The notes below the pieces were generated by a model. It ran no database searches. It was not told where the DNA came from and saw nothing but the letters and a program-made list of their open reading frames with translations. Below are positions 1 to 64,000 of a DNA stretch of 64,000 nt, in pieces. Positions within the stretch are counted from its first letter, which is position 1, and every line of letters begins with the position of its first letter. Origin of the DNA: Sphingobium sp. TKS (lineage in GTDB: Bacteria; Pseudomonadota; Alphaproteobacteria; Sphingomonadales; Sphingomonadaceae); assembly GCF_001563265.1 (NCBI RefSeq), contig NZ_CP005084.1, forward strand, positions 53,501 to 117,500. The letters run 5' to 3'. The position numbers were made by a program, and so were the translations under genes.

Positions 1-1687
1 CCGTGCCAAAGGCGAAGCCCCAGCCACTCCATTCGACCCGCCGATCCCCGGCCCGTTCCGCCAGCATCAGCAGCCCCGCCGCCACCGCCGCGATCACCAC
101 CGCCAGCATCCACCCCGCCAGCCCCAGCCCACCGGCCACGACCAGCAGCAGCGCCGCCGCGCTCGCCAGCGTCACGAAGCGCGCATCCTCCCGCCGCCCC
201 TCGCAACTCCAGCCGGTCAGCATCGCGACCCCCGGCAATCCTGCCGCCGCCAGCGCCAGCAGGGCAAATTCCCCGTCCAGCCCCTCGCGCCAGAAATGCC
301 CCAGCCCCAGGGAAAAACCGCCCAGCGCCAACCCGGCGACTTGCCCCGCCTCGACCAGCGTGCCCCCGCGCCAGACCCGCCACAGGGCCGCCCCACCATA
401 AATCGCCACCATCCCCAGCATGACGAGCGCAAAGCGTCCCATCTCCGGATCGGGCCAGACCGCCGCCAACAGCAGCGCAACGCCCAGCCCGACCGCCGCC
501 AGAGGCCGCAGCGCCGCATCCCGCCCCAGCCACAGCAGCGCGGCCGAAAGCAGCCCGAACAGTCCCCAATGCAACAGCGAAAAACCGCCCATCGCCACCA
601 AAGCCGCCATTTGCGCCGCCGCGACGACCGCTGCGCCGACCCGCAACAGCACCGCCCGCGCGCCCGAAAAGGCGAAAAGCGGCAGCACCACGCCCAGCAT
701 CAGCACCAGTAACCCGACTGAAAGCGAGGACGCCCAATCCAACGCCCCCACGGCCAGCATCACCGCGCCCCAAGCCGCCCCGCCGATCAGCGCACTGACG
801 CCCAGCCACATCCACCGCTGTGCCCGCGACAGCACGGTGAGTCCGCCCACCGCCAAGGCCAGATAGCAACTCAGCAACGGCACATTGGGCTGCCCCGCCT
901 GGACCAGCGCAGGCGCCGCCAGGCCGCCCACCAGCCCCAGCAACGCGCTTGGCGCTCCGAAACGCAGCGACAGCGCCATGGCCAGCCCGGTCACCCCCGC
1001 CAGCCCGGCAAAGGCGACCCCCGGTCCCACCAGACCATACAGCGTATGCGCCGCCAGGATGCTGACATAGAGCGTCGCCAGACCGGCCCCGGAAAGCGCC
1101 TGCCGCACCCGCGCATCGCGCACCCGCTCCTCCAGCCGCAAGGCAGCCTCGGCGCACCCGATCAGCGCCCCGCCGAACAACAGCCCCAGCACGATCCGCA
1201 CCAATGGCGACAGCAAGCCCGCGTCGATCGAATATTTGACCAGCAAAACCCCCGCGACCGCCAGCGTCACCCCGCCTGCCCAGATCGGCAGGCGGCGGCC
1301 GAAGAGTTCCTCGAAACCGAAGGAGGGGCGGACAGGGGCTGCGATGGGCTTCTCCGGTTCGGCCGCGATTGCCTCGATCGGCGGCGGAGGAGGGGCTGTC
1401 ACACTGTCCGCTCGCCGCTCCACAATCGCCGCGGGACGTAGCGCGCGCTCATCCCTCTCTTCGTCATCCCCGCGAAGGCGGGAATCCATTTCCCGCATCT
1501 CACCCCAAGGCGAACGCTCAGGAGATGGACCCCCGCCGGTGCCTGGGTGACGGTCGTGGGTAAGGGAAACGCCAATGTCAACGCTGGTCCCTTCCAATGC
1601 CGCCAACCGCCGTTCGGCGGCCTTCAGCCGCCCGCGCATGTCGAACAGAATCACCCCGAAAGCCAGCAGAACAAGCGCCATGAACAT
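1..1687 (-). CDS. DUF2339 multi-pass membrane protein (3' part outside window)
   Basis: The minus-strand frame stays open from an ATG at 1687 (a second in-frame ATG lies at 1681) to the window edge, so the C-terminus is missing. The protein begins with a short hydrophobic segment (MFMALVLLAFGVILFD), then a coiled stretch (LKAAERRLAALEG) and a Pro/Arg-rich linker. From about residue 110 there is a long run of closely spaced Ala/Leu/Gly-rich membrane helices, starting after the motif FEELFGRRLPIWAGG. That motif and the dense helices are typical of the DUF2339 family, whose function is unknown. The linker around residues 55-80 is encoded by a palindromic intergenic-type repeat read in frame (see the repeat at 1458-1552). 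The gene is divergent from the TetR gene at 1796. Family call good; function unknown. Confidence 0.8.
   Translation of the reverse strand, partial: MFMALVLLAFGVILFDMRGRLKAAERRLAALEGTSVDIGVSLTHDRHPGTGGGPSPERSPWGEMREMDSRLRGDDEERDERALRPAAIVERRADSVTAPPPPPIEAIAAEPEKPIAAPVRPSFGFEELFGRRLPIWAGGVTLAVAGVLLVKYSIDAGLLSPLVRIVLGLLFGGALIGCAEAALRLEERVRDARVRQALSGAGLATLYVSILAAHTLYGLVGPGVAFAGLAGVTGLAMALSLRFGAPSALLGLVGGLAAPALVQAGQPNVPLLSCYLALAVGGLTVLSRAQRWMWLGVSALIGGAAWGAVMLAVGALDWASSLSVGLLVLMLGVVLPLFAFSGARAVLLRVGAAVVAAAQMAALVAMGGFSLLHWGLFGLLSAALLWLGRDAALRPLAAVGLGVALLLAAVWPDPEMGRFALVMLGMVAIYGGAALWRVWRGGTLVEAGQVAGLALGGFSLGLGHFWREGLDGEFALLALAAAGLPGVAMLTGWSCEGRREDARFVTLASAAALLLVVAGGLGLAGWMLAVVIAAVAAGLLMLAERAGDRRVEWSGWGFAFGT
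1458..1552. repeat. Sphingomonad palindromic repeat pair inside the DUF2339 gene
   Basis: One arm (cccgcgaaggcgggaatcca, about 1467-1486) matches the intergenic arm at about 3951-3970. A decayed inverted partner (ggagatggacccccgcc, about 1520-1536) follows. The pair lies inside the open frame of the DUF2339 gene and is translated as ...REMDSRLRGDDEERDE..., without breaking the frame. Confidence 0.75.
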
Positions 1688-1735
1688 GAGTCGCACCCCT
1701 GAAACCCTGCGGAACGATCATCGCACTAGCGTAAA

Positions 1736-1775
1736 ATTAGACACTGTTCAATAAAATAATTAGACAGCGTTCAAT
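1736..1775 (+). promoter_or_regulatory. Tandem operator upstream of the TetR gene
   Basis: Two 17-bp direct repeats, ATTAGACACTGTTCAAT (1736-1752) and ATTAGACAGCGTTCAAT (1759-1775), differ at two positions and are spaced 23 bp start to start, about two helical turns. They lie 20-60 bp before the TetR start and about 50 bp before the divergent DUF2339 start. This looks like an autoregulatory operator for two stacked TetR dimers. The role is inferred. Confidence 0.6.
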
Positions 1776-1795
1776 TCTTTCACTATCGCTCTGGC

Positions 1796-2395
1796 ATGGG
1801 AAGACGGTCCGACCATAGCCGCGAAGAACTGGAGGCGCTGATCCTTGCGGAAGGACACCGCCACATGGCCGAAACCGGCTTCGCCAAATTCTCCTCGCGC
1901 GAAGTGGCCAAACGCATCGGCTATTCGGTCGGCACGCTCTACAATGTTTTCGGCAGCTACGACCGGCTGATCGCCGCCATCAACACGCGCACCTTCGACC
2001 TCTGGGCCGCCTTTCTGGAGCGACGTCTCGCCAGCAACCCGGCGGACCGCATCGCCGCGCTGGTGGAGGGCTATTTCAGCTTTGCCCAGGACAATATGAA
2101 TATCTGGATGGCGATCTACGATCATCGCTTGCCGCCCGGCGTCCCCCTGCCGGAGGATTATGCCCGCCAGCGCGCAGGCCTTACCGAAGTCGTCGTGCGC
2201 GAAGTCGCCGCCGTCCTGCCGCCGCACACAAGGGACGTCGCGTCACGCCTCGCCCGCTCGCTGGTGGCGACCGTCCACGGCCACTGCACCTTCGCGCTCA
2301 ACGGCAGCTTCGCCCTTTTGGGGGAGACCGACCCGCTCGAAATGGCCACGGCCCGCGTCAAGGAATCATTGAGGGCCGCCGGGGCAAATCTGTAA
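1796..2395 (+). CDS. TetR/AcrR family transcriptional regulator
   Basis: A 199-aa protein with an N-terminal TetR helix-turn-helix at about residues 10-55. The segment FAKFSSREVAKRIGYSVGTL is followed by YNVFGSYDRLIAAIN, the usual recognition helix and linker to helix 4. The C-terminal part (about 60-190) is an alpha-helical ligand-binding and dimerisation domain, with WMAIYDHRLP as a typical TetR_C-like stretch. The ligand cannot be read from sequence. It follows a tandem 17-bp repeat that is probably its own operator. Downstream, on the same strand, lie the DUF1326 and DUF2182 genes, which it might control with a separate promoter in the 78-bp gap. The divergent DUF2339 gene is the other candidate target. 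Confidence 0.88.
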   Translation: MGRRSDHSREELEALILAEGHRHMAETGFAKFSSREVAKRIGYSVGTLYNVFGSYDRLIAAINTRTFDLWAAFLERRLASNPADRIAALVEGYFSFAQDNMNIWMAIYDHRLPPGVPLPEDYARQRAGLTEVVVREVAAVLPPHTRDVASRLARSLVATVHGHCTFALNGSFALLGETDPLEMATARVKESLRAAGANL

Positions 2396-2473
2396 CATAT
2401 GGAGGCAATAGGGGAACGCGACGCAGCCGTCTGAATCTGCTATAGTCCGCCCCACTGTCAGGGGAGTCGCATC

Positions 2474-3106
2474 ATGGTCTACTGGATGCTCAAGGGCCGG
2501 GAATTCGCCAATTGCAACTGCGAATATGGCTGTAACTGCCAGTTCGGCGGCCTGCCCGACAAGGGCCATTGCCAGGCCGCCTTCGGTTTCGCCATCGATG
2601 AAGGCCGCCATGGCAATACCGACCTGTCCGGCCTCAACATCGCCGCCGTCTTCCGCTGGCCTGGCCCCATTCATGAAGGGCAGGGCGAATGCGCCGCCTT
2701 CGTCGACGAACGGGCGACGGAAGCCCAACGCAACGCCCTGCTGACGATCATGACCGGCGGCGACACCGCGCCGATGGCGACCGTCTTCGCGGTCTTCGCC
2801 TCCACCATCACGACCATGCACGAGCCAAGCTTCGTCCCCGTGGACTTCGAGGTCGACGTGGAAGGGCGCAAGGGCCGCCTGCGCATCGCCGGCCATCTGG
2901 AAATGGACGGCGAACCGATCCGCAGCCCGGTCGACGGATCGGAAATCCGCGCCCAGATCCACCTGCCCGAAGGTTTCGAATATGAGGTGGCGGAGGTCGG
3001 CTCCGGCGCGAGTCGATCGATCGCGCCGATGCAGCTCGACCATGCATCCAGCTACGGCCAGTTCGCCTATCTCCATCTCGACAGCCACGGCGTCGTCAGG
3101 GGCTGA
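2474..3106 (+). CDS. DUF1326 domain-containing protein
   Basis: A 210-aa soluble protein. The N-terminus carries a cysteine-rich motif (NCNCEYGCNCQFGG, residues about 13-26), the hallmark of DUF1326, and suggests metal or thiol chemistry. The rest is a beta-rich domain with acidic and glycine-rich loops. A GGGGAG ribosome site precedes the ATG. The stop codon overlaps the start of the next gene (TGATG at 3104-3108), so the two are translationally coupled. DUF1326 and DUF2182 genes are commonly paired in proteobacteria. The function is not established. Confidence 0.82.
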   Translation: MVYWMLKGREFANCNCEYGCNCQFGGLPDKGHCQAAFGFAIDEGRHGNTDLSGLNIAAVFRWPGPIHEGQGECAAFVDERATEAQRNALLTIMTGGDTAPMATVFAVFASTITTMHEPSFVPVDFEVDVEGRKGRLRIAGHLEMDGEPIRSPVDGSEIRAQIHLPEGFEYEVAEVGSGASRSIAPMQLDHASSYGQFAYLHLDSHGVVRG

Positions 3107-3900
3107 TGGTGCCGTTATGGAGCGCGGTGCTCGCCCGGCACCGCTTGATTTCCCTTGTCGCGTTGGCGGTGCTGATCGCGCTGGCATGGAGCTGGCTATT
3201 TTCAGGCGCGGGCATGGGCATGGCTCCGACGGTTTCGCTGCTGCCCTCGGGCCTTGCCGAAGAGCCGATGCTGGCGATGATGATGCCCGGCGATGGACCC
3301 TGGGCAGCGACGCAGTTCGTCGTGACGCTCGCCATGTGGTGGGTGATGATGGTCGCGATGATGCTCCCCTCCGCCGCGCCGACGATCCTGCTTTACGCCC
3401 GCGCCGTACATGCCACCGCGCGCCCCGCGACGGAGAGCTTCACCTTGGGCTATCTCCTTGTCTGGGGCGTCTTTTCCCTCATCGCCACGCTGGCGCAATG
3501 GCGCCTGGCCAAAGCGGCGATGCTTTCCCCCATGGCGATGGCGACCTCCAGCCGACCGCTCGCCGCCGCGCTGCTGATCGCGGCGGGGGTCTATCAGATC
3601 AGCCCGTGGAAGGACGCCTGCCTGCGCCAGTGTCGTAGCCCCGCGCAATTCCTCAGCCGCCATTTCCGGCCGGGATGGACCGGCGCGCTGCGCATGGGGA
3701 TGCTCCACGGCGCCTGGTGCGTGGGTTGCTGCTGGATGCTGATGGCGTTGCTGTTCGCTGGCGGGATCATGAACCTCGCCTGGATCGCGCTGCTGACGCT
3801 GCTCGTCGCGCTGGAAAAGCTGTTGCCCTGGGGTCGCGCGGTTTCTGTGGCGGCCGGGCTTGGCTGCATCCTCTGGGGGTGGGTGATATTGGTGGGGTGA
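3106..3900 (+). CDS. DUF2182 integral membrane protein (predicted metal-binding)
   Basis: A 264-aa protein with about six to seven hydrophobic segments (for example LISLVALAVLIALAWSWLF near residues 13-31). It carries Met-rich stretches (MWWVMMVAMMLPSAAP, MLAMMMPGDGPW) and the motif YQISPWKDACLRQCRSP characteristic of DUF2182. Met, Cys and His residues near the membrane are consistent with the family's description as a predicted metal-binding protein. It is coupled to DUF1326 by a 1-nt overlap, so the pair probably acts together. No experimental role is known to me. Confidence 0.82.
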   Translation: MVPLWSAVLARHRLISLVALAVLIALAWSWLFSGAGMGMAPTVSLLPSGLAEEPMLAMMMPGDGPWAATQFVVTLAMWWVMMVAMMLPSAAPTILLYARAVHATARPATESFTLGYLLVWGVFSLIATLAQWRLAKAAMLSPMAMATSSRPLAAALLIAAGVYQISPWKDACLRQCRSPAQFLSRHFRPGWTGALRMGMLHGAWCVGCCWMLMALLFAGGIMNLAWIALLTLLVALEKLLPWGRAVSVAAGLGCILWGWVILVG

Positions 3901-3946
3901 GGGTTTATTTGCGGGAAGGGGTGGAAGGCGGACGCTTCCTGTTTTG

Positions 3947-4032
3947 TCATTCCCGCGAAGGCGGGAATCCATCTCCCAGCGTTGCATCAAGCGGTTAGGT
4001 CAGGAGATGGATCCCCGCCTTCGCGGGGATGA
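3947..4032. repeat. Intergenic palindromic repeat pair (REP/BIME-like)
   Basis: Two inverted units of about 30 bp, each itself a hairpin: tcattcccgcgaaggcggga at 3947-3966 and tccccgccttcgcggggatg at 4012-4031. About 25 bp lie between the units. The pair lies between two convergent genes (DUF2182 and fixJ), where it may also act as a bidirectional terminator. The same family occurs at 1458-1552 inside a gene and, as a variant, at 36459-36541. Confidence 0.8.
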
Positions 4033-4079
4033 CGAACTTCGAAAATGTCCGGAAATGACCAAAACCAGACGTCTGCCCA

Positions 4080-4703
4080 TCACGCCTCGCCCTTTTCCAT
4101 CCCCGCGTGGAAGGCGATCCTCAACGCTTCGGCCAGGCTTTTCACCTCAAGCTTCTGCATCAGGTTGGCGCGGTGGATTTCCACGGTGCGCGGGCTGATG
4201 CCCAGATCATAGGCGATGGTCTTGTTGGGCAATCCTTCCACCAGCCCGTCCAGCACTTCCCGTTCCCGCTCGGTCAGGATGTTGAGCCGCGCCCGGGCGT
4301 CGTCGGCCCGCGCGCCCGCCCCGCGATCCGCAACAGCCACCTGCCGCGCCGCATCGACGCAACCCATCAGCGCCGCCTTTTCGAACGGCTTTTCGATGAA
4401 GTCGCTCGCCCCCGCCTTCATCGCCGTCACCGCCATGTCGATGTCGCCATGCCCGGTCATGATGACCACCGGCAGCATGATGCCCCGCGCCCGCAGCTCG
4501 CGCTGCACCGCCAGCCCGTCTATGTCGGGCATCCGCACGTCCAGCAGCACGCAGCCCGGCTCCAGATTGGCGGCTTCCTTCAGAAAGGGTAAGCCGCCCT
4601 CGAACAGCTTCACGGCGAAACCGCTCGTCTTCAACATGAAGGACAGCGACCGCCGGATCGCCTCGTCATCGTCCACGACATAGATGGGGAATGCTTCGCT
4701 CAT
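4080..4703 (-). CDS. fixJ: FixJ-family response regulator
   Basis: A 207-aa two-domain regulator. The receiver domain (about 5-120) has the acidic pocket DDD at 11-13, the phospho-acceptor Asp55 in LLDVRMPDIDG, a Thr in IMTGHGD, and Lys in the EKPF motif. The C-terminal LuxR-type HTH (about 140-200) reads LNILTEREREVLDGLVEG followed by NKTIAYDLGISPRTVEIHR, the FixJ pattern. It lies 3 nt after fixL and is the last gene of a usp-fixL-fixJ operon. Known FixJ proteins, when phosphorylated by FixL under low oxygen, activate fixK and related genes. The FNR/FixK-type gene at 36665 is the obvious candidate target here (inference). Confidence 0.93.
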   Translation of the reverse strand: MSEAFPIYVVDDDEAIRRSLSFMLKTSGFAVKLFEGGLPFLKEAANLEPGCVLLDVRMPDIDGLAVQRELRARGIMLPVVIMTGHGDIDMAVTAMKAGASDFIEKPFEKAALMGCVDAARQVAVADRGAGARADDARARLNILTEREREVLDGLVEGLPNKTIAYDLGISPRTVEIHRANLMQKLEVKSLAEALRIAFHAGMEKGEA

Positions 4704-4706
4704 GCC

Positions 4707-5882
4707 CTATTCTTCCTTGCTGGCCGCATTTTGCGAGCCGTCCACCGCGTCCAGGGTGAAGTGAAAGGCCGTGCCGCCCCATTGCGACGGCGCAGCCCAG
4801 ATGCGCCCGCCATGCCCTTCGATGATGGTCTGGCTGATCGATAGGCCGACGCCCATGCCGGACGCCTTGGTGGTGGTGAAGGGGTTGAAGAGCGTGCGCG
4901 ACATTTCCGGCGCCAACCCCGGCCCGCTGTCCGCGACGATCACCTCCACCCGGCCGTTTTCGTCGGGAAGGGCGGACAGGCGCAGGATGCGCGCCGGGCT
5001 GTCGGCCATTGCCTCCACGGCGTTCTTGGTGAGGTTGATGATGACCTGCTGCAACTGCACCCGGTTGACCAGCACCTTGTCGACGCGCGGATCGACGCTG
5101 ATGTCCATGTCCAGCCCCCGGCTGTCGACGCCGATGAAGGCCAGCGCCGCCCCTTCCGCCAGCAGCCCGCGCAGGGGTTCGGGCTGGCGCATGGTTTCGC
5201 CGCGCTTGATGAACTCGCGCAGGGACCGGATGATCTCGCCCGCGCGCAGCGCCTGGTTCGCGCTTTCCGCCATCGCCTCGCGCAGCAATTCCCGGTCCAC
5301 CGGCCCTTCGGCGTCGAGCATGTCGCGCCCCGCCTCCAGATAATTGGCGATGGCCGTCAGGGGCTGGTTGAGTTCATGCGCCAGCGCGGAGGCCAGCGTT
5401 CCCATCGCCGTCACGCGGCCGACATGGGCCAGCTCCGCCTGCAAATCGGCCACGCGCCGCTCGGCCTGCTGGCTTTCGGTGAGGTCGCGGATGAAGCCGG
5501 TAAACAGCCGCCGCCCCTCATCCTGCACCTCGCCCACCGACAGTTCGATGGGAAAGGTCGACCCGTCCCGCCGCCGCGCGCTGGTCAGGCGGCCGACGCC
5601 GATGATCCGCTTTTCCCCGGTCGACAGATAATGATGGATATAGCCGTCATGCCTTTCCCGATCGGGGGAGGGCATCAGCATCGAGATATTTTCGCCCAGC
5701 ACGTCGCTTTCGGCATATTGGAACATGCGCTGCGCCGCCGCGCTGAACGACACGATCTGCCCGCGCATGTCGATGACGATCAGCGCGTCCGGCACGGTCG
5801 CCAGGATGGAGCCGAGCAGAGCCTGTTCCAGACTATGCTCGCGCTGCGTCAATCCATCGGTTTCGTCGTCCGCTACCGCCAT
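4707..5882 (-). CDS. fixL: FixL oxygen-sensing haem PAS histidine kinase
   Basis: A 391-aa cytosolic kinase without membrane segments, shorter than membrane-bound Sinorhizobium FixL. The PAS domain (about 20-135) keeps His78 in [11 protein letters not shown], which aligns with the haem-ligating His200 of Bradyrhizobium FixL. It also keeps Arg98 in IIGVGR, which aligns with Arg220, the oxygen-contacting residue. The PAC tail is [10 protein letters not shown]. The kinase core has the H box [10 protein letters not shown] (phospho-acceptor His169), the N box [11 protein letters not shown], and G boxes DSGPGLAP and GMGVGLS. It sits 20 nt after the usp gene and 3 nt before fixJ. The position equivalent to Bradyrhizobium Arg206 is His here, a possible tuning change. 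Confidence 0.93.
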
Positions 5883-5902
5883 GCCCCCACCATGCCGTGG
5901 CT

Positions 5903-6718
5903 TCAGTGCGCCAGCAAGAGCGGAACATGCACTTCGCGCAGCAGGGCGCGGGTCACGCCGCCGAACACCATTTCCCTCAGGCGGCTATGGCCGAAGGCGC
6001 CCATCACCATCCAGTCCGGCTTCAGCACGCCGATGGCGGCCTTCAGCGCCGCTTCGACGGTGCGGCCGTCCTGCGGCCAGGTGTGGAACTGGCATTTGAT
6101 GCCGTGGCGGGCCAGATATTCCGGCGCATCGGTCGCCGGGAAGGGATATTTGCCCGCTTCCTCGACCGTCACGACATGCACTTCCTCCGCCAGTTTCAGC
6201 AGCGGCACGGACAGGCGCAGCGCGGCGGAGGCTTCCTGCGAACCCTCCCATGCCACGACTGCGCGGCCCGTGACCGGAAAGGACTTCGCCTCCTGCGGCA
6301 CGGCGATCACCGGAACCCGCCCGGCCAGCGCCAGATCGGCGGCCAGGTGCAGCGGATCGGCAAATTCCTTGCGCGGGCCAGCCGGCAGGGTGACGATCAT
6401 GCCGTCGGTCAGCGTCGCGGCGGACAGCAGGCCATGGACGACATCGCCCTCCACATGGCGCCAGTCCCAGCTCACACCCTCCCGGCGCAGCCGGTCCTCT
6501 ATGCGTGTCCGGGCCTTTTCGTCGATGTCGTAGAGTTCGGCCATCATCGCCGGGGCCATGGATGCGCCGCCATACATGTCCGCCGCGACGAAATCGGGCA
6601 CGGCGGTCACCTGCACGCAATGGATATGCGCGCCCGATGCGCGGGCCAAATCGCAGGCTGCCTGCAAGCGGCTTTCCGCGCCATGATCTTCATGAATGTG
6701 CAGCAGGACCGATTTCAT
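5903..6718 (-). CDS. Universal stress protein (two UspA domains)
   Basis: A 271-aa protein with two tandem Usp folds. The first (about 1-140) starts [21 protein letters not shown]. The second (about 145-271) ends with the nucleotide-binding signature [19 protein letters not shown], the G-x2-G-x9-G-S/T-type motif of ATP-binding Usp proteins. The degenerate first domain and intact second domain are typical of tandem Usp proteins. It leads the operon with fixL and fixJ, so it is probably expressed with or under control of oxygen status. Tandem Usp genes often accompany cbb3 oxidase and Fnr regulons. No FNR-type box is visible in its upstream 120 bp. Confidence 0.88.
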
Positions 6719-6826
6719 TGTCTGTCTCCCGGCAAGCGTCTCTTCCCCATATGGCTAGGACTGCCTCGGCGCGGTCGCCATCAGGAATAATCCTTATATC
6801 TCTTTTCGCGGCGGAATCCGATTGCA

Positions 6827-7195
6827 ATGGTCATGAGCTGGACGACCATACGCCTCGAACTTGCCCGGACGCCGGCCTTTCCCAATGGATCGGCGGCGCG
6901 AAGCTATGTGCTGCGCCTGCCGCTGGGCAGCGGCGGCCTGATCGATGAAAAGGAATATCGCATCCATCCCGAACTGGCGACCGCCCGCCGTTTCTGGCCT
7001 AACGAGCCGGACCGGCACGGCACATTGCTGCACACCCGGCACGGCTGGGCGCTGTCCTATGAGCCGGGGGAGGCGGATGACGAGAAAATCTACCGGCTGG
7101 ACGCGCACACCATCCAGCCGGGCGCCTATCTGACGCTGACCGATCCGGATGGGGAATGCCTGCCCTTCGTCGTGAAGGGGCTGAACCCGGCCTGA
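6827..7195 (+). CDS. Hypothetical protein, 122 aa
   Basis: A small acidic soluble protein with no membrane segment or signal peptide, starting MVMSWTTIRLEL; either the first or the third codon could be the start. The middle reads EKEYRIHPELATARRFWPNE and LLHTRHGWALSYEPGEADDE. The C-terminal half (YRLDAHTIQPGAYLTLTDPD) looks like a small beta-rich domain. I do not recognise the family. It is divergent from the usp-fixLJ operon with about 108 bp between the starts, so the intervening region may hold shared control signals. Coding character is good (GC3 and residue composition match the neighbours). Confidence 0.65.
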   Translation: MVMSWTTIRLELARTPAFPNGSAARSYVLRLPLGSGGLIDEKEYRIHPELATARRFWPNEPDRHGTLLHTRHGWALSYEPGEADDEKIYRLDAHTIQPGAYLTLTDPDGECLPFVVKGLNPA

Positions 7196-7301
7196 TCGCA
7201 TCCGCCTTCACCGCGGCGGAATGGCTTCATCAGGGTTAATCGATTTTACATCATTCGCAAAAAGGCGCATCCTGCAACTGAAATGGGGCAGGGGGGAATA
7301 A

Positions 7302-7721
7302 ATGCCGCAGATCAAGGGGCTGATCGCAAGAATGGCGGCGGATCGTTCCGGCGCGTCTGCGGCGGAATATGCGTTGCTGCTTGGCTTGCTGGCCGGTTCG
7401 GTGGCGATGGCGTCCTGGGCTCTGGGGCAATCGATCACCGGCGCCCTGGATGACAGCGCGGCGCTTATCGCGCGCTATGCCGGAGCATCGGGCGCCGATG
7501 GAAGCTCTTCCTCGACAGGCGCATCCTCCGCCACGCCGGGCGCGGGAAGCTCCTCCTCCTCCACTCCACCCGGCAATTCAGGCAGTGCGCCCGGCCAGAA
7601 CGGGACGACGCCCGGCCAGTCGGGTTCCAATCCCGCCAGCGGTAGCGCCCCGCCTGGCCAGTCCGGCACGAATCCGGGGCAAAGCGGCAGCAATTTCGGC
7701 CAGTCCAAGAAGAATCCCTGA
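7302..7721 (+). CDS. Flp/Fap-type pilin-like protein with low-complexity tail
   Basis: A 139-aa protein. The N-terminus (RMAADRSGASAAEYALLLGL, about 10-29) has the Flp pilin pattern: a short leader, a conserved Glu-Tyr after the cleavage region, and a single hydrophobic helix (YALLLGLLAGSVAMASWALG). Residues about 65-139 are a Ser/Gly/Pro/Gln-rich tail with repeated GQSG-type units (APGQNG, TPGQSG, PPGQSG, NPGQSG). Normal Flp pilins are about 55-70 aa, so the tail is an extension. No tad/cpa assembly genes are nearby. It could be an orphan pilin or a surface-anchored spacer protein. Confidence 0.6.
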   Translation: MPQIKGLIARMAADRSGASAAEYALLLGLLAGSVAMASWALGQSITGALDDSAALIARYAGASGADGSSSSTGASSATPGAGSSSSSTPPGNSGSAPGQNGTTPGQSGSNPASGSAPPGQSGTNPGQSGSNFGQSKKNP

Positions 7722-7747
7722 GACATTTGCAGCCCGGCGTCTTGCCC

Positions 7748-7893
7748 TAGGGCCAATCGACATTCAGCCCTGACGGCCTGCAAATGACGCTTTTTCGTGC
7801 TTCCGGTGCTCACGTACTTTTAGTACGCTGCGCTCCGGGTCACGAAAAACCACCATTTTCGGCACGTCATCATCTGAATGTCGATTGGCCCTA
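7748..7893. repeat. 146-bp nested palindromic element
   Basis: A perfect 19-bp inverted repeat bounds it (tagggccaatcgacattca at 7748-7766 and its complement at 7875-7893). Inside are further matched arms: atgacg/cgtcat (7783-7788 and 7865-7870), tttttcgtg/cacgaaaaa (7791-7799 and 7842-7850) and a central GTACTtttAGTAC. The whole can fold into one long branched hairpin. It lies between convergent genes. Its right arm supplies the stop codon of the EF-G-like gene (TAG, 7893-7891). It may be a non-autonomous mobile repeat and also a terminator. Confidence 0.75.
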
Positions 7894-9915
7894 AGCCGGT
7901 TCCCTCGCCCGGTGCACGATGCTGTCCGCCAGCTTCGCGCTGACCTCCGCCAGATGATCGAAATGCGCTTCATAATGCGCCATGCCCTGGCTCATCGACC
8001 GGATTTCCGCTTCCAGCCCCTGCAAGCCCGCCTCGGGCAAAAGGACTTCCAGCACATCCCAGTGGAACCAGCCGTCCAGCGCCGTCATGCGCAGCATCTG
8101 GCCCCGGTGGCTCGCCACGGCGGAGGTAATGCGTGATGTCGCGGCGCTTGGGCTCATGATCGTCGCATGGGCGATGGGCTCCAGCAGATAGGGCGATGCC
8201 GCCGCCAGCGCGTCCGACATGGCCATGCGCCCGGCGGTGCGAAAGGCCAGTTCCGAACTGTCGACGCTGTGGAATGAGCCGTCCACCAGCGCGGCGGTGA
8301 CATCGACCACCGCAAAGCCGAGCGGACCCTTCGCCACGGCATCCATCACGCCTTTCTCGACTGCGGGAATATATTGCTTGGGCACCGCGCCGCCGGTGAT
8401 CCGTTCCTCGAACCTTATGCCCTCTCCGCGTTCGAGCGGACGGACTTCCAGCACCACATCTCCGAACTGGCCGTGGCCGCCCGACTGTTTCTTGTGCCGC
8501 CCACGCTGCGTGACCGCCTTGCGGATCGATTCCCGGTAGGCGATGGTCGGCGCGTGGACCGACACGGCAACGCCATAGCGCCGCTTCAGCCGGTCCAGCG
8601 CGACGGCGAGGTGATCCTCGCTCATGCCGTGGAGCAGGGTTTCGCGCGACCCTTCGTTCTGATCCCAATGCAGACCGGCATCTTCTTCGGCAAGCCGGTT
8701 GAGCGCGGTGGAAAGCCGGACCTCGTCCTTATGGTCTTTGGCCGCGATCGCCAGCGCGCAATTGGCCGCCGCTTTTTCCACCCCAAGGCCTGTCGACGGG
8801 ACCGTCCCCGCCATGCCGATCGCATCGCCCGCCTGGACGCCCTCGATCTTCGCGATGCCGACGATCGCGCCCGGCTTCGCCGACGGAATCTTGGTCGTGG
8901 CCGCGCCCTGGATCGCGAACAGCCCGCCGGGCCGCAACGGCCGCCCGTCGCCGTCGACCATCTCCGCCCCATCGGCAAGCGGGCCGCCGAAGATGCGGGC
9001 CAGCGCAAGCCGCCCCACCGTCGCGGCGTGGGAAATCTTGAAAAGTTGCGCCGCTTCCCCCCGGATCGCGAGCCGCTCCGCCGTCTGCGCCGCCATCGGC
9101 GTGTCATGGCGCAGCATCTTCAGCAGCCGCCGGATGCCAAAGCCATTCGACGCGGAACCGAACAGCACCGGCACGATCAGCCCGCTCGCGGTTTCCCGCG
9201 CCAGATCGGCAAAGACAGTATCGAGACTCGGTTGTTCGTCGGACAGCAACTGTTCCAGCAGCAGATCGTCATGGTCGGCCAGTTGTTCCAGCATGTGGAA
9301 GCGCGCCGCGCTTTCATCATCCTTCACATGCGGGGCGAGCGCGACCTGCTGGGATTTCTTGCCCACCTCATAATGATAGGCCCGCTCCAGCGCGAGGTCG
9401 ACGAAGCCCGCGACTCGTTCCCCGGCGCGGATCGGAATCTGGCGCGCCACCAGCGCGGCGGCGCTCATCGGCGCGAGCGCTGTGAGCAGATCCTCTATGC
9501 TGCCCCGCGCCTGATCGATCTTGTTGACGAACAGCGCGTGCGGGATGCCCGACCGCTCCAGCCTGCGCAGCACCGGCTGGGCGAGGGCGGCCCGCTCCGG
9601 ATCGGGATCGATCACCACGATGGCAAGGTCGGCCATGTCGAGCGCGATCGCCCCGTCCGCCGCGAAACCCGGCGCGCCCGGCACGTCGATCAACGCGAAA
9701 CGGTCGCCCATCCATTCGAAATGCATCAGGTTGAGCTCGGTCGAACTGCCGCGCTCTCGGGCTTCCGGGCTGGCGTCGCCCACGCTGTTTCCCGCCTGTA
9801 CCGATCCCTGGCGCGGGATTGCCCCGGTTATGAACAGCATCGCTTCCGCAAGGCTGGTCTTGCCCCCTCCGGCGGGGCCGACGAGCGCGATGGCCCGTGT
9901 ACAACAGACGCTCAT
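7891..9915 (-). CDS. Elongation factor G-like GTPase
   Basis: A protein of about 674 aa with EF-G domain order. The GTPase domain has GPAGGGKTS (P-loop), DVPG (G3) and NKID (G4). It is followed by a domain 2 beta barrel (LARIFGGPLADG...) and domains III-V with the EF-G IV/V signature SGGHGQFGDVVLEV and a C-terminal EF-G_C domain. The start is taken at the ATG at 9915 (MSVCCTRAIALVGP); an upstream ATG at 9936 would add seven residues. It is more divergent than housekeeping FusA (no standard EF-G G2 motif seen) and stands alone rather than in the str operon. It matches the 'EF-G-like' second copy found in many alphaproteobacteria. Role unknown. Confidence 0.88.
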   Translation of the reverse strand: MSVCCTRAIALVGPAGGGKTSLAEAMLFITGAIPRQGSVQAGNSVGDASPEARERGSSTELNLMHFEWMGDRFALIDVPGAPGFAADGAIALDMADLAIVVIDPDPERAALAQPVLRRLERSGIPHALFVNKIDQARGSIEDLLTALAPMSAAALVARQIPIRAGERVAGFVDLALERAYHYEVGKKSQQVALAPHVKDDESAARFHMLEQLADHDDLLLEQLLSDEQPSLDTVFADLARETASGLIVPVLFGSASNGFGIRRLLKMLRHDTPMAAQTAERLAIRGEAAQLFKISHAATVGRLALARIFGGPLADGAEMVDGDGRPLRPGGLFAIQGAATTKIPSAKPGAIVGIAKIEGVQAGDAIGMAGTVPSTGLGVEKAAANCALAIAAKDHKDEVRLSTALNRLAEEDAGLHWDQNEGSRETLLHGMSEDHLAVALDRLKRRYGVAVSVHAPTIAYRESIRKAVTQRGRHKKQSGGHGQFGDVVLEVRPLERGEGIRFEERITGGAVPKQYIPAVEKGVMDAVAKGPLGFAVVDVTAALVDGSFHSVDSSELAFRTAGRMAMSDALAAASPYLLEPIAHATIMSPSAATSRITSAVASHRGQMLRMTALDGWFHWDVLEVLLPEAGLQGLEAEIRSMSQGMAHYEAHFDHLAEVSAKLADSIVHRAREPA

Positions 9916-10099
9916 CCTGGCTCTCCTCCAATCCACCCGTCTTTCTTGGCGAAGGCGGTCGTTGGGAAGGGGGGATGTTCGCGCGATATCGATCGGAACG
10001 CAAGGGCGAGATCGTCAGTCGCATATTATGGGCGACAGATGACGATCCTGATGGAGAAGGAAATATGGCGGTCTCTCTATGAGGCCATCTGCCATAAAA

Positions 10100-10327
10100 T
10101 CATCTCGCCTTGATATAGCGGTCCCAAATATATGCGACTGAAAGAAATAGAAGCGTGCTCAGATATGCTGGCAGCCAGACGATCGTCAGCAGCCTGTCGA
10201 AAATTGTGACCGTGACCATGCCTCTCGATTTTGACTGAAGGTGCCAGAACCACGCTATGCCTGCGATCCAAAGGAGCGCGATGGCAGTCAATAGCAGAGG
10301 AAGCAAAGATCCGTATATCTGGTTCAC
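10100..10327 (-). CDS. Small hypothetical membrane protein
   Basis: A 75-aa reading frame from a GTG with two hydrophobic segments (LLPLLLTAIALLWIAGIAWFW at about 8-28 and LTIVWLPAYLSTLLFLSVAYI at about 46-67) and a positively charged C-terminus. No clear ribosome site precedes it. The base composition is less GC-rich than the neighbours, as is the rest of this 10.1-11.7 kb stretch. I do not recognise a family. Confidence 0.35.
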   Translation of the reverse strand: MNQIYGSLLPLLLTAIALLWIAGIAWFWHLQSKSRGMVTVTIFDRLLTIVWLPAYLSTLLFLSVAYIWDRYIKAR

Positions 10328-10959
10328 TGAAGATCTCGCCGGTTCACTGGCTGCTAAAAGGCATCCGTGTTGATTGCCTCGAAAACTGACTCGGGCCTTT
10401 CAACGAGAAGTTTCCTGCCTGATGGTTATGTTTCGAATGTCATTGGTGGGTCAAGATAGTTTTCTCCTTTAGTTGGACCGAGCTGTTTTTGAACCGGAAG
10501 CTGTCGTTGCTGGTCTACCCTATTTGGCGGTGGTGGGGCAGTTGCAGAAGCTGAAGCGGTTGGAGGGTTCGGGCGCGCTCCCCTCAGCCCAAACGAGCGC
10601 GAACCAGGACGCCCGCTTCTCGAATGGCGAGTGGGACAGGGCAGAGCGCCACTTGAGACCGAGGATGCGTTATATTTGAGGAAGTTGGTGGCCCGTTGTG
10701 CAACACCAGTATGATGACCTACGCGGTCCTGGGCAAGAGCCTGATCAGGTCGACGAGGTCGAATCCAGAGTTATGATAAGCTATTTCCCGCTCTGAACCC
10801 CAAATTGTCATTTCCAATAAACTCATGAACTGGAAAGCCATTGATCGTCCTGACTTTGGATGATCTGAATATCACTGGATCGTAGCCTCTGACGACCCAA
10901 TCTGGTAGAATATAAGTGGACCCGGCGACACGAGTCTCTGCCAATGCGGGGATGGAAAA
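10328..10959. other. Sparse region, no supported gene
   Basis: About 630 bp of lower-GC sequence between the small membrane protein and a transposase remnant. A 68-codon open frame at 10473-10679 starts with TTG, lacks a ribosome site and resembles nothing I know. The stretch is probably old mobile-element debris. Confidence 0.4.
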
Positions 10960-11394
10960 ATGGTAAGTGCGGATACGCCTTGTCTACGAGCAGATGACCA
11001 GTCCTGGCGGATTGCTTGCGAGCGCGAGCCGGTGATCCGCGCACTTTCCGAGCTGCCGAAGCTCAATCGAGCAGCAGTCACGGAGGCCTCCAATCGATTA
11101 GGCATTAGCCGGGCTTGGGTGTTCAAGCTGGTAACCCGCTATCGGGCAAATCCAATCACCAGTTCGCTGCTGGGCAGACCCACCGGATTTCCTAAAGGCC
11201 GCCATCGGCTAAACCCCGATGTGGAAGCCGTAGTCACGTCAGAAATTGAGCGGTTCTTTTCAACACGTCCAAAGCCGAAATTTTCCCAGCTCACACGCCG
11301 AATAAAGCTGGCCTGCGCGGACCGAGGTCTTCCCCCGCCGGCATTTCAAACAATTAGAAGCCGCGTGGGTGAAAGGAAGCAGGGTCGCGCGTAG
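10960..11394 (+). pseudogene. N-terminal fragment of a TniA/Mu-type transposase
   Basis: A 144-aa frame matching the DNA-binding N-terminus of DDE transposases of the TniA/Tn552/Mu type. A winged-helix segment (AAVTEASNRLGISRAWVFKLV, about 38-58) is followed by a second helix-turn-helix region (LNPDVEAVVTSEIERFFSTR, KFSQLTRRI, PAFQTIRSRV). Full-length relatives run to about 550-700 aa with a DDE core; here the frame ends right after the second DNA-binding domain and nothing matching the catalytic core follows. It is therefore a broken remnant. Base composition is lower-GC than the flanks, consistent with acquired DNA. Confidence 0.6.
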
Positions 11395-11724
11395 CGCAAA
11401 CTTCCTGATGCAAGTTGCAAATGTTCAGCGCGGAATGAATTTACCCTTGATCAGATAAAAGAAAGAAACGGGCCATGAGACTAAGTTGAACCAAGCCGGT
11501 GATGCCGTTCAACCATCTACCGGGAGGTCATAACCCCGCACGAGGGCCGTGCAACCGACGTCCATCGTTACCCCAACTCGCTGCCTTTCCGTAACGCGCG
11601 GTGCATCAGGTCTCACAGCGTCTATTAACGGTTGCCCGACATGCGATTTTTGCGCGCGCCCTGTTCCAGATTGCTGCTGGTCAAAGAGTTTCAGCGGGCG
11701 CATGATGCGCCTTGATCGACCACT
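11395..11724. other. Intergenic region before the island
   Basis: About 330 bp with no convincing gene. Short open frames on both strands (11509-11703 minus, 11549-11806 plus) have no ribosome site and no recognisable domain. Promoter signals for the beta-helix protein at 11725 should be here, but I cannot define them. Confidence 0.4.
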
Positions 11725-12867
11725 TTGGGGAAAGGGGCGCTTGTGCGGTCAAAGCCCATTTTTCGGCTCGGAAAAGGTCGCCTCTTTTGCGCTGTGGCAA
11801 CGTTGACGGTTGCGGGGGGAATGGCCGCGCTGGTTCCTGCCTCGATGAGCAAGATGCCCGGCTACCGCGACGACACATACGGGGCTCTCCAGACGGCAAG
11901 GCGGATCGTCAATCTCCGTGGCCAGCAACCACTTGAGCGGTTGAAATTCACGCCACCGGCTGGGGTGAGCGGCAGCGCTCTCGATGCCCGGCGAGCCACC
12001 TTCACGGTCGCCAATAGCCGCAACCCGAAGCCGACCGCCGATCAGGATTGCGACCAGGGGATTTTGCCGGTCAACCGCTATCCCCTGCTGATAGAGCAGC
12101 AAGATCGGACCGCTATCGTCGGGGGTCTGTTTCTCAGTCGTGTGCCGCAATCGTCGGAATGGCGGGTCACCTACTGCAACAGCTCGGTGATCACGTTTGA
12201 GGGAGCCCCCAACGGCGTCGTCGACGGAGTACGGATCACCGGCGCGTGGGATGCGGTCCGCGCCAGCCGTGGCTCCCCTGGGCTGCTGATCGAAAACAGC
12301 TGGATCAGCAATGCACGCGACGATGCGGTCGAGAACGACTTTCTACAGACCATGACCATCCGCGACACCCTGATCGACGGCGCGTTCCAGGGCATCAGCG
12401 TCAAGCCGCGAAAAGACAGCGACATGGGCGATGCGAGCAACCAGATGGTGACGCTGTCGGGAGTTCTGCTTCGCCTGCAGGAATATTCCTACAAGGAAGG
12501 GCGGCGGTTCGGCGCGTTGGCCAAGAGCGATCAGCGCGCGCCGCGCTTTTGGGTGACAAATTCCGTTGTCGCGGTGGATTATGCCGGCGGCAGTTCCTAC
12601 CCGCAATTCTGGGCGACCAGTTGGTCGAAGCTGAGCGGCTCATCCAACAACCTGTTTCTGTGGCTGTCGGATGCGCCGATCCCCGATTTCGTCCCACTCC
12701 CGCCGTCCAGCTTCCGCCTGCTCAGAGGACAGGCCGCGAGAGACGCCTGGACCCGCGCGAAGAGCAACTGGATCAATTGCCACCCGAAGCTCACCCGGCT
12801 GCCAACCGATCCGCGCTCGAACCCCGATGCATGCGTTCCGAGCAGTTGGGGAGGCTTTACAAACTGA
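11725..12867 (+). CDS. Membrane-anchored parallel beta-helix protein (paralogue of 22322-23815)
   Basis: A 380-aa protein with an N-terminal hydrophobic anchor or signal (LFCAVATLTVAGGMAALVPA, about 20-39) and a right-handed beta-helix-like body. The core AWDAVRASRGSPGLLIENSW, ISNARDDAVENDFLQTMTIRD and TLIDGAFQGIS matches the RTX protein at 22322-23815 (TWDAIRIANGSSNFLIDD, VSNARDDAVENDYVMGGTIRD, TLFDGVFSGIS). The C-terminal block (SFRLLRGQAARDAW and PPAGFTILQGQEARDYW) also matches. Unlike the paralogue it has no RTX tail. The beta-helix fold is shared by polysaccharide lyases and epimerases, so a role on the island's polysaccharide is possible (inference). It opens the island. Confidence 0.72.
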   Translation: MGKGALVRSKPIFRLGKGRLFCAVATLTVAGGMAALVPASMSKMPGYRDDTYGALQTARRIVNLRGQQPLERLKFTPPAGVSGSALDARRATFTVANSRNPKPTADQDCDQGILPVNRYPLLIEQQDRTAIVGGLFLSRVPQSSEWRVTYCNSSVITFEGAPNGVVDGVRITGAWDAVRASRGSPGLLIENSWISNARDDAVENDFLQTMTIRDTLIDGAFQGISVKPRKDSDMGDASNQMVTLSGVLLRLQEYSYKEGRRFGALAKSDQRAPRFWVTNSVVAVDYAGGSSYPQFWATSWSKLSGSSNNLFLWLSDAPIPDFVPLPPSSFRLLRGQAARDAWTRAKSNWINCHPKLTRLPTDPRSNPDACVPSSWGGFTN

Positions 12868-12899
12868 TCGCTGCCGATACTGGCTGATCCTCGCCTGAT

Positions 12900-15800
12900 T
12901 TACCAATTGAACAACCAGTCATTGCCCAGGTGGATCTCGAACAATCGGCCGTCATTCTGCTGGTCGGCACCATAGTCGGCCACATACAGGCTCAAGGCGT
13001 TGCCATCGTTCGGGTCGCTGCTGGGCGCCAGTTCCATGCCCTTGATCTTGGTGGTGGGGCTATAGGAAGACAGCACGTCTATGGTCCCCAGTATGTTGGC
13101 CTGCGGATCGATGGCCCAGATCTTGGATGAGGCTCCCGATGCGACGAAATATACATCATGCGTGGGATCATAGGCGAGCGCCTCCGCATCCTTCATCACT
13201 GATGGGAGCGAAACCGAATTCACGAACACCCCCCTGTCGGTAAGTTCGATCATCTGCTTCAATACGCCGTCGAGCATGTGGATATGCCCGGTCACCGGAT
13301 CGACCTTAATGTCTTCCGTGTCGAGAAGGCCGAGATAGCCTGTATCGAAGGAGCCGAGCTTGACCGACGGATTTGAAGGCGAGACCCAGAACACCTCCTG
13401 TTGGTCGTCGTCCGGGATATACAGATAGCCGTTGTTCGGGTTGTAAGCGAGGCCGGTAGGCTCGCTCGAGAAGGAAGTGAGGCTGTAGTTGCCTGCATAG
13501 GACCCGTCGAGTTGTAGGGAGAACAGGTTGATGTTGCTGTAAAAGGGGCTCTCGTCATGCTCTGAGTCCGCGATCAGGAGCTTGCCCATGCTTGGAATAT
13601 AGGCAATGCCCGATGGATCGCTGATCCCGTAACCGGGACCGCCATCATATTTGGTGGCATCTGAAATATTGTGCACGGCGACTACGCTGGCATTGATGGC
13701 CGGCATGGGCGGAACAATGACATCGTCATCGGTGATCTTGCCAACGGCGATGGCCTTGTCGATCTGGGCGTTGGTCGCCGAGTTGATCTGGACGTTGAAG
13801 AATTCCAGCCTTTCGGCGCTGCCATCGTTCAGGAGATTGACATCGAACGTCTTTGTCAGCTCCCCCGGGCTGAAGGTTATGGAACTGGACGTGGCACCAT
13901 AGTCGGCCCCCGATTTCGCCGTGAAATCGCTGGTGCCGAGGTTGACCGTGACATCATGTGTCGAGGCCTGGCTGAGGGACAGGCTGAAGGTGATTTTGCC
14001 GTCATTCTCATGCGCGGTAGCGACTGCCCCGATCGAAACGTTCGGCAGGGAGGCGAGGGAAACCCCGGCCTGCGTGTAGGTGACGGACAGCACCGGCTTC
14101 ACGGCGCCTTGCGCCGAATTGAAGTCCCAACTGTCGATGTTCGTTGGTTTGAATACCCAGCCGAAGTTCGCCGCATTTTGCCCGGCGGAAGTCGAAGCCG
14201 CGGCATTCCAGGCGGCGAGGCTTTCCGTTACGTCGAACGCGTGGCTGCCCTTCGAAATCGACCCGACGTTGATACCGGTGGACGTCGCCTCGATTCCATT
14301 GATCTGCACGCCGCTGCCCAGGCTGTTCCAGGTCGATGTGGAACTCCATCCGACCAGCATGCGATTGATCGAACCGCCGGAGGCGGACCCGTCAGTGACC
14401 TCCAGGGTGAGAGACGCAGACAGGATCGTCGCCCCAATCGGAATCTGACCCGACCCGGAGCCGAACACATTGCCGAACTTCAGCAGCGGCTGCGATTCCT
14501 TTCCCGATTCCAGGATCGATCGGAAAAAAGACGCGTCGGCGAAGGGGATCGATGCCCTGTTCTGTCTCAGCATCGTATCGATGGCATCACTGTATCCGTT
14601 GGCGCCCTGGCTGAAGGTGACGCTGACGGCGATGGGAGCATCCGACTGAATTGGAGCAACGGTAACGTTCACATTCCCCTGATCAGTGCCGCCGGCACCA
14701 TCCGAAACGGTGTAGGTGAACGCGTCGTCGCCGGTATAGCCCGCTGCGGGTGTGTAAAGAACCTTCCCGTTCTGGATCTGAACGCTTCCGTGACCGGCGG
14801 TGCCCAGGGCCGAAATGGACAGGGCATCGCCATCGATGTCCGTATCGTTCGCAAGGACGTCGATCAGGACCGGCGTGTCTGCATAAGTGCCCGCATTGTC
14901 GGTGTTGGCGACGGGCGGTCCGTCATTGACCGAAGCGATGGCGATTGTGACCGTGGCCGCGGTGGAGGTCAGGCTCCCATCGCTGGCGGTGAATTTGAAG
15001 GAAGCCGCGCCGTTGAAGTTGGCGGCGGGGGTGAAGCTGTAGTCGCCGGTCGCCGCATCGACCGTCACCGATCCGCCGACCGCGGAATTCGCGACAAGCG
15101 CGTAAGTCAGCGTGGTGCTGTCGACATCGGTGGCCTTCACCTGGCCGGTGATCGGCGGGCCATCTTCTATGCCCGACGCGCTGGAGGGTTGGGCGACCGG
15201 CGCGTCGTTGACGTTGGTGACGGTAATGGAGGCTATTGCGGAGCCGGTGGAGAAGGCGGCTTGGCCGCCAGTGGTTGACGCGTCGACCTTGGCGCCCGCC
15301 GATCCGCTCGTCTGGTCCCAGGCATGATAGGTGAAGTTCGCCGTCGTGCCGTTGGCGCCATTCGGGACAAAGCGGATATAGTCCGATGACCGCAGCAGCA
15401 GTGCGGAGCCATCGTTGACCGCGCCTATGTTGGACCAGGTCGCGCGGCTATCGGTCGAGTACTGCCACTGGCCATTGCCGGATGCGAGGTCCGTGATCGC
15501 AATCCCGCGCAGAGCGCTGGAGTCGATATCGGTCGAACTCAGAAAAGACGATACCGAATGACCGCTATTGGTGGTCTGATCCTCCGTGATCGTGTTCAGG
15601 GACGCGGAAGTCGAAGTCAATACAGGCGCATCGTTGACGCCCGTCACGGTGAATTTCAGAGTGGAGGTGCCGGAACCGCCGCCCACGGCAGCGTAGGTGA
15701 AGGTATCGCTGGCGGTCGAGCCCGCTTTGAGTCGTTCTGCCGCGTCGGTCGATGCGGTATAGGAATAGCTGCCGTCAGACATGATGGTGAGGAACCCGTA

Positions 15801-15968
15801 GATTCCCTGAATCGTCACGCCTTCGATAGGAACTGGCATGAAGCTGCCGCTGCCAGCCTTGATCTGCGTGACCTGATTGGCAAGGCTATCGTTCAGAAGA
15901 ACATTGCCGGTCTTGCTGCCATTCTCAAGGACGGTAGCGGTGTCGCTGTGTAATTTGAAAGTCGCCAT
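12900..15968 (-). CDS. Large VCBS/Calx-beta/beta-propeller protein, probable type I secretion substrate
   Basis: A 1022-aa acidic protein without an N-terminal signal peptide. Domains in order: a VCBS-like repeat (about 5-110), two cadherin-like Ig repeats ending in VNDAPV and VNDGPP (about 110-350), and a VCBS/Ig_17-like repeat (VLIDVLANDTDIDGDAL, about 360-440). Next come a DNRLRE-like module (about 445-635) and a Calx-beta domain (about 645-750; DFTAKSGADYGATSSSITFSPGELTKTF in part). A C-terminal SdiA-regulated/NHL-like beta-propeller follows (about 760-1015; DPSGIAYIPS, TEDIKVDPVTGHIHMLD). It ends in aromatic residues (DWLFNW). These features and the exporter pair at 19035-22155 fit a secreted surface adhesin or matrix protein. 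Confidence 0.78.
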   Translation of the reverse strand: MATFKLHSDTATVLENGSKTGNVLLNDSLANQVTQIKAGSGSFMPVPIEGVTIQGIYGFLTIMSDGSYSYTASTDAAERLKAGSTASDTFTYAAVGGGSGTSTLKFTVTGVNDAPVLTSTSASLNTITEDQTTNSGHSVSSFLSSTDIDSSALRGIAITDLASGNGQWQYSTDSRATWSNIGAVNDGSALLLRSSDYIRFVPNGANGTTANFTYHAWDQTSGSAGAKVDASTTGGQAAFSTGSAIASITVTNVNDAPVAQPSSASGIEDGPPITGQVKATDVDSTTLTYALVANSAVGGSVTVDAATGDYSFTPAANFNGAASFKFTASDGSLTSTAATVTIAIASVNDGPPVANTDNAGTYADTPVLIDVLANDTDIDGDALSISALGTAGHGSVQIQNGKVLYTPAAGYTGDDAFTYTVSDGAGGTDQGNVNVTVAPIQSDAPIAVSVTFSQGANGYSDAIDTMLRQNRASIPFADASFFRSILESGKESQPLLKFGNVFGSGSGQIPIGATILSASLTLEVTDGSASGGSINRMLVGWSSTSTWNSLGSGVQINGIEATSTGINVGSISKGSHAFDVTESLAAWNAAASTSAGQNAANFGWVFKPTNIDSWDFNSAQGAVKPVLSVTYTQAGVSLASLPNVSIGAVATAHENDGKITFSLSLSQASTHDVTVNLGTSDFTAKSGADYGATSSSITFSPGELTKTFDVNLLNDGSAERLEFFNVQINSATNAQIDKAIAVGKITDDDVIVPPMPAINASVVAVHNISDATKYDGGPGYGISDPSGIAYIPSMGKLLIADSEHDESPFYSNINLFSLQLDGSYAGNYSLTSFSSEPTGLAYNPNNGYLYIPDDDQQEVFWVSPSNPSVKLGSFDTGYLGLLDTEDIKVDPVTGHIHMLDGVLKQMIELTDRGVFVNSVSLPSVMKDAEALAYDPTHDVYFVASGASSKIWAIDPQANILGTIDVLSSYSPTTKIKGMELAPSSDPNDGNALSLYVADYGADQQNDGRLFEIHLGNDWLFNW

Positions 15969-16203
15969 GGTGTCGCTCCGTCCCTTTCCGGTATTCGGCC
16001 TGGCGTGGGCAATCCTGGGGTTTTCGAACCGCTGTAAAGGTCAGAATCCAATCTGCGGCCAGTCAAGTCAAATAGCCCATGGGTGTAGACCGTTTTAGAC
16101 CACCAAGCCGCTTGATGAGGACTGGCGTAGTGTCGTTCATGGAGTAAGATGCAGGTCGATCAGCGCGGGGTCTTCGCGCGGAGCGGCATGGGAGGTTTAT
16201 GCG

Positions 16204-17772
16204 GTGGGGCATGACGGTTATTCCTCCAGCGATCCTATGCCAGCCGAAAGTCTGGTCGCTCCTGGCACAACCGTTCCATTGGCGCCGATAACCAGCAAGG
16301 ACCAAAGCGACCTGCGACCCAGTTCGATCGAGCTGATGCTATTCGCTGAATTGGAGCGCCAGGGCATCCGTTACTGCCATTGGAAGAGCAATATACGACT
16401 GGATAAGACACTGTGCGGGCGTGAGGATATCGACCTTCTGGTCCATCCTTCCGATGCGGACGCCTTTCAGCGCATCATCAATGAGTGCGGATTCAAGCTT
16501 GCCGTTTCCCGCATGGGCGCTGGCCATGCCGGCGTTTTTCATGCCTTAGCCTGGGATCCGGACGTCGGCCGACTGCTGGATCTGCATGCCTATCATCAGT
16601 TGGTGAGCGGCGACAGCTTCGTGAAGTCATTCAGATTTCCCGTCGAGGAGGATCTCCTGGCACGGACCGCCCCGTTGATGGGGGTACATATCCCCGACCC
16701 CGCGTCGGAACTGGTGCTGTTCCTGCTCAGGATGCTGCTCAAGCACAACAGCATCGTCGAGATCGTCAAGGTGAATGCCCATTATGACGAATGCAGGGAC
16801 GAGTTGTCATGGCTCCTGCAAAGGAGCGACATCAACGAGGCGGCGGCTCTTTGCGAGGATTGGTTCCCATCGGTCCAGATTCCCATTCGGCAAATGATCG
16901 ATTGCATCGCGAAGGGGTCGATCCTCTTGCGGGTGGCAATGGGAATGCGGGTGGCCTGGGCGCTGAGATATCACAGACGGCTCGGCCATGCCGCTGCCGG
17001 ATTTTCGCGGATCATGCGGGTCGGCAAGCATTTCGCCATGCGCTTTCGTTCCAGACGCAATCTGTCGTTGCTGACGGGAGGTGCGTGGATCGCGCTGGTC
17101 GGGCCAAAAGGAACCGGGAAATCCACGCTAGCCAAACTCGTGGCTGAGACGCTGGGAAAGAATCTCGACGTGAAGACGATTCACCTCGGCAAGCCACCGG
17201 CGACCTGGCTGTCATTCCTGCCCAGACTGTTTGTGCCGGCTGTTCGCAAGGCGCTGCCGAATGAACGCCTCAGCGAGTATGAAAAGCCGGAGCGACGTGC
17301 TGAACGACGATATTCCACCTTCTTCGTCGTCGGCAAGTTGCTTGTCGCCTATGATCGCCGCCGACTTCTGACCCGCAGCATGCGGGCGATGTCATCGGGA
17401 ACGATCGTGATCTCGGATCGGTGCCCGGCAACCAATGCGACGGGCCTCGATGGCAGCGCCTTCGACGATCTTGCCATCACACAGGCGGGTTCTCCGTTTC
17501 AGCGCTGGCTGATGGAGCGGGAACGCTCAATCTATCGACGCCTCCCGAAACCCAGACTCGTTCTTAAGCTGAGTGCGCCGATCGCGACGGCGCTCAAGCG
17601 CGATCTGGCGCGACGCAAGCCCGGAGGACCAGATCCGAACGCCGTCCTTCGCCGGTGGACACTCGAAAGCGAAGCCGAGTTTGCAAAGTCTATCCTTTGC
17701 TCGATCGACACCGACGGTGACCTCGAAGAAACCATGCGGAAAGCAGTTACATGCGTGTGGCAATCGGTTTGA
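16204..17772 (+). CDS. Nucleotidyltransferase-like / P-loop kinase fusion protein
   Basis: A 522-aa two-part protein. The N-terminal half (about 40-240) resembles the nucleotidyltransferase-fold family seen in polysaccharide loci: RYCHWKSN, then EDIDLLVHPSDADAF, where D-x-D acidic residues occupy the place of the metal site. The C-terminal half (about 290-520) is a thymidylate-kinase-like P-loop NTPase with GPKGTGKST at about 300-308 and a DRCPATNATGLDG loop (about 410). The start is a GTG at 16204 with GGGAGG eight bases upstream; an in-frame ATG lies at 16237. It may phosphorylate or nucleotidylate a sugar or lipid carrier intermediate; the substrate is unknown. Divergent from the 1022-aa protein. 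Confidence 0.7.
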   Translation: MGHDGYSSSDPMPAESLVAPGTTVPLAPITSKDQSDLRPSSIELMLFAELERQGIRYCHWKSNIRLDKTLCGREDIDLLVHPSDADAFQRIINECGFKLAVSRMGAGHAGVFHALAWDPDVGRLLDLHAYHQLVSGDSFVKSFRFPVEEDLLARTAPLMGVHIPDPASELVLFLLRMLLKHNSIVEIVKVNAHYDECRDELSWLLQRSDINEAAALCEDWFPSVQIPIRQMIDCIAKGSILLRVAMGMRVAWALRYHRRLGHAAAGFSRIMRVGKHFAMRFRSRRNLSLLTGGAWIALVGPKGTGKSTLAKLVAETLGKNLDVKTIHLGKPPATWLSFLPRLFVPAVRKALPNERLSEYEKPERRAERRYSTFFVVGKLLVAYDRRRLLTRSMRAMSSGTIVISDRCPATNATGLDGSAFDDLAITQAGSPFQRWLMERERSIYRRLPKPRLVLKLSAPIATALKRDLARRKPGGPDPNAVLRRWTLESEAEFAKSILCSIDTDGDLEETMRKAVTCVWQSV

Positions 17773-17791
17773 GAGAATGCCGAGCTAGTTC

Positions 17792-18990
17792 CTGTCTCAT
17801 AAATTTCTATTCACCTGTCGCCATATGCGATTCCTATGGGCTGGGAGGCTATTGGGAGTTTGGTGATGTCGACGACGAAACTGGTCTTGATCGAATTATC
17901 GATCGACGAAAGAAAAGCGCTCGAACAGCGAGTGCGGCGTCGAAGCACGTCTCGCCGCGATGCGCAACGCGCGGAGATCGTGTTGAGGGCTGCCGATGGC
18001 GCGAACAATTGCAAGATTGCCGCCGCCGTTGGCGTCACGCGCAAGACGGTTCGGGCATGGCGCGCGCGCTTTGCCGAACAACGCATGGATGGCCTTTCGG
18101 ACGAGCCGCGTTGTGGCGCGCCGCGCCGCATTGACGATGATCGGATCAAGGCCATCATCGCGAAGACGCTCGAAGAAAAGCCGGTCAACGCCACGCACTG
18201 GAACATTCGCGACATAGCCAAGGCCGCGGGCGTTTCCACTTCCTCTGTATATCGCATTGGGCGGGCCTTTTCGCTGCAGCAAAATTGCGCCGAAACGTCC
18301 AGATTGTCCAGCGACCCCCAATTCATCGAGAAGGTGCGCGACATCGTTGGCCTCTTTCTCGACCCGCCTGACAAGGCGTTGGCGATCTGTGTCGATGAAA
18401 GGAGCCAACACCAAGCCCTCGGCCGTACCCAAGCGCTGGTGCCGATGCGACCGGGACAAATCGAACGGCGCGCCCATGACTATGAACGTCATGGTATGAC
18501 GACGCTGTTCGCCGGCTTCCAAGCATCGGTAAGCGCCCAGGCAATGGTCCGTCCCGGCGAAGCGATCGAGCGCTGCGACCCTTGCCACCGATCGAGCGAA
18601 TTTCGGGCCTTCCTCGAAGAGCTAGAACATAATGTTCCCGCCGAGCTCGACGTCCATGTCGTTATGAATATTGCCGAAAGTCACAAGACCAAGATGTTTG
18701 GAGACTGGTTTGTCAAACGGCCGCATTGGCATATGCACTTCACGCCGACATCATCGTCATGGCTCGACCAAGTCGAGCGCTTCTTCACCTTATTGTCGGA
18801 AAAGCGGATCAAACGCGGCGCCGATGGCTCGGTGAAAGCCTTGATCGAGGTCATCGAAATCTTCATCGATAATCATAACGCCAATCCCAAGCCGTTGCGT
18901 TGGACCAAATCCGCCAATAACATCCTCGCATCCACCGGACGCCGCTATCGCCGGACTCTCGATGCTCGGCCAAAAGCTGGTTAGGCAATT
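17792..18990 (+). mobile_element. IS630-family insertion sequence, degenerate
   Basis: A left-end-like sequence (ctcataaatttctattcacc, about 17797) precedes the transposase frame at 17866. I find no inverted copy of it after 18984 before the hlyD-type gene ends at 19035, so the right end appears lost. The transposase also carries an altered catalytic residue. Boundaries are approximate. Confidence 0.55.
17866..18984 (+). pseudogene. IS630-family transposase, catalytic Asp replaced
   Basis: A frame of about 372 aa (ATG at 17866; an upstream in-frame ATG at 17836 is less likely). The N-terminal HTH domain (CKIAAAVGVTRKTVRAWRAR) and second HTH (WNIRDIAKAAGVSTSSVYRI) are intact. The DDE core has the first Asp-Glu (CVDERSQHQAL) and the HFTPTSSSWLDQVERFF block. 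In related transposases the second catalytic Asp lies in VVMDN...SHKTK; here the codon reads Asn (VVMNIAESHKTK, residue about 268). The stretch FQASVSAQAMVRPGEAIERC also departs from the usual FAALDTATGKVIGRC. The frame is open but the enzyme is predicted inactive. Confidence 0.75.
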
Positions 18991-19034
18991 TCCGAACCGG
19001 CACAGCAGGCGCATCCACCCAAGCTGTCTTCCCA

Positions 19035-20432
19035 TCAATGCTCCTTGAACGAGCGTTCGATCGCACCCATGAGAGGTTCGAATGCATATTGCAGCGCGGT
19101 GCGCTTGCGCAGCGGGATCTCGATGCTGACCGGTATTCCGGCCTTGAGAGCGCCGGGTCCGCGAAGTTCCTCGATCTTATGGAGTTCGGAGAGGGGTACC
19201 TGCACCGAAGCGGTGTAGTAGGATTCGCCTGTCCGCTGCTCCGTGAACGCATCCGCGGACACGCGTGTGACGCTGCCCTCCAGCGCTGGAAGCGACCGCT
19301 CATGAAGCGTGTAGAAGCGAACGAAGGCTCGTTGTCCGGCCTCCAGGTCGTCGGCGTCGTTGGGTGACACCCGCGCTTCGATGGTCAGTGGCATGCGATC
19401 GGGAATGATGTCCATGAGCTTCTCGCCGGCCCCAATCACGCCGCCGGGGGTGAACACGGTCAATCCCACCACCGTTCCTGTCGCTGGCGCTCGGATGTCG
19501 GCGCGGTTGAGCTGGTCTCGTGCTGCCTCCCATTTCGGCAGAACGTCAGCCAGGGAGTTATTGACGTCGCGAATTTCCGAGGCGACCCGTTCCTGATAGG
19601 AAATCTTCGCTTGCAGGATCTCGAGCTTGCTCTGCCCGACCTGGCTACGGCTTGCGTCCGCCGTCGCCCGATCCTGGGCAAGCTGCCCCTGGAGGTCGGC
19701 CCTGGCCCGTTCGAGAGCCCGAATCCGGGTCTTCGGCACGAAGCCCTTTTCCGCAAGTCCGCGAAGGCCCGCAAGCTCTTCGCTCAGGAGGCTGATCTGT
19801 TCCTGGATAGTCCCGGCGCGCTGGCTGTAGCCGCGGCCCTGGCTGGTCGCCTGGCTTGCCTGTTCGCCAAGCACGCGCTGCTGGGTGGAAAGCACCGCCG
19901 AGCGGGTACGGATCTGCGTCTCCTGGATGCTCAGGGCGCGATCCGCGTCGATCCGGTCCTGACCCTTAAGTCGGGCGAACTCGGGCGGCGGAATGATGGT
20001 CGGAGAGCCCGCCTCTTCGGCCTGGAGCCTCGCCCGTTGCGCGAGCAGGGAGATGGCCTGGCCGGCGAGCGCGCGCTCCTGACCGCGCGCTTCTGCCGCG
20101 GAAAGGCGGATCAAAATATCGCCACGGCGCACCTTGGCGCCTTCTCGGACATGGATGCTGGCGACGACCCCGCCCGTCGGGTGTTGCACCGACTGACGCT
20201 CTCCGGAGACGACCAGCCGACCTGTCGCTATGGCTGCGGCGTCGAGCGGCGCGACAGCCGTCCAGCCCAGAAACAGCACGAAGAACAGGATAAGGAGGCC
20301 CATCCCCATCCGGATGTCAAAGTCCGGGTCCGCGGCACGTCTCGGTTCCGATCCAGGCAGTGCCAAGGCCGCCCTTCCGGCAGGCAGCCATGAGGGCGTG
20401 ATTCGCTGCAATATAGTCATGGAATCACCCAT
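19035..20432 (-). CDS. HlyD/PrtE-type type I secretion adaptor
   Basis: A membrane-fusion protein of about 465 aa. One N-terminal transmembrane segment (MGLLILFFVLFLGWTAVAPL) is followed by a biotinyl/lipoyl-like half (GRLVVSGERQSVQHPTGGVV) and a long coiled-coil hairpin (about 120-300). The second lipoyl half is IRAPATGTVVGLTVFTPGGV, then the C-terminal beta barrel. The start is the ATG at 20432, which overlaps the stop of the exporter gene (ATGGGTGA), so the two are coupled. It links the inner-membrane exporter to a TolC-type outer-membrane channel; no TolC gene is in the window. Likely substrates are the two signal-less repeat proteins at 12900-15968 and 22322-23815. Confidence 0.9.
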   Translation of the reverse strand: MGDSMTILQRITPSWLPAGRAALALPGSEPRRAADPDFDIRMGMGLLILFFVLFLGWTAVAPLDAAAIATGRLVVSGERQSVQHPTGGVVASIHVREGAKVRRGDILIRLSAAEARGQERALAGQAISLLAQRARLQAEEAGSPTIIPPPEFARLKGQDRIDADRALSIQETQIRTRSAVLSTQQRVLGEQASQATSQGRGYSQRAGTIQEQISLLSEELAGLRGLAEKGFVPKTRIRALERARADLQGQLAQDRATADASRSQVGQSKLEILQAKISYQERVASEIRDVNNSLADVLPKWEAARDQLNRADIRAPATGTVVGLTVFTPGGVIGAGEKLMDIIPDRMPLTIEARVSPNDADDLEAGQRAFVRFYTLHERSLPALEGSVTRVSADAFTEQRTGESYYTASVQVPLSELHKIEELRGPGALKAGIPVSIEIPLRKRTALQYAFEPLMGAIERSFKEH

Positions 20433-22155
20433 TAGATGCGGCCCGCGCCGCTTGCGGTGCGACCTTGTGCAGTACCTGGTCGCGCGGACCGAACCAGGCA
20501 AGCTGGCCCTCGCGGATCACCATGATCCGGTCGACCACAGGCAGCACGCTCAGGCGATGCGCGGCCACCAGGATCGTCTTTCCCGCAGCCTTGAGCTGCT
20601 CCAGCGTGCGTATGAGCTGCGTGTCGCCTTCCGCATCCAGGCTGGCGTTCGGCTCGTCCAGAATGATGTAGCGCGGTGAACGGAACAGGGCTCGGGCGAG
20701 GGCGATGCGCTGCGCCTGGCCGGCCGACAGGCCACGGCCGCCAAGCTGGAGCGGGTGGTCGTATCCGTCGGCCAGCGACAGGATCATCTCGTGCGCACCG
20801 GCCAGTTTGGCCGCGGCGATCGCGTCTTTGTCGATGCGATCGGCACTCTCTCCATTCCAGGCCCGGAAGCGGGAGATGTTGTCCTTGATCGTTCCGGCCA
20901 GGAGCACGGTTTCCTGGGGCATGAAGCCGATATGCGCCGCCAGCTGCTCCGGGTCCCAGCTCCATTGCTCGGCGCCGTCGAACCGGACCTCGCCGACCGT
21001 CGGGCGTACCGCTCCGGCAAGCGCGCGGACGAGGGTCGACTTGCCCGCGCCACTGGGACCGACAATGGCGATCACTTCACCGGGGTCGATACGGAAATTG
21101 ATGTTGGCGAGGATTATTTTTTTGTCGGGAGCAGCGACGCCCAGATTGTGAGCCTCAAGGCGGCCCTGCGGTTCGGGCAGCTGGGTGCGGACCATCTCTG
21201 GCGGAGTGCCGGCGAGGAGTTCGTCGAGCAGGGTGATCGCACCCCGCGCCTGGATGATTGAACGCCAACCGTTGACCAATTGGTCGATCGGCGAAAGGGC
21301 GCGGCCGACGATGAACATGGACGCGAAGATCGAGCCGGGGCTGATAGAGGCGGTGATCGCCAGCAGCGCGGCCACGCCCAGAGCCAGCGACTGTAACAGC
21401 AGGCGGACGAACTTGGATTCCGCGCCAAGCCGCGCTGAAGCGATGCCCGCCTCGGTCTGCAGCGACAGCGCACGTTCCCGGTCGGTGCTCTGGCCATGAA
21501 TCAGGGCTTCACGCAATCCGAGCGCGCGGACAATGTCGGATGAGGACACGGCCGTATCATAATTGGCATATGCCCGGGCAGAGGCAATGTTCGCCTGTTG
21601 CAGGGGTTCCCGCGTGGCATTTTCGTTGCGCCAGGCAAGAAAGGTGATCAGCGCCGCGCCAACGACGGTCAGCACTCCGATCCAGAAGTGGATCAGGAAA
21701 GCGAGCAGAACGTAGATCGGAATCCAGGGCGCATCGAGCGCACCAAGCATGGCTGGACCGGTAAGCAGGTTACGCAACTGATCGAACTCGCGCAGTGCCT
21801 GGCGGGCAAGCCGCGGGCGAGTTTCCCCCTGCAGGAAAGTGGCCCGCATGATCCGGCTGGCCATATGCTCATTGAGGCATGCACCGGCCCGGACCAGCAG
21901 CCGTGACCGGAGGGCATCGAGGGCCGAGAGGGTCACCAAAGCAAAAATCAGAACCACGGTCAGGAACAGTAGGGTGACCCGTCCCTTCGTGGGCACGACC
22001 CGGTCGTAGACCTGCAGCATGTACAGCATGGGTGCGATGAACAGCAGGTTGGTTCCAGCGCTGAACAAGGCCGCATAGGTGAAATGACGGCGGCAGGAGG
22101 ACAGGGCCGCCTTGACGGTCAGGCTGTTTCGAAGGGCCGGGGGCAGGATCAGCAC
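20425..22155 (-). CDS. Type I secretion ABC exporter, PrtD family
   Basis: A permease-ATPase of about 576 aa. Five to six membrane segments (about 30-310; FSAGTNLLFIAPMLYMLQVYDRVVPT is the PrtD/ApxIB signature) precede a nucleotide-binding domain. That domain has Walker A GPSGAGKST, the ABC signature LSAGQAQRIALARAL, and Walker B RYIILDEPNASLD. The start is taken at GTG 22155 because GGAGG lies nine bases upstream (22165-22169); an ATG at 22209 opens the same frame but lacks such a site. No C39 peptidase-like domain is present, as in protease and S-layer exporters. It forms an operon with the adaptor, following the RTX gene at 22322-23815. Confidence 0.9.
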   Translation of the reverse strand: MLILPPALRNSLTVKAALSSCRRHFTYAALFSAGTNLLFIAPMLYMLQVYDRVVPTKGRVTLLFLTVVLIFALVTLSALDALRSRLLVRAGACLNEHMASRIMRATFLQGETRPRLARQALREFDQLRNLLTGPAMLGALDAPWIPIYVLLAFLIHFWIGVLTVVGAALITFLAWRNENATREPLQQANIASARAYANYDTAVSSSDIVRALGLREALIHGQSTDRERALSLQTEAGIASARLGAESKFVRLLLQSLALGVAALLAITASISPGSIFASMFIVGRALSPIDQLVNGWRSIIQARGAITLLDELLAGTPPEMVRTQLPEPQGRLEAHNLGVAAPDKKIILANINFRIDPGEVIAIVGPSGAGKSTLVRALAGAVRPTVGEVRFDGAEQWSWDPEQLAAHIGFMPQETVLLAGTIKDNISRFRAWNGESADRIDKDAIAAAKLAGAHEMILSLADGYDHPLQLGGRGLSAGQAQRIALARALFRSPRYIILDEPNASLDAEGDTQLIRTLEQLKAAGKTILVAAHRLSVLPVVDRIMVIREGQLAWFGPRDQVLHKVAPQAARAASNG

Positions 22156-22321
22156 AGTAGTTTCCCTCCTATAGGGAGGACTCTGGAGCACAGCAGTTCG
22201 CAGGCTCACACGCCTTGGAAAGCAGGGCGCACCGGAAACTGGGAGCGCCCTGCACCTTACGCCTAATTGAAGTCAACCGCCACCGCTGGACTAAGTCCAG
22301 CGGAGACAAGCCGTCGCAATG

Positions 22322-23815
22322 TCAGACAACGAAAATGTCGTATTTGGTGAGGTCCAGATGAGCCGACAGATGCGCGACTGGAATGGGAGCGCCCGAACCA
22401 TTGCCGTCGGCATCATAAGACAGAATGCCGGTGTGGCTGTCGTACAGGACGTAATCGTTCGAGTCATTGGCCACCACGCCGTCACCATGCTCGAAATAGG
22501 TGTCGGCCAGACGCACCGGGTTGCCCATCGTTCCGGAGCCGAGCTTCGTGAAGACGGCATTGTCGAGATAGACGGAGTCCTCGGATGTATTGAAGTCGGT
22601 TATCGTGGCGACGTCGCCGCCGAGGTGCGTGTCGAAGACGAACTTGTCATGCCCGCGACCGCCGGTTAGCATGTCGGCGCCACCCTTTCCGAAGATCGTG
22701 TCGGTTCCGGCAAGCCCGTCAATGTGGTCGACGCCCGCGGTGCCGATCAGCTTTTCGCCGCTGCTGGTGCCGGTGATCGTGTGGATGGAGCCCGAACTGG
22801 TAGTTGTGGTCGGGGGCGTTGTGGTCGGCGTCGTCGGTGCCGGGCTCGAAGGGGTTGGGGCCGGCACCGATGAGGTCGTGCCACCCCCCGGAAGCGGCGG
22901 AAGCGGCGTCACTTCAGCATAGGGCGTGCCGTCATGATTATCGAGCCATGCCGCCTTGCTCGCCGCCCAATAATCACGAGCCTCCTGACCCTGCAATATG
23001 GTGAAGCCGGCCGGCGGCTTGGGATAGGTGGACGGCAATGGCGTGTCCGACAGGTTCAGGAAGACATTGCCGTGCGATTCGACGACATGGTCCCAGGCAA
23101 TCTTGAGCCGGCCCTGACTCGCGTGGTTGGGATCCTCGATCGCGATCACGGTATTGACGATCCGGATGTCGGGTGTCGTCTGCGGCGCGCCCGTATCCGT
23201 CTTGAACGGGGAAACATGCGTCATTTCGCCATGGAAAAGGTAGGACTCCATGCGCATGAACACGCCATCGAGCTTAAGCGTGTTCATCGAACCATCATAA
23301 TGGTCGCTGTCGCCAAGGCTGATGCCCGAAAAGACGCCGTCGAACAGAGTGTCGCGAATGGTTCCGCCCATCACATAATCATTCTCGACGGCATCGTCCC
23401 GCGCGTTGCTGACGTGGGTATCATCGATCAGGAAGTTGCTGGAACCGTTGGCAATCCGGATCGCGTCCCATGTCTTGTCGAGGCGCCAGTCATCGATGAC
23501 GACGTTCGGCGCGTTCTCGACGCGGATCGCGGCCGAATTGGTATAGGTATATTCCCAGTCGGACTGCTGCGGCACCTGACCCCATATTTCGCCGCCCTTG
23601 ATCACCAAGCCTGTGCCAGCATTCGTGACCTTGAACGGGTAGGTATTCAGCGCGCCCGTACCCGATGTCGAGAGGTGGGTGGCGTCGGGATTATCATTGC
23701 GACTATTGTCAACGATCCAGGAAGCGTTGGTTGCATCGATTACCGAACCTGCGGCAAGATTCGACACACTATAAGGAGTATAGCCGTAATCCTGTGAAAG
23801 AGTGATGTACGTCAT
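22322..23815 (-). CDS. Parallel beta-helix protein with RTX calcium-binding C-terminus
   Basis: A 497-aa protein without a signal peptide. Residues about 1-300 are a beta-helix-like domain (GLVIKGGEIWGQVPQQSDW, TWDAIRIANGSSNFLIDDTH, VSNARDDAVENDYVM). A Pro/Thr linker (about 305-345, PTTPTTTPPTTTT) follows. The RTX part (about 350-495) has HTITGTSSGEKLIG, GADMLTGGRGHDKFVF and ITDFNTSEDSVYLD. The C-terminus, LDLTKYDIFVV, is a classical type I secretion end (acidic residues then hydrophobic tail). The exporter genes follow directly on the same strand. An AAGGAAA site precedes the ATG. It is homologous to the protein at 11725-12867. Related folds act as polysaccharide lyases or epimerases; activity is unproven. 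Confidence 0.82.
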   Translation of the reverse strand: MTYITLSQDYGYTPYSVSNLAAGSVIDATNASWIVDNSRNDNPDATHLSTSGTGALNTYPFKVTNAGTGLVIKGGEIWGQVPQQSDWEYTYTNSAAIRVENAPNVVIDDWRLDKTWDAIRIANGSSNFLIDDTHVSNARDDAVENDYVMGGTIRDTLFDGVFSGISLGDSDHYDGSMNTLKLDGVFMRMESYLFHGEMTHVSPFKTDTGAPQTTPDIRIVNTVIAIEDPNHASQGRLKIAWDHVVESHGNVFLNLSDTPLPSTYPKPPAGFTILQGQEARDYWAASKAAWLDNHDGTPYAEVTPLPPLPGGGTTSSVPAPTPSSPAPTTPTTTPPTTTTSSGSIHTITGTSSGEKLIGTAGVDHIDGLAGTDTIFGKGGADMLTGGRGHDKFVFDTHLGGDVATITDFNTSEDSVYLDNAVFTKLGSGTMGNPVRLADTYFEHGDGVVANDSNDYVLYDSHTGILSYDADGNGSGAPIPVAHLSAHLDLTKYDIFVV

Positions 23816-24460
23816 ATATTATATTTCCTTTGTGCGACCAAAACACTTCCTGCGATTTATTCGTTATGTTTCTTATAGATATCTTTAGGAGTGTTTATTT
23901 TATCTATTTAACCTGAATTAATCGTAAATATTTCAAATAATATATAACAATCTATGTAATATCAGTGACTTGCTCTCAAGTTGATGTGCGAAACATCGAC
24001 TTAAGCGCATGTGGACCGACATCATATGGGGAAGCTGCCCGAGGCGAAACAAGCGGTCCCCGAGCCGCCGTCCGCGTGTCGTTCGCACTAGGATCACCGC
24101 CGGTACGGAGCCGCCGGAGCATTGTGGAAGACGGGCTGTTACTATTTGTTACGGGGTAGCGTGACAAGGTAATCGAGCGCTCGTACGGAACAGTTCGTCT
24201 GAAAATTACCCTTCTTTAAGAGGGATTCATCCCACCGTACTTGGATTGTAACAATATTAGTCTTTACCTGAATCCAGCTTATTCTTTGAAAGATAAAGGG
24301 ATTCTTGGACGAATCGAGGCTGCGCGCTTGCCGCTGAGAGCGGTCCGGGCATTCGCCGAGAATTCTGGCCTGCTCGGCCACGCTGTTTTTGGACAGAAAT
24401 CTGTCCTTGCCGGTTTTCAGGATATGGCAGTGACACAAGCGATTGCCGCACAGCCCCTCG
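23816..24460. other. AT-rich intergenic region
   Basis: About 645 bp. The 120 bp before the RTX gene (about 23820-23960) are strikingly AT-rich (runs such as aatatttcaaataatatata), unlike the rest of the window, and probably hold its promoter. The remainder is mixed. Frames at 23965-24159 and 24142-24516 have no ribosome site or recognisable domain. Confidence 0.5.
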
Positions 24461-25909
24461 CTATGAATAATGCGGTCTAAGCCGGGGAAGAACCAACGGA
24501 CACACCACGGTTGCATAGGCTGCGAGAGCCAGGACGAGGACGAGGAGCGAGTGCCAGGAACCGACCAGCAACGCGATGGCGGCCATCAAGCCGCTGCCCA
24601 ACAGGGGGCGCTGCAGGGCGCGGAACAGATCAAGCATGGGAAGGCGGATCAACCGCCAAAGGGCTACGCCATAGGCAATGCGTGACACGCAATAATGGCC
24701 GAGGACAGCCAGCGCCGCACCGGGCAGACCCAGCCAACTGATCCCGATCCAGAGCGCCGGCAAGGCGACCAGAGTGGAAACGGCAAGGTTGATGCGGAAA
24801 TCGAGGTCGGGCCGGCCGATCCCCCTTAACACCTCCCCCGGAGTGCCTGCGGAGGCGACGACCATGCTCGCCGCTGCAAGGATCTGGATGGGGACGATGG
24901 CGGCGTTCCATTTGGGGGTGAACAAGGTCGGGACGATGTAGTTCGCGAACAGGATCAGCACCGTGGCCGCCGGAAATATCGTTACGGACATATAGCGAAC
25001 CGTTCCCAGATAGACCGCGCGGATATCCGCGTCCCGTCCGATCGCCCTGCTGTAGAACGGGAAAACAGCTTTGCTCACGAGCCAGTAGGCCTTGCCCCGG
25101 AGGGTTTCCGTCAGCAGAAATGCGATCGAATAGATGCCGAGCGCATGAGCGCCGACAAGCTTGCCGATAAGCAGATAATCGAGGTTCTGCTGAAAGGAGA
25201 TCAGCACGCGGGAACCGACGATAAATCTGCTATAGGAACTGAGGTCGCGAAGAATGGCCAGGTTCATCCTGATGCGCGGAAACCAACCAGAAAGCGCGAA
25301 GGTGACGGCGCATGTGCAGGCGGCGGCAACCAGCGTCTGCGCCACCAGACTCCACACATTCGCGCCGGCAAGCGCAAGCGCGACGGCGGCGACGCATCCG
25401 GCCAGCGTGCCGGCGATATCGGCCAGGGCGATTTGCTTGAATCGCATGCTGCGCGCCAGCCGCGCTTCTGGCACCACCTGCAGGTTTTGGAACACGATCG
25501 CGGTGCTCATCGCCAGCGCGATGGGGGCCAGGCGCGGCTCACCATAGAACCAGACCAAAAATGGCACGCCGATCAGCCACATGACCGCGATCATCACGAA
25601 CGACGACAGGAACAGCAGCCAGAAGGCGCTGTCGTACAGCAATTTGGTGCGGTGATCTCGCTGACGCTGGATCAGGCCGAGGCGAAAGCCAAGATCGGCA
25701 ATGATCGCAATGATAGCCGAGAACACCAGCACCATGTTGAAGAAGCCGAAATGTTCCGGCAGCAGGAGCCGGGCGAGACCCACCTTGGCAAGAATGCTTG
25801 AGCCCTTGCCTACCATCATCCCGACCGCGTTCCAGGCAACGCCTTTGCGGATCTGCCGCTTCTCCGACTGCAATCGCCGTTCCGGAGCAGGTGCGTGAGC
25901 GAGGGCCAA
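24461..25909 (-). CDS. Wzx-type polysaccharide flippase (MOP superfamily)
   Basis: A membrane protein of about 480 aa with about 12-14 hydrophobic segments. It opens with GVAWNAVGMMVGKGSSILAK and has ARLLLPEHFGFFNMVLVFSA and FQQNLDYLLIGKLVGAHALG, typical of PST family flippases. It moves lipid-linked oligosaccharide across the inner membrane. The frame is open further upstream but that part overlaps the sugar-transferase gene in another frame and is unlikely to be translated. No ATG exists before the first helix, so the start is probably TTG at 25909 (six bases after the upstream stop) or TTG at 25873. Coupled to the priming transferase. Confidence 0.85.
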   Translation of the reverse strand: MALAHAPAPERRLQSEKRQIRKGVAWNAVGMMVGKGSSILAKVGLARLLLPEHFGFFNMVLVFSAIIAIIADLGFRLGLIQRQRDHRTKLLYDSAFWLLFLSSFVMIAVMWLIGVPFLVWFYGEPRLAPIALAMSTAIVFQNLQVVPEARLARSMRFKQIALADIAGTLAGCVAAVALALAGANVWSLVAQTLVAAACTCAVTFALSGWFPRIRMNLAILRDLSSYSRFIVGSRVLISFQQNLDYLLIGKLVGAHALGIYSIAFLLTETLRGKAYWLVSKAVFPFYSRAIGRDADIRAVYLGTVRYMSVTIFPAATVLILFANYIVPTLFTPKWNAAIVPIQILAAASMVVASAGTPGEVLRGIGRPDLDFRINLAVSTLVALPALWIGISWLGLPGAALAVLGHYCVSRIAYGVALWRLIRLPMLDLFRALQRPLLGSGLMAAIALLVGSWHSLLVLVLALAAYATVVCPLVLPRLRPHYS

Positions 25910-25914
25910 GGCGT

Positions 25915-26709
25915 TCAGTACCCGGTGCCGTGAAGAACGACCGGAATGGTCCGCAGGATAATCCGAAAATCCTGGCCAACGGATTTGGTGCGCGCATATT
26001 CGCAATCGAGTTGCGCCCGGCCTTCGAAGGAAATCTGGTTGCGGCCACTGACCTGCCATGGGCCGGTGATGCCGGGCTTCAAAGAGCAATAAGTGCTAAA
26101 CGCGTCTGCGTAGAAATGGGCTTCATCCGTGGCGAGTGGCCGCGGGCCGACAATGCTCATCTCGCCCCTTACCACGTTGAAAAGTTGTGGTAACTCGTCG
26201 ATACTATAGCGCCGAAGAAAGTGACCGAAATAAGTGATGCGAGGATCATCGCGAAGCTTTCGATCTCTCTTCCAGATCGCGCTGATGGCGGGCGACGACT
26301 CCAGCAGTTCACGAAGCCGCCGATCAGCATCGGTCTGCATCGTCCGGAACTTGAAACAGCGGAAAATCTCGCCGTTGCGGCCGAAACGGCGCTGACTGTA
26401 GAGGACAGGGCCGGGACCGCTGAGCAGCACCAGGATGGCGGCGGCGAGCATCACCGGCCACAGAACCAGCAGACACAAGATCGCAAGCGTGAGGTCCATA
26501 CAGCGTTGTAGCACCAACCCGGAGGCGTGTCGCGGCGTGGACTCGATTATGCGCGTAGCCGCGACAGGCGGCTCATCGCTAACAAGACCAGTGAGCCGGG
26601 GCGCAGATGCGCCAGCGAGATTTGCGTTGGCCGGAGTCCGTTGCAGCGGTCTCGTCGTCATTTCATCGATGCGAGTAGCCATGCTTAACTCTCCGACAGA
26701 AAGGCGCAT
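25915..26709 (-). CDS. Priming glycosyltransferase (undecaprenyl-phosphate sugar phosphotransferase)
   Basis: A 264-aa protein of the bacterial sugar transferase family. One membrane segment (LTLAILCLLVLWPVMLAAAILVLL, about 73-96) precedes the catalytic part: YSQRRFGRNGEIFRCFKFRTM, LRRYSIDELPQLFNVVRGEMSIVGPRP and SLKPGITGPWQVSGRN. These are the WcaJ/PssY/Pgc-type core motifs that transfer a sugar-1-phosphate to undecaprenyl phosphate. The short form (no multi-TM N-terminus) resembles RfbP C-terminal-domain enzymes. It starts repeat-unit synthesis for the exopolysaccharide and is transcribed with the flippase. The first ATG is used; internal ATGs at codons 10 and 17 are possible. Confidence 0.9.
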   Translation of the reverse strand: MRLSVGELSMATRIDEMTTRPLQRTPANANLAGASAPRLTGLVSDEPPVAATRIIESTPRHASGLVLQRCMDLTLAILCLLVLWPVMLAAAILVLLSGPGPVLYSQRRFGRNGEIFRCFKFRTMQTDADRRLRELLESSPAISAIWKRDRKLRDDPRITYFGHFLRRYSIDELPQLFNVVRGEMSIVGPRPLATDEAHFYADAFSTYCSLKPGITGPWQVSGRNQISFEGRAQLDCEYARTKSVGQDFRIILRTIPVVLHGTGY

Positions 26710-27077
26710 CGTCGGTTTCGGACCGACGATAGGCCGCGCAACGTCGATCGCCGGTCACGATCTGACGCGGCGTCGAAATCTGCCAACAACCGTCTGGCGC
26801 CATCCGACACATTTGATCAGCCGCACGAGAACGGCAGAAATCAAACGGAATGAAGGAATCCCGAATGGCTCAGCGGAACATGAGGATGGACGTCTGGTCT
26901 GGACTTTTGAATTCTGATTTCGGGCTAGCCCTTGGGGTCTAGACCTTCGCGAAGATTGTTTAAATATGCTCGCGCGAGCACAACTTTGGTTGCGGCGGGC
27001 GGTTCAAGCCCGATCGCCTGCGTGTTCGTGCGCCCAAGCGGCGGCTGCGCGTAGTCCAAGTTGTGAGGTGTGGCGGC
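26710..27077. promoter_or_regulatory. Divergent control region between priming transferase and wza-type gene
   Basis: About 370 bp between two gene sets transcribed outwards. A perfect 10-bp palindrome ggtctagacc lies at 26936-26945. No -35/-10 pair is convincing by eye. Promoters for both arms of the polysaccharide cluster, and targets of the LuxR-type regulators at 33622 and 34754, are expected here (inference). Confidence 0.4.
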
Positions 27078-27776
27078 ATGAACCATCGTTTCTTGCTGAT
27101 CCTTTCGGCGTTGAGCGGCGTCGCTGCTTGCGCGAGCAATAATGTCGGCGCCGGCCTGCCCAGCGGCGGAACGGCATATAACCTCGTTCCTGCGGCGATC
27201 AGCAATGTCGCGCCCGCAGAATACCGAATCGGTCCGCTGGACGCCCTTGACATCACCGTGCTTCAGGAGCCGGATCTTTCGACCAAGGCGGCGCCAGTCG
27301 ACGCGTTCGGCAATGTCAACCTGACGCTGATCGGTGACGTTCGGGCGAGCGGCAAGACCGCCAGCGAACTGGCGAAGGAAGTCGCCGGCCGCTATGGCCA
27401 GAAATACCTCAAAAATCCTCAGGTTTCCGTCGTCGTCGCCAAGCCGGTGGCGCAGAAGGTCGCCGTGCAGGGCGAGGTCACCCAGCCCGGCGTCTATCCG
27501 ATCGAAGGTCCGACGACTTTGCTCGGCGCACTTTCGCTGGCGAAGGGCGAAACGGAGTATGCGGCGCTCAACGACGTGGTCGTGTTCCGACTGGTCAACG
27601 GACAGCGGGAGGGAGCGGTTTTCGACATCCGCCAGATCCGCAGCGGCAAGGCGCCCGATCCCCAAATCAGGTCCGATGACGTGATCGTCGTCGGCTATTC
27701 GGAAGGCCGCAGAACGTGGCGTGACATCACGACCGGATTTCCGATCCTGAACATCTTCCGGTTCCGGCCTTTCTAG
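27078..27776 (+). CDS. Wza-type polysaccharide export lipoprotein
   Basis: A protein of about 232 aa. The start is taken at the ATG at 27078 (MNHRFLLILSALSGVAAC), giving a lipoprotein signal with the lipobox VAAC; an upstream ATG at 27063 is in frame. The poly-export domain (YRIGPLDALDITVLQEPDLS, about 50-130) is followed by a SLBB domain (VAVQGEVTQPGVYPIEGPT, about 135-155). It forms the outer-membrane and periplasmic export channel and is followed after 15 bp by the chain-length/kinase gene. It is shorter than E. coli Wza (379 aa), like other alphaproteobacterial BexD/GumB-type forms. Confidence 0.9.
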   Translation: MNHRFLLILSALSGVAACASNNVGAGLPSGGTAYNLVPAAISNVAPAEYRIGPLDALDITVLQEPDLSTKAAPVDAFGNVNLTLIGDVRASGKTASELAKEVAGRYGQKYLKNPQVSVVVAKPVAQKVAVQGEVTQPGVYPIEGPTTLLGALSLAKGETEYAALNDVVVFRLVNGQREGAVFDIRQIRSGKAPDPQIRSDDVIVVGYSEGRRTWRDITTGFPILNIFRFRPF

Positions 27777-27791
27777 CGACAGGGGATAACC

Positions 27792-30044
27792 ATGCACGGC
27801 AAGACTCTTGCGCTGACGCCCCAGAACGACCAGTTGGTCAGGGTCGACGATGACCGGCTTATCCAGTCCTATGCCGAATATGATCCCGGTGTTCCCACCC
27901 GGGGGATCGACCTTCTGGCCCTTTGGTGGATGCTTGTCCGCAATCGCGTGATGATGCTCGCCATCGTGCTGGTTGCTTTTGTCATTGGCCTGGCAAGCAT
28001 CTGGTTGCCCAAGCCGGTCTATACCGCGCAGGCAACCATTCAGATCGAACCGCAGACCGCGCGCATTCTCGGCACCGAGAATATCACGCCCGACCCTGGG
28101 AGCTCGGAGAACAACAGGATGCTCCAGACCCAGGTCGACCTGTTGGGAAGCCGCTCCACCGCGCAGCACGTCGCGCGTCAACTCAATCTGGTCAACGACC
28201 CCCAATTTCTTCGGGAGGCGGGACTGGAGAATGAACCGGCCGGCGATTTCCGCGCCGCAATGGTGACGAGCGCGCTGCAGGAAAAGCTGAACCTTTCCTC
28301 ACCGCGGGACACCCGGCTGATCGCCGTTCAATATGACAGTCACGATCCGGCGCGTGCCGCACGGATCGCCAACAGCTTCGCCGAGACGTTCATCAATGAC
28401 AGCCTGCAACGGCGGCTCGACACCTTCACCTATTCGCGCAACTTCCTTCACCGGCAGTTGGGCGAGACCAAGGGACGGCTCGAGAAGTCGGAGAGCAGTC
28501 TGGTCCGTTACGCCCTCTCCGCGGGTCTCGTGGACGCCGGCAATGCCGCGGGAATAGCCGGGAGCGATGGCGAACGGCGGTCCATCACCACCGCGAGTCT
28601 GGTGGACCTCAATAGCGCTTATTCACAGGCGCAGACGAACCGGATGCAGGCGCAGGAGCGTTGGGAGCAGGCAATGGCTACGCCAGCCATGAGCCTTCCA
28701 GAAGTGCTCAGCAACCCCGCGATCCAGAACCTTACCCGTCAACGGGCCGAGCTGGAAGCGACGTTGCAGCAGGAACGGCAACGTCGCCAGGACGATCATC
28801 CGGCGATCATGCAGGCCAAGGCCCAGATTGCCGAGATGGACCGCCAGATCGGGGCCATCGCCGGGGGCGTTCGCGCGTCCATCGGCAATCAATTTCGCGT
28901 GGCGGCCGGACAAGAGGCGGCGCTCAGGGGCAGCGTCGGTGCGCTCAAGGCCGCGACCTTCGCCGAGCAGGGCAAGGACGTGCGCTACAACATCCTGAAG
29001 CGCGAGGTGGATACCAACCGCAACCTCTACAACACCCTGCTACAGCGTTATAGCGAAGTGAGTACGCAGGTGGCGAACACGACCAATCCCATCTCGATCA
29101 TCGACCGGGCGCAGATGCCCTCGTCGCCATCCTATCCGCGGCCTGCGCTGAACATGGCGCTTGCGAGCCTGGCGGGCGTCGCGCTGGCGCTCGTGGCAGG
29201 CTTCGTCCGTACCCGGATGGACGACAAGGTGCACGGACCGACGGACGTGGAGAGCGACTTCCGTACCCCTCTGCTGGGCGTCGTACCGTTGCTCAAGGGT
29301 GACGAGAGCATCGCTGAAGCGATGGACGATCCGCTATCCGCCGTGACGGAGGCGCACCATGCCATCTGCCTCGCGCTCAATCCTATCGTCCAAACTCCCG
29401 AGCATAGCGTGTTGTTGTTGACCAGCAGCAGCTCGAACGAGGGCAAATCGACCATTGCCGTCAAGATTGCTTCGAGTCTTGCCGCCACCGGCAAGAAAGT
29501 GCTGGTCATCGACGGCGACATGCGTCGCGGGTCGCTTCACAAGCTCCTTGGCCTTGCGAACCAATTCGGCCTTACCGACCTGCTGGCGAAAGGGAGCGGT
29601 GAAGGTCTCATGGACGCGGTGCAATATTGCGAGCATCACGGGTTTTCGGTGCTGTCGCGCGGCGGCCGGTCGTCGGTCAATCCGGCCGAGCTTCTGGCGA
29701 GCAGCCGTTTTGCGGCGCTGCTGGATGAAGCGGCCGGTCTGTATGACGCGATAGTCCTCGATGGCCCGCCGGTCCTGGGGCTTGCCGATGCCCCGCGCAT
29801 TGGCGGGATGGCGGATGCGACGGTATTCGTCGTCGAGGCCAACCGGACGTCCAAGGCGGATGTGAGGATCGCGCTGAAGCGGCTTGGCGATGCCGGCGCC
29901 GACCAGATCGGACTGGTCATCAGCAAATATGACCCGGCCAAGGATACCGGCGCCTATGGCTATGCATATCGTTACGATTATCCCTTGGATGAAGATCAAA
30001 TCGCCGGCGAAAATTCGCCTCGCCAGCTGCTGAAGGAGGTGTGA
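27792..30044 (+). CDS. Wzc-type polysaccharide co-polymerase / BY tyrosine kinase
   Basis: A 750-aa protein fusing a Wzz/GNVR periplasmic domain and a cytoplasmic BY-kinase. The first TM is at about 51-71 (MMLAIVLVAFVIGLASIWLP). A long coiled-coil region (about 200-430) is followed by the second TM (about 455-475). The kinase has Walker A SSSSNEGKST (about 544-553), Walker A' VLVIDGDMRR, and Walker B IVLDGPPVLG. A C-terminal tyrosine cluster (AYGYAYRYDYPLDED) is the site of autophosphorylation in the family. It controls chain length and export together with the Wza-type protein. The polymerase-like gene follows with overlap or near overlap. Confidence 0.92.
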   Translation: MHGKTLALTPQNDQLVRVDDDRLIQSYAEYDPGVPTRGIDLLALWWMLVRNRVMMLAIVLVAFVIGLASIWLPKPVYTAQATIQIEPQTARILGTENITPDPGSSENNRMLQTQVDLLGSRSTAQHVARQLNLVNDPQFLREAGLENEPAGDFRAAMVTSALQEKLNLSSPRDTRLIAVQYDSHDPARAARIANSFAETFINDSLQRRLDTFTYSRNFLHRQLGETKGRLEKSESSLVRYALSAGLVDAGNAAGIAGSDGERRSITTASLVDLNSAYSQAQTNRMQAQERWEQAMATPAMSLPEVLSNPAIQNLTRQRAELEATLQQERQRRQDDHPAIMQAKAQIAEMDRQIGAIAGGVRASIGNQFRVAAGQEAALRGSVGALKAATFAEQGKDVRYNILKREVDTNRNLYNTLLQRYSEVSTQVANTTNPISIIDRAQMPSSPSYPRPALNMALASLAGVALALVAGFVRTRMDDKVHGPTDVESDFRTPLLGVVPLLKGDESIAEAMDDPLSAVTEAHHAICLALNPIVQTPEHSVLLLTSSSSNEGKSTIAVKIASSLAATGKKVLVIDGDMRRGSLHKLLGLANQFGLTDLLAKGSGEGLMDAVQYCEHHGFSVLSRGGRSSVNPAELLASSRFAALLDEAAGLYDAIVLDGPPVLGLADAPRIGGMADATVFVVEANRTSKADVRIALKRLGDAGADQIGLVISKYDPAKDTGAYGYAYRYDYPLDEDQIAGENSPRQLLKEV

Positions 30045-30049
30045 CGGCA

Positions 30050-31477
30050 ATGTCGCCAGGTGCAAGGCGCGTGTCGTTGCGATCGCCGCAGATTTCGGCG
30101 CCCATTCTTGCAAACCCGCCAGCACAGGCAGGGAGCGGCTTTAGCGTCCTGGTCGCGGTGGCGGTACTCCTGCCGTTCTGGATTCCCCGGCCGCTGATGA
30201 CCGGCGAATTGTCTTTTGCCTTTGCAATGCCGTTCATTCTTGCGTTCTGGGCTTTGACGCAGCCTGCCTGGCCGGGAAGTTTCCGGCGGGCATTGCACGG
30301 CCGGTATGGCCGCGGCCTGTGGCTGGAAGCGCTTTGCGTCTGCGTGGTCATGATGATGGCCTTCATGTCCATGTTGGTTTCGCCAGTGCCGCTACGCGCC
30401 TTTCGGGTTATTCTGCCGATGACCTATGCGATCTGCGCGCTGATCCTGTTTTCCCGTATGCCGTCCCACTTGCAGCGACGAATGGTTTTCGCGCTGCTGT
30501 TTTCGGGAGTGCTGGTCTTCGGCATCGCCATCGGGCTGTCGCAGACCGGCTGGGGCCGTTCGATCGTCATGCGCGATTATCGCTTCCTCGCCTTTTTCGA
30601 GAAGCCAAACCAGTTGGGTGTCGCGGTCATGGCAGTCTGGCCGCTGTCCATCGCGCTGCTGCTGAATGCCCGGACAGCCATGTCTCGCCTATTGTGCACG
30701 ATCATGCTCCTGGTCCTGGCGACCGCGATCTTCATGAGCGGCACCAAGACCGCACTGGCACTCGGTTTCGTCTCGGCGGCGCTGACGTGGCTCTACCATG
30801 GCAGTCGCAGCGGCAGCCTGGACAAGACGCTATTCAAGCTGTCTGTCATTCTGTGCGGGATCGCGTTCGCTGTGCCCGCGACCCTGTGGGTGCTGAGCTG
30901 GGCCAGTCCGGATTTCTTCAGGCGGGTGAACAGCATTTTGACCTATGGCCTGTGGGAATTTCCCAGCATGCAGACGCGCGACATGGTATGGAAGGAGTCG
31001 ATCCAGATCGGCCTCGACCATCCCCTGCTCGGGGAGGGCGCGGGGACGCGGGTGTACCGTTACGCTCATTCGCATAATATGTTTCTCGACTATTTCCGTG
31101 GAATGGGCGTTTTTGGCCTGGCGGCAGCGGTCGCACTGGTGCTGAGCGCCGTCAGCCGCGGCGCCAATTTCCTCCTTGCCACCTTGCCCAAGGGGCAGGT
31201 CGATCGGGAATCGGACACAATCGTGGCTGGCATGTATCTGGGCGCAATCTTTTACCTGATTGGGAACCAGCTCAGCGATTCCTTCTCGCCGACGACGGCG
31301 TTCCTGTTCTGGATCATGTATCTTGGCGCTTATTTTACCGCGCCGCCCCTGAACTCGGTCGCGCGACCGCCCTTGAATTTGGTCAAGCGCCCGGTTGGTC
31401 AGCCGTCGACCTCGGGATGGGCACCCCGCGCGAGACGCCCCGGTTCGAACCTGCAGGATGCTGCCCAGCCGGTCTGA
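30050..31477 (+). CDS. O-antigen ligase/Wzy-type polymerase membrane protein
   Basis: A protein of about 475 aa with around 11 hydrophobic segments and a large periplasmic loop before the last helices (GLDHPLLGEGAGTRVYRYAHSHNMFLDYFRG...). The H-x-H-N region after a G-rich stretch is characteristic of the Wzy_C/WaaL family. ATG 30050 lies 11 bases after AAGGAGGT and is preferred; GTG 30041, which overlaps the upstream stop, is an alternative. It probably polymerises the repeat units of the exopolysaccharide. Sequence alone does not separate polymerase from ligase. Confidence 0.82.
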   Translation: MSPGARRVSLRSPQISAPILANPPAQAGSGFSVLVAVAVLLPFWIPRPLMTGELSFAFAMPFILAFWALTQPAWPGSFRRALHGRYGRGLWLEALCVCVVMMMAFMSMLVSPVPLRAFRVILPMTYAICALILFSRMPSHLQRRMVFALLFSGVLVFGIAIGLSQTGWGRSIVMRDYRFLAFFEKPNQLGVAVMAVWPLSIALLLNARTAMSRLLCTIMLLVLATAIFMSGTKTALALGFVSAALTWLYHGSRSGSLDKTLFKLSVILCGIAFAVPATLWVLSWASPDFFRRVNSILTYGLWEFPSMQTRDMVWKESIQIGLDHPLLGEGAGTRVYRYAHSHNMFLDYFRGMGVFGLAAAVALVLSAVSRGANFLLATLPKGQVDRESDTIVAGMYLGAIFYLIGNQLSDSFSPTTAFLFWIMYLGAYFTAPPLNSVARPPLNLVKRPVGQPSTSGWAPRARRPGSNLQDAAQPV

Positions 31478-31590
31478 GAAACGCTCCAGGAGCCTGGGTC
31501 GGGATGAGCTCGAGCATTTTTGAAGTCTGGGGGAAGAGCTGACGGCTCGCAAAATACGGAAAACAAAAGACTGAGGGAGCGTGATGCGAC

Positions 31591-33603
31591 TCAATCCAGT
31601 CGAATCATGCTTCCTGATCTCACCCCATTGCGACCGTCGCGCTCGAGCTGGGAGAGATGGTCACTGATATGTTTGGCGCGGTCCAGCGGAGTGTCGCCGC
31701 CGTCGCTCGGAATACGAAGCAGCCGGCCCGTAAGGTGTCGGCGCTTGAGTTCTCCTTCGATCTCATCGGCAATATGCTCGATGGCCTCTTCGCCCCGCGC
31801 CCAGAGAGAGATGTCCGCGATGGATTCCGCGCTCTGGAACCGCGATGTGTGCCGCCGTCGCTGCGCAAGCCGTTGCCGTGCGACGGCGGTAGGAGCCTCG
31901 ACGTGGATGAAGAGGGTTTCGCCGATCCAGCCGTCCAGCCGATCGAACACCGGTTTGGCGGGGGCGGCATCGTGCCCGTGATGGATGCGTGCGGTCCAGA
32001 TCGCCTGCGCCAAACCCTGATCGGCAATCAGCAGGCCGTTATGGCCTTGTCGCAAATGCATTGCCAGCACCGACAGGAAGTTCCAACGGGTCTTCGCTGC
32101 ATCCTTGCCGCCCCGCTTATGCGGGGTAAGTCCGCGCGACGCGAAGAAGATTGCGCGGGGGCTGCTAAAAAAGACCGGGGCGAGCAGGGCGAGGCGTCTC
32201 AGCGACCTGCGCAGGAAGGACAATTCATCGCCCATCGCATCGCGGCTAAAGCGCACCGGCGCCCGCTGCTCGCGCAAGAGACCGAGGAGTTTACGCGCGA
32301 CCGTCGTCTTGCCAGACCCCGGAAGTCCGAGGAACTCGATCGTCGTGATCGGCAGCTGCTGTGCAACATTGCCCGTCAGCGCACTGGCATAGGCGCGGTC
32401 GATCCGTTCTCCCATCCTTTCCTCGCGCCAGGACGAAACATCCGTTGATCGGGCGCCGTCCTGCAGTCGGGCAAGGCGGTCAGGCGAGTCCAACAGGGCG
32501 AATATCTGTGCCGCAGTCATGGTGAGGTCATCGGCGTCGGTGATGATCCCGTTGATATTGTCTGCGACGATTTCCTCGATCCCCGGCAGCCGCGCTACCA
32601 CCAGCGGCTTGCCCCCGGCGATCGCCTGGACTGCCGTGCGCGGCAGCCCCTCCCGCTCGGCCGAATGCACGCACAGGTCGGTGAGCGCGATCAGTTCCCA
32701 CGGCGCCGGATCGTGGCCGAGGAAACGGACCTTGTCCGCAATGCCGAGAATATGAGCCTCCTCCTCGCACCGAAGGCGTTCCGGCCCATCGCCGGCAAAA
32801 AGCAGACATGCATCACTACGCTCGCGGAGCCCTTCCGCCATTGCGCGAAGCAATGGCAGTTGGCGCTTCCGTTCCTCAAACGCGGCTATCTTGAGAATGA
32901 AGCGGGGCCGTTCCTTTCCATTCCAGCCGCCGATGCGGCTTCGCCAGTCGGAAGGAGGGACTGCGGAAATAAAGCGATCGAGCGGCATTCCGCTGTGGAT
33001 TACCTGAATTGGCACACTCCCGCCGATGCCCGCATCGAGATAAGCCTGCTGCATCCCGCGACTGACGGCGATCAGCAGGTGGGTGAACCGCGCGCAGGCC
33101 CGCTCCGCATCGACATAGAGCAGGCGCTGCCCACCGCTCACCGCGACAAATGGGGCGATGTGGATGGTGTGCACAATCAGCGGCACTCGGGCAGCGGCGG
33201 CGGCCACCCTGCCGACGATCCCCGCCTTGCTCTCGTGCGTGTGAACAATGTCCGGCTGAAGTTGTCGGTAGAGCTGGCGCAAGTCGCGTACTGCCACGAA
33301 GTCTGCAAGAGGGTTTATGGGGTGGATGAGGCTGTCCATATTGATAAGCCGGATACGGTCACCGATGCGCTTGGCCCAGATCGGGTTGGCGCCAGGGCCG
33401 TGGATCAACGTCACCCGGTGGCCGCATTCCGCCTGATGGAGGCAGGTTGCGACCGTATTCTCCTCCGCACCACCAAGCACAAGACGGGTGATGACGTGGA
33501 CGATGTTGAGTGGACGAACCGGCGATGGCTCTGCTGGGCAGGGCGGGAGAGCGGGTTGGATGCCGCTCCAATTGGCCGCTTCGTGCGTTCGAAGGAACAG
33601 CAT
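31591..33603 (-). CDS. GT4 glycosyltransferase fused to a P-loop kinase-like domain
   Basis: A 670-aa protein. Residues about 30-410 are a GT-B family 4 transferase: NIVHVITRLVLGGAEENTV (N-domain), SRGMQQAYLDAGI, ILKIAAFEERKRQLPLLRA, and the nucleotide-sugar motif SAEREGLPRTAVQAIAGGKP. From about 420 a P-loop NTPase begins (IEFLGLPGSGKTTVARKLL, P-loop about 425-433). It continues with a lid-like HVEAPTAVARQRLAQRRRHTSRF near 580-605, reminiscent of small-molecule kinases. A GT4-kinase fusion is uncommon. Convergent to the polymerase gene. The kinase half might phosphorylate a sugar acceptor or lipid-linked intermediate; substrate unknown. Confidence 0.78.
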   Translation of the reverse strand: MLFLRTHEAANWSGIQPALPPCPAEPSPVRPLNIVHVITRLVLGGAEENTVATCLHQAECGHRVTLIHGPGANPIWAKRIGDRIRLINMDSLIHPINPLADFVAVRDLRQLYRQLQPDIVHTHESKAGIVGRVAAAAARVPLIVHTIHIAPFVAVSGGQRLLYVDAERACARFTHLLIAVSRGMQQAYLDAGIGGSVPIQVIHSGMPLDRFISAVPPSDWRSRIGGWNGKERPRFILKIAAFEERKRQLPLLRAMAEGLRERSDACLLFAGDGPERLRCEEEAHILGIADKVRFLGHDPAPWELIALTDLCVHSAEREGLPRTAVQAIAGGKPLVVARLPGIEEIVADNINGIITDADDLTMTAAQIFALLDSPDRLARLQDGARSTDVSSWREERMGERIDRAYASALTGNVAQQLPITTIEFLGLPGSGKTTVARKLLGLLREQRAPVRFSRDAMGDELSFLRRSLRRLALLAPVFFSSPRAIFFASRGLTPHKRGGKDAAKTRWNFLSVLAMHLRQGHNGLLIADQGLAQAIWTARIHHGHDAAPAKPVFDRLDGWIGETLFIHVEAPTAVARQRLAQRRRHTSRFQSAESIADISLWARGEEAIEHIADEIEGELKRRHLTGRLLRIPSDGGDTPLDRAKHISDHLSQLERDGRNGVRSGSMIRLD

Positions 33604-33621
33604 GGCGGAGAGTCCTGTCGA

Positions 33622-34296
33622 TCAGGCTTCGGTTCCCGTGCGCCGAGTCACGCGCAGCGCTGCCAGGGCGGCGAGCCGGCTGTGGACCCCAAGCGTGCGG
33701 AATGCGGCATGAACATGCACCTTGACGGTGCTAGGCGAAATCCCAAGTTCGCGCGCGATGACCTTGTTGGTATGACCTGCCAAGAGGAGTCTGATCACCT
33801 GCTGCTCCCGATCCGTCAGCCCGGAAAGCGCCTCGAGGTTGATGGTCTCCTCGTCCTCGTTCTCGTCGCCCTGCGGGCGCTGGCGCTCAAGCAGTTCGGC
33901 TGGAACAAAGATGCCATCCTCTTCCACGGTTTGCAGCGCTTTGAGCAGTTCCGCGCCGTTCCCGATCTGCTTGGGGATAAAGCCGTGTGCGCCGGCGGAA
34001 ATAATGGACAGCACCTCGCGCAGATCCGTGCGGTCGGAAAAGACCGCCATGCGCATTGCGGGCTGCTTCTCGTGAAGTTCGCGTATCGTCGCCAGTCCCG
34101 AAGATCCAGGCAAGTCGAAGTCGAGAGCAAGGAAATCAACTGAAAATTCGGTAGACAATATTTTAGCGAGGCTGCCATAGTCGTGAACGCGAATGACCTT
34201 GGCGAATCCGACTTCTCGCCGGAGCATCGCTGCCAGACCGGCATTATAAAAAATATGTCGTTCAGCAACGACAGCGATCGAGCGAGTTTCGGTCAT
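33622..34296 (-). CDS. LuxR/NarL-family response regulator
   Basis: About 224 aa from the ATG at 34296; an upstream ATG at 34341 would add 15 residues. The receiver-like domain (about 5-120) keeps an Asp in FLALDFDLPGSSG but lacks the usual acidic pair at the N-terminus (IAVVAERHIFYNAG), so it may be atypical. The C-terminal LuxR HTH (about 155-215) reads LTDREQQVIRLLLAGHTNKV then ARELGISPSTVKVHVHAAF. It lies 18 bp upstream of the GT4-kinase gene on the same strand. A likely regulator of the polysaccharide island. A near-palindrome at 34375-34402 lies in its promoter region. Confidence 0.85.
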   Translation of the reverse strand: MTETRSIAVVAERHIFYNAGLAAMLRREVGFAKVIRVHDYGSLAKILSTEFSVDFLALDFDLPGSSGLATIRELHEKQPAMRMAVFSDRTDLREVLSIISAGAHGFIPKQIGNGAELLKALQTVEEDGIFVPAELLERQRPQGDENEDEETINLEALSGLTDREQQVIRLLLAGHTNKVIARELGISPSTVKVHVHAAFRTLGVHSRLAALAALRVTRRTGTEA

Positions 34297-34374
34297 GGTG
34301 TGCCGTCCGGCAGCCCCCTGGTCCATTAACAATTGTGACAAGAAGATGACGGCTAGAGTAGCAAGTTTTAACTA

Positions 34375-34402
34375 GGGGCGTAGTCTGGTTAATCTACTCC
34401 CC
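34375..34402. promoter_or_regulatory. Inverted repeat upstream of the LuxR-type regulator
   Basis: GGGGCGTAG (34375-34383) and CTACTCCCC (34394-34402) match as inverted arms with one mismatch, centres 19 bp apart, about 80 bp before the regulator start. The arrangement suits a dimeric HTH protein. The rest of 34297-34753 shows no gene; a 76-codon frame at 34490-34720 has no support. Confidence 0.45.
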
Positions 34403-34753
34403 AATCTAACCCATTCTATCTAGAAAGGTATAAGCGAAGAGATATAGGCGACTCGTCACTGCCATCGGACCTTCGGTCAAAGGTCGATCTTGCGCAGCAC
34501 ATGGACGTCGCTTCTCCACCCGGGTTCGGGATGTTGCGAGCAATGGGCGTCGTGCAAGTCGTTATTGTCAGAGGGGACATGGTCCCACTCGGACAAATAT
34601 TGTCACCGCGATTGCGGGATAATCGGCCGGCAGCCGACGGTAACCGAATGCGTGACCGTCAAGCACAAGTCCCTTCACCGGCACTCTGGAGCGCGCTGTT
34701 GCGCCCCCGGCGCCCACTGAGCACCTTCTTAAGACAGGCACGGACGTGCGGAC

Positions 34754-35110
34754 CTACGGCAGCATCCCGCGACGTAGCGTGTAGGCTATCATGTGCGTGC
34801 GGTTGCGCGTCCGAGTCTTAAGTCGCGCATTCTCGATGTGCCGTTCAACCGTGCAGGGCGAAATTGACAATTTCAGGGCCACTTCCTTGGCCGAGAGACC
34901 CAAGGCGATGAAGCCCAGAACTTCTGTCTCGCGATCAGTTAGTTGGACTGTCTCCGTTGCGAAGCGATACATGATAATCTCCTCTAACTCTTCATAGTAT
35001 GCATTAGTCTCCGCAAATTGCCATTGGCGCATTTTGTTTATCACTTTAGCTATGGCCAAAAGATATAAAGAAAAGGCGATGGATTGAACTATTCGGCTAG
35101 AGATTGTCAT
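34754..35110 (-). CDS. Small LuxR-type HTH protein
   Basis: A 118-aa protein with an N-terminal hydrophobic-leaning helix (IVQSIAFSLYLLAIAKVI, about 7-24) and a C-terminal LuxR HTH (about 55-115): LTDRETEVLGFIALGLSAKE then VALKLSISPCTVERHIENAR. There is no receiver or autoinducer-binding domain. Single-domain LuxR proteins of this kind act as direct transcription factors. It stands at the end of the polysaccharide island beside another LuxR-type gene, suggesting island-specific control. The N-terminal hydrophobic stretch could dock it at a partner or at the membrane; this is uncertain. Confidence 0.72.
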   Translation of the reverse strand: MTISSRIVQSIAFSLYLLAIAKVINKMRQWQFAETNAYYEELEEIIMYRFATETVQLTDRETEVLGFIALGLSAKEVALKLSISPCTVERHIENARLKTRTRNRTHMIAYTLRRGMLP

Positions 35111-35184
35111 GGACTTGAGAATCGATAAGATTCAAAGACTTGTCATGAACACTTGACGCAAGTCTTGCTCGCCCTACCCGCTGC

Positions 35185-35358
35185 TGCAACGGGCGGACGC
35201 CGGCCAGCGGAGACACAGCCTTCGCGAGTTATTCTATGCACTGCGTTATATCGGCAAAACCGGGGCGTCATGGCGCTGGATGTCGAGCGACCCGCTGTTC
35301 GTCGATAAGGTCCACGATATCGTCGGCCTCTATCTGTCGTCGCCCAATAAACGCGAGC
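35185..35358 (+). pseudogene. Chimeric remnant of IS5- and IS630-type transposases
   Basis: One continuous frame reads HSLRELFYALRYIGKTGASW, an IS5-type (DUF4096) N-terminal motif, to about 35283. It then passes directly into SSDPLFVDKVHDIVGLYLSS, a segment of an IS630-type transposase equivalent to LSSDPQFIEKVRDIVGLFLD in the copy at 17866-18984. Neither gene is complete. This is debris of two elements joined by recombination or deletion. Confidence 0.6.
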
Positions 35359-35370
35359 ATAGAGCGGGAG

Positions 35371-35605
35371 TCAGCTTAGAATCACGAAGCGCCAGTAATT
35401 GGCATTCCTGTCGGCAAAGCTGTGGAATGTAATCGCGACAAAAATCGTGATTTCAGCAGCGTCTAGCCCCTTCAGTCTAAGATGAGCCGAGCCCAAATCC
35501 ATCTTCGTCACAACTTCGATTAATCCCTTGATGATAGGCTGGATCACGAGAGTTCGGCGAGTTGCCCTGAGCTCGAAAATATCCCTACCAATGATAGATC
35601 CACAT
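35371..35605 (-). pseudogene. C-terminal remnant of an unidentified protein
   Basis: An open minus-strand frame of about 75 codons ends at 35371. It has good coding character (GRDIFELRATRRTLVIQPII, LRLKGLDAAEITIFVAITFH, SFADRNANYWRFVILS) but no ATG, GTG or TTG near its 5' end; an in-frame stop bounds it near 35618. It looks like the surviving end of a gene cut by the adjacent mobile debris. No family recognised. Confidence 0.3.
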
Positions 35606-35663
35606 GTTGCGCTTGATCATATGGGGAGCGGGCCTGCGGCATTGAGGCAGGTCAAATTGCCGG

Positions 35664-35677
35664 TTGCGCAGGATCAA
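35664..35677 (+). promoter_or_regulatory. FNR/FixK-type box upstream of ompW
   Basis: TTGCGCAGGATCAA differs from the FNR/FixK consensus TTGA-N6-TCAA at one position. Its centre is about 70 bp upstream of the ompW start, a plausible class II activator position. E. coli ompW is known to respond to oxygen through FNR. The regulator at 36665 lies downstream on the same strand. Confidence 0.5.
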
Positions 35678-35740
35678 TGCCGGCCTCGCTGCGGTGCGGC
35701 AGGAGAGCGGCACTGACAACAGGGATGGAGTTTCAAGGAC

Positions 35741-36403
35741 ATGACCATCAAGACGATCCTGCTGGGCGCGGCTGCCGGTTGCGCTATTCTGGCTGCGCCT
35801 GCCCAGGCGGCGCAGGGCGATGTGCTGGTGCGGTTGCGCGGCATCATGGTCGCGCCCAACGAGAAGAGCGGGAGCGTGCTGCCCGCCTTTCCGGGCGAGA
35901 AGGTGAAGGTCGACAACAGCGTGATGCCGGAAGTGGACGTCACCTATATGGCGACCGACCATATCGGCTTCGAACTGATCGCCGCGACCACCAAGCACAG
36001 CGCGAGCGGGCGGACCGGCACGACCGGAAGCATCGGCAGGCTCGCTTCCACCTGGGTGCTGCCGCCGACGCTGACGGCGCAATATCATTTCCTGCCCGAA
36101 GGGAAGATCCGGCCCTATGTCGGGGCGGGGGTGAATTATACGCTATTCTATAATGAGAAGGCGTCGAACGCGCTGGAAGGCGCGGTGGGCGCGACCAAGG
36201 TGCATATGTCCGACAGCTTCGGCTGGGCAGGGCAGGTTGGTGTCGATATCGACCTGAACGAGCGGATGTTCCTCAATCTCGACGTCAAATATATCGACAT
36301 CGACACCACCGCGCGGCTGTCTACCGCCGCTGCGGGAGTGCAGAGGGTGAAGCTGGAGCTTGATCCCTTCGTCTTCGGCGTGGGTGTTGGGATGAAGTTC
36401 TGA
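35741..36403 (+). CDS. ompW: OmpW-family outer membrane protein
   Basis: A 220-aa protein with a Sec signal peptide (MTIKTILLGAAAGCAILAAPAQAA, cleavage after AQA). The eight-stranded OmpW barrel follows: GDVLVRLRGIMVAPNEKSG near the start, PTLTAQYHFLPEGKIRPYVG with VGAGVNYTLFY in the middle, SFGWAGQVGVDIDLNERMFL, and a C-terminal Phe (GVGVGMKF) used by the BAM machinery. It forms a hydrophobic-compound channel in the outer membrane. An FNR-type box upstream suggests low-oxygen control, consistent with known ompW behaviour in enterobacteria. Confidence 0.92.
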   Translation: MTIKTILLGAAAGCAILAAPAQAAQGDVLVRLRGIMVAPNEKSGSVLPAFPGEKVKVDNSVMPEVDVTYMATDHIGFELIAATTKHSASGRTGTTGSIGRLASTWVLPPTLTAQYHFLPEGKIRPYVGAGVNYTLFYNEKASNALEGAVGATKVHMSDSFGWAGQVGVDIDLNERMFLNLDVKYIDIDTTARLSTAAAGVQRVKLELDPFVFGVGVGMKF

Positions 36404-36458
36404 CGTGGTGTCGGCTGACGGTCGGAATTGGCCAAGAGCTGCCATTGAGGGCATCTGT

Positions 36459-36541
36459 GTTCCTGCGAAGGCAGGAACCCAGTTCCGCCGTTTGTGGATC
36501 ATCGCACCGTAGGAACTGGGCTCATGCCTTCGCAGGAGCAC
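36459..36541. repeat. Palindromic repeat pair, variant type
   Basis: Inverted units tgcgaaggcaggaacccagt (from about 36464) and actgggctcatgccttcgca (to about 36536) flank a central spacer. The core resembles that of the 3947-4032 pair but with a different stem (cctgcgaaggcagg in place of cccgcgaaggcggg). It lies between ompW and the FNR-type gene. Confidence 0.7.
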
Positions 36542-36664
36542 GGTGTACTGCAAGGAAATCAGCGCGAAACAGAACGTACGCTCTCCACCAAATCTGCCAT
36601 GATTCCGCTTGGGTGCGCCGCCCATAGGGACAATTACGGATAGGTCGCATCGTGCTGTCGCGGC

Positions 36665-37444
36665 ATGGATCGGCGCATGGATATGCGATTTGATCTGGCG
36701 CAAAAGGCGCAGAGCGATGCGGCGTTCGTCATGGCGGCGGCGCCGGCGTCCAAGGGCTGTAGCGGGCAATATTGCGACCGCTGCGAGGTGCGCGATCAGG
36801 CGATCTGCGCCGATCTTGACGAACAGCAGCGCGTCGCGCTGAACCGGATCGGGCGGCGGGTATCGTTGCAGGCCGGACAGACCGTGATGTGGGAAGGCGA
36901 CAGCTCCACGCTGGTCGCCAATGTGATCGAGGGGACGCTGAAGCTGTCCACCTCCACCGGCGACGGGCGGGAGCAGATCGTCGGCGTCGTCTATGCCTCG
37001 GATTTCATTGGTCGCCCCTTCGGTGCGCGGACGCCGCATAGCGTCACGGCGCTGACCGATGCGCGGCTGTGCCTCTATCCGAGGGGCGCCTTCGACGGCT
37101 TCGCGCGCGAACATCCGGCGCTGGAGCATCGGTTGTTGCAGCGGACGCTGGACGATCTCGACCGGACCCGGGCGTGGATGCTGCTGCTGGGGCGGAAGAA
37201 TGCGCGGGAGAAGGTGGCGACCTTGCTGCTCGATATGCACCGGCGGCTGCGGGCGGACCGGGAGGGTGTGATCGAACTGCCCCTGTCGCGGCAGCAGATA
37301 GCCGATGTGCTGGGGCTGACCATCGAGACGGTTTCCCGCCAGATCAGCGATTTGAAGCGGTTGGGTGTGATTGTGCTGGCCGGACGGCGCGGGGTGCGCA
37401 TCGTCGATGCCGATCGGCTGGAAGGCATGGCCGAGGGGGAGTGA
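36665..37444 (+). CDS. fnrN: FNR/FixK-type Crp-family regulator with N-terminal cysteine cluster
   Basis: A 259-aa Crp/Fnr protein. The N-terminus has four cysteines (Cys32, 37, 40 and 48 in GCSGQYCDRCEVRDQAICAD), suited to an oxygen-labile Fe-S cluster as in FNR and FnrN. The cyclic-nucleotide-like barrel spans about 60-160. The HTH (LPLSRQQIADVLGLTIETVS followed by RQISDLKR, about 205-235) has the E-x2-S-R recognition pattern that reads TTGA half sites. The start could also be codon 5 or 7. Its expected targets, the boxes before ccoN and ompW, lie on either side. IS110/RIT insertions now separate it from the cbb3 genes. Symbol assigned by similarity. Confidence 0.85.
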   Translation: MDRRMDMRFDLAQKAQSDAAFVMAAAPASKGCSGQYCDRCEVRDQAICADLDEQQRVALNRIGRRVSLQAGQTVMWEGDSSTLVANVIEGTLKLSTSTGDGREQIVGVVYASDFIGRPFGARTPHSVTALTDARLCLYPRGAFDGFAREHPALEHRLLQRTLDDLDRTRAWMLLLGRKNAREKVATLLLDMHRRLRADREGVIELPLSRQQIADVLGLTIETVSRQISDLKRLGVIVLAGRRGVRIVDADRLEGMAEGE

Positions 37445-37764
37445 AGGGACGGTTTTTGGCCGATACCAGATATTCGCTGGGATGACGGAGATGATGTCCG
37501 CAAACCATCTGTGGACGCCCCGAGAGGTGCAAGGGGTAATTTGGAGATTTGGCACGTAGTCGGATGCTGCCATCTGTCCGGCCTCTGATGCAGCGTCGGG
37601 GGCTGCGGGCCCGTATGGGAGTTCGCGGACCGGAACCATATCACCCGAAACGTGCTCGCTGGCACGGTGGTTTGCTCTGGTTCTTCCGGCCCCGTCTCGC
37701 CGACTGTTGTGCCATACCCTCCTTCGACCGCCTACGCCTCCGACGACCTCTGGTCCGCCTGGGC
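37445..37764. other. Non-coding flank of the IS110 element
   Basis: About 320 bp between the FNR-type gene and the split IS110 transposase. It should contain the IS110 left end, probably near 37545-37640, but IS110 elements have no clear terminal inverted repeats, so the border cannot be fixed by eye. Confidence 0.4.
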
Positions 37765-38541
37765 TTACGCCATGGCCGCGACCGGAGCCTTGTAATCCTC
37801 TTGCCTGGTGAGCAGCGCCCAGACGATCCGTGCCGTCTTGTTGGCGAGCGCCACCGTCACCAGCATGCGCGGCTTCCGGCCAAGCATCTGCTCCAGCCAT
37901 GATCCCTTCGGTGCACCCCGCTTGCTTGCCTGCAGGACGACGGCGCTGCTGCCGATGATCAGCAGGCGTCTGAGCGTACGCTCGCCCATTTTCGAGATGG
38001 CACCCAGCTTCTGCTTGCCGCCGGTCGATCGTTGTAACGGCGCCAGGCCAAGCCATGCCGCAAAGTCTCGCCCCTTCGCGAAGGTTTCCGCCGGGGGCGC
38101 CAGTGCCGCGATCGCCGTGGCAGTGATTGGTCCCACGCCGGGGATCGTCATGAGTCGTCGGGCAACGGCATCTTCACGGGCCCGGCGGGCTATTTCCTTG
38201 TCGAGGTCCTGGATCTTGCCGTCCTGTTCCTCCAGCAAGCTCAGCATCAGTCGGAACATGGCCCTGGCCGATTCCGGGACTGACGCCGCCATCTCATCTT
38301 CAAGCAGATCGCCCAGCATCGCCACATGCGAGGGGCCTTTCGGCGCCACCCAGCCATATTCGGTCAGATGGCCGCGGATCGCATTGATCAACTGGGTCCG
38401 CTGACGCACCAGCAGATCGCGGGTCCGGAAAATCATGCCCGAAGCCTGCTGCTCCTCCCCCTTGATGGCCACGAACCGCATATTCGGGCGCTGCGCCGCC
38501 TCGCAGATCGCCTCGGCATCAATGGCATCATTCTTGTGACG
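37765..38541 (-). pseudogene. IS110-family transposase, C-terminal portion (split by RIT element)
   Basis: This 258-codon segment contains RHKNDAIDAEAICEAAQRPN, continuing the RuvC-like DEDD domain, then the transposase_20 domain: MTIPGVGPITATAIAALAPP, FAAWLGLAPLQRSTGGKQKL, and GAISKMGERTLRRLLI with its serine-region motif. Its missing N-terminus lies at 42396-42650. Joining 42650-42396 to 38541-37765 restores one in-frame protein of 343 aa, a normal IS110 length. The gene is inactivated by insertion. Confidence 0.88.
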
Positions 38542-38542
38542 T

Positions 38543-38577
38543 TTCACTAATCATCAGGTTCTCAAAATGCGAAGGAA
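38543..38577 (+). repeat. RIT left terminal inverted repeat
   Basis: A 35-bp sequence starting ttcactaatcatcaggttct, perfectly inverted at 42340-42374. It includes tgcgaagga, which recurs near the right end at 42290-42298 and may be part of the recombinase-binding core. Confidence 0.9.
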
Positions 38578-38686
38578 TGCGGGCTCGGTGTAGGAAATCC
38601 GCGCATTTCTGGCTTGGATCGGCAATTTGCTCCGCATTATTTTGCTGCGAACCTCTGCGGTCGTTTGACCAGCAGAGGAGGAATTG

Positions 38687-39919
38687 ATGTTGCAATCCGA
38701 GCATGAGCTGCTCACCGAGCTCAGAGCCATACTGACAAACCAGCGTTACAATCCGACGGTAATCCGAAATCACTGTACCTATGCGCAGGAGTTTCTCGAC
38801 TATCTCCAGCATCGAGGAATCTGTGTCACGGACGTGACTGAGGCGCAAGTTGAGCGATATCTGGATTATGCGATCGCGTTATTCCGGAAACGTCGTGGCA
38901 GGCATCCCAGCGAGCGCTGGCACGCAGTTCCGCGATCTGCAATTCACGCGTTGCTACGGCTTGGGCAGGGTCAGTGGCCACCCTCTGAAAAAGTAACATG
39001 CGACGCCGATGCGCTGCGGATTACGATCTGCAATGAATATGAAACCTGGCTTCGTGAGGAGCGTGGCCTTGCCCAGGCCAGCATCGACGCGTTCCTGTGG
39101 GAAGCGCGCTACTTCCTTGCCTGGCAACTCAACCGGTGCGGGGCCGATGGCCTCGAGGCAGTGACCGTGGGTGAAATTGACAGCTACATGGACTTGCGCG
39201 GTTCGAAACTGACGCGCAGTTCTCTGAAATCCACAGCCGAGCGGCTGCGCTCGTTGCTGCGTTACCTGCATTGGACGGCCCGCGTTGCGGAAGACCTGAC
39301 ACCGCATATCATCGCGCCGCGGCTCTACGCTTACGAAGGGGTGCCGTCGATTTTGGAGCGCGACCAGATCGCCGCGGTTCTGGCAAGTGTGAGCAAGGAC
39401 AAGACGGCTGCCGGTTTGCGTGACCACGCGATATTACAGGTCCTCGCCACCTATGGCCTTCGCGCAAGCGAAGTCCGCAACATGCGGATCGAAGACATAG
39501 ACTGGCGGGCCGAAGTCATCCGCGTCCGCCACAATAAAACGCAAGCCTACACGTTCCTGCCATTGATGGGACCGGTTGGCGAAGCGATCCTCGCCTATCT
39601 GCGGTCTGGTCGGCCCGCCACTGATGCCAGGGAACTCTTCATCCGAACGCGCGCGCCCTATTGCAAGCTTGAGAAGATATACAGCCTGATTCGGCAGCGG
39701 CTCCGGGATGCCGGCGTCAAACCCTCAGGCAGGAGCGGGCCTCACATCTTCCGTCACGCTCGTGCGACCGAGTTGCTGCGCGCCGCAGTGTCGAAAAAGG
39801 TAATCGGTGATCTGTTGGGACATCGCTCCGTTGGATCGACGGCGCCCTATCTCAAGCTCGCCACGGAGGATCTGAGAGCCATCGCTCTGGATGTGCCGGG
39901 ACCGGAGGTGCTGGCATGA
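38687..39919 (+). CDS. ritA: Tyrosine recombinase RitA
   Basis: A protein of about 410 aa (ATG 38687 preceded by GAGGAGG; TTG 38684 also in frame). The N-terminal SAM-like core-binding domain (about 110-215) is followed by the catalytic domain: Arg in YGLRASEVRNMRIEDIDW, HxxR in HIFRHARATELLR, His in LLGHRSVGSTAPY, and that Tyr as nucleophile. The first about 100 residues form an extra N-terminal domain (LRAILTNQRYNPTVIRNHCT). It is the first gene of the trio; its stop overlaps the ritB start (ATGA). Confidence 0.92.
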   Translation: MLQSEHELLTELRAILTNQRYNPTVIRNHCTYAQEFLDYLQHRGICVTDVTEAQVERYLDYAIALFRKRRGRHPSERWHAVPRSAIHALLRLGQGQWPPSEKVTCDADALRITICNEYETWLREERGLAQASIDAFLWEARYFLAWQLNRCGADGLEAVTVGEIDSYMDLRGSKLTRSSLKSTAERLRSLLRYLHWTARVAEDLTPHIIAPRLYAYEGVPSILERDQIAAVLASVSKDKTAAGLRDHAILQVLATYGLRASEVRNMRIEDIDWRAEVIRVRHNKTQAYTFLPLMGPVGEAILAYLRSGRPATDARELFIRTRAPYCKLEKIYSLIRQRLRDAGVKPSGRSGPHIFRHARATELLRAAVSKKVIGDLLGHRSVGSTAPYLKLATEDLRAIALDVPGPEVLA

Positions 39920-41283
39920 CCTCCCGTTGGCCCGATTCCGATCGCGCGTGCATTGGCCGCTTTGTCTCAAGCCTTGATCTGCGCAATCCCAAAAGCCGCG
40001 TCTGCTATCAACAGGTCCTGCATAGCTTCCAGGATATTGTCGAACGGCATGGAGCGCTCGATCAGCAAGCCCTGCAGGCCTGGTTGCGCGAATTAGCCAC
40101 TCGCTGGGCGACATCTACCCTTCTGCATCGCACCCGAATCATCGACCGGTTCCTCGATCATCTGCTCGCAACCGGGGGGATCGATCACCACCCGGTCAAA
40201 GCTCTACGCGAGGCATGTCATATCAAGCAGTGCATGCCGATCTGGCGCGCGCTGATATCGCGTGATCCAGAACAGGCTCTTGCCAGACTGCGCAAGCCCA
40301 AACCGTTCGGCAGCGTGCTGGGCGAGGCCATGGCCGAACATGTCGCGATGATGCGGCGCAGGGGGTACAAATATACTTCGCAACCCGAGCGGTTCTTGCA
40401 GTTCGACCGGTTCCTACAGTTGAATCCGCAACTGGAAACCGAGCCGCTGAGCGTTATGATCGATCAATGGGCGGCCACAAAGGGCACCCGCAACCATGCA
40501 TATGAACGCGAAAACCTCGAACGTATCTTCGCAAAAATCCTACGGCGCCGCGACCCGTCAGTTCCTCGGCGTCGGCCGGATCCGCGACCCCGGAAAGAGG
40601 TGCGCAAGCAGTGGCGCCAGCCCCATATTTACTCTCCTGGTGACGTTCGGCGAATGCTCGACATTGCCCGTTCGTATCCCTCGCCACGCGCAACCCTTCG
40701 ACCATTGTGCATCTACACCATGCTGTTGCTGGCCTACTGTGCGGGTCTGCGACGCGGAGAACTGGCCCGGCTGGATCTTGGTGACGTTAATCCCCGAGAC
40801 GGCACCATCACGGTTCGGCAGACCAAGTTCTTCAAGACCCGAATCCTGCCGCTCCCCGACAGTGTGATGAACGAGTTGCGGACCTACATCGCAGCCCGAC
40901 GTCGGGCTGGTGCATCGCAGGATCCGCACTCCGCCCTGTTCTGGCACGTCCAGGGTAGGTCCCGCTACACGCCCGAAATGATAACCTGGGTGCTTACAGA
41001 CGTCATACGTCGCGCCGGGTTGAAGCCATTGCAGGGGCACGACGGACCTCGCGTTCATGATCTTCGGCACTCGATGGTCGTGAACCGCATCCTTGAATGG
41101 TACCGTCTGGGGATCAACCCGCAGGATCGGCTGCCGTTCCTCGCGACCTACCTCGGACATCGAGATATCAACTCCACGCTGGTCTACATCACCGTTACGC
41201 AGGATCTGCTGCATCTCGCGAACGAACGCTTCAGGGCCCTGGGCGCGCCATGCCTCAATCCTGAACGGGAGGTGCGGCCATGA
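39916..41283 (+). CDS. ritB: Tyrosine recombinase RitB
   Basis: A 455-aa protein. Catalytic residues: Arg in YCAGLRRGELARLDLGDVN, HDLRH with HxxR, GHRD in YLGHRDINSTLVY and the terminal Tyr. The N-terminal core-binding part (about 110-210) contains SQPERFLQFDRFLQLNPQL. It starts in a 4-nt overlap with ritA and ends in a 4-nt overlap with ritC, so the three are co-translated. It acts with RitA and RitC on the element's inverted repeats in the known RIT model. Confidence 0.92.
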   Translation: MTSRWPDSDRACIGRFVSSLDLRNPKSRVCYQQVLHSFQDIVERHGALDQQALQAWLRELATRWATSTLLHRTRIIDRFLDHLLATGGIDHHPVKALREACHIKQCMPIWRALISRDPEQALARLRKPKPFGSVLGEAMAEHVAMMRRRGYKYTSQPERFLQFDRFLQLNPQLETEPLSVMIDQWAATKGTRNHAYERENLERIFAKILRRRDPSVPRRRPDPRPRKEVRKQWRQPHIYSPGDVRRMLDIARSYPSPRATLRPLCIYTMLLLAYCAGLRRGELARLDLGDVNPRDGTITVRQTKFFKTRILPLPDSVMNELRTYIAARRRAGASQDPHSALFWHVQGRSRYTPEMITWVLTDVIRRAGLKPLQGHDGPRVHDLRHSMVVNRILEWYRLGINPQDRLPFLATYLGHRDINSTLVYITVTQDLLHLANERFRALGAPCLNPEREVRP

Positions 41284-42284
41284 GCAGGACCAATCCATTC
41301 CCGGAACTGATGCGCGCATTCTTCTACGAATGGCTCGTTGAGCAGCGCAATGCGTCGGTCAACACGGTCCGTTCCTACCGCGACACTTGGCGGCTCTTCC
41401 TCCGGTTCGTCGCTGATCGCGCGGAAAAGAAGGTTGCGATGATCTCGCTGGCCGATCTGACTGCCGCGCAGGTCACGGCGTTCCTGAGGCACGCCGAGCA
41501 CGAGCGCGGTGGTACGATCGGTACCCGCAACTGCCGGCTTGCTGCAATCCGCAGCTTCTTCAACTTCGTGGCTACCAGGGATCCCGCATCGATCGCGCAA
41601 TGCGTCGAAATCCTCAACATCCCGATCAAGCGGGCGCCGGTATCGGAACCCTGCTATCTGGATCCGCCGGAAGTGGCGGCGATCCTTGCCCAGCCAGACC
41701 AATCGACCCTAAAAGGCATGCGCGACCATGCGTTGCTCTCGTTCCTCTACAACAGCGGCGCGCGAATACAGGAAGCGCTCGATGTGTGCCCCGAAGCGAT
41801 CCGGTTCGATAGTCCCAGTTGCGTCCGACTTATGGGCAAGGGCCGAAAAGAGCGCATCTGCCCGCTTTGGCCGGAAACCGTACTGTTGCTGGAAAGGCTG
41901 CTTGACCGGCAGCCGCGAGCACCAGACCAGCGGCTGTTCGTTAACCGCTACGGCGAGCCGCTCAGCGCTTCGGGCGTCCGGTTCAAGCTTGCCGCCTATG
42001 TGAAGGCGGCGGCTGAAACCATGCCGTCGCTTCAAACAAAGCACGTAACGCCTCACAGCTTCCGCCACGCGACCGCCGTCCACCTTGTATCGGCGGGCGT
42101 GGACATCACGGTCATCCGCAGTTGGCTTGGACATGTGAGTCTCGACACCACCAATCACTATGCCAAGGCCAATCTGGAAACGAAGCGGAAGGCGCTGGAG
42201 CAGGTCGCCGTGCCGTCGGCGACGGGGCGTTCACCATCCTGGAAACGCGATACGAGCCTGCTCGCCTGGCTTGATACGCTGTAA
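41280..42284 (+). CDS. ritC: Tyrosine recombinase RitC
   Basis: A 334-aa protein, the shortest of the trio and closest to XerC/D-type architecture. The N-terminal SAM-like domain spans about 1-105 (LMRAFFYEWLVEQRNASVNT). Catalytic residues are Arg in LYNSGARIQEALDV, HSFRH (HxxR), WLGHVSLDTTNHY with His and the nucleophilic Tyr. The stop codon sits in the subterminal inverted repeat at 42283-42293, so coding and end sequences overlap slightly. Confidence 0.92.
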   Translation: MSRTNPFPELMRAFFYEWLVEQRNASVNTVRSYRDTWRLFLRFVADRAEKKVAMISLADLTAAQVTAFLRHAEHERGGTIGTRNCRLAAIRSFFNFVATRDPASIAQCVEILNIPIKRAPVSEPCYLDPPEVAAILAQPDQSTLKGMRDHALLSFLYNSGARIQEALDVCPEAIRFDSPSCVRLMGKGRKERICPLWPETVLLLERLLDRQPRAPDQRLFVNRYGEPLSASGVRFKLAAYVKAAAETMPSLQTKHVTPHSFRHATAVHLVSAGVDITVIRSWLGHVSLDTTNHYAKANLETKRKALEQVAVPSATGRSPSWKRDTSLLAWLDTL

Positions 42285-42339
42285 AATAATGCGAAGGAGT
42301 GTTGGGCAGAAACGCCGATAATCGGCCGATCTGTCCACG

Positions 42340-42374
42340 TTCCTTCGCATTTTGAGAACCTGATGATTAGTGAA
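42340..42374 (-). repeat. RIT right terminal inverted repeat
   Basis: Perfect inverted copy of 38543-38577. Twenty-one bases (42375-42395), including gtaatg and cattac arms, lie between it and the resumed IS110 frame. Confidence 0.9.
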
Positions 42375-42395
42375 GTAATGCTCACCTATCCATTA

Positions 42396-42650
42396 CTTGA
42401 CGAACGGCTTCACATAGGCTGGCGGGATCAGGCGAACATCATGGCCCATATCCCTGAGCTCGCGTGCCCAATGGTGCGCGCCGCCACAAGCCTCCAGCGC
42501 AACAACGCATCGCGGCTGCCCTGCAAAGAAATCCAGCAGCTTTGTCCGGCTGATCTTTCGGCTGAATAGCGCCCGCCCACGTTCATCCACGCCATGCGCA
42601 TGGAAAACATTCTTCGCGATATCGAGACCGATCGTGCTAACCTCCAACAT
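42396..42650 (-). pseudogene. IS110-family transposase, N-terminal portion
   Basis: These 85 codons begin at the ATG at 42650 (MLEVSTIGLDIAKNVFHAHG). They carry the first acidic residue of the DEDD domain (GLDIAKN) and the PPAYVKPFVK motif just before the break. The rest of the gene is at 37765-38541. No RIT sequence is needed to explain the frame. Confidence 0.88.
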
Positions 42651-42765
42651 GGACGCCTCCCTCAAGTGGTGTTCAACACCTCCACTTTGGCACATCGATG
42701 CCGTCCGGGGGCGTCCACCCCATCACCCGATACGGACATTCCCCTACATACCTACGACGCCGGCT

Positions 42766-42779
42766 TTGACAGAGGTCAA
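42766..42779 (+). promoter_or_regulatory. Perfect FNR/FixK box upstream of ccoN
   Basis: TTGACAGAGGTCAA is a perfect inverted repeat (TTGAC-N4-GTCAA) matching the FNR/FixK consensus. Its centre lies 82 bp before the ccoN ATG, compatible with an activator site at -41.5 for a start near 42814. The IS110 right end must lie just upstream, so the insertion spared the box. Confidence 0.85.
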
Positions 42780-42854
42780 TGCAGAAGGGCGGTTCCGCAG
42801 CGAAGGACGCCGCAAAGCCTTTGACGGGGAAATCATTTAAAAAGCGAGTTGGCT

Positions 42855-44513
42855 ATGGAGCAACTGGTTTGGAAGACGGGCGGCTGGTTCGCGCTCGCGA
42901 CGCTGGCCTTTCTGGCGGCGCTGGCGGCGGCGGACTTCGGCTTTGCCGTGCATATGGGGATCGTGTGCGCCGCCGCGCTGGCCGTGGCGGTGCTGACGAT
43001 GCGGCATGCCGATTATGAGGCGATCACGCGCGGGCTGCTGAAGATGCCCGAAAGCCAGGGGAAATATGATGACGATCCGATCCGCTGGGGCGTGATCGCG
43101 ACCGTCTTCTGGGGCTTGGCGGGCTTTCTCGCGGGGCTGTACATCGCGCTTCAACTTGCCTTTCCGGCGCTGAACCTGGGGCTTGAATATACCAGCTTCG
43201 GGCGGCTGCGGCCGTTGCATACCTCCGCCGTGATCTTCGCCTTTGGCGGCAATGCGCTGATCGCCACCAGCTTTTATGTCGTGCAGCGGACCTGCCGGGC
43301 GCGCTTGGCCTTTCCGGCGCTGGCGCGGTTCGTCTTCTGGGGCTATCAGCTTTTCATCGTGCTCGCGGCGACCGGCTATCTGCTGGGCATTACCGAGGGC
43401 AAGGAATATGCCGAGCCGGAATGGTATGTCGACCTGTGGCTGACCATCGTCTGGGTCGCCTATCTGGTCGTGTTCGGCGGCACCATCCTGCGCCGCAGCG
43501 AACCGCATATCTATGTGGCGAACTGGTTTTACCTGAGTTTCATCCTGACGATCGCGATGCTGCACATCGTCAACAATCTTTCCATGCCGGTCAGCCTGCT
43601 CGGTTCCAAGAGCTACAGCGCCTTCGCGGGCGTGCAGGATGCGCTGACGCAGTGGTGGTACGGGCATAATGCGGTCGGTTTCTTCCTGACCGCGGGCTTC
43701 CTGGCCATGATGTATTATTTCGTGCCCAAGCAGGCGGAGCGGCCGGTCTATAGCTATCGCCTGTCGATCATCCATTTCTGGTCGCTGATCTTCCTCTATA
43801 TCTGGGCGGGGCCGCACCATCTCCACTATACCGCGCTGCCCGACTGGGCGCAGACTTTGGGTATGGTCTTCTCGGTCATGTTGTGGATGCCAAGCTGGGG
43901 CGGGATGATCAACGGGTTGATGACGCTGAACGGCGCCTGGGACCGCATCCGCACCGATCCGATCATCCGTATGATGGTGATGGCGCTGGCCTTTTACGGC
44001 ATGAGCACCTTCGAAGGTCCGATGATGTCGGTGAAGGCGGTCAACAGTCTCAGCCATTATACCGACTGGACCATCGGCCATGTGCATAGTGGCGCGCTGG
44101 GGTGGAACGGCCTCATCACTTTCGCTTGCCTCTATTATCTGACGCCACGACTGTGGAAGCGCGAGCGGCTGTACAGTCTTCGCCTGGTGAACTGGCACTT
44201 CTGGCTGGCGACGCTGGGGATCGTTCTCTACGCCGCGTCGATGTGGGTCGCGGGCATCATGCAGGGGCTGATGTGGCGCGAATATGGCAGCGACGGCTAC
44301 CTCGTCTACGCCTTCTCCGAAGTGGTGAGCGCCATGTTCCCCATGTACCTGATCCGGGCGGCGGGTGGCCTCATGTACCTGAGCGGCGCGATCATCATGG
44401 CCTGGAACATCGGCAAGACCATCGCGGGCAGCCCGCTGCGCGAGGAAAAGCCGATGAACGACGCCGCCTATGACGCCGACGCCGACCGGCCGCTCGTCAC
44501 CCAGCCTGCCTGA
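42855..44513 (+). CDS. ccoN: cbb3-type cytochrome c oxidase subunit I
   Basis: A protein of about 552 aa (ATG 42855; TTG 42849 opens the frame two codons earlier). It has about twelve membrane helices. Haem and copper ligands are visible in [39 protein letters not shown] and [12 protein letters not shown]. It is the catalytic subunit reducing oxygen at the high-spin haem b3/CuB centre, with high oxygen affinity. First gene of the ccoNOQP operon, preceded by a perfect FNR/FixK box. Confidence 0.96.
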
Positions 44514-44527
44514 AGGAGTATTCGGAC

Positions 44528-45274
44528 ATGGCAAGCAAGACCAAGGGCAAGTTCTTCGACCATGGCAGGCTGGAGCGGAACGTCTCCCTGCTGGGCATCG
44601 CATCGCTGATCGCCGTCGCCATCGGCGGCATAGTGGAGATCGCGCCGCTCTTCTGGATCGACAATACGATCGAGAAGGTGGAGGGCGTTCGTCCCTATAC
44701 GCCGTTGGAACTGGCGGGACGGAATATCTACATCCGCGAGGGCTGCTATAATTGTCATAGCCAGATGATCCGTCCTTTCCGGGACGAGACGGAACGCTAC
44801 GGCCATTATAGCCTCGCCGCCGAAAGCATGTACGATCATCCCTTCCAGTGGGGATCGAAGCGCACGGGCCCGGACCTCGCCCGCGTGGGCGGCAGATATT
44901 CGGATGAATGGCATGTCCAGCATCTGAAAGACCCGCGCGCCGTGGTGCCGGAATCGATCATGCCGGGCTATGCCTTCCTGGCCGAGCGCGAGCTGAAGCT
45001 GCCCGACATGCGCAAGGATCTGACCGCGCTCAACGATGTCGGCGTTCCTTACAGCAAGGACGACATCGCCAGGGCCAATGACGACCTGAAAGCCCAGGCC
45101 GATCCCGATGCGGACAGCAGCGACCTCGTCAAGCGCTATCCCAAAGCGCAGGCCCGCGATTTCGACGGCGATCCGGCCAAGCTGACCGAGATGGATGCGC
45201 TGGTCGCCTATCTCCAGATGCTGGGCACGCTGGTCGATGTGGACAGCGCGAAACCGCAAGAGGTCGAGAGATGA
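44528..45274 (+). CDS. ccoO: cbb3 oxidase subunit II, mono-haem cytochrome c
   Basis: A 248-aa membrane-anchored cytochrome. The N-terminal helix ([17 protein letters not shown]) is followed by the haem c motif [12 protein letters not shown] and a distal Met in [10 protein letters not shown]. It passes electrons from CcoP to CcoN. A GGAG site precedes the ATG. The stop overlaps the ccoQ start (ATGA). Confidence 0.95.
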
Positions 45275-45438
45275 GCTACGACGCCTTGCGGCATTTTGCC
45301 GATAGCTGGGGGCTGGTGTTCATGGGGCTGGTCTATGTGACCCTCATCGGCTGGCACTTCCTGCCCCATGGGCGACAGCGCAGCGCGGAAGCCGCGCTCG
45401 CCATCTTCGAAGACCAAACGGAGGCCGACCATGGCTGA
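45271..45438 (+). CDS. ccoQ: cbb3 oxidase small subunit CcoQ
   Basis: A 55-aa protein ([20 protein letters not shown]...). One membrane helix ([20 protein letters not shown]) is followed by a charged tail with [17 protein letters not shown]. The start overlaps the ccoO stop by 4 nt, and the end overlaps the ccoP start (ATGGCTGA at 45431-45438). CcoQ stabilises the CcoP-CcoNO core in known cbb3 oxidases. Confidence 0.88.
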
Positions 45439-46336
45439 CGAAAAGCGCATCGATCCCGCCACCGGGACGGAGATCAAGCATCATGAATGGGACGGCATCC
45501 AGGAACTGGACACGCCGCTGCCGCGCTGGTGGCTCTGGACCTTCTACGCGACGATCCTGTTCGCACTGGGTTATACCATCGCCTATCCGGCCTGGCCGAT
45601 GATCGACCGGGCGACCGGCGGCATGCTCGGCTGGTCGAGCCGGGGCGCGCTGGACAAGGAACTGGCGGCGCGGGAAAGGCAGATCGCACCGATCCGGCTG
45701 GCGATCGCTCAGACGCCGATCACCGCCCTGCCGGGCAAGCCGCAACTGATGCAGGCGGCGGTCGAGGGTGGCCGGGCGGCCTTCCGCGTCCATTGCGTCC
45801 AGTGCCATGGATCGGGCGCGGCAGGGTCGAAGGGCTATCCCAACCTCAATGACGACGACTGGCTGTGGGGCGGCGATCTGGCGACGATCGAGAAGACCGT
45901 CACCGACGGCATCCGCAACCCGAACCATGATGCCACGCGCCAGTCGCTGATGCCCGCCTTCGGCAAGGATCAGTTGCTGACGGCGGCGCAGGTCGACGAT
46001 GTGGTGGCGCATGTCCGCACGATCAGCGGGCAGGACCGGCCAAGTGCGGCATCGCGGCGGGGGGACAAGGTCTTTGTCGACAATTGCGCGGTCTGCCACG
46101 GCCCGGCGGGCAAGGGCAGCCGGAGCCTGGGCGCGCCCAATCTGACCGATGCCATCTGGCTCTATGGAGGCGATGCAGGGACGATCCGTGAAACCGTCTG
46201 GAACAGCCGCCATGGCGTGATGCCGCGCTGGGACGACAAGCTGGACAAGGCGACCATTCGCATGCTGGCGGCCTATGTGCACAGCCTGGGCGGCGGTGAG
46301 GCCACCGCCCCGGCAGCAGCGGGGGCGGGCCGCTAA
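45431..46336 (+). CDS. ccoP: cbb3 oxidase subunit III, di-haem cytochrome c
   Basis: A protein of about 301 aa starting at ATG 45431 ([20 protein letters not shown]). The FixP_N domain (HHEWDGIQELDTPLPRWWLW, then a membrane helix FYATILFALGYTIAYPAW) precedes two cytochrome c domains with CVQCHG (about 122) and CAVCHG (about 220). It accepts electrons from soluble cytochrome c. The frame extends upstream to 45368 but that part overlaps ccoQ and lacks a better start. Confidence 0.95.
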   Translation: MADEKRIDPATGTEIKHHEWDGIQELDTPLPRWWLWTFYATILFALGYTIAYPAWPMIDRATGGMLGWSSRGALDKELAARERQIAPIRLAIAQTPITALPGKPQLMQAAVEGGRAAFRVHCVQCHGSGAAGSKGYPNLNDDDWLWGGDLATIEKTVTDGIRNPNHDATRQSLMPAFGKDQLLTAAQVDDVVAHVRTISGQDRPSAASRRGDKVFVDNCAVCHGPAGKGSRSLGAPNLTDAIWLYGGDAGTIRETVWNSRHGVMPRWDDKLDKATIRMLAAYVHSLGGGEATAPAAAGAGR

Positions 46337-46339
46337 GCC

Positions 46340-47770
46340 ATGCTGATGTCCGGTTCGGCGTCGCTCTATGAAAAGCGCAAGGGCGTCTATCCCAAGGCGG
46401 TGGACGGCTTCTACCGCCGCCTGAAATGGGCGATCATGGCGGTGACGCTGGCCATCTATTGGGGCACGCCCTGGCTGCGCTGGGACCGGGGGTCTTATGC
46501 GCCCGATCAGGCGGTGCTGGTCGACCTTGCCCATCGCCGCTTCTACATGTTCGCGATCGAGATCTGGCCGCAGGAATTCTATTATGTCGCGGGCCTGCTG
46601 ATCATGGCGGGGATCGGGCTGTTCCTCGTCACCTCGGCGGTGGGGCGGGCCTGGTGCGGCTATGCCTGTCCGCAAACCGTGTGGACCGATCTCTATCAGC
46701 ATGTCGAACGCTTCGTCGATGGCGACCGCAATACGCAGTTGAAGCTCGCCAAGGCTCCCTGGGATCCGGCCAAGATCGCCCGGCGAATGTTCAAATGGAC
46801 GATCTGGCTGGGGATCGCTTTCATAACCGGTGGCGCATGGATATTCTATTTCGCGGACGCTCCGACGCTGCAACGGGAGTTCTGGAGCGGGACCGCCGCG
46901 CCGGTCGCCTATGCGACGACTTTCGTGCTGACCGCCACGACCTTCGTGCTGGGCGGGTTCATGCGCGAACAGGTGTGCATCTATATGTGCCCCTGGCCGC
47001 GCATACAGACGGCGATGCTGGACGAGAAATCGCTGGTCGTCACCTACAAGAACTGGCGCGGCGAGAAGCGCGGCAGCCTGAAGAAGGCGCAAGCGCATCC
47101 GCGGGATTATGGGGACTGCATCGACTGCAACCAGTGCGTCGCGGTCTGCCCGACCGGCATCGATATTCGTGAAGGGCCGCAGATCGGCTGCATCACCTGC
47201 GCGCTCTGCATCGACGCCTGCGACAAGGTGATGGCGCAGGTCGGGCGGCCACGTGGCCTGATCGACTATTGCACGCAGGACGATGCGGAAGCGGAGCAGA
47301 AAGGCGCGGCGCCGCGCCCGGTGTTGAGGACGCTGCTGCGCCCCCGCACCATCGCCTATTTCGCGGTCTGGGCGGGGATCGGCGCGGCGATGCTGTTCGC
47401 GCTCGGCGCGCGCGAGCGGCTGGAAATCAGCGCGCAGCAGGACCGCAACCCGATCTTTGTGCGCCTGTCCGACGGCGCGATCCGCAACGCCTATACGGTC
47501 AAGCTGCGCAATATGGAGGCGCGGCCCCGCCAGATGGAGGTCGGCCTCAGCGGCCTGTCCGGCGGCAGGATTTGGACCGATGCGGGATCGCGGGAGACCG
47601 CTGCGACAACGGTACGCACGACCGTGCCCGCCGACAGCGTGGCGAAACTGCGCCTCTTCTTGACGCTGCCGTCCGGCGGTCCGGCGCGGCAGGATTTCCG
47701 CTTCACCGCGCGCGCCATGGATCGTGAAGGCGGCAGCGCCAGCGAACCCGCCCGATTTGAAAGGCCATGA
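46340..47770 (+). CDS. ccoG: CcoG/FixG cbb3 maturation ferredoxin-like protein
   Basis: A 476-aa protein with about five membrane helices and two cysteine-rich Fe-S motifs (CIDCNQCVAVCP and CITCALCIDACDKV). A membrane cysteine motif WCGYACPQTVW precedes them, and a C-terminal Ig-like FixG_C domain spans about 370-476. In other bacteria CcoG reduces Cu(II) for cbb3 oxidase assembly. It begins 3 bp after ccoP, so ccoNOQP and ccoGHIS form one transcription unit here. Confidence 0.95.
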   Translation: MLMSGSASLYEKRKGVYPKAVDGFYRRLKWAIMAVTLAIYWGTPWLRWDRGSYAPDQAVLVDLAHRRFYMFAIEIWPQEFYYVAGLLIMAGIGLFLVTSAVGRAWCGYACPQTVWTDLYQHVERFVDGDRNTQLKLAKAPWDPAKIARRMFKWTIWLGIAFITGGAWIFYFADAPTLQREFWSGTAAPVAYATTFVLTATTFVLGGFMREQVCIYMCPWPRIQTAMLDEKSLVVTYKNWRGEKRGSLKKAQAHPRDYGDCIDCNQCVAVCPTGIDIREGPQIGCITCALCIDACDKVMAQVGRPRGLIDYCTQDDAEAEQKGAAPRPVLRTLLRPRTIAYFAVWAGIGAAMLFALGARERLEISAQQDRNPIFVRLSDGAIRNAYTVKLRNMEARPRQMEVGLSGLSGGRIWTDAGSRETAATTVRTTVPADSVAKLRLFLTLPSGGPARQDFRFTARAMDREGGSASEPARFERP

Positions 47771-47773
47771 AGC

Positions 47774-48247
47774 ATGACCCCTCCATCCCCCATCCGCCGC
47801 TTCACCGGCTGGCACATGACCGCGATCCTGGTCGCGTTCTTCGCCGTGGTGATCGCGGTCAACATGCTGATGGCGACCATCGCGGTGCGGTCCTTCGGCG
47901 GCACCGTGGTCGAAAACAGCTATGTCGCCAGCCAGAAATTCAATGGCTGGCTGGCAGAAGCCCGCGCACAGCGGCGGCTGGGATGGCAGGATAAGGTAAC
48001 AATGGATGCAGCGCGGCATGTCCGCCTGACCCTGACCGACGCAAAGGGCGCGCCGGTGGCGGGCGGCGGCGTGATGGCGGTCGCGCAGCATCCGCTGGGG
48101 CGGGCGCCCGACCTGTCGCTGGCGTTCCACGAAATGGCGCCGGGCGTCTACGCCAGCGACCGCGCCTTGCCCCTGGGCCGCTGGCAAATCCGCTTCGATC
48201 TGCGCCTGACCGGGCGCGAGGAACATCTGTTGAGGGAGGTCGACTGA
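47774..48247 (+). CDS. ccoH: FixH/CcoH cbb3 assembly protein
   Basis: A 157-aa protein with one N-terminal helix (MTAILVAFFAVVIAVNMLMA) and a periplasmic domain ending GRWQIRFDLRLTGREEHLL. The tail YVASQKFNGWLAEARAQ is the FixH signature. It stabilises the assembling oxidase together with CcoI. Its stop overlaps the ccoI ATG. Confidence 0.92.
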   Translation: MTPPSPIRRFTGWHMTAILVAFFAVVIAVNMLMATIAVRSFGGTVVENSYVASQKFNGWLAEARAQRRLGWQDKVTMDAARHVRLTLTDAKGAPVAGGGVMAVAQHPLGRAPDLSLAFHEMAPGVYASDRALPLGRWQIRFDLRLTGREEHLLREVD

Positions 48248-50379
48248 TGGCCACGAAAGCGCTGATCCCCGATCCCGTAACGGAGGAGACAGCAGAAAGC
48301 CTGTTCGCCGTCCCCGGCATCCATTGCGTCGGCTGCATCGCCAAGATCGAGGAGGGGCTTCCTCGCCAGCCCGGCATAGTGTCGGCGCGGGTCAATATGG
48401 GCGCGAAGCGGGTCGCGATCCGGCACGATCCGGCCCTGACACCGCCCGATCTGCGCGCTGCCATCGCCGCTTTGGGGTTCGAGGCGGAGCCGCTGGCCGA
48501 TGCGGGCCTGGATATCGCGGCAGCCGAAAGCAGGCGGCTGACGCGCGCGCTGGTGGTCGCGGGCTTCGCGGCGATGAACATCATGCTGCTGTCAGTGTCG
48601 GTCTGGTCGGGGGCGGCGGGCGCGACGCGGGAGATGTTCCACTGGCTCTCTGCGCTGATCGCCCTGCCGACCGTCGCCTATGCGGGCCAGCCCTTTTTCC
48701 GTTCGGCCTGGGCGGCGCTGCGGCAGGGGCGGACGAACATGGACGTGCCGATCAGCATCGGCGTGCTGCTGACGACCGGCATGAGCCTGTATGAAACCGT
48801 GACCGGCGGCGCCCATGCCTGGTTCGACGGGGCGGTGATGCTGCTGTTCTTCCTGCTGGCAGGACGTTCGCTCGACAGCATGATGCGTGGGCGGGCGCGA
48901 GCGGGGGTGGCGGCGCTGCTCAAGCAGACCGCGCCCGGCGCGCTGGTGCTGGCGGCGGATGGGAGCAGCCGCTGGACCCGCGCCGACGCTCTGCGGGCGG
49001 GCATGACGATATTGGTGGCGGCGGGCGAAAGGCTGGCTGCCGATGGGCGCGTGGTGGAGGGTGAAAGCGGCCTCGACATCGCCTTTCTGACCGGAGAAAG
49101 CGCCCCGGTGCGCGTGCGTCCCGGAGACAGCGTGCAGGCGGGTGCACTCAACATCGAAGGGCCGATCCGGGTGGCAGTGACGGCGGCGGGCCCCGATACC
49201 GTCATTGCCGACATCGCCCGGCTGATGGAGGAGGCGGGGCAGGGCAAGTCGCGCTATGTCCGCCTCGCGGACCGGGCGGCGCGGCTCTATGCGCCCTGCG
49301 TCCATCTGCTGGCGGCATTGTCCTTTGCGGGGTGGATGATCGCCGGAGCGGGCGTGCATCAGTCGCTGCTGATCGCGGTCGCCGTGCTGCTGATCACTTG
49401 CCCTTGCGCGCTGGGACTGGCGGTGCCGGCGGCGCAGATCGTCGCCTGTGGCGCGCTGATGCGGCGGGGCGTGCTGGTCAAGGACGGGTCGGCGCTGGAA
49501 CGGCTGGCGGAGGTCAGCGAAGCGGTGTTCGACAAGACCGGCACGCTGACCCTGGGCCGTCCCGTGCCGCAGGGGCTGCGCCGCTTGTGGAGCGACGACC
49601 GCTCGATTTTGTTGTCGCTGTCACGGGCCTCGCGCCATCCGCTGAGTGTCGCGCTGCGGCAGGCGCTGGAGGCGAAGGGCGTGACGCCCGCCGCGCTCGA
49701 CCAGATCCGCGAAGTCGCCGGAGAGGGGGTTTTCGCGGACTATGAAGGGGTATCCGTTTCCCTCGCGCGTCCGCGTAGCCTTATCAACCTGTTCGGGCTG
49801 GCGGCAGAATATCGGCGCGGCGATCAGGCCATGCTGCTGAGCTTCACCGATGCCCTGCGGCCCGACGCGGCGGATACGCTGGACGCCCTGCGCGGCATGG
49901 GGATGAATGTGCTGATCGCCAGCGGCGACCGCCCCGACGCGCTGGAGGAGATCGCCCGCGAAACCCGCACCACCGCCATCGGCCATCTGCGCCCAGCCGA
50001 CAAGCTGGCGCTGATCGGCCGGCTGAAGGGCAAGGGGGAAAAGGTGCTGATGATCGGGGACGGGCTGAATGACGGCCCGGCGCTGGCTGCGGGCCATGCC
50101 AGCATGGCGCCCGCCTCCGCCAGCGACGCGAGCCAACTCACCGCCGATGCCGTGTTCCTGGGCGACAGGCTGGCGCCCGTGGCGCTCACTGTGCATGTGG
50201 CGCGGCGGACGGTCGCCGTGGTGAAGCAGAATTTCGCGCTGGCGATCGGCTATAATGTGCTGGCGGTGCCGCTGGCCATAGCGGGCAAGGTGACGCCGCT
50301 GGTTGCGGCGGTCGTCATGTCGACATCTTCGCTGATCGTCATCGCCAACGCCCTGCGTTTGAAAGGAGTCGTGAAATGA
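48247..50379 (+). CDS. ccoI: Copper-exporting P-type ATPase for cbb3 assembly
   Basis: A 710-aa P1B ATPase. The N-terminal HMA copper site is GIHCVGCIAKIEEGL (CxxC). Membrane metal site: CPCALGL. Phosphorylation motif: DKTGTLTLGRP. ATP-binding hinge: GDGLNDGPAL. This matches FixI/CopA2, which delivers copper to the oxidase site. It is shorter at the N-terminus than multi-HMA CopA and sits in the canonical ccoGHIS order, which separates it from general copper-efflux ATPases. The stop overlaps the ccoS start (ATGA). Confidence 0.95.
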   Translation: MATKALIPDPVTEETAESLFAVPGIHCVGCIAKIEEGLPRQPGIVSARVNMGAKRVAIRHDPALTPPDLRAAIAALGFEAEPLADAGLDIAAAESRRLTRALVVAGFAAMNIMLLSVSVWSGAAGATREMFHWLSALIALPTVAYAGQPFFRSAWAALRQGRTNMDVPISIGVLLTTGMSLYETVTGGAHAWFDGAVMLLFFLLAGRSLDSMMRGRARAGVAALLKQTAPGALVLAADGSSRWTRADALRAGMTILVAAGERLAADGRVVEGESGLDIAFLTGESAPVRVRPGDSVQAGALNIEGPIRVAVTAAGPDTVIADIARLMEEAGQGKSRYVRLADRAARLYAPCVHLLAALSFAGWMIAGAGVHQSLLIAVAVLLITCPCALGLAVPAAQIVACGALMRRGVLVKDGSALERLAEVSEAVFDKTGTLTLGRPVPQGLRRLWSDDRSILLSLSRASRHPLSVALRQALEAKGVTPAALDQIREVAGEGVFADYEGVSVSLARPRSLINLFGLAAEYRRGDQAMLLSFTDALRPDAADTLDALRGMGMNVLIASGDRPDALEEIARETRTTAIGHLRPADKLALIGRLKGKGEKVLMIGDGLNDGPALAAGHASMAPASASDASQLTADAVFLGDRLAPVALTVHVARRTVAVVKQNFALAIGYNVLAVPLAIAGKVTPLVAAVVMSTSSLIVIANALRLKGVVK

Positions 50380-50516
50380 TCGGTCTCAGCCTGCTCATCC
50401 CGATCGCGCTTGGCCTGGGGTTGCTGGGTCTGGCGGCCTTTTTCTGGGCGCTGGGCAATGGCCAGTTCGACGACACCGATGGCGCGGCGGTGCGCATCCT
50501 GATCGACGAGGATTGA
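50376..50516 (+). CDS. ccoS: CcoS cbb3 maturation small membrane protein
   Basis: A 46-aa protein: MIGLSLLIPIALGLGLLGLA, then AAFFWALGNGQFDDTDGAAV and RILIDED. One membrane helix is followed by the conserved W-x5-GQFDD-x3-A-x-RIL motif. CcoS is needed to insert cofactors into the oxidase in Rhodobacter. It overlaps ccoI by 4 nt and closes the operon. Confidence 0.9.
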   Translation: MIGLSLLIPIALGLGLLGLAAFFWALGNGQFDDTDGAAVRILIDED

Positions 50517-50625
50517 GGGCGGGCGTCTTTTCGTCCGATTTATCCATGATATACAGGATATTTCGCCAGAAAATCGCCAATAATAAGGCATATTTCCTGA
50601 CTATCCGCTATTCATAAGTCGGTCT

Positions 50626-50655
50626 GCGTGCCATGATTTCTCTATCATGGCACGC
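50626..50655. promoter_or_regulatory. Perfect inverted repeat over the putA start
   Basis: GCGTGCCATGA (50626-50636) is perfectly inverted at 50645-50655 with an 8-base loop. The right arm contains the putA start codon (ATG 50647). It may be an operator or an mRNA hairpin that hides the start. No Shine-Dalgarno site is visible before either candidate ATG. Confidence 0.6.
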
Positions 50656-53600
50656 ATGACGAACCCGCCCCCCTTCGCTGATTTCGCCCCCGCCATTCGC
50701 GTACAGTCGCCGCTCCGCCACGCCATCACCGCTGCCTATCGTCGCGATGAGGCGCGGTGCATGGCGCCCCTGCTCGAAGCCGCCGCGCTGCCAGACGCCA
50801 TGCGGCAGGCGGCCCGGGAAACGGCGCGCAGGCTGGTGACGACGCTGCGCGCCAACCGCAATGGCAGCGGAGTCGAGGCGCTGGTGCAGGAATATTCGCT
50901 CTCCAGTCAGGAGGGGGTGGCGCTGATGTGTCTCGCTGAAGCGCTGCTGCGCATTCCCGACGATGCGACCCGTGATGCGCTAATCCGCGACAAGATCGCT
51001 CACGGCGACTGGGGTGGGCATCTGGGCGGCGGCAAGTCGCTGTTCGTCAATGCGGCGACCTGGGGACTGGTGGTTACGGGGAAGCTGGTCGGCAGCGTGG
51101 ATGACCGGAGCCTCGGCGCGGCGCTGACCCGGCTGGTGGCGCGTGTGGGCGAGCCGGTTATCCGGCGAGGCGTGGACCTCGCCATGCGGATGATGGGCGA
51201 GCAGTTCGTGACCGGCGAGACGATTGCCGAGGCGCTGAAGCGCGCACGGGTACAGGAGGCGAAGGGCTTCCAATACAGTTATGACATGCTGGGCGAGGCG
51301 GCGGCGACGGCGGCCGATGCGGCGCGCTATCTGGCCGATTACGCCCAAGCGATCCACGCCATCGGCAGGGCGTCGGACGGGCGCGGCGTCTATGCGGGGC
51401 CAGGTATCTCGATCAAGCTGTCGGCGCTGCATCCGCGCTATAGCCGCGCCCAGGCGGAACGGGTCATGGGGGAATTGCTGCCCCGCGTGAAGGAACTGGC
51501 GCTGCTGGCCAAGGGCTATGACATCGGCCTCAACATCGATGCGGAGGAAGCGGACCGGCTGGAATTGTCGCTCGACCTGCTGGAGAGCCTGGCGCTGGAC
51601 CCTGACCTTGCGGACTGGAACGGCCTTGGTTTCGTGGTGCAGGCCTATGGCAAGCGCTGCCCCTTCGTCATCGACTGGATCGTCGATCTGGCGCAGCGGG
51701 CCGGGCGGCGGATCATGGTGCGTCTGGTCAAGGGCGCCTATTGGGACGCGGAGATCAAACGGGCGCAGGTCGACGGGCTGGCGGATTTCCCGGTCTATAC
51801 GCGCAAAGTGCATACGGACGTCGCCTATATCGCCTGCGCGAAGAAGCTGCTGGCGGCGACGGATAAAGTCTTCCCCCAGTTCGCGACGCATAATGCGCAG
51901 ACTTTGGCGACTATCCATCATCTGGCCGGGCCGGATTTCAGGCTTGGCGACTATGAGTTTCAGTGCCTGCACGGCATGGGCGAGCCGCTCTATGAGCAGG
52001 TGGTAGGGAAGGGGAATCTCGACCGCCCCTGCCGCATCTATGCGCCGGTCGGCACGCATGAAACGCTGCTGGCCTATCTGGTGCGGCGCCTGCTGGAAAA
52101 TGGCGCGAACAGTTCCTTCGTGCACCGCATTGCCGACCCGGCGGTGCCCGTGGAGGAGATGATCGCAGACCCGGTCGAGATGGTGCGGGCGATGCCGCAT
52201 CCGGGCACGCGGCATCCGGAGATTGCCTTGCCCAGTGAGCTATATCCCGACCGGCGCAATTCCGAAGGGATCGACCTTAGCGATGAGAATGCGCTGGCGG
52301 CGGTGACGCAGGCGCTGAAGGAAAGCGTGCAAATCGGTTGGACGGCGGCGGCGTCGGGTGAGGAAGGCACGGCGCGGTTGGTGCTTAACCCAGCCAACCG
52401 GCGCGATGTCGTGGGCACGGTGTTCGAGGTGTCGGCAGACTATGCGCGGGATGCGGTTCTTCGCGCTGGCGACAGCGAATGGGCGCAAGTGCCGGTGGAG
52501 GAACGGGCCGTGATATTGGAGCGGGCCGCCGACGCGATGCAGGCGCGCATGCCGATCCTGCTGGGCCTGATCGTGCGGGAGGCGGGCAAGTCGCTGCCCA
52601 ACGCCATAGCCGAGGTGCGGGAGGCGATCGATTTCCTGCGCTATTATGCGGCCCAGGCGCGGGCGGCTTTCGGCCCGGCGCAGGCGGCTTTGGGGCCGGT
52701 CGTCTGCATTTCGCCCTGGAATTTCCCGCTGGCGATCTTCACCGGGCAGATCGTGGCGGCGCTGGTCGCGGGCAATCCGGTGCTGGCCAAGCCCGCCGAG
52801 GAAACCCCGCTGATCGCGGCAGAGGCGGTGCGGTTGCTGCATGAGGCGGGCGTGCCGGGCGACGCGCTGCAACTGATCCCCGGCGCGGGCGAGATCGGCG
52901 CGGCGCTGGTGGCGGCGCCGCAGACCGCCGCGGTGCTGTTCACCGGATCGACCGAGGTGGCGCGGTTGATCCAGCGGCAACTGGCATCCCGCCTCTCCGC
53001 ATCGGGCAAGCCCATCCCCCTGATCGCGGAGACGGGCGGGCAGAATGCGATGATCGTCGACAGCTCCGCGCTGGCCGAACAGGTGGTGGCGGATGTGATC
53101 GCCTCGGCCTTCGACAGCGCGGGGCAGCGCTGTTCGGCGCTGCGCATCCTTTGTTTGCAGGAGGATGTGGCGGACCGGACGCTGGCGATGCTGAAGGGCG
53201 CGCTCCGGGAATTGCGCATCGGGTGGACCGACCGGCTGGCGGTCGATATCGGCCCCGTCATCACCGAGGATGCGAAGGCCGGGATCGAGGGGCATATCGC
53301 CTCGATGCGCGCTCTGGGCTGCTCCGTGGAGCAGCAAACACTCCCGGACCAAGCGGCGCACGGCAGCTTCGTCCCGCCCACCATCATCGAGATCGACGAC
53401 ATAGCGCAACTCAAGCGCGAGGTTTTCGGGCCGGTGTTGCATGTCATACGCTTTCCCCGCTCCGGGTTGAACGCGTTGATCGATGCGATCAATGCGACCG
53501 GCTATGGCTTGACCTTCGGCCTGCACACGCGGTTGGACGACACCATCGCGCAGGTGACCGGGCGGGTTAAGGCGGGCAATCTCTATGTGAACCGCAACGT

Positions 53601-54258
53601 CATCGGCGCGATCGTCGGGGTGCAGCCCTTTGGCGGGCGCGGCCTGTCGGGTACCGGGCCCAAGGCGGGTGGGCCGCTTTATCTGGGACGGCTGGTGACC
53701 ACGCCCCCGGTCTTTGCCGAACGGGCGGGTTCGCTCCGGTCGCCGCTCAGCGATTTTGCCGATTGGCTGGCAGCGGAGGGTGAAGCGGAGGCCGCGGCCA
53801 TTGCGCGGCGCTATGGCGACGCGTCGGCGCTAGGGGTGGAGATGGCGCTGCCGGGGCCGGTGGGGGAGCGCAACCTCTATGCGCTGCATCCGCGTGGGCA
53901 GATCGGGATGCGGCCCGCGACGCGGCAGGGGCTGTTGCAGCAGATGGCGGCGATGCTGGCGACTGGCAATCGCGGGGTGTTGCGGGACATGGCGCTGCCG
54001 CAGGGGTTGCCTGCGCATATTGCGGCGCATTTCGCGTCACAGGCGGACGGGCCGCTTGGAGCGGTGCTGATTGAGGGGGATGCCGGGCGGATTGGTGCGG
54101 TGGTTCAGGAAGTGGCCGACTTGCCGGGGCCGGTCGTCAGCGTCCATGCGGCGGGGGCGGATGGGGGGTATCCGCTCGACTGGCTGCTGGAGGAGGTGTC
54201 GACCTCCATCAACACGACGGCTGCCGGGGGTAATGCGAGCCTGATGATGATTGGGTGA
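50647..54258 (+). CDS. putA: Bifunctional proline dehydrogenase / P5C dehydrogenase PutA
   Basis: A 1203-aa protein of the longer PutA class that lacks the N-terminal ribbon-helix-helix repressor domain. The PRODH barrel (about 150-470) has GPGISIKLSALHPRY, LVKGAYWDAEIKRAQ and FATHNAQTLATI. The ALDH domain (about 520-1000) has ISPWNFPLAIFTGQI, VLAKPAEETPLIA, and the catalytic Cys829 in GQRCSALRI. A C-terminal extension (about 1020-1203) matches the PutA C-terminal ALDH-like domain that seals the substrate tunnel. It converts proline to glutamate in two steps. ATG 50656 (MTNPPP) is an alternative start. Expression may be governed by the inverted repeat across the start. Confidence 0.95.
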   Translation: MARMTNPPPFADFAPAIRVQSPLRHAITAAYRRDEARCMAPLLEAAALPDAMRQAARETARRLVTTLRANRNGSGVEALVQEYSLSSQEGVALMCLAEALLRIPDDATRDALIRDKIAHGDWGGHLGGGKSLFVNAATWGLVVTGKLVGSVDDRSLGAALTRLVARVGEPVIRRGVDLAMRMMGEQFVTGETIAEALKRARVQEAKGFQYSYDMLGEAAATAADAARYLADYAQAIHAIGRASDGRGVYAGPGISIKLSALHPRYSRAQAERVMGELLPRVKELALLAKGYDIGLNIDAEEADRLELSLDLLESLALDPDLADWNGLGFVVQAYGKRCPFVIDWIVDLAQRAGRRIMVRLVKGAYWDAEIKRAQVDGLADFPVYTRKVHTDVAYIACAKKLLAATDKVFPQFATHNAQTLATIHHLAGPDFRLGDYEFQCLHGMGEPLYEQVVGKGNLDRPCRIYAPVGTHETLLAYLVRRLLENGANSSFVHRIADPAVPVEEMIADPVEMVRAMPHPGTRHPEIALPSELYPDRRNSEGIDLSDENALAAVTQALKESVQIGWTAAASGEEGTARLVLNPANRRDVVGTVFEVSADYARDAVLRAGDSEWAQVPVEERAVILERAADAMQARMPILLGLIVREAGKSLPNAIAEVREAIDFLRYYAAQARAAFGPAQAALGPVVCISPWNFPLAIFTGQIVAALVAGNPVLAKPAEETPLIAAEAVRLLHEAGVPGDALQLIPGAGEIGAALVAAPQTAAVLFTGSTEVARLIQRQLASRLSASGKPIPLIAETGGQNAMIVDSSALAEQVVADVIASAFDSAGQRCSALRILCLQEDVADRTLAMLKGALRELRIGWTDRLAVDIGPVITEDAKAGIEGHIASMRALGCSVEQQTLPDQAAHGSFVPPTIIEIDDIAQLKREVFGPVLHVIRFPRSGLNALIDAINATGYGLTFGLHTRLDDTIAQVTGRVKAGNLYVNRNVIGAIVGVQPFGGRGLSGTGPKAGGPLYLGRLVTTPPVFAERAGSLRSPLSDFADWLAAEGEAEAAAIARRYGDASALGVEMALPGPVGERNLYALHPRGQIGMRPATRQGLLQQMAAMLATGNRGVLRDMALPQGLPAHIAAHFASQADGPLGAVLIEGDAGRIGAVVQEVADLPGPVVSVHAAGADGGYPLDWLLEEVSTSINTTAAGGNASLMMIG

Positions 54259-54266
54259 GAGGGTAG

Positions 54267-54304
54267 GCGCAACGTGCTCCTGCCTTCGCTGGAGCACGTT
54301 GCGC
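54267..54304. terminator. Hairpin between convergent putA and esterase genes
   Basis: A perfect 14-bp stem, gcgcaacgtgctcc (54267-54280) with its complement at 54291-54304, closes a 10-base loop tgccttcgct. Placed just before the esterase stop codon and after putA, it can end transcription from both sides. No T-tract is visible. The loop and inner stem resemble the gccttcgcaggagcac variant repeat. Confidence 0.6.
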
Positions 54305-55006
54305 TTAGGCGTCCTTCAGTAAGCCCGTCACGACCGGCGCGATCTTGCCGACGATCACATTCACCCCGGCCGGATTGGGATGGATGGAATCGGCCTGCAT
54401 CAGCTTGGGATTCCCGATCACGCCTTCAAGGAAGAAGGGGTAGATCGGCAGGCCGTAATCCTTAGCCAGCCGGGGATAGATGGCGTCGAACTTTGCGCCA
54501 TAATCCTTGCCCATATTGGGCGCGGCCAGCATGCCGGTGAGCAGCACTGGGATCTGCCGCTGCTTGAGCTGGTCCAACATGGCGCGCAGATTCTTTTCGC
54601 TGTCCTCCGGCGCCAGACCGCGCAACATGTCGTTGCCGCCAAGGTCGAGCAGCAGCAGGTCGGGCTTGCGCGGCAGGCCGTCCAGCGTGAAGGCGAGGCG
54701 CTGCATGCCCCCCAAAGAGGTTTCGCCTGAAACCCCGGCATTGCGGACCTGAACCGCCAGCCCCTTGGCCTTCAGCGCCTGTTCGAGGCGGAAGGGGAAG
54801 CTTTCATTCTGGGCCACGCCATAGCCCGCATAGAGGCTGTCACCGAAGACGAGGACGAGTTTGCCGTCTTCGACCGGGGCGGCGCTATTCTGCGCCTGCG
54901 CGGACGGCGCGGCGCTGTTGCTGGCGGCTGGTTCGCCCGAACAGGCGGTGAGCAATTGCACAATCGCTACCGCGCCCACATATATCGACCATCTTCCCGC
55001 CTTCAT
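54305..55006 (-). CDS. tesA: Arylesterase/lysophospholipase lipoprotein (TesA-type SGNH hydrolase)
   Basis: A protein of about 233 aa starting at ATG 55006 (MKAGRWSIYVGAVAIVQLLT). The lipobox is LLTAC, so it is probably a lipoprotein. SGNH motifs: block I FGDSLYAGYGV, block III GGNDMLRGL, block V DSIHPN (Asp and His). It hydrolyses acyl esters in the periplasm. It is divergent from an ABC pair, the same order as E. coli tesA and ybbAP. The open frame extends to 55183 but that part lies inside the divergent gene. Confidence 0.88.
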   Translation of the reverse strand: MKAGRWSIYVGAVAIVQLLTACSGEPAASNSAAPSAQAQNSAAPVEDGKLVLVFGDSLYAGYGVAQNESFPFRLEQALKAKGLAVQVRNAGVSGETSLGGMQRLAFTLDGLPRKPDLLLLDLGGNDMLRGLAPEDSEKNLRAMLDQLKQRQIPVLLTGMLAAPNMGKDYGAKFDAIYPRLAKDYGLPIYPFFLEGVIGNPKLMQADSIHPNPAGVNVIVGKIAPVVTGLLKDA

Positions 55007-55022
55007 GGGGTTCCTTTCGCTG

Positions 55023-55720
55023 ATGCACGGTTCGTCCTCCCTCGCCCATATCGCGATTGAAGCGCGCAATGTCACCCTCTCGCTCGGCACCCGCGAAGCG
55101 CCCACCCAAATATTGAAGGGTATCGACCTTTCCATCCCCAGGGGGGAGAGCCTGGCGATCCTGGGACCATCGGGGTCGGGCAAGTCGTCGCTGATGGCGA
55201 TCCTGTCGGGGCTGGAGCGTGCGAGCGGTGGCGACGTGCGGGTCGCGGGGATCGATTACGGACCGCTGGACGAAGACGCGCTGGCGCGGGCGAGGCGCGG
55301 GCGCGTGGGCATCGTGTTGCAGAGCTTCCACCTGCTGCCGACCATGACGGCGGTGGAAAATGTCGCCGTGCCGCTGGAGCTGGCTGGGTTCGGGGACGCC
55401 TTCGCCCGCGCGGCGAACGAGCTGGATGCGGTGGGGCTGGGGCATCGGCTGCATCATTACCCCGCCCAGCTTTCGGGCGGCGAGCAGCAGCGCGTGGCCA
55501 TTGCCCGCGCCGTCGCGCCAGGACCGGACATCATCTTTGCCGACGAGCCGACCGGCAATCTGGATGGCGCGACCAGCGGGTCGATCGTCGAACTGCTGTT
55601 CGCTCGGCGGGAAGCGAACGGCGCGACGCTGGTGATCATCACCCATGATCCTGGGGTGGCTGAACGGTGCGACCGCATCGTGGAAATGCGCGACGGCTTG
55701 ATCATCGCGGACCGGAGGCC

Positions 55721-55724
<4 letters not shown>
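55023..55724 (+). CDS. ybbA: ABC transporter ATP-binding protein, YbbA/LolD type
   Basis: A 233-aa ATPase. Walker [11 protein letters not shown]-loop [16 protein letters not shown], signature [15 protein letters not shown], Walker [13 protein letters not shown] and H-loop ITHDPG are all present. The ATG at 55023 is used; ATG 55005 is in frame but inside the divergent gene's start region. The next gene overlaps its stop (GTG 55721). Together they match the YbbAP machine coupled to TesA in other bacteria. Confidence 0.88.
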
Positions 55725-58904
<3,180 letters not shown>

Positions 58905-58911
<7 letters not shown>

Positions 58912-59294
58912 CCGGCGTCGAAGCGCTGCTGGCGCGGCTTGCTTCTGCGGGCATCCCGATGGCGGTGGCGACCTCGACCGAGGCGCCCTATGCCTGTCGA
59001 CGGCTCGAAAAGGCGGGACTGCTCGATTATTTCGAAGCGGTCGTGACCCGCAACGATGTCCAGTGGCCCAAGCCGCATCCCGAACCCTATCTGCTCGCGG
59101 CAAAGCGCTTGGGCGTCGCCGTGACCGAAGCGGTCGCGGTGGAAGACAGCTACGCCGGCGTCCGCTCCGCGGCGGGGGCGGGCATCGCGACGGTGATGGT
59201 GCCCGACCTGCTGCCCCCGACGGATGCGGAACGGGCATTGGTCGCGGCGGTGCTGCCCAGCCTGCATGACTTTGCCGCCCTGATCCTGCCCTGA
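58905..59294 (+). pseudogene. HAD-family phosphatase remnant lacking the nucleophile motif
   Basis: The frame reads LPGVEALLARLASAGIPMAV, ATSTEAPYACRRLEKAGLLD, FEAVVTRNDVQWPKPHPEPY, LLAAKRLGVAVTEAVAVEDS and YAGVRSAAGAGIATVMVPDL. Motifs II (Thr/Ser in VATST), III (Lys in KPHPEPY) and IV (EDS) of beta-phosphoglucomutase-like HADs are present. The N-terminal DxD motif I and cap domain are missing, so the product cannot be active. It is fused out of frame to the LigJ-like remnant. Confidence 0.72.
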
Positions 59295-59423
59295 TCCGGG
59301 CCGTTCGTCCCGCCGCATCCGCCCTTCGTCGCAAAGCCTGTTGCGTCTGTCCTGCTCTTGGAATTGGGGAGCCGATGTGGGACAGCGGGATCTGGATCGC
59401 TGACAGGAAGATGCCGGGACGTT

Positions 59424-61826
59424 ATGCCGCTGCCGAGCCGATTGAGGATCTTGCCTTGGGCTTGCGGCGTGGCAAGCATCGCCTTGCCGGGCGCATCGGC
59501 GCTGGCCGCCGATCCCGCTCCGTTCGAGCTTGGCGGGCCGGGGCTGCGCATCACGGTCACGCGGGATAGGGACGTGCTGCCGATCGCGCAGGTGCCCAGC
59601 CTGGCGGAAGGCGACAAGCTGTCGATCAAGGCCGACTTGCCGGAGGATCAGGGCGCGCGCTTCCTGCTGCTCTCCACTTTCCTGCGCGGGGCGACCAATC
59701 CACCGCCCAAGGACTGGATCAGGGCCGCCGAAACCTGGAAAAAGAAAGACAAGGACAACAGCCTGACGCTGACCGTGCCCAAGGGCGCGCGGCAGATGAC
59801 GCTGTTCATGGTGCCTGACACGGGCGGGGCGGAAGGCACGATCGTCGACGCCGTGCGCGGCAAGCCGGGCGAGTTCATCCGGGCGACGCAGGAATTGAAC
59901 CAGGCCTCGCTCGACCGCTCACGGCTGGACGCCTTCATGGCGGCGATCCGGGCCCAGGAAAACAGCCATCCCGAATATCTGCGCTCGGTCGCCCCGGCCT
60001 TGGCGCGCAGCCTGTCGATGAAGCTCAATGACGAATGCCTGTCCAAGGTGGTCGAGCTTCAGGCGAGCTGTCTGCTCGAAAACCGCGAGCATCTGGTGCT
60101 GGCGGACGTCCACAGCAGCTCGATCGCGGAGACGCTGACCGGCACGCCGACCGACCTGGCGCTGCAACTCAGTTCCACGCGGGAGGCGGGCTATGGTTTC
60201 TACAGCCCCTATATCGGGGTGGTACGCGACGTGGCGAAAATATTCGGCGCGTTCAGCAATCCGGAATTCGACTATCTGCCGACGCTCAGCATCCGGCGTG
60301 ACGCAAGCGCCTCCCTGCTGCTCAACAAGGCGCCCTCCTTCCAGAAGCCCAAATCCGTGCTGGTCGTCGGCATGCCCGCGATCGAGGCGGACAGCCCGCC
60401 GCGCCTGCGCAGCGCCGCCAATGGCCCGATCTGTGTCGCGCGGCCGGGCGTGGTGCTGCCGGTCGAGGGCGCGCCGCTTATCTATTCGACCGCCTATGCG
60501 CGCAATATGACGGTGAAGCTGACGGCGGCAAACGGCGAGACGGTCGACTTGCCCGTCGAGGCGCGGGCGGATCGCGGCGGCTATGTCGTCAGGAGCAGTG
60601 ACCCGCTACCCGCCGCCTTCCAGGGCACGGTGAAGGGGCATCTCTCCGGCTATTGGGGCTTCGAGCGGTTCGATGGCCCCGATTTCGCGCTGCAATTGCC
60701 CGGCGATGCGTCTTGGAAAGTCGCTGGTGAAGCGCAGACGCTGGTCGTCGGGCGCGACAATGCGCTGACGCTGACCGGGGAAGCGCCCGCCTGCGTCGAA
60801 GGCGTGATGCTGCGACAGGGCGACGGGGCGCCGCAATCTTTGCCGTGGAAAGTGCAGGGCACCGACGCGCTGACGCTCTCCCTGCCGCTGGCCGATAGCA
60901 AGCCCGGCGACATCAGGGTCGAGGTCAAATATCAGGGTAGGGCGGAGCCCTCCATGCTGTCGCTCAAGGCCTACGCCCAGGCGAGCCGGCTGGACGGCCT
61001 CGGCCTGCATGCGGGGGACAATAGCGCGATTCTCTCGGGCCAGCGGCTGGATCAGGTCGCCGGCGTCGAGCTGTCCGGCATGACCCTGCAACCCGATGGA
61101 CTGACGCGTGACGGGTCGGTGGACCGGCTGCGCCTGGTGGCGAAGGGCGATGGCGCGGCACTCAAGGCAGGAGATCGGGTGACGGCACGGATCGGGCTGA
61201 AGGACGGGCGTTCAGTCAATCTTGCCGCGACGGTCGAGGAGACGCGGCCCCGCGTGACGCTGCTCGGCAAGAGCGTTTCGCCCGGCGCGACGAACGAAGC
61301 GCATCCTTTGCAACTGCCGGGAGACGCTCTGTTGCCGGATGATGGGCGGTTGGTCTTTTCTGTGCGGGCGGATCAGGGCGTGGCGTTTCGGCCCGATGAT
61401 GCGCTGGAGGTCGTTTCGGCGGACGGCGCGAAGTCGGTCAGACTGGCCAGCGCCAATGGGCTCCGTCTCTCTGGCCCGGATGTGATGGTGGCGACGCTCG
61501 ACCCGGGGATATTGGCGCCTGTGTCGGGGCCGCTGCGCTTCCGGCTGCTCCGGGAAGGCGGGTCGAGCGATTGGCAGCCTCTGGTGACGCTGGCGCGGTT
61601 GCCGCATATCGAGAATGTCCTTTGCGAGGCGCAAGATTGCACGATCAAGGGGCGCGATCTGTTCCTGATCGATGCCGTGGACGGCACGCCGGACTTTGAA
61701 AAGCCAACGGTGGTCGCTCAGGGCTTTACCGGGTCAAAGCTGGCAGTCCCGGCGCCCCGGAACGGCAAACTCTACATCCGCCTGCGCGACGCGCAGGATC
61801 AGGTGGTCGTGCTGAATGTGAGTTGA
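59424..61826 (+). CDS. Large secreted protein of unknown function
   Basis: A protein of about 800 aa from the ATG at 59424 (MPLPSRLRILPWACGVASIA), giving a signal peptide cleaved after ALAADP-like residues. The frame opens earlier (59358) but without a signal sequence. The mature protein is rich in beta-prone segments with no membrane helix. The N-terminal domain has KLSIKADLPEDQGARFLLLS and TFLRGATNPPPKDWIRAAET. Several domains of about 90-100 aa follow (LVVGRDNALTLTGEAPACVE, GLHAGDNSAILSGQRLDQVA) that look like weak repeats of an Ig-like or IPT-type fold. I do not recognise the family. It stands alone after the gene scar. Confidence 0.7.
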   Translation: MPLPSRLRILPWACGVASIALPGASALAADPAPFELGGPGLRITVTRDRDVLPIAQVPSLAEGDKLSIKADLPEDQGARFLLLSTFLRGATNPPPKDWIRAAETWKKKDKDNSLTLTVPKGARQMTLFMVPDTGGAEGTIVDAVRGKPGEFIRATQELNQASLDRSRLDAFMAAIRAQENSHPEYLRSVAPALARSLSMKLNDECLSKVVELQASCLLENREHLVLADVHSSSIAETLTGTPTDLALQLSSTREAGYGFYSPYIGVVRDVAKIFGAFSNPEFDYLPTLSIRRDASASLLLNKAPSFQKPKSVLVVGMPAIEADSPPRLRSAANGPICVARPGVVLPVEGAPLIYSTAYARNMTVKLTAANGETVDLPVEARADRGGYVVRSSDPLPAAFQGTVKGHLSGYWGFERFDGPDFALQLPGDASWKVAGEAQTLVVGRDNALTLTGEAPACVEGVMLRQGDGAPQSLPWKVQGTDALTLSLPLADSKPGDIRVEVKYQGRAEPSMLSLKAYAQASRLDGLGLHAGDNSAILSGQRLDQVAGVELSGMTLQPDGLTRDGSVDRLRLVAKGDGAALKAGDRVTARIGLKDGRSVNLAATVEETRPRVTLLGKSVSPGATNEAHPLQLPGDALLPDDGRLVFSVRADQGVAFRPDDALEVVSADGAKSVRLASANGLRLSGPDVMVATLDPGILAPVSGPLRFRLLREGGSSDWQPLVTLARLPHIENVLCEAQDCTIKGRDLFLIDAVDGTPDFEKPTVVAQGFTGSKLAVPAPRNGKLYIRLRDAQDQVVVLNVS

Positions 61827-62063
61827 TAGCCTGCCTTTCTGAATTGTCTTGCGCGTTTCTCCTTCTATTGACCTGTGCACCTGCTTTCGTAGGAGCGCAG
61901 GTTCCGAATGTTTTCCCCGGCCGCTTGCCAAGCTGATGCATCGCTTCCCCTAAGAATGATGCGTTCGACCGCTGGATGCAGGTTGCCGATCTTGACTATA
62001 TCCTTTCCCTGGTTGCGGCGCAGGCCGTGATCGCGGAAAATAGCATAGGATTGCCGCTCTGAT
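61827..62063. other. Intergenic region with partial repeat
   Basis: About 240 bp. A decayed variant of the short palindromic repeat family lies near 61876-61906 (cctgctttcgtaggagcgcagg). No gene is seen. The aldo/keto reductase promoter should be here. Confidence 0.4.
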
Positions 62064-63077
62064 ATGACCGATGCTCTGCCTGCCCGGAAGATTGGACCTC
62101 ATACAGTTTCTGCCATTGGTCTTGGCTGCATGAATTTGAGCCATGCCTATCTGCCCCGGCCCGAGCCGGAACAGGCGGAGCGGCTGCTGCTTCATGCGCT
62201 GGATAGGGGGGTGACCTTTTTCGATACGGCGGCGCTCTACGGCTTCGGCGCCAATGAGGAACTGGTTGGCCGTACCCTGATGCACCGCCGGACCGAATTC
62301 ACTCTGGCGAGCAAATGCGTGCTGGGGGAGATCGACGGCAAGCGTGGCCTCGACGGCTCGCCCGCCGCGATTGGCCGGGTGCTGGAAGATTCGCTCCGGC
62401 GGTTGAAGACCGATCATATCGATCTCTACTATCTCCATCGGCTGGATGCGAAGGTGCCGATCGAGGAGTCGGTGGGCGCTCTGGTCCGCGCGGTGGAGGC
62501 GGGGAAGATCGGCGCCATCGGCCTGTCGGAAATGTCGGCTGCAACCCTGCGTCGTGCCCATGCCGTTCACCCGATCGCGGCGATGCAAACGGAATATTCG
62601 CCCTGGAGCCGGAATGCCGAACTGGCGGTGCTGGATGCCTGTGCGGAACTGGGCGCGGCTTTCGTGGCCTTCTCACCCCTCGCTCGCGGCCTGCTGGCCG
62701 GCAATGTCGGGCTTGAAGGCGTACCCAAGGGCGACATTCGCGGCGCGATGCCCCGGTTCCAATCCCCACATCTGGAGGCGAATCTGGCGCTGGCGGGCAG
62801 GCTTAAGGCGCTGGCGGATGAAGCGGGCTGCACGGCGGCGCAACTCTGCCTGGCTTGGTTGCTGTCGCGGCGGGATTTTGTCGTGCCGATTCCGGGGACG
62901 ACGAGCGTCGCGCATCTGGATGAGGATCTGGTGACGCTCTCACTCGACCTGCCTGACGATCTGTTCGCGGGGGTGGACGCGATCTTCACGTTCGAGGCGG
63001 TTTCCGGCGCACGGTATCCCAAGGATGCCCAGGCACAGATCGACACGGAAACCTGGGCCGGTGAGCCGTTGGCCTGA
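62064..63077 (+). CDS. Aldo/keto reductase
   Basis: A 337-aa NADPH-dependent oxidoreductase with the AKR barrel. Motifs: GLGCMNLSHAY (N-terminus), FDTAALYGFGANEELVGRTL with Asp and the catalytic Tyr, ASKCVLGEIDGK with Lys, YYLHRLDAKVPIEESVGALV with His, and IPGTTSVAHLDEDL near the cofactor site. The family (AKR13/YghZ-like) reduces aldehydes and ketones. The substrate cannot be inferred. It is transcribed towards the rrn operon and ends about 75 bp before the rrn promoter. Confidence 0.9.
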   Translation: MTDALPARKIGPHTVSAIGLGCMNLSHAYLPRPEPEQAERLLLHALDRGVTFFDTAALYGFGANEELVGRTLMHRRTEFTLASKCVLGEIDGKRGLDGSPAAIGRVLEDSLRRLKTDHIDLYYLHRLDAKVPIEESVGALVRAVEAGKIGAIGLSEMSAATLRRAHAVHPIAAMQTEYSPWSRNAELAVLDACAELGAAFVAFSPLARGLLAGNVGLEGVPKGDIRGAMPRFQSPHLEANLALAGRLKALADEAGCTAAQLCLAWLLSRRDFVVPIPGTTSVAHLDEDLVTLSLDLPDDLFAGVDAIFTFEAVSGARYPKDAQAQIDTETWAGEPLA

Positions 63078-63150
63078 GCGGCGCAAGGAGCGTTGGGCCG
63101 GTCTTTTCCCTTTGGTTTGAAGGAAATTTCCGAAAATCCTATTTTTCCTG

Positions 63151-63179
63151 TTGACCGACTCATTCGACGCGCCTAGATG
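63151..63179 (+). promoter_or_regulatory. Ribosomal RNA operon promoter
   Basis: TTGACC (63151-63156), a 17-bp spacer and TAGATG (63174-63179) fit a strong sigma-70-type -35/-10 pair. An A/T-rich element (63121-63149) lies upstream, like an UP element. It is about 330 bp before the 16S 5' end. Confidence 0.65.
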
Positions 63180-63507
63180 CCACTCCACCGACGCGGTGAT
63201 GCCCTCCGGTTTTCGCTGCGATCGGTCGCCAGTATCAAGGATGGCCAAATCCTCGCACGAAAGTTCGAGGAAGATTGGTTGTCCGCTTCTGATTTTGGTG
63301 TGTTCTTTGACATTGTTAGTATGATGAAGGGACATGTGGGCGGCGGCTCCGGGTCTTGGCGGCTTTCAGGCGCTGGGTACTCGGTTAAATTTGGCCAGAC
63401 CTCACAATGTCCTTACGTAACCATGTAAGTAAATTTGTGCAGGAATGGCTCCTGAAAATGAGCGGTTCATGTTTGGGCTTATTCCGCCTGGATATGGATC
63501 GGACATC
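63180..63507 (+). promoter_or_regulatory. rrn leader with boxA-type antiterminator
   Basis: Leader transcript of the rRNA operon. TGTTCTTTGACA (63301-63312) matches the boxA consensus TGCTCTTTAACA with two changes. A 83-codon frame at 63177-63428 lies wholly in this leader and is not considered a gene. Confidence 0.6.

Positions 63508-64000
<493 letters not shown>

Follow-up and report, generated by a model that had tools for sequence, protein, structure and literature searches.

The RIT element that interrupts an IS110 transposase gene in Sphingobium sp. TKS belongs to a family that, as comparison of its members suggests, hits fixed spots in its target genes, points either way within them, and carries a six-letter tag from the gene it previously occupied. 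The explanation as a whole, in which a mobile RIT element is strictly specific for its target, has a joint with two arms and exchanges 6 bp, is in our judgement very probably correct. Descriptions of RIT elements go back to about 2009, and the window analysed here, a stretch of 64,000 nucleotides, holds one of five near-identical copies in the TKS genome. The available text of an earlier description gives RIT elements three overlapping genes, ritA-ritB-ritC, in about 3.5 kb, whose ends combine a 28-29-bp inverted repeat with a palindrome overlapping it; a transposase gene and radC were noted there as insertion sites, the ends varied in sequence without convincing fit to the usual binding sites, and mobility was not demonstrated (PMC3414803). 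In the accessible parts of later papers, RitA has two core-binding domains and RitC an extra C-terminal helix (PMC8138268), and RIT target specificity and movement were given as not tested in 2023 (PMC10214605).

The window element fits this family, with three overlapping recombinase genes and terminal inverted repeats of 35 bp. RitA, RitB and RitC each match Phage_integrase (PF00589) in Pfam, neighbouring genes overlap by 4 bp each, and both flanks match the NCBIfam IS110 transposase model NF033542 (N half, 1-87; C half, 91-342), all of which bears out the nesting of a RIT element in an IS110 gene proposed by the first-pass annotation. RitA also has two weak SAM-like matches, at 8-61 and 116-196, both below curated cut-offs. 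The parts, with element borders and outer overlaps assigned by the rule from empty sites given below, are as follows.

37765..38547, minus strand: C-terminal portion of the split IS110 transposase gene, VKRHKNDAIDAEAI...
38542..38547, minus strand: probably native 6-bp overlap of the target, at the bare (C-terminal) side, sense GTGAAA, Val-Lys (rule from empty SNO sites)
38543..38577, plus strand: left inverted repeat, 35 bp as read, its first 5 bp being part of the overlap
38548..42401, plus strand: inserted RIT element, 3854 bp, as placed by the empty-site rule and four sibling copies in the same genome
38630..38649, plus strand: subterminal repeat, inverted to 42277-42296 (20 nt, 85%)
38687..39919, plus strand: ritA, tyrosine recombinase
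39916..41283, plus strand: ritB, tyrosine recombinase
41280..42284, plus strand: ritC, tyrosine recombinase
42277..42296, minus strand: partner of the subterminal repeat, inverted to 38630-38649
42340..42374, minus strand: right inverted repeat, 35 bp as read, its last 5 bp being part of the internal overlap
42370..42375, plus strand: internal 6-bp overlap GTGAAG, Val-Lys, between right inverted repeat and core
42376..42395, plus strand: palindromic core TAATG-CTCACCTATC-CATTA, about 20 bp, at the right end of the window element
42396..42401, minus strand: 6-bp overlap probably imported by the element, N-terminal side, sense GTCAAG, Val-Lys (empty-SNO-site rule)
42402..42650, minus strand: N-terminal portion of the split IS110 transposase gene, up to ...YVKPF

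The 35-bp repeats first read are confirmed, as are the gtaatg/cattac arms (at 42375-42380 and 42391-42396), and a repeat search of the window places the former within a longer inverted pair of 40 nt at 95%. The subterminal repeats are a possible, putative recombinase binding site, and the internal overlap GTGAAG is read as the fossil of an earlier target.

In TKS each of the five copies interrupts an IS110 gene of its own, always at one and the same pair of codons, and the core lies at the ritC end in four of them and at the ritA end in one (L026). This site specificity had been overlooked, as had the fact that the 21 bp beyond the right repeat form a movable core, the position of which depends on the polarity of the target and not on that of the element. 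The asymmetry of the ends, correctly noticed in the window, is systematic across copies and relatives; with four further copies in the same genome and many relatives elsewhere, the window is not the rare clear view it had been taken for.

A family search covered 298 genomes, and relatives were drawn from 18 fetched records of 65 matching plasmid records and from GTDB (79 loci, the best of 128 confirmed matches); a scan of viral contigs yielded 7 loci, of which one (L150, 45%) resembles a RIT. The structure of 101 of 111 loci could be parsed, whereas the other 10 lacked a complete match to ritA or to ritC. In 76 of the 101, one or both target halves ended near the junction; the remaining 25 are mostly contigs ending at the element and also include L065, L090, L099, L117, L119 and L125, and for L090, L099, L117 and L119 the target class used in the insertion tally was assigned by eye. 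The assigned targets are IS110 transposase, a strawberry-notch-like (SNO) helicase, ArdC and IS66, and wherever a target could be assigned, on plasmids and in other genomes, there is one codon-exact site per target gene. The 26 complete IS110 insertions encode Val-Lys in 72 of 78 overlaps and Val-Arg in 3.

Irrespective of the element's orientation, the core lies on the N-terminal side of the target at all 66 junctions counted there; of 65 counted on the C-terminal side, 1 has it, the exception (L110) being a false hit inside its repeat; ten sides, two of them at L065, where the target match ends more than 130 bases from the edge, are excluded from both counts. Chance occurrence of the core is ruled out by control windows, of which 9 of 1003 contain the pattern (9 of 1178 with the first pattern). 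An earlier scan, in which an over-loose end pattern misplaced some borders and the core pattern passed over variants, found the core at 60 of 66 N-terminal sides and its absence from 62 of 63 C-terminal sides. Orientation is divided: among the 48 loci that retain two halves of a single gene, 27 have the ritC end towards the N-terminal half and 21 have the ritA end there, and the 50 fully parsed insertions represent 49 distinct events. On the RitA tree, target class needs 3 changes, the minimum, as compared to a shuffled mean of 33.5, a difference to which near-copies contribute. At the level of sequence, these loci demonstrate a fixed site, a fixed core side, free orientation, and a target class that follows the RitA tree.

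Between repeat and core sits a two-codon, 6-bp overlap, and its origin can be read from empty sites. The SNO allele occupied in L006 is unoccupied in 4 of 5 fetched records (L169-L172), where the site reads TGG-GCGATC-ATTCAC. In L006 and in L034 alike, GCGATC remains at the bare side, and GGCATC or TCGATC adjoins the core; their flanks are identical to those of the empty L169 over 1296/1296 and 695/695 positions, and the flanks of empty plasmid SNO alleles are 100% and 99.9% identical to those of occupied ones. The aligned alleles show that the 6 bp at the bare repeat are still those of the target, and that the element brings another 6 bp beside the core.

The internal overlap can in some copies be followed to a previous host. 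L006 is identical to L007 over 3583 bp, and its internal overlap, CAGGTG, is native at the site of L007, since an uninterrupted record (L199) carries CAGGTG at that insertion site with flanks matching at 989/990 and 893/893 positions; the alignments show L006 to carry a host-derived 6-bp tag. The pattern is repeated from L024 to L026, where the bare side of L024 is GTCAAG, which is also found at the L024 site in 2 of 3 readable relatives. In Sphingobium DEHP117, the GCCAGG of L087 reappears within L085, L086 and L121, and L117 has it as the overlap adjoining the core. The donor-to-daughter directions implied by these cases rest on 6-bp identity; such tags may allow one to read which RIT copy begot which.

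Applied by analogy, because an empty allele identical to the window IS110 was not found, the SNO rule would place the window insert at 38548-42401, with 38542-38547 as the target's own 6 bp and 42396-42401 as element-borne. The borders had been given as 38542-42395 and as known to the base; by this rule they are 6 bp off, with the same length of 3854 bp, because one end holds a 6-bp overlap derived from the target and the other a 6-bp overlap that was carried in. Were the earlier borders right, the insertion would be a plain one with fixed asymmetric ends and no overlap exchange. Joining 38541 to 42396 does reproduce the full 343-aa frame reported, but so does joining 38547 to 42402, because GTGAAA and GTCAAG each encode Val-Lys, and in the empty SNO alleles it is the opposite edge of the 6 bp that marks the cut. 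Homology searches for an intact allele identical to the window IS110 found none, the best relative having 79% identity over matched stretches; nine relatives have the site without insert, and all nine lack the 21 bp at the junction, so that the finding named in the first-pass annotation as its refutation did not turn up. Their site reads GTGAAG in 7, GTAAAG in 2 and GTC in none, which favours, but does not prove, GTGAAA as native to the window gene and further argues against a plain insertion, as does L026 with its core at the ritA end; we regard such an insertion as improbable. No target duplication is seen, as the first-pass annotation stated, yet the two ends carry related, non-identical 6-mers.

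A slightly less improbable alternative, though still unlikely, is that integration has one fixed orientation and that the gene block between the inverted repeats flips later. The near-perfect 35-bp repeats would permit this, the core would stay on the N-terminal side, and the SNO family has two core spacer types, with the AGGTGA motif of L063 opposite in direction to that of L062 and L075 and a core of different sequence. Later inversion, however, predicts reversal of the spacer, and its direction relative to the element is constant in both orientations: all five copies with the core at the ritA end (L026; L059 and L060; L087 and L117), from three lineages of a single spacer type, keep it. Nor does inversion readily explain the donor tag at the unused arm of L006 and L026. 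Repeat-repeat inversion was thus rejected, on the kept spacer direction, as the main source of either-way orientation; the contrary cases indicate that a spacer flip, or such an inversion, may occur at times. It is also conceivable, but very improbable, that RITs insert widely and survive only in dispensable mobile genes, the fixed site being a by-product of selection or homologous recombination. The assigned targets are indeed insertion-sequence genes or genes common on plasmids, but survival bias explains neither codon-exact placement in IS110 genes that are often at only 45-65% protein identity to the query halves nor the 6-bp exchange against empty alleles.

Near-identical copies occupy five sites, and sites of relatives also occur as empty alleles. 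For the site-specific, 6-bp-exchanging movement that we favour, the circle, the order of strands, the roles of the three enzymes and a possible retention of the donor copy (copy-out) are inferred. RitA, RitB and RitC would join the element ends into a circle with the joint inverted repeat-6 bp-TAATG-10 bp-CATTA-6 bp-inverted repeat, that is, two 6-bp crossover sites face to face around the core. One of these would recombine with the fixed codon pair, which in IS110 is the Val-Lys before the KNDAxDAEA motif. Because the overlap is not palindromic, its polarity would decide which side of the target receives the core, and because the circle offers the overlap twice, in opposite directions, the element could point either way. 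On integration the target's 6 bp would remain at the bare repeat and the circle's 6 bp would be placed beside the core; a new circle would take its 6 bp from the bare repeat of the donor copy, so that each move would carry a two-codon tag of the last host gene. A more tentative, and rather doubtful, version has copy-out proceed via a single strand folded at the joint, the arms pairing into a hairpin whose loop is the 10-nt spacer. Crossover sites made from a folded single strand are known from CTX phage and integron cassettes; here the hairpin would make the site from one strand, and either orientation would follow from either side of the stem being cuttable. If true, the two-codon tags would make transposition pedigrees readable from assembled genomes.

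Such a scheme has relatives among known systems. Tn916 likewise carries short flanking sequence in its circle joint; its coupling sequences derive from loosely chosen sites, whereas RIT 6-mers are mostly synonymous codons of one fixed motif. Tn554 encodes TnpA, TnpB and TnpC and inserts in radC. As described in the accessible text of PMC10214605, Tn554 shares with RIT a 6-bp footprint, several transposition proteins and target specificity, and differs in having tnpA, tnpB and tnpC with imperfect terminal repeats and, in that text, no two-armed core. The same source, in the part available, describes strand-biased circularizing integrative elements (SEs), with the core genes intA, tfp, intB and srap and few target sites, a further likeness to RIT; the SE circle takes the 6 bp adjoining one end, and after integration these stand on one side, the 6 bp of the target being left at the other (PMC10214605). 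RIT relatives in SNO genes follow the same fingerprint and footprint rule. The window element is not an SE member: it has three recombinases as compared to four core genes, and inspection by eye between its repeats found no fourth. The SE 6 bp also go preferentially to the same element end, whereas the two-armed RIT site is apparently usable both ways (PMC10214605, available text). The available part of the RIT description in PMC3414803 contains no fixed codon site, no rule on the side of the core, no 6-bp exchange and no host tag, and no earlier account of such a RIT scheme was found in the literature searched. The result is a concrete, testable scheme in which RITs aim, through a two-armed joint, at fixed pairs of codons in genes that belong to other mobile elements or to plasmids, and in which the 6-bp exchange links them to SE and Tn554 transposition. 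The sequences also show elements that parasitise others via conserved coding motifs, the choice of target following the tree of the recombinase.

A number of loci depart from the common pattern. L185, a distant RIT (41% RitC identity) at another site in ArdC, has its core apparently on the C-terminal side, as judged by eye, and the N-terminal position is therefore a property of the four studied classes and not of RITs generally. In L065, which lies between two ArdC N halves and is outside the junction count because of where its target matches end, the core is not recognisable. The core and one half of the target have been lost from L061 and L097, and one repeat is missing in L053 and L054. Some overlaps encode unexpected residues, including ATCAAG/ATAATG in L115, GTGAAC in L116, and GCCAGG in ArdC.

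In the window, 35-bp inverted repeats enclose ritA, ritB and ritC, each with a Phage_integrase domain, and this RIT element interrupts an IS110 transposase gene. Outside the repeat at the right end lies a further palindrome, GTGAAG-TAATG-CTCACCTATC-CATTA-CTTGAC. The IS110::RIT composite sits between two genes, at 36665-37444 and 42849-44513, which by sequence resemblance we take to encode an Fnr-like regulator and a cbb3-type oxidase subunit, respectively.

What the insertion of such an element changes in its target can be read from unoccupied alleles. The flank of L006, a RIT copy in a strawberry-notch-like helicase (SNO) gene, is present in 43 plasmid records; of the five fetched, L169-L172 are empty and L173 is occupied. 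Comparison with the empty allele L169 shows no mismatch in 1296 bp of flank for L006 and in 695 bp for a second copy, L034. Aligned at the insertion site, with the core being a palindrome of about 20 bp, the alleles read:

Empty SNO allele: TGG-GCGATC-ATTCAC
L006, occupied: TGG-GGCATC-core...repeat-GCGATC-ATTCAC
L034, occupied: TGG-TCGATC-core...repeat-GCGATC-ATTCAC

Thus no target sequence is lost; the native 6 bp stay at the bare repeat, the end without a core, and the element adds a 6-mer that it brings along. L006 has an insert of 3832 bp, as does a related copy, L007, whose empty allele (L199) reads CAGGTG at the site and has flanks identical at 989/990 and 893/893 positions. Likewise, two separate insertions into one IS110 allele (L057 and L058) have a common 6-mer on the bare side and different ones on the core side. 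For the window, the first-pass annotation held that joining the sequence across the element restores a 343-aa IS110 frame, and 343 aa were indeed obtained; its borders of 38542-42395 are probably displaced, however, as the 6-bp rule from empty sites of relatives would place the insert at 38548-42401 (3854 bp).

To survey the family, 111 loci were assembled, consisting of 8 from the TKS genome, 6 from 298 family genomes, 18 from plasmids (fetched from 65 matching records) and 79 from GTDB (the best 79 of 128 confirmed matches in one scan). Parsing succeeded for 101 of the 111, yielding 50 fully parsed insertions that represent 49 distinct events, and by the matching of flanks to target halves the targets fell into four classes: IS110, SNO helicase, ArdC and IS66. 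The core was found at all 66 counted junctions with the N-terminal half of the target (IS110 33, SNO 21, ArdC 9, IS66 3), and its pattern at 1 of 65 counted C-side junctions, where the match (L110) lies inside the element's own repeat; control windows held the pattern in 9 of 1003 cases. No core is visible at L065, which falls outside these counts. Six bp separate repeat from core and core from target in nearly all parsed junctions; on one side of L130 there are 8. Among 26 complete IS110 insertions, 72 of 78 overlap 6-mers encode Val-Lys and 3 Val-Arg, differing mainly at third codon positions. The same code is found in the internal overlap, which lies between repeat and core and touches no target (Val-Lys in 23/26, Val-Arg in 1/26), and all ten distinct internal 6-mers of SNO insertions encode [A/G/S/T/Q][I/V].

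That the internal overlap should resemble target sequence would be expected if it were carried from a previous host gene. From ritA to ritC, a stretch of 3583 bp, L006 does not differ from L007; the internal overlap of L006 (CAGGTG) is the native sequence of the L007 host gene, and the core-side overlap of L006 (GGCATC) is the internal overlap of L007. A circle from L007, bearing its bare-side 6 bp, would generate L006 by integrating via the other of two opposed 6-bp arms around the core, and the overlaps are as expected from such an event. The same pattern, with GTCAAG, links L024 to L026; five relatives of the L024 target were fetched and three were readable, two with GTCAAG (L188, L189) and one with GTGAAG. 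Read from occupied loci alone, Sphingobium DEHP117 suggests a further series, whereby an odd GCCAGG at the bare side of L087 recurs as the internal 6-mer in L085, L086 and L121 and as the core-side one in L117. Putative donor and daughter are present together in each genome, which agrees with copy-out without proving it. In the window, the native IS110 site was putatively GTGAAA, the circle supplying GTCAAG as available from the bare side of L024; nine uninterrupted relatives carry GTGAAG or GTAAAG, which is support and not proof because identity over matched stretches does not exceed 79%.

Within the TKS genome, five places match the window RIT over at least 3833 bp, all interrupting IS110-type genes at identical codons. 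Four have their core at the ritC end and one, L026, has it at the ritA end; in L026 the IS110 gene runs opposite, relative to the element, to the other four. The interiors of four copies are identical; L025, outside the alignment, is 2 bp longer. Those 2 bp fall between ritA and ritC, a possible frameshift relative to its four siblings. A second RIT type (68% identical) has three copies, in SNO genes, and behaves in the same way.

Elements occur in either orientation: of 48 loci in which both target halves are present, 27 have ritC and 21 have ritA at the end facing the N half. Inversion between the repeats could produce this with the core staying on the N side, but it predicts a core spacer reversed relative to the genes, and in three lineages with a single spacer type all five ritA-end-core copies keep the direction of their siblings. 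Two spacer types are present in the SNO family, each in elements pointing either way, and L063 departs from L062 and L075 both in the sequence of its core and in the direction of the motif; occasional flips are therefore possible. A quick RitA tree was built from 78 rows, 50 of them different. Only 3 changes are needed to place the four target classes on it, the fewest possible, and IS110 (SH-aLRT 98), SNO (100) and IS66 (100), though not ArdC, each occupy one side of a branch.

Distant elements L150, L185 and L186 (RitC identity 45% for the first, about 41% for the others) possess repeats and, judged by eye, a single core, at one of the two ends; a repeat was sought in distant L184 and none was found. 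By eye, L185, from Acidithiobacillus, looks inserted in ArdC at the HELGH motif, and it is the C side that bears the core, implying that core side is set per class. The portions of PMC3414803 (Van Houdt 2012) consulted note that RITs had inserted into a transposase gene and into radC, with ends that vary in sequence and comprise an inverted repeat and overlapping palindrome, and describe mobility as not shown; those of PMC10214605 state the 6-bp rule for strand-biased circularizing integrative elements (SEs) and describe both the target specificity and the movement of RITs as untested. No prior description of this scheme was found in the literature searched (parts of PMC2864759 and PMC8138268 included), largely without subscription papers such as Ricker 2013, and novelty is therefore provisional.

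Some RITs lie between two like target halves, likely through recombination among RIT copies and hence genome or plasmid rearrangement. Consistent with the core-side rule, a core is present at each end of the RITs flanked by N halves on both sides (L064, L068, L091, L108, L130) and at neither end of those flanked by C halves (L054, L142). By eye, L119 and L183 also have two like halves, L183 seemingly between istA C halves (IS21) without a core. At L064, L065 and L119, the flank on one side repeats that on the other in inverted orientation, for which assembly error is also a possible cause. L053 and L054, on Sphingomonas sp. MEA3-1 plasmids, each lack one terminal repeat beside seemingly the same IS110 C half, reflecting either a shared deletion followed by inter-plasmid exchange or an assembly artefact. 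Many GTDB contigs consist of a single RIT of about 3.8 kb and stop at its repeats or close to them (L071, L073, L078, L080, L084, L092, L105, L112, L113, L124, L126, L128, L135, L146, L149); these are probably collapsed multi-copy elements, so that RIT copy number is possibly underestimated in short-read assemblies. Finally, in L061 and L097, which are different RITs, the repeat breaks off at the same base, and what adjoins it is in both cases one foreign sequence (tgcagagcgtttttagc...) that may be the terminus of a further insertion sequence.
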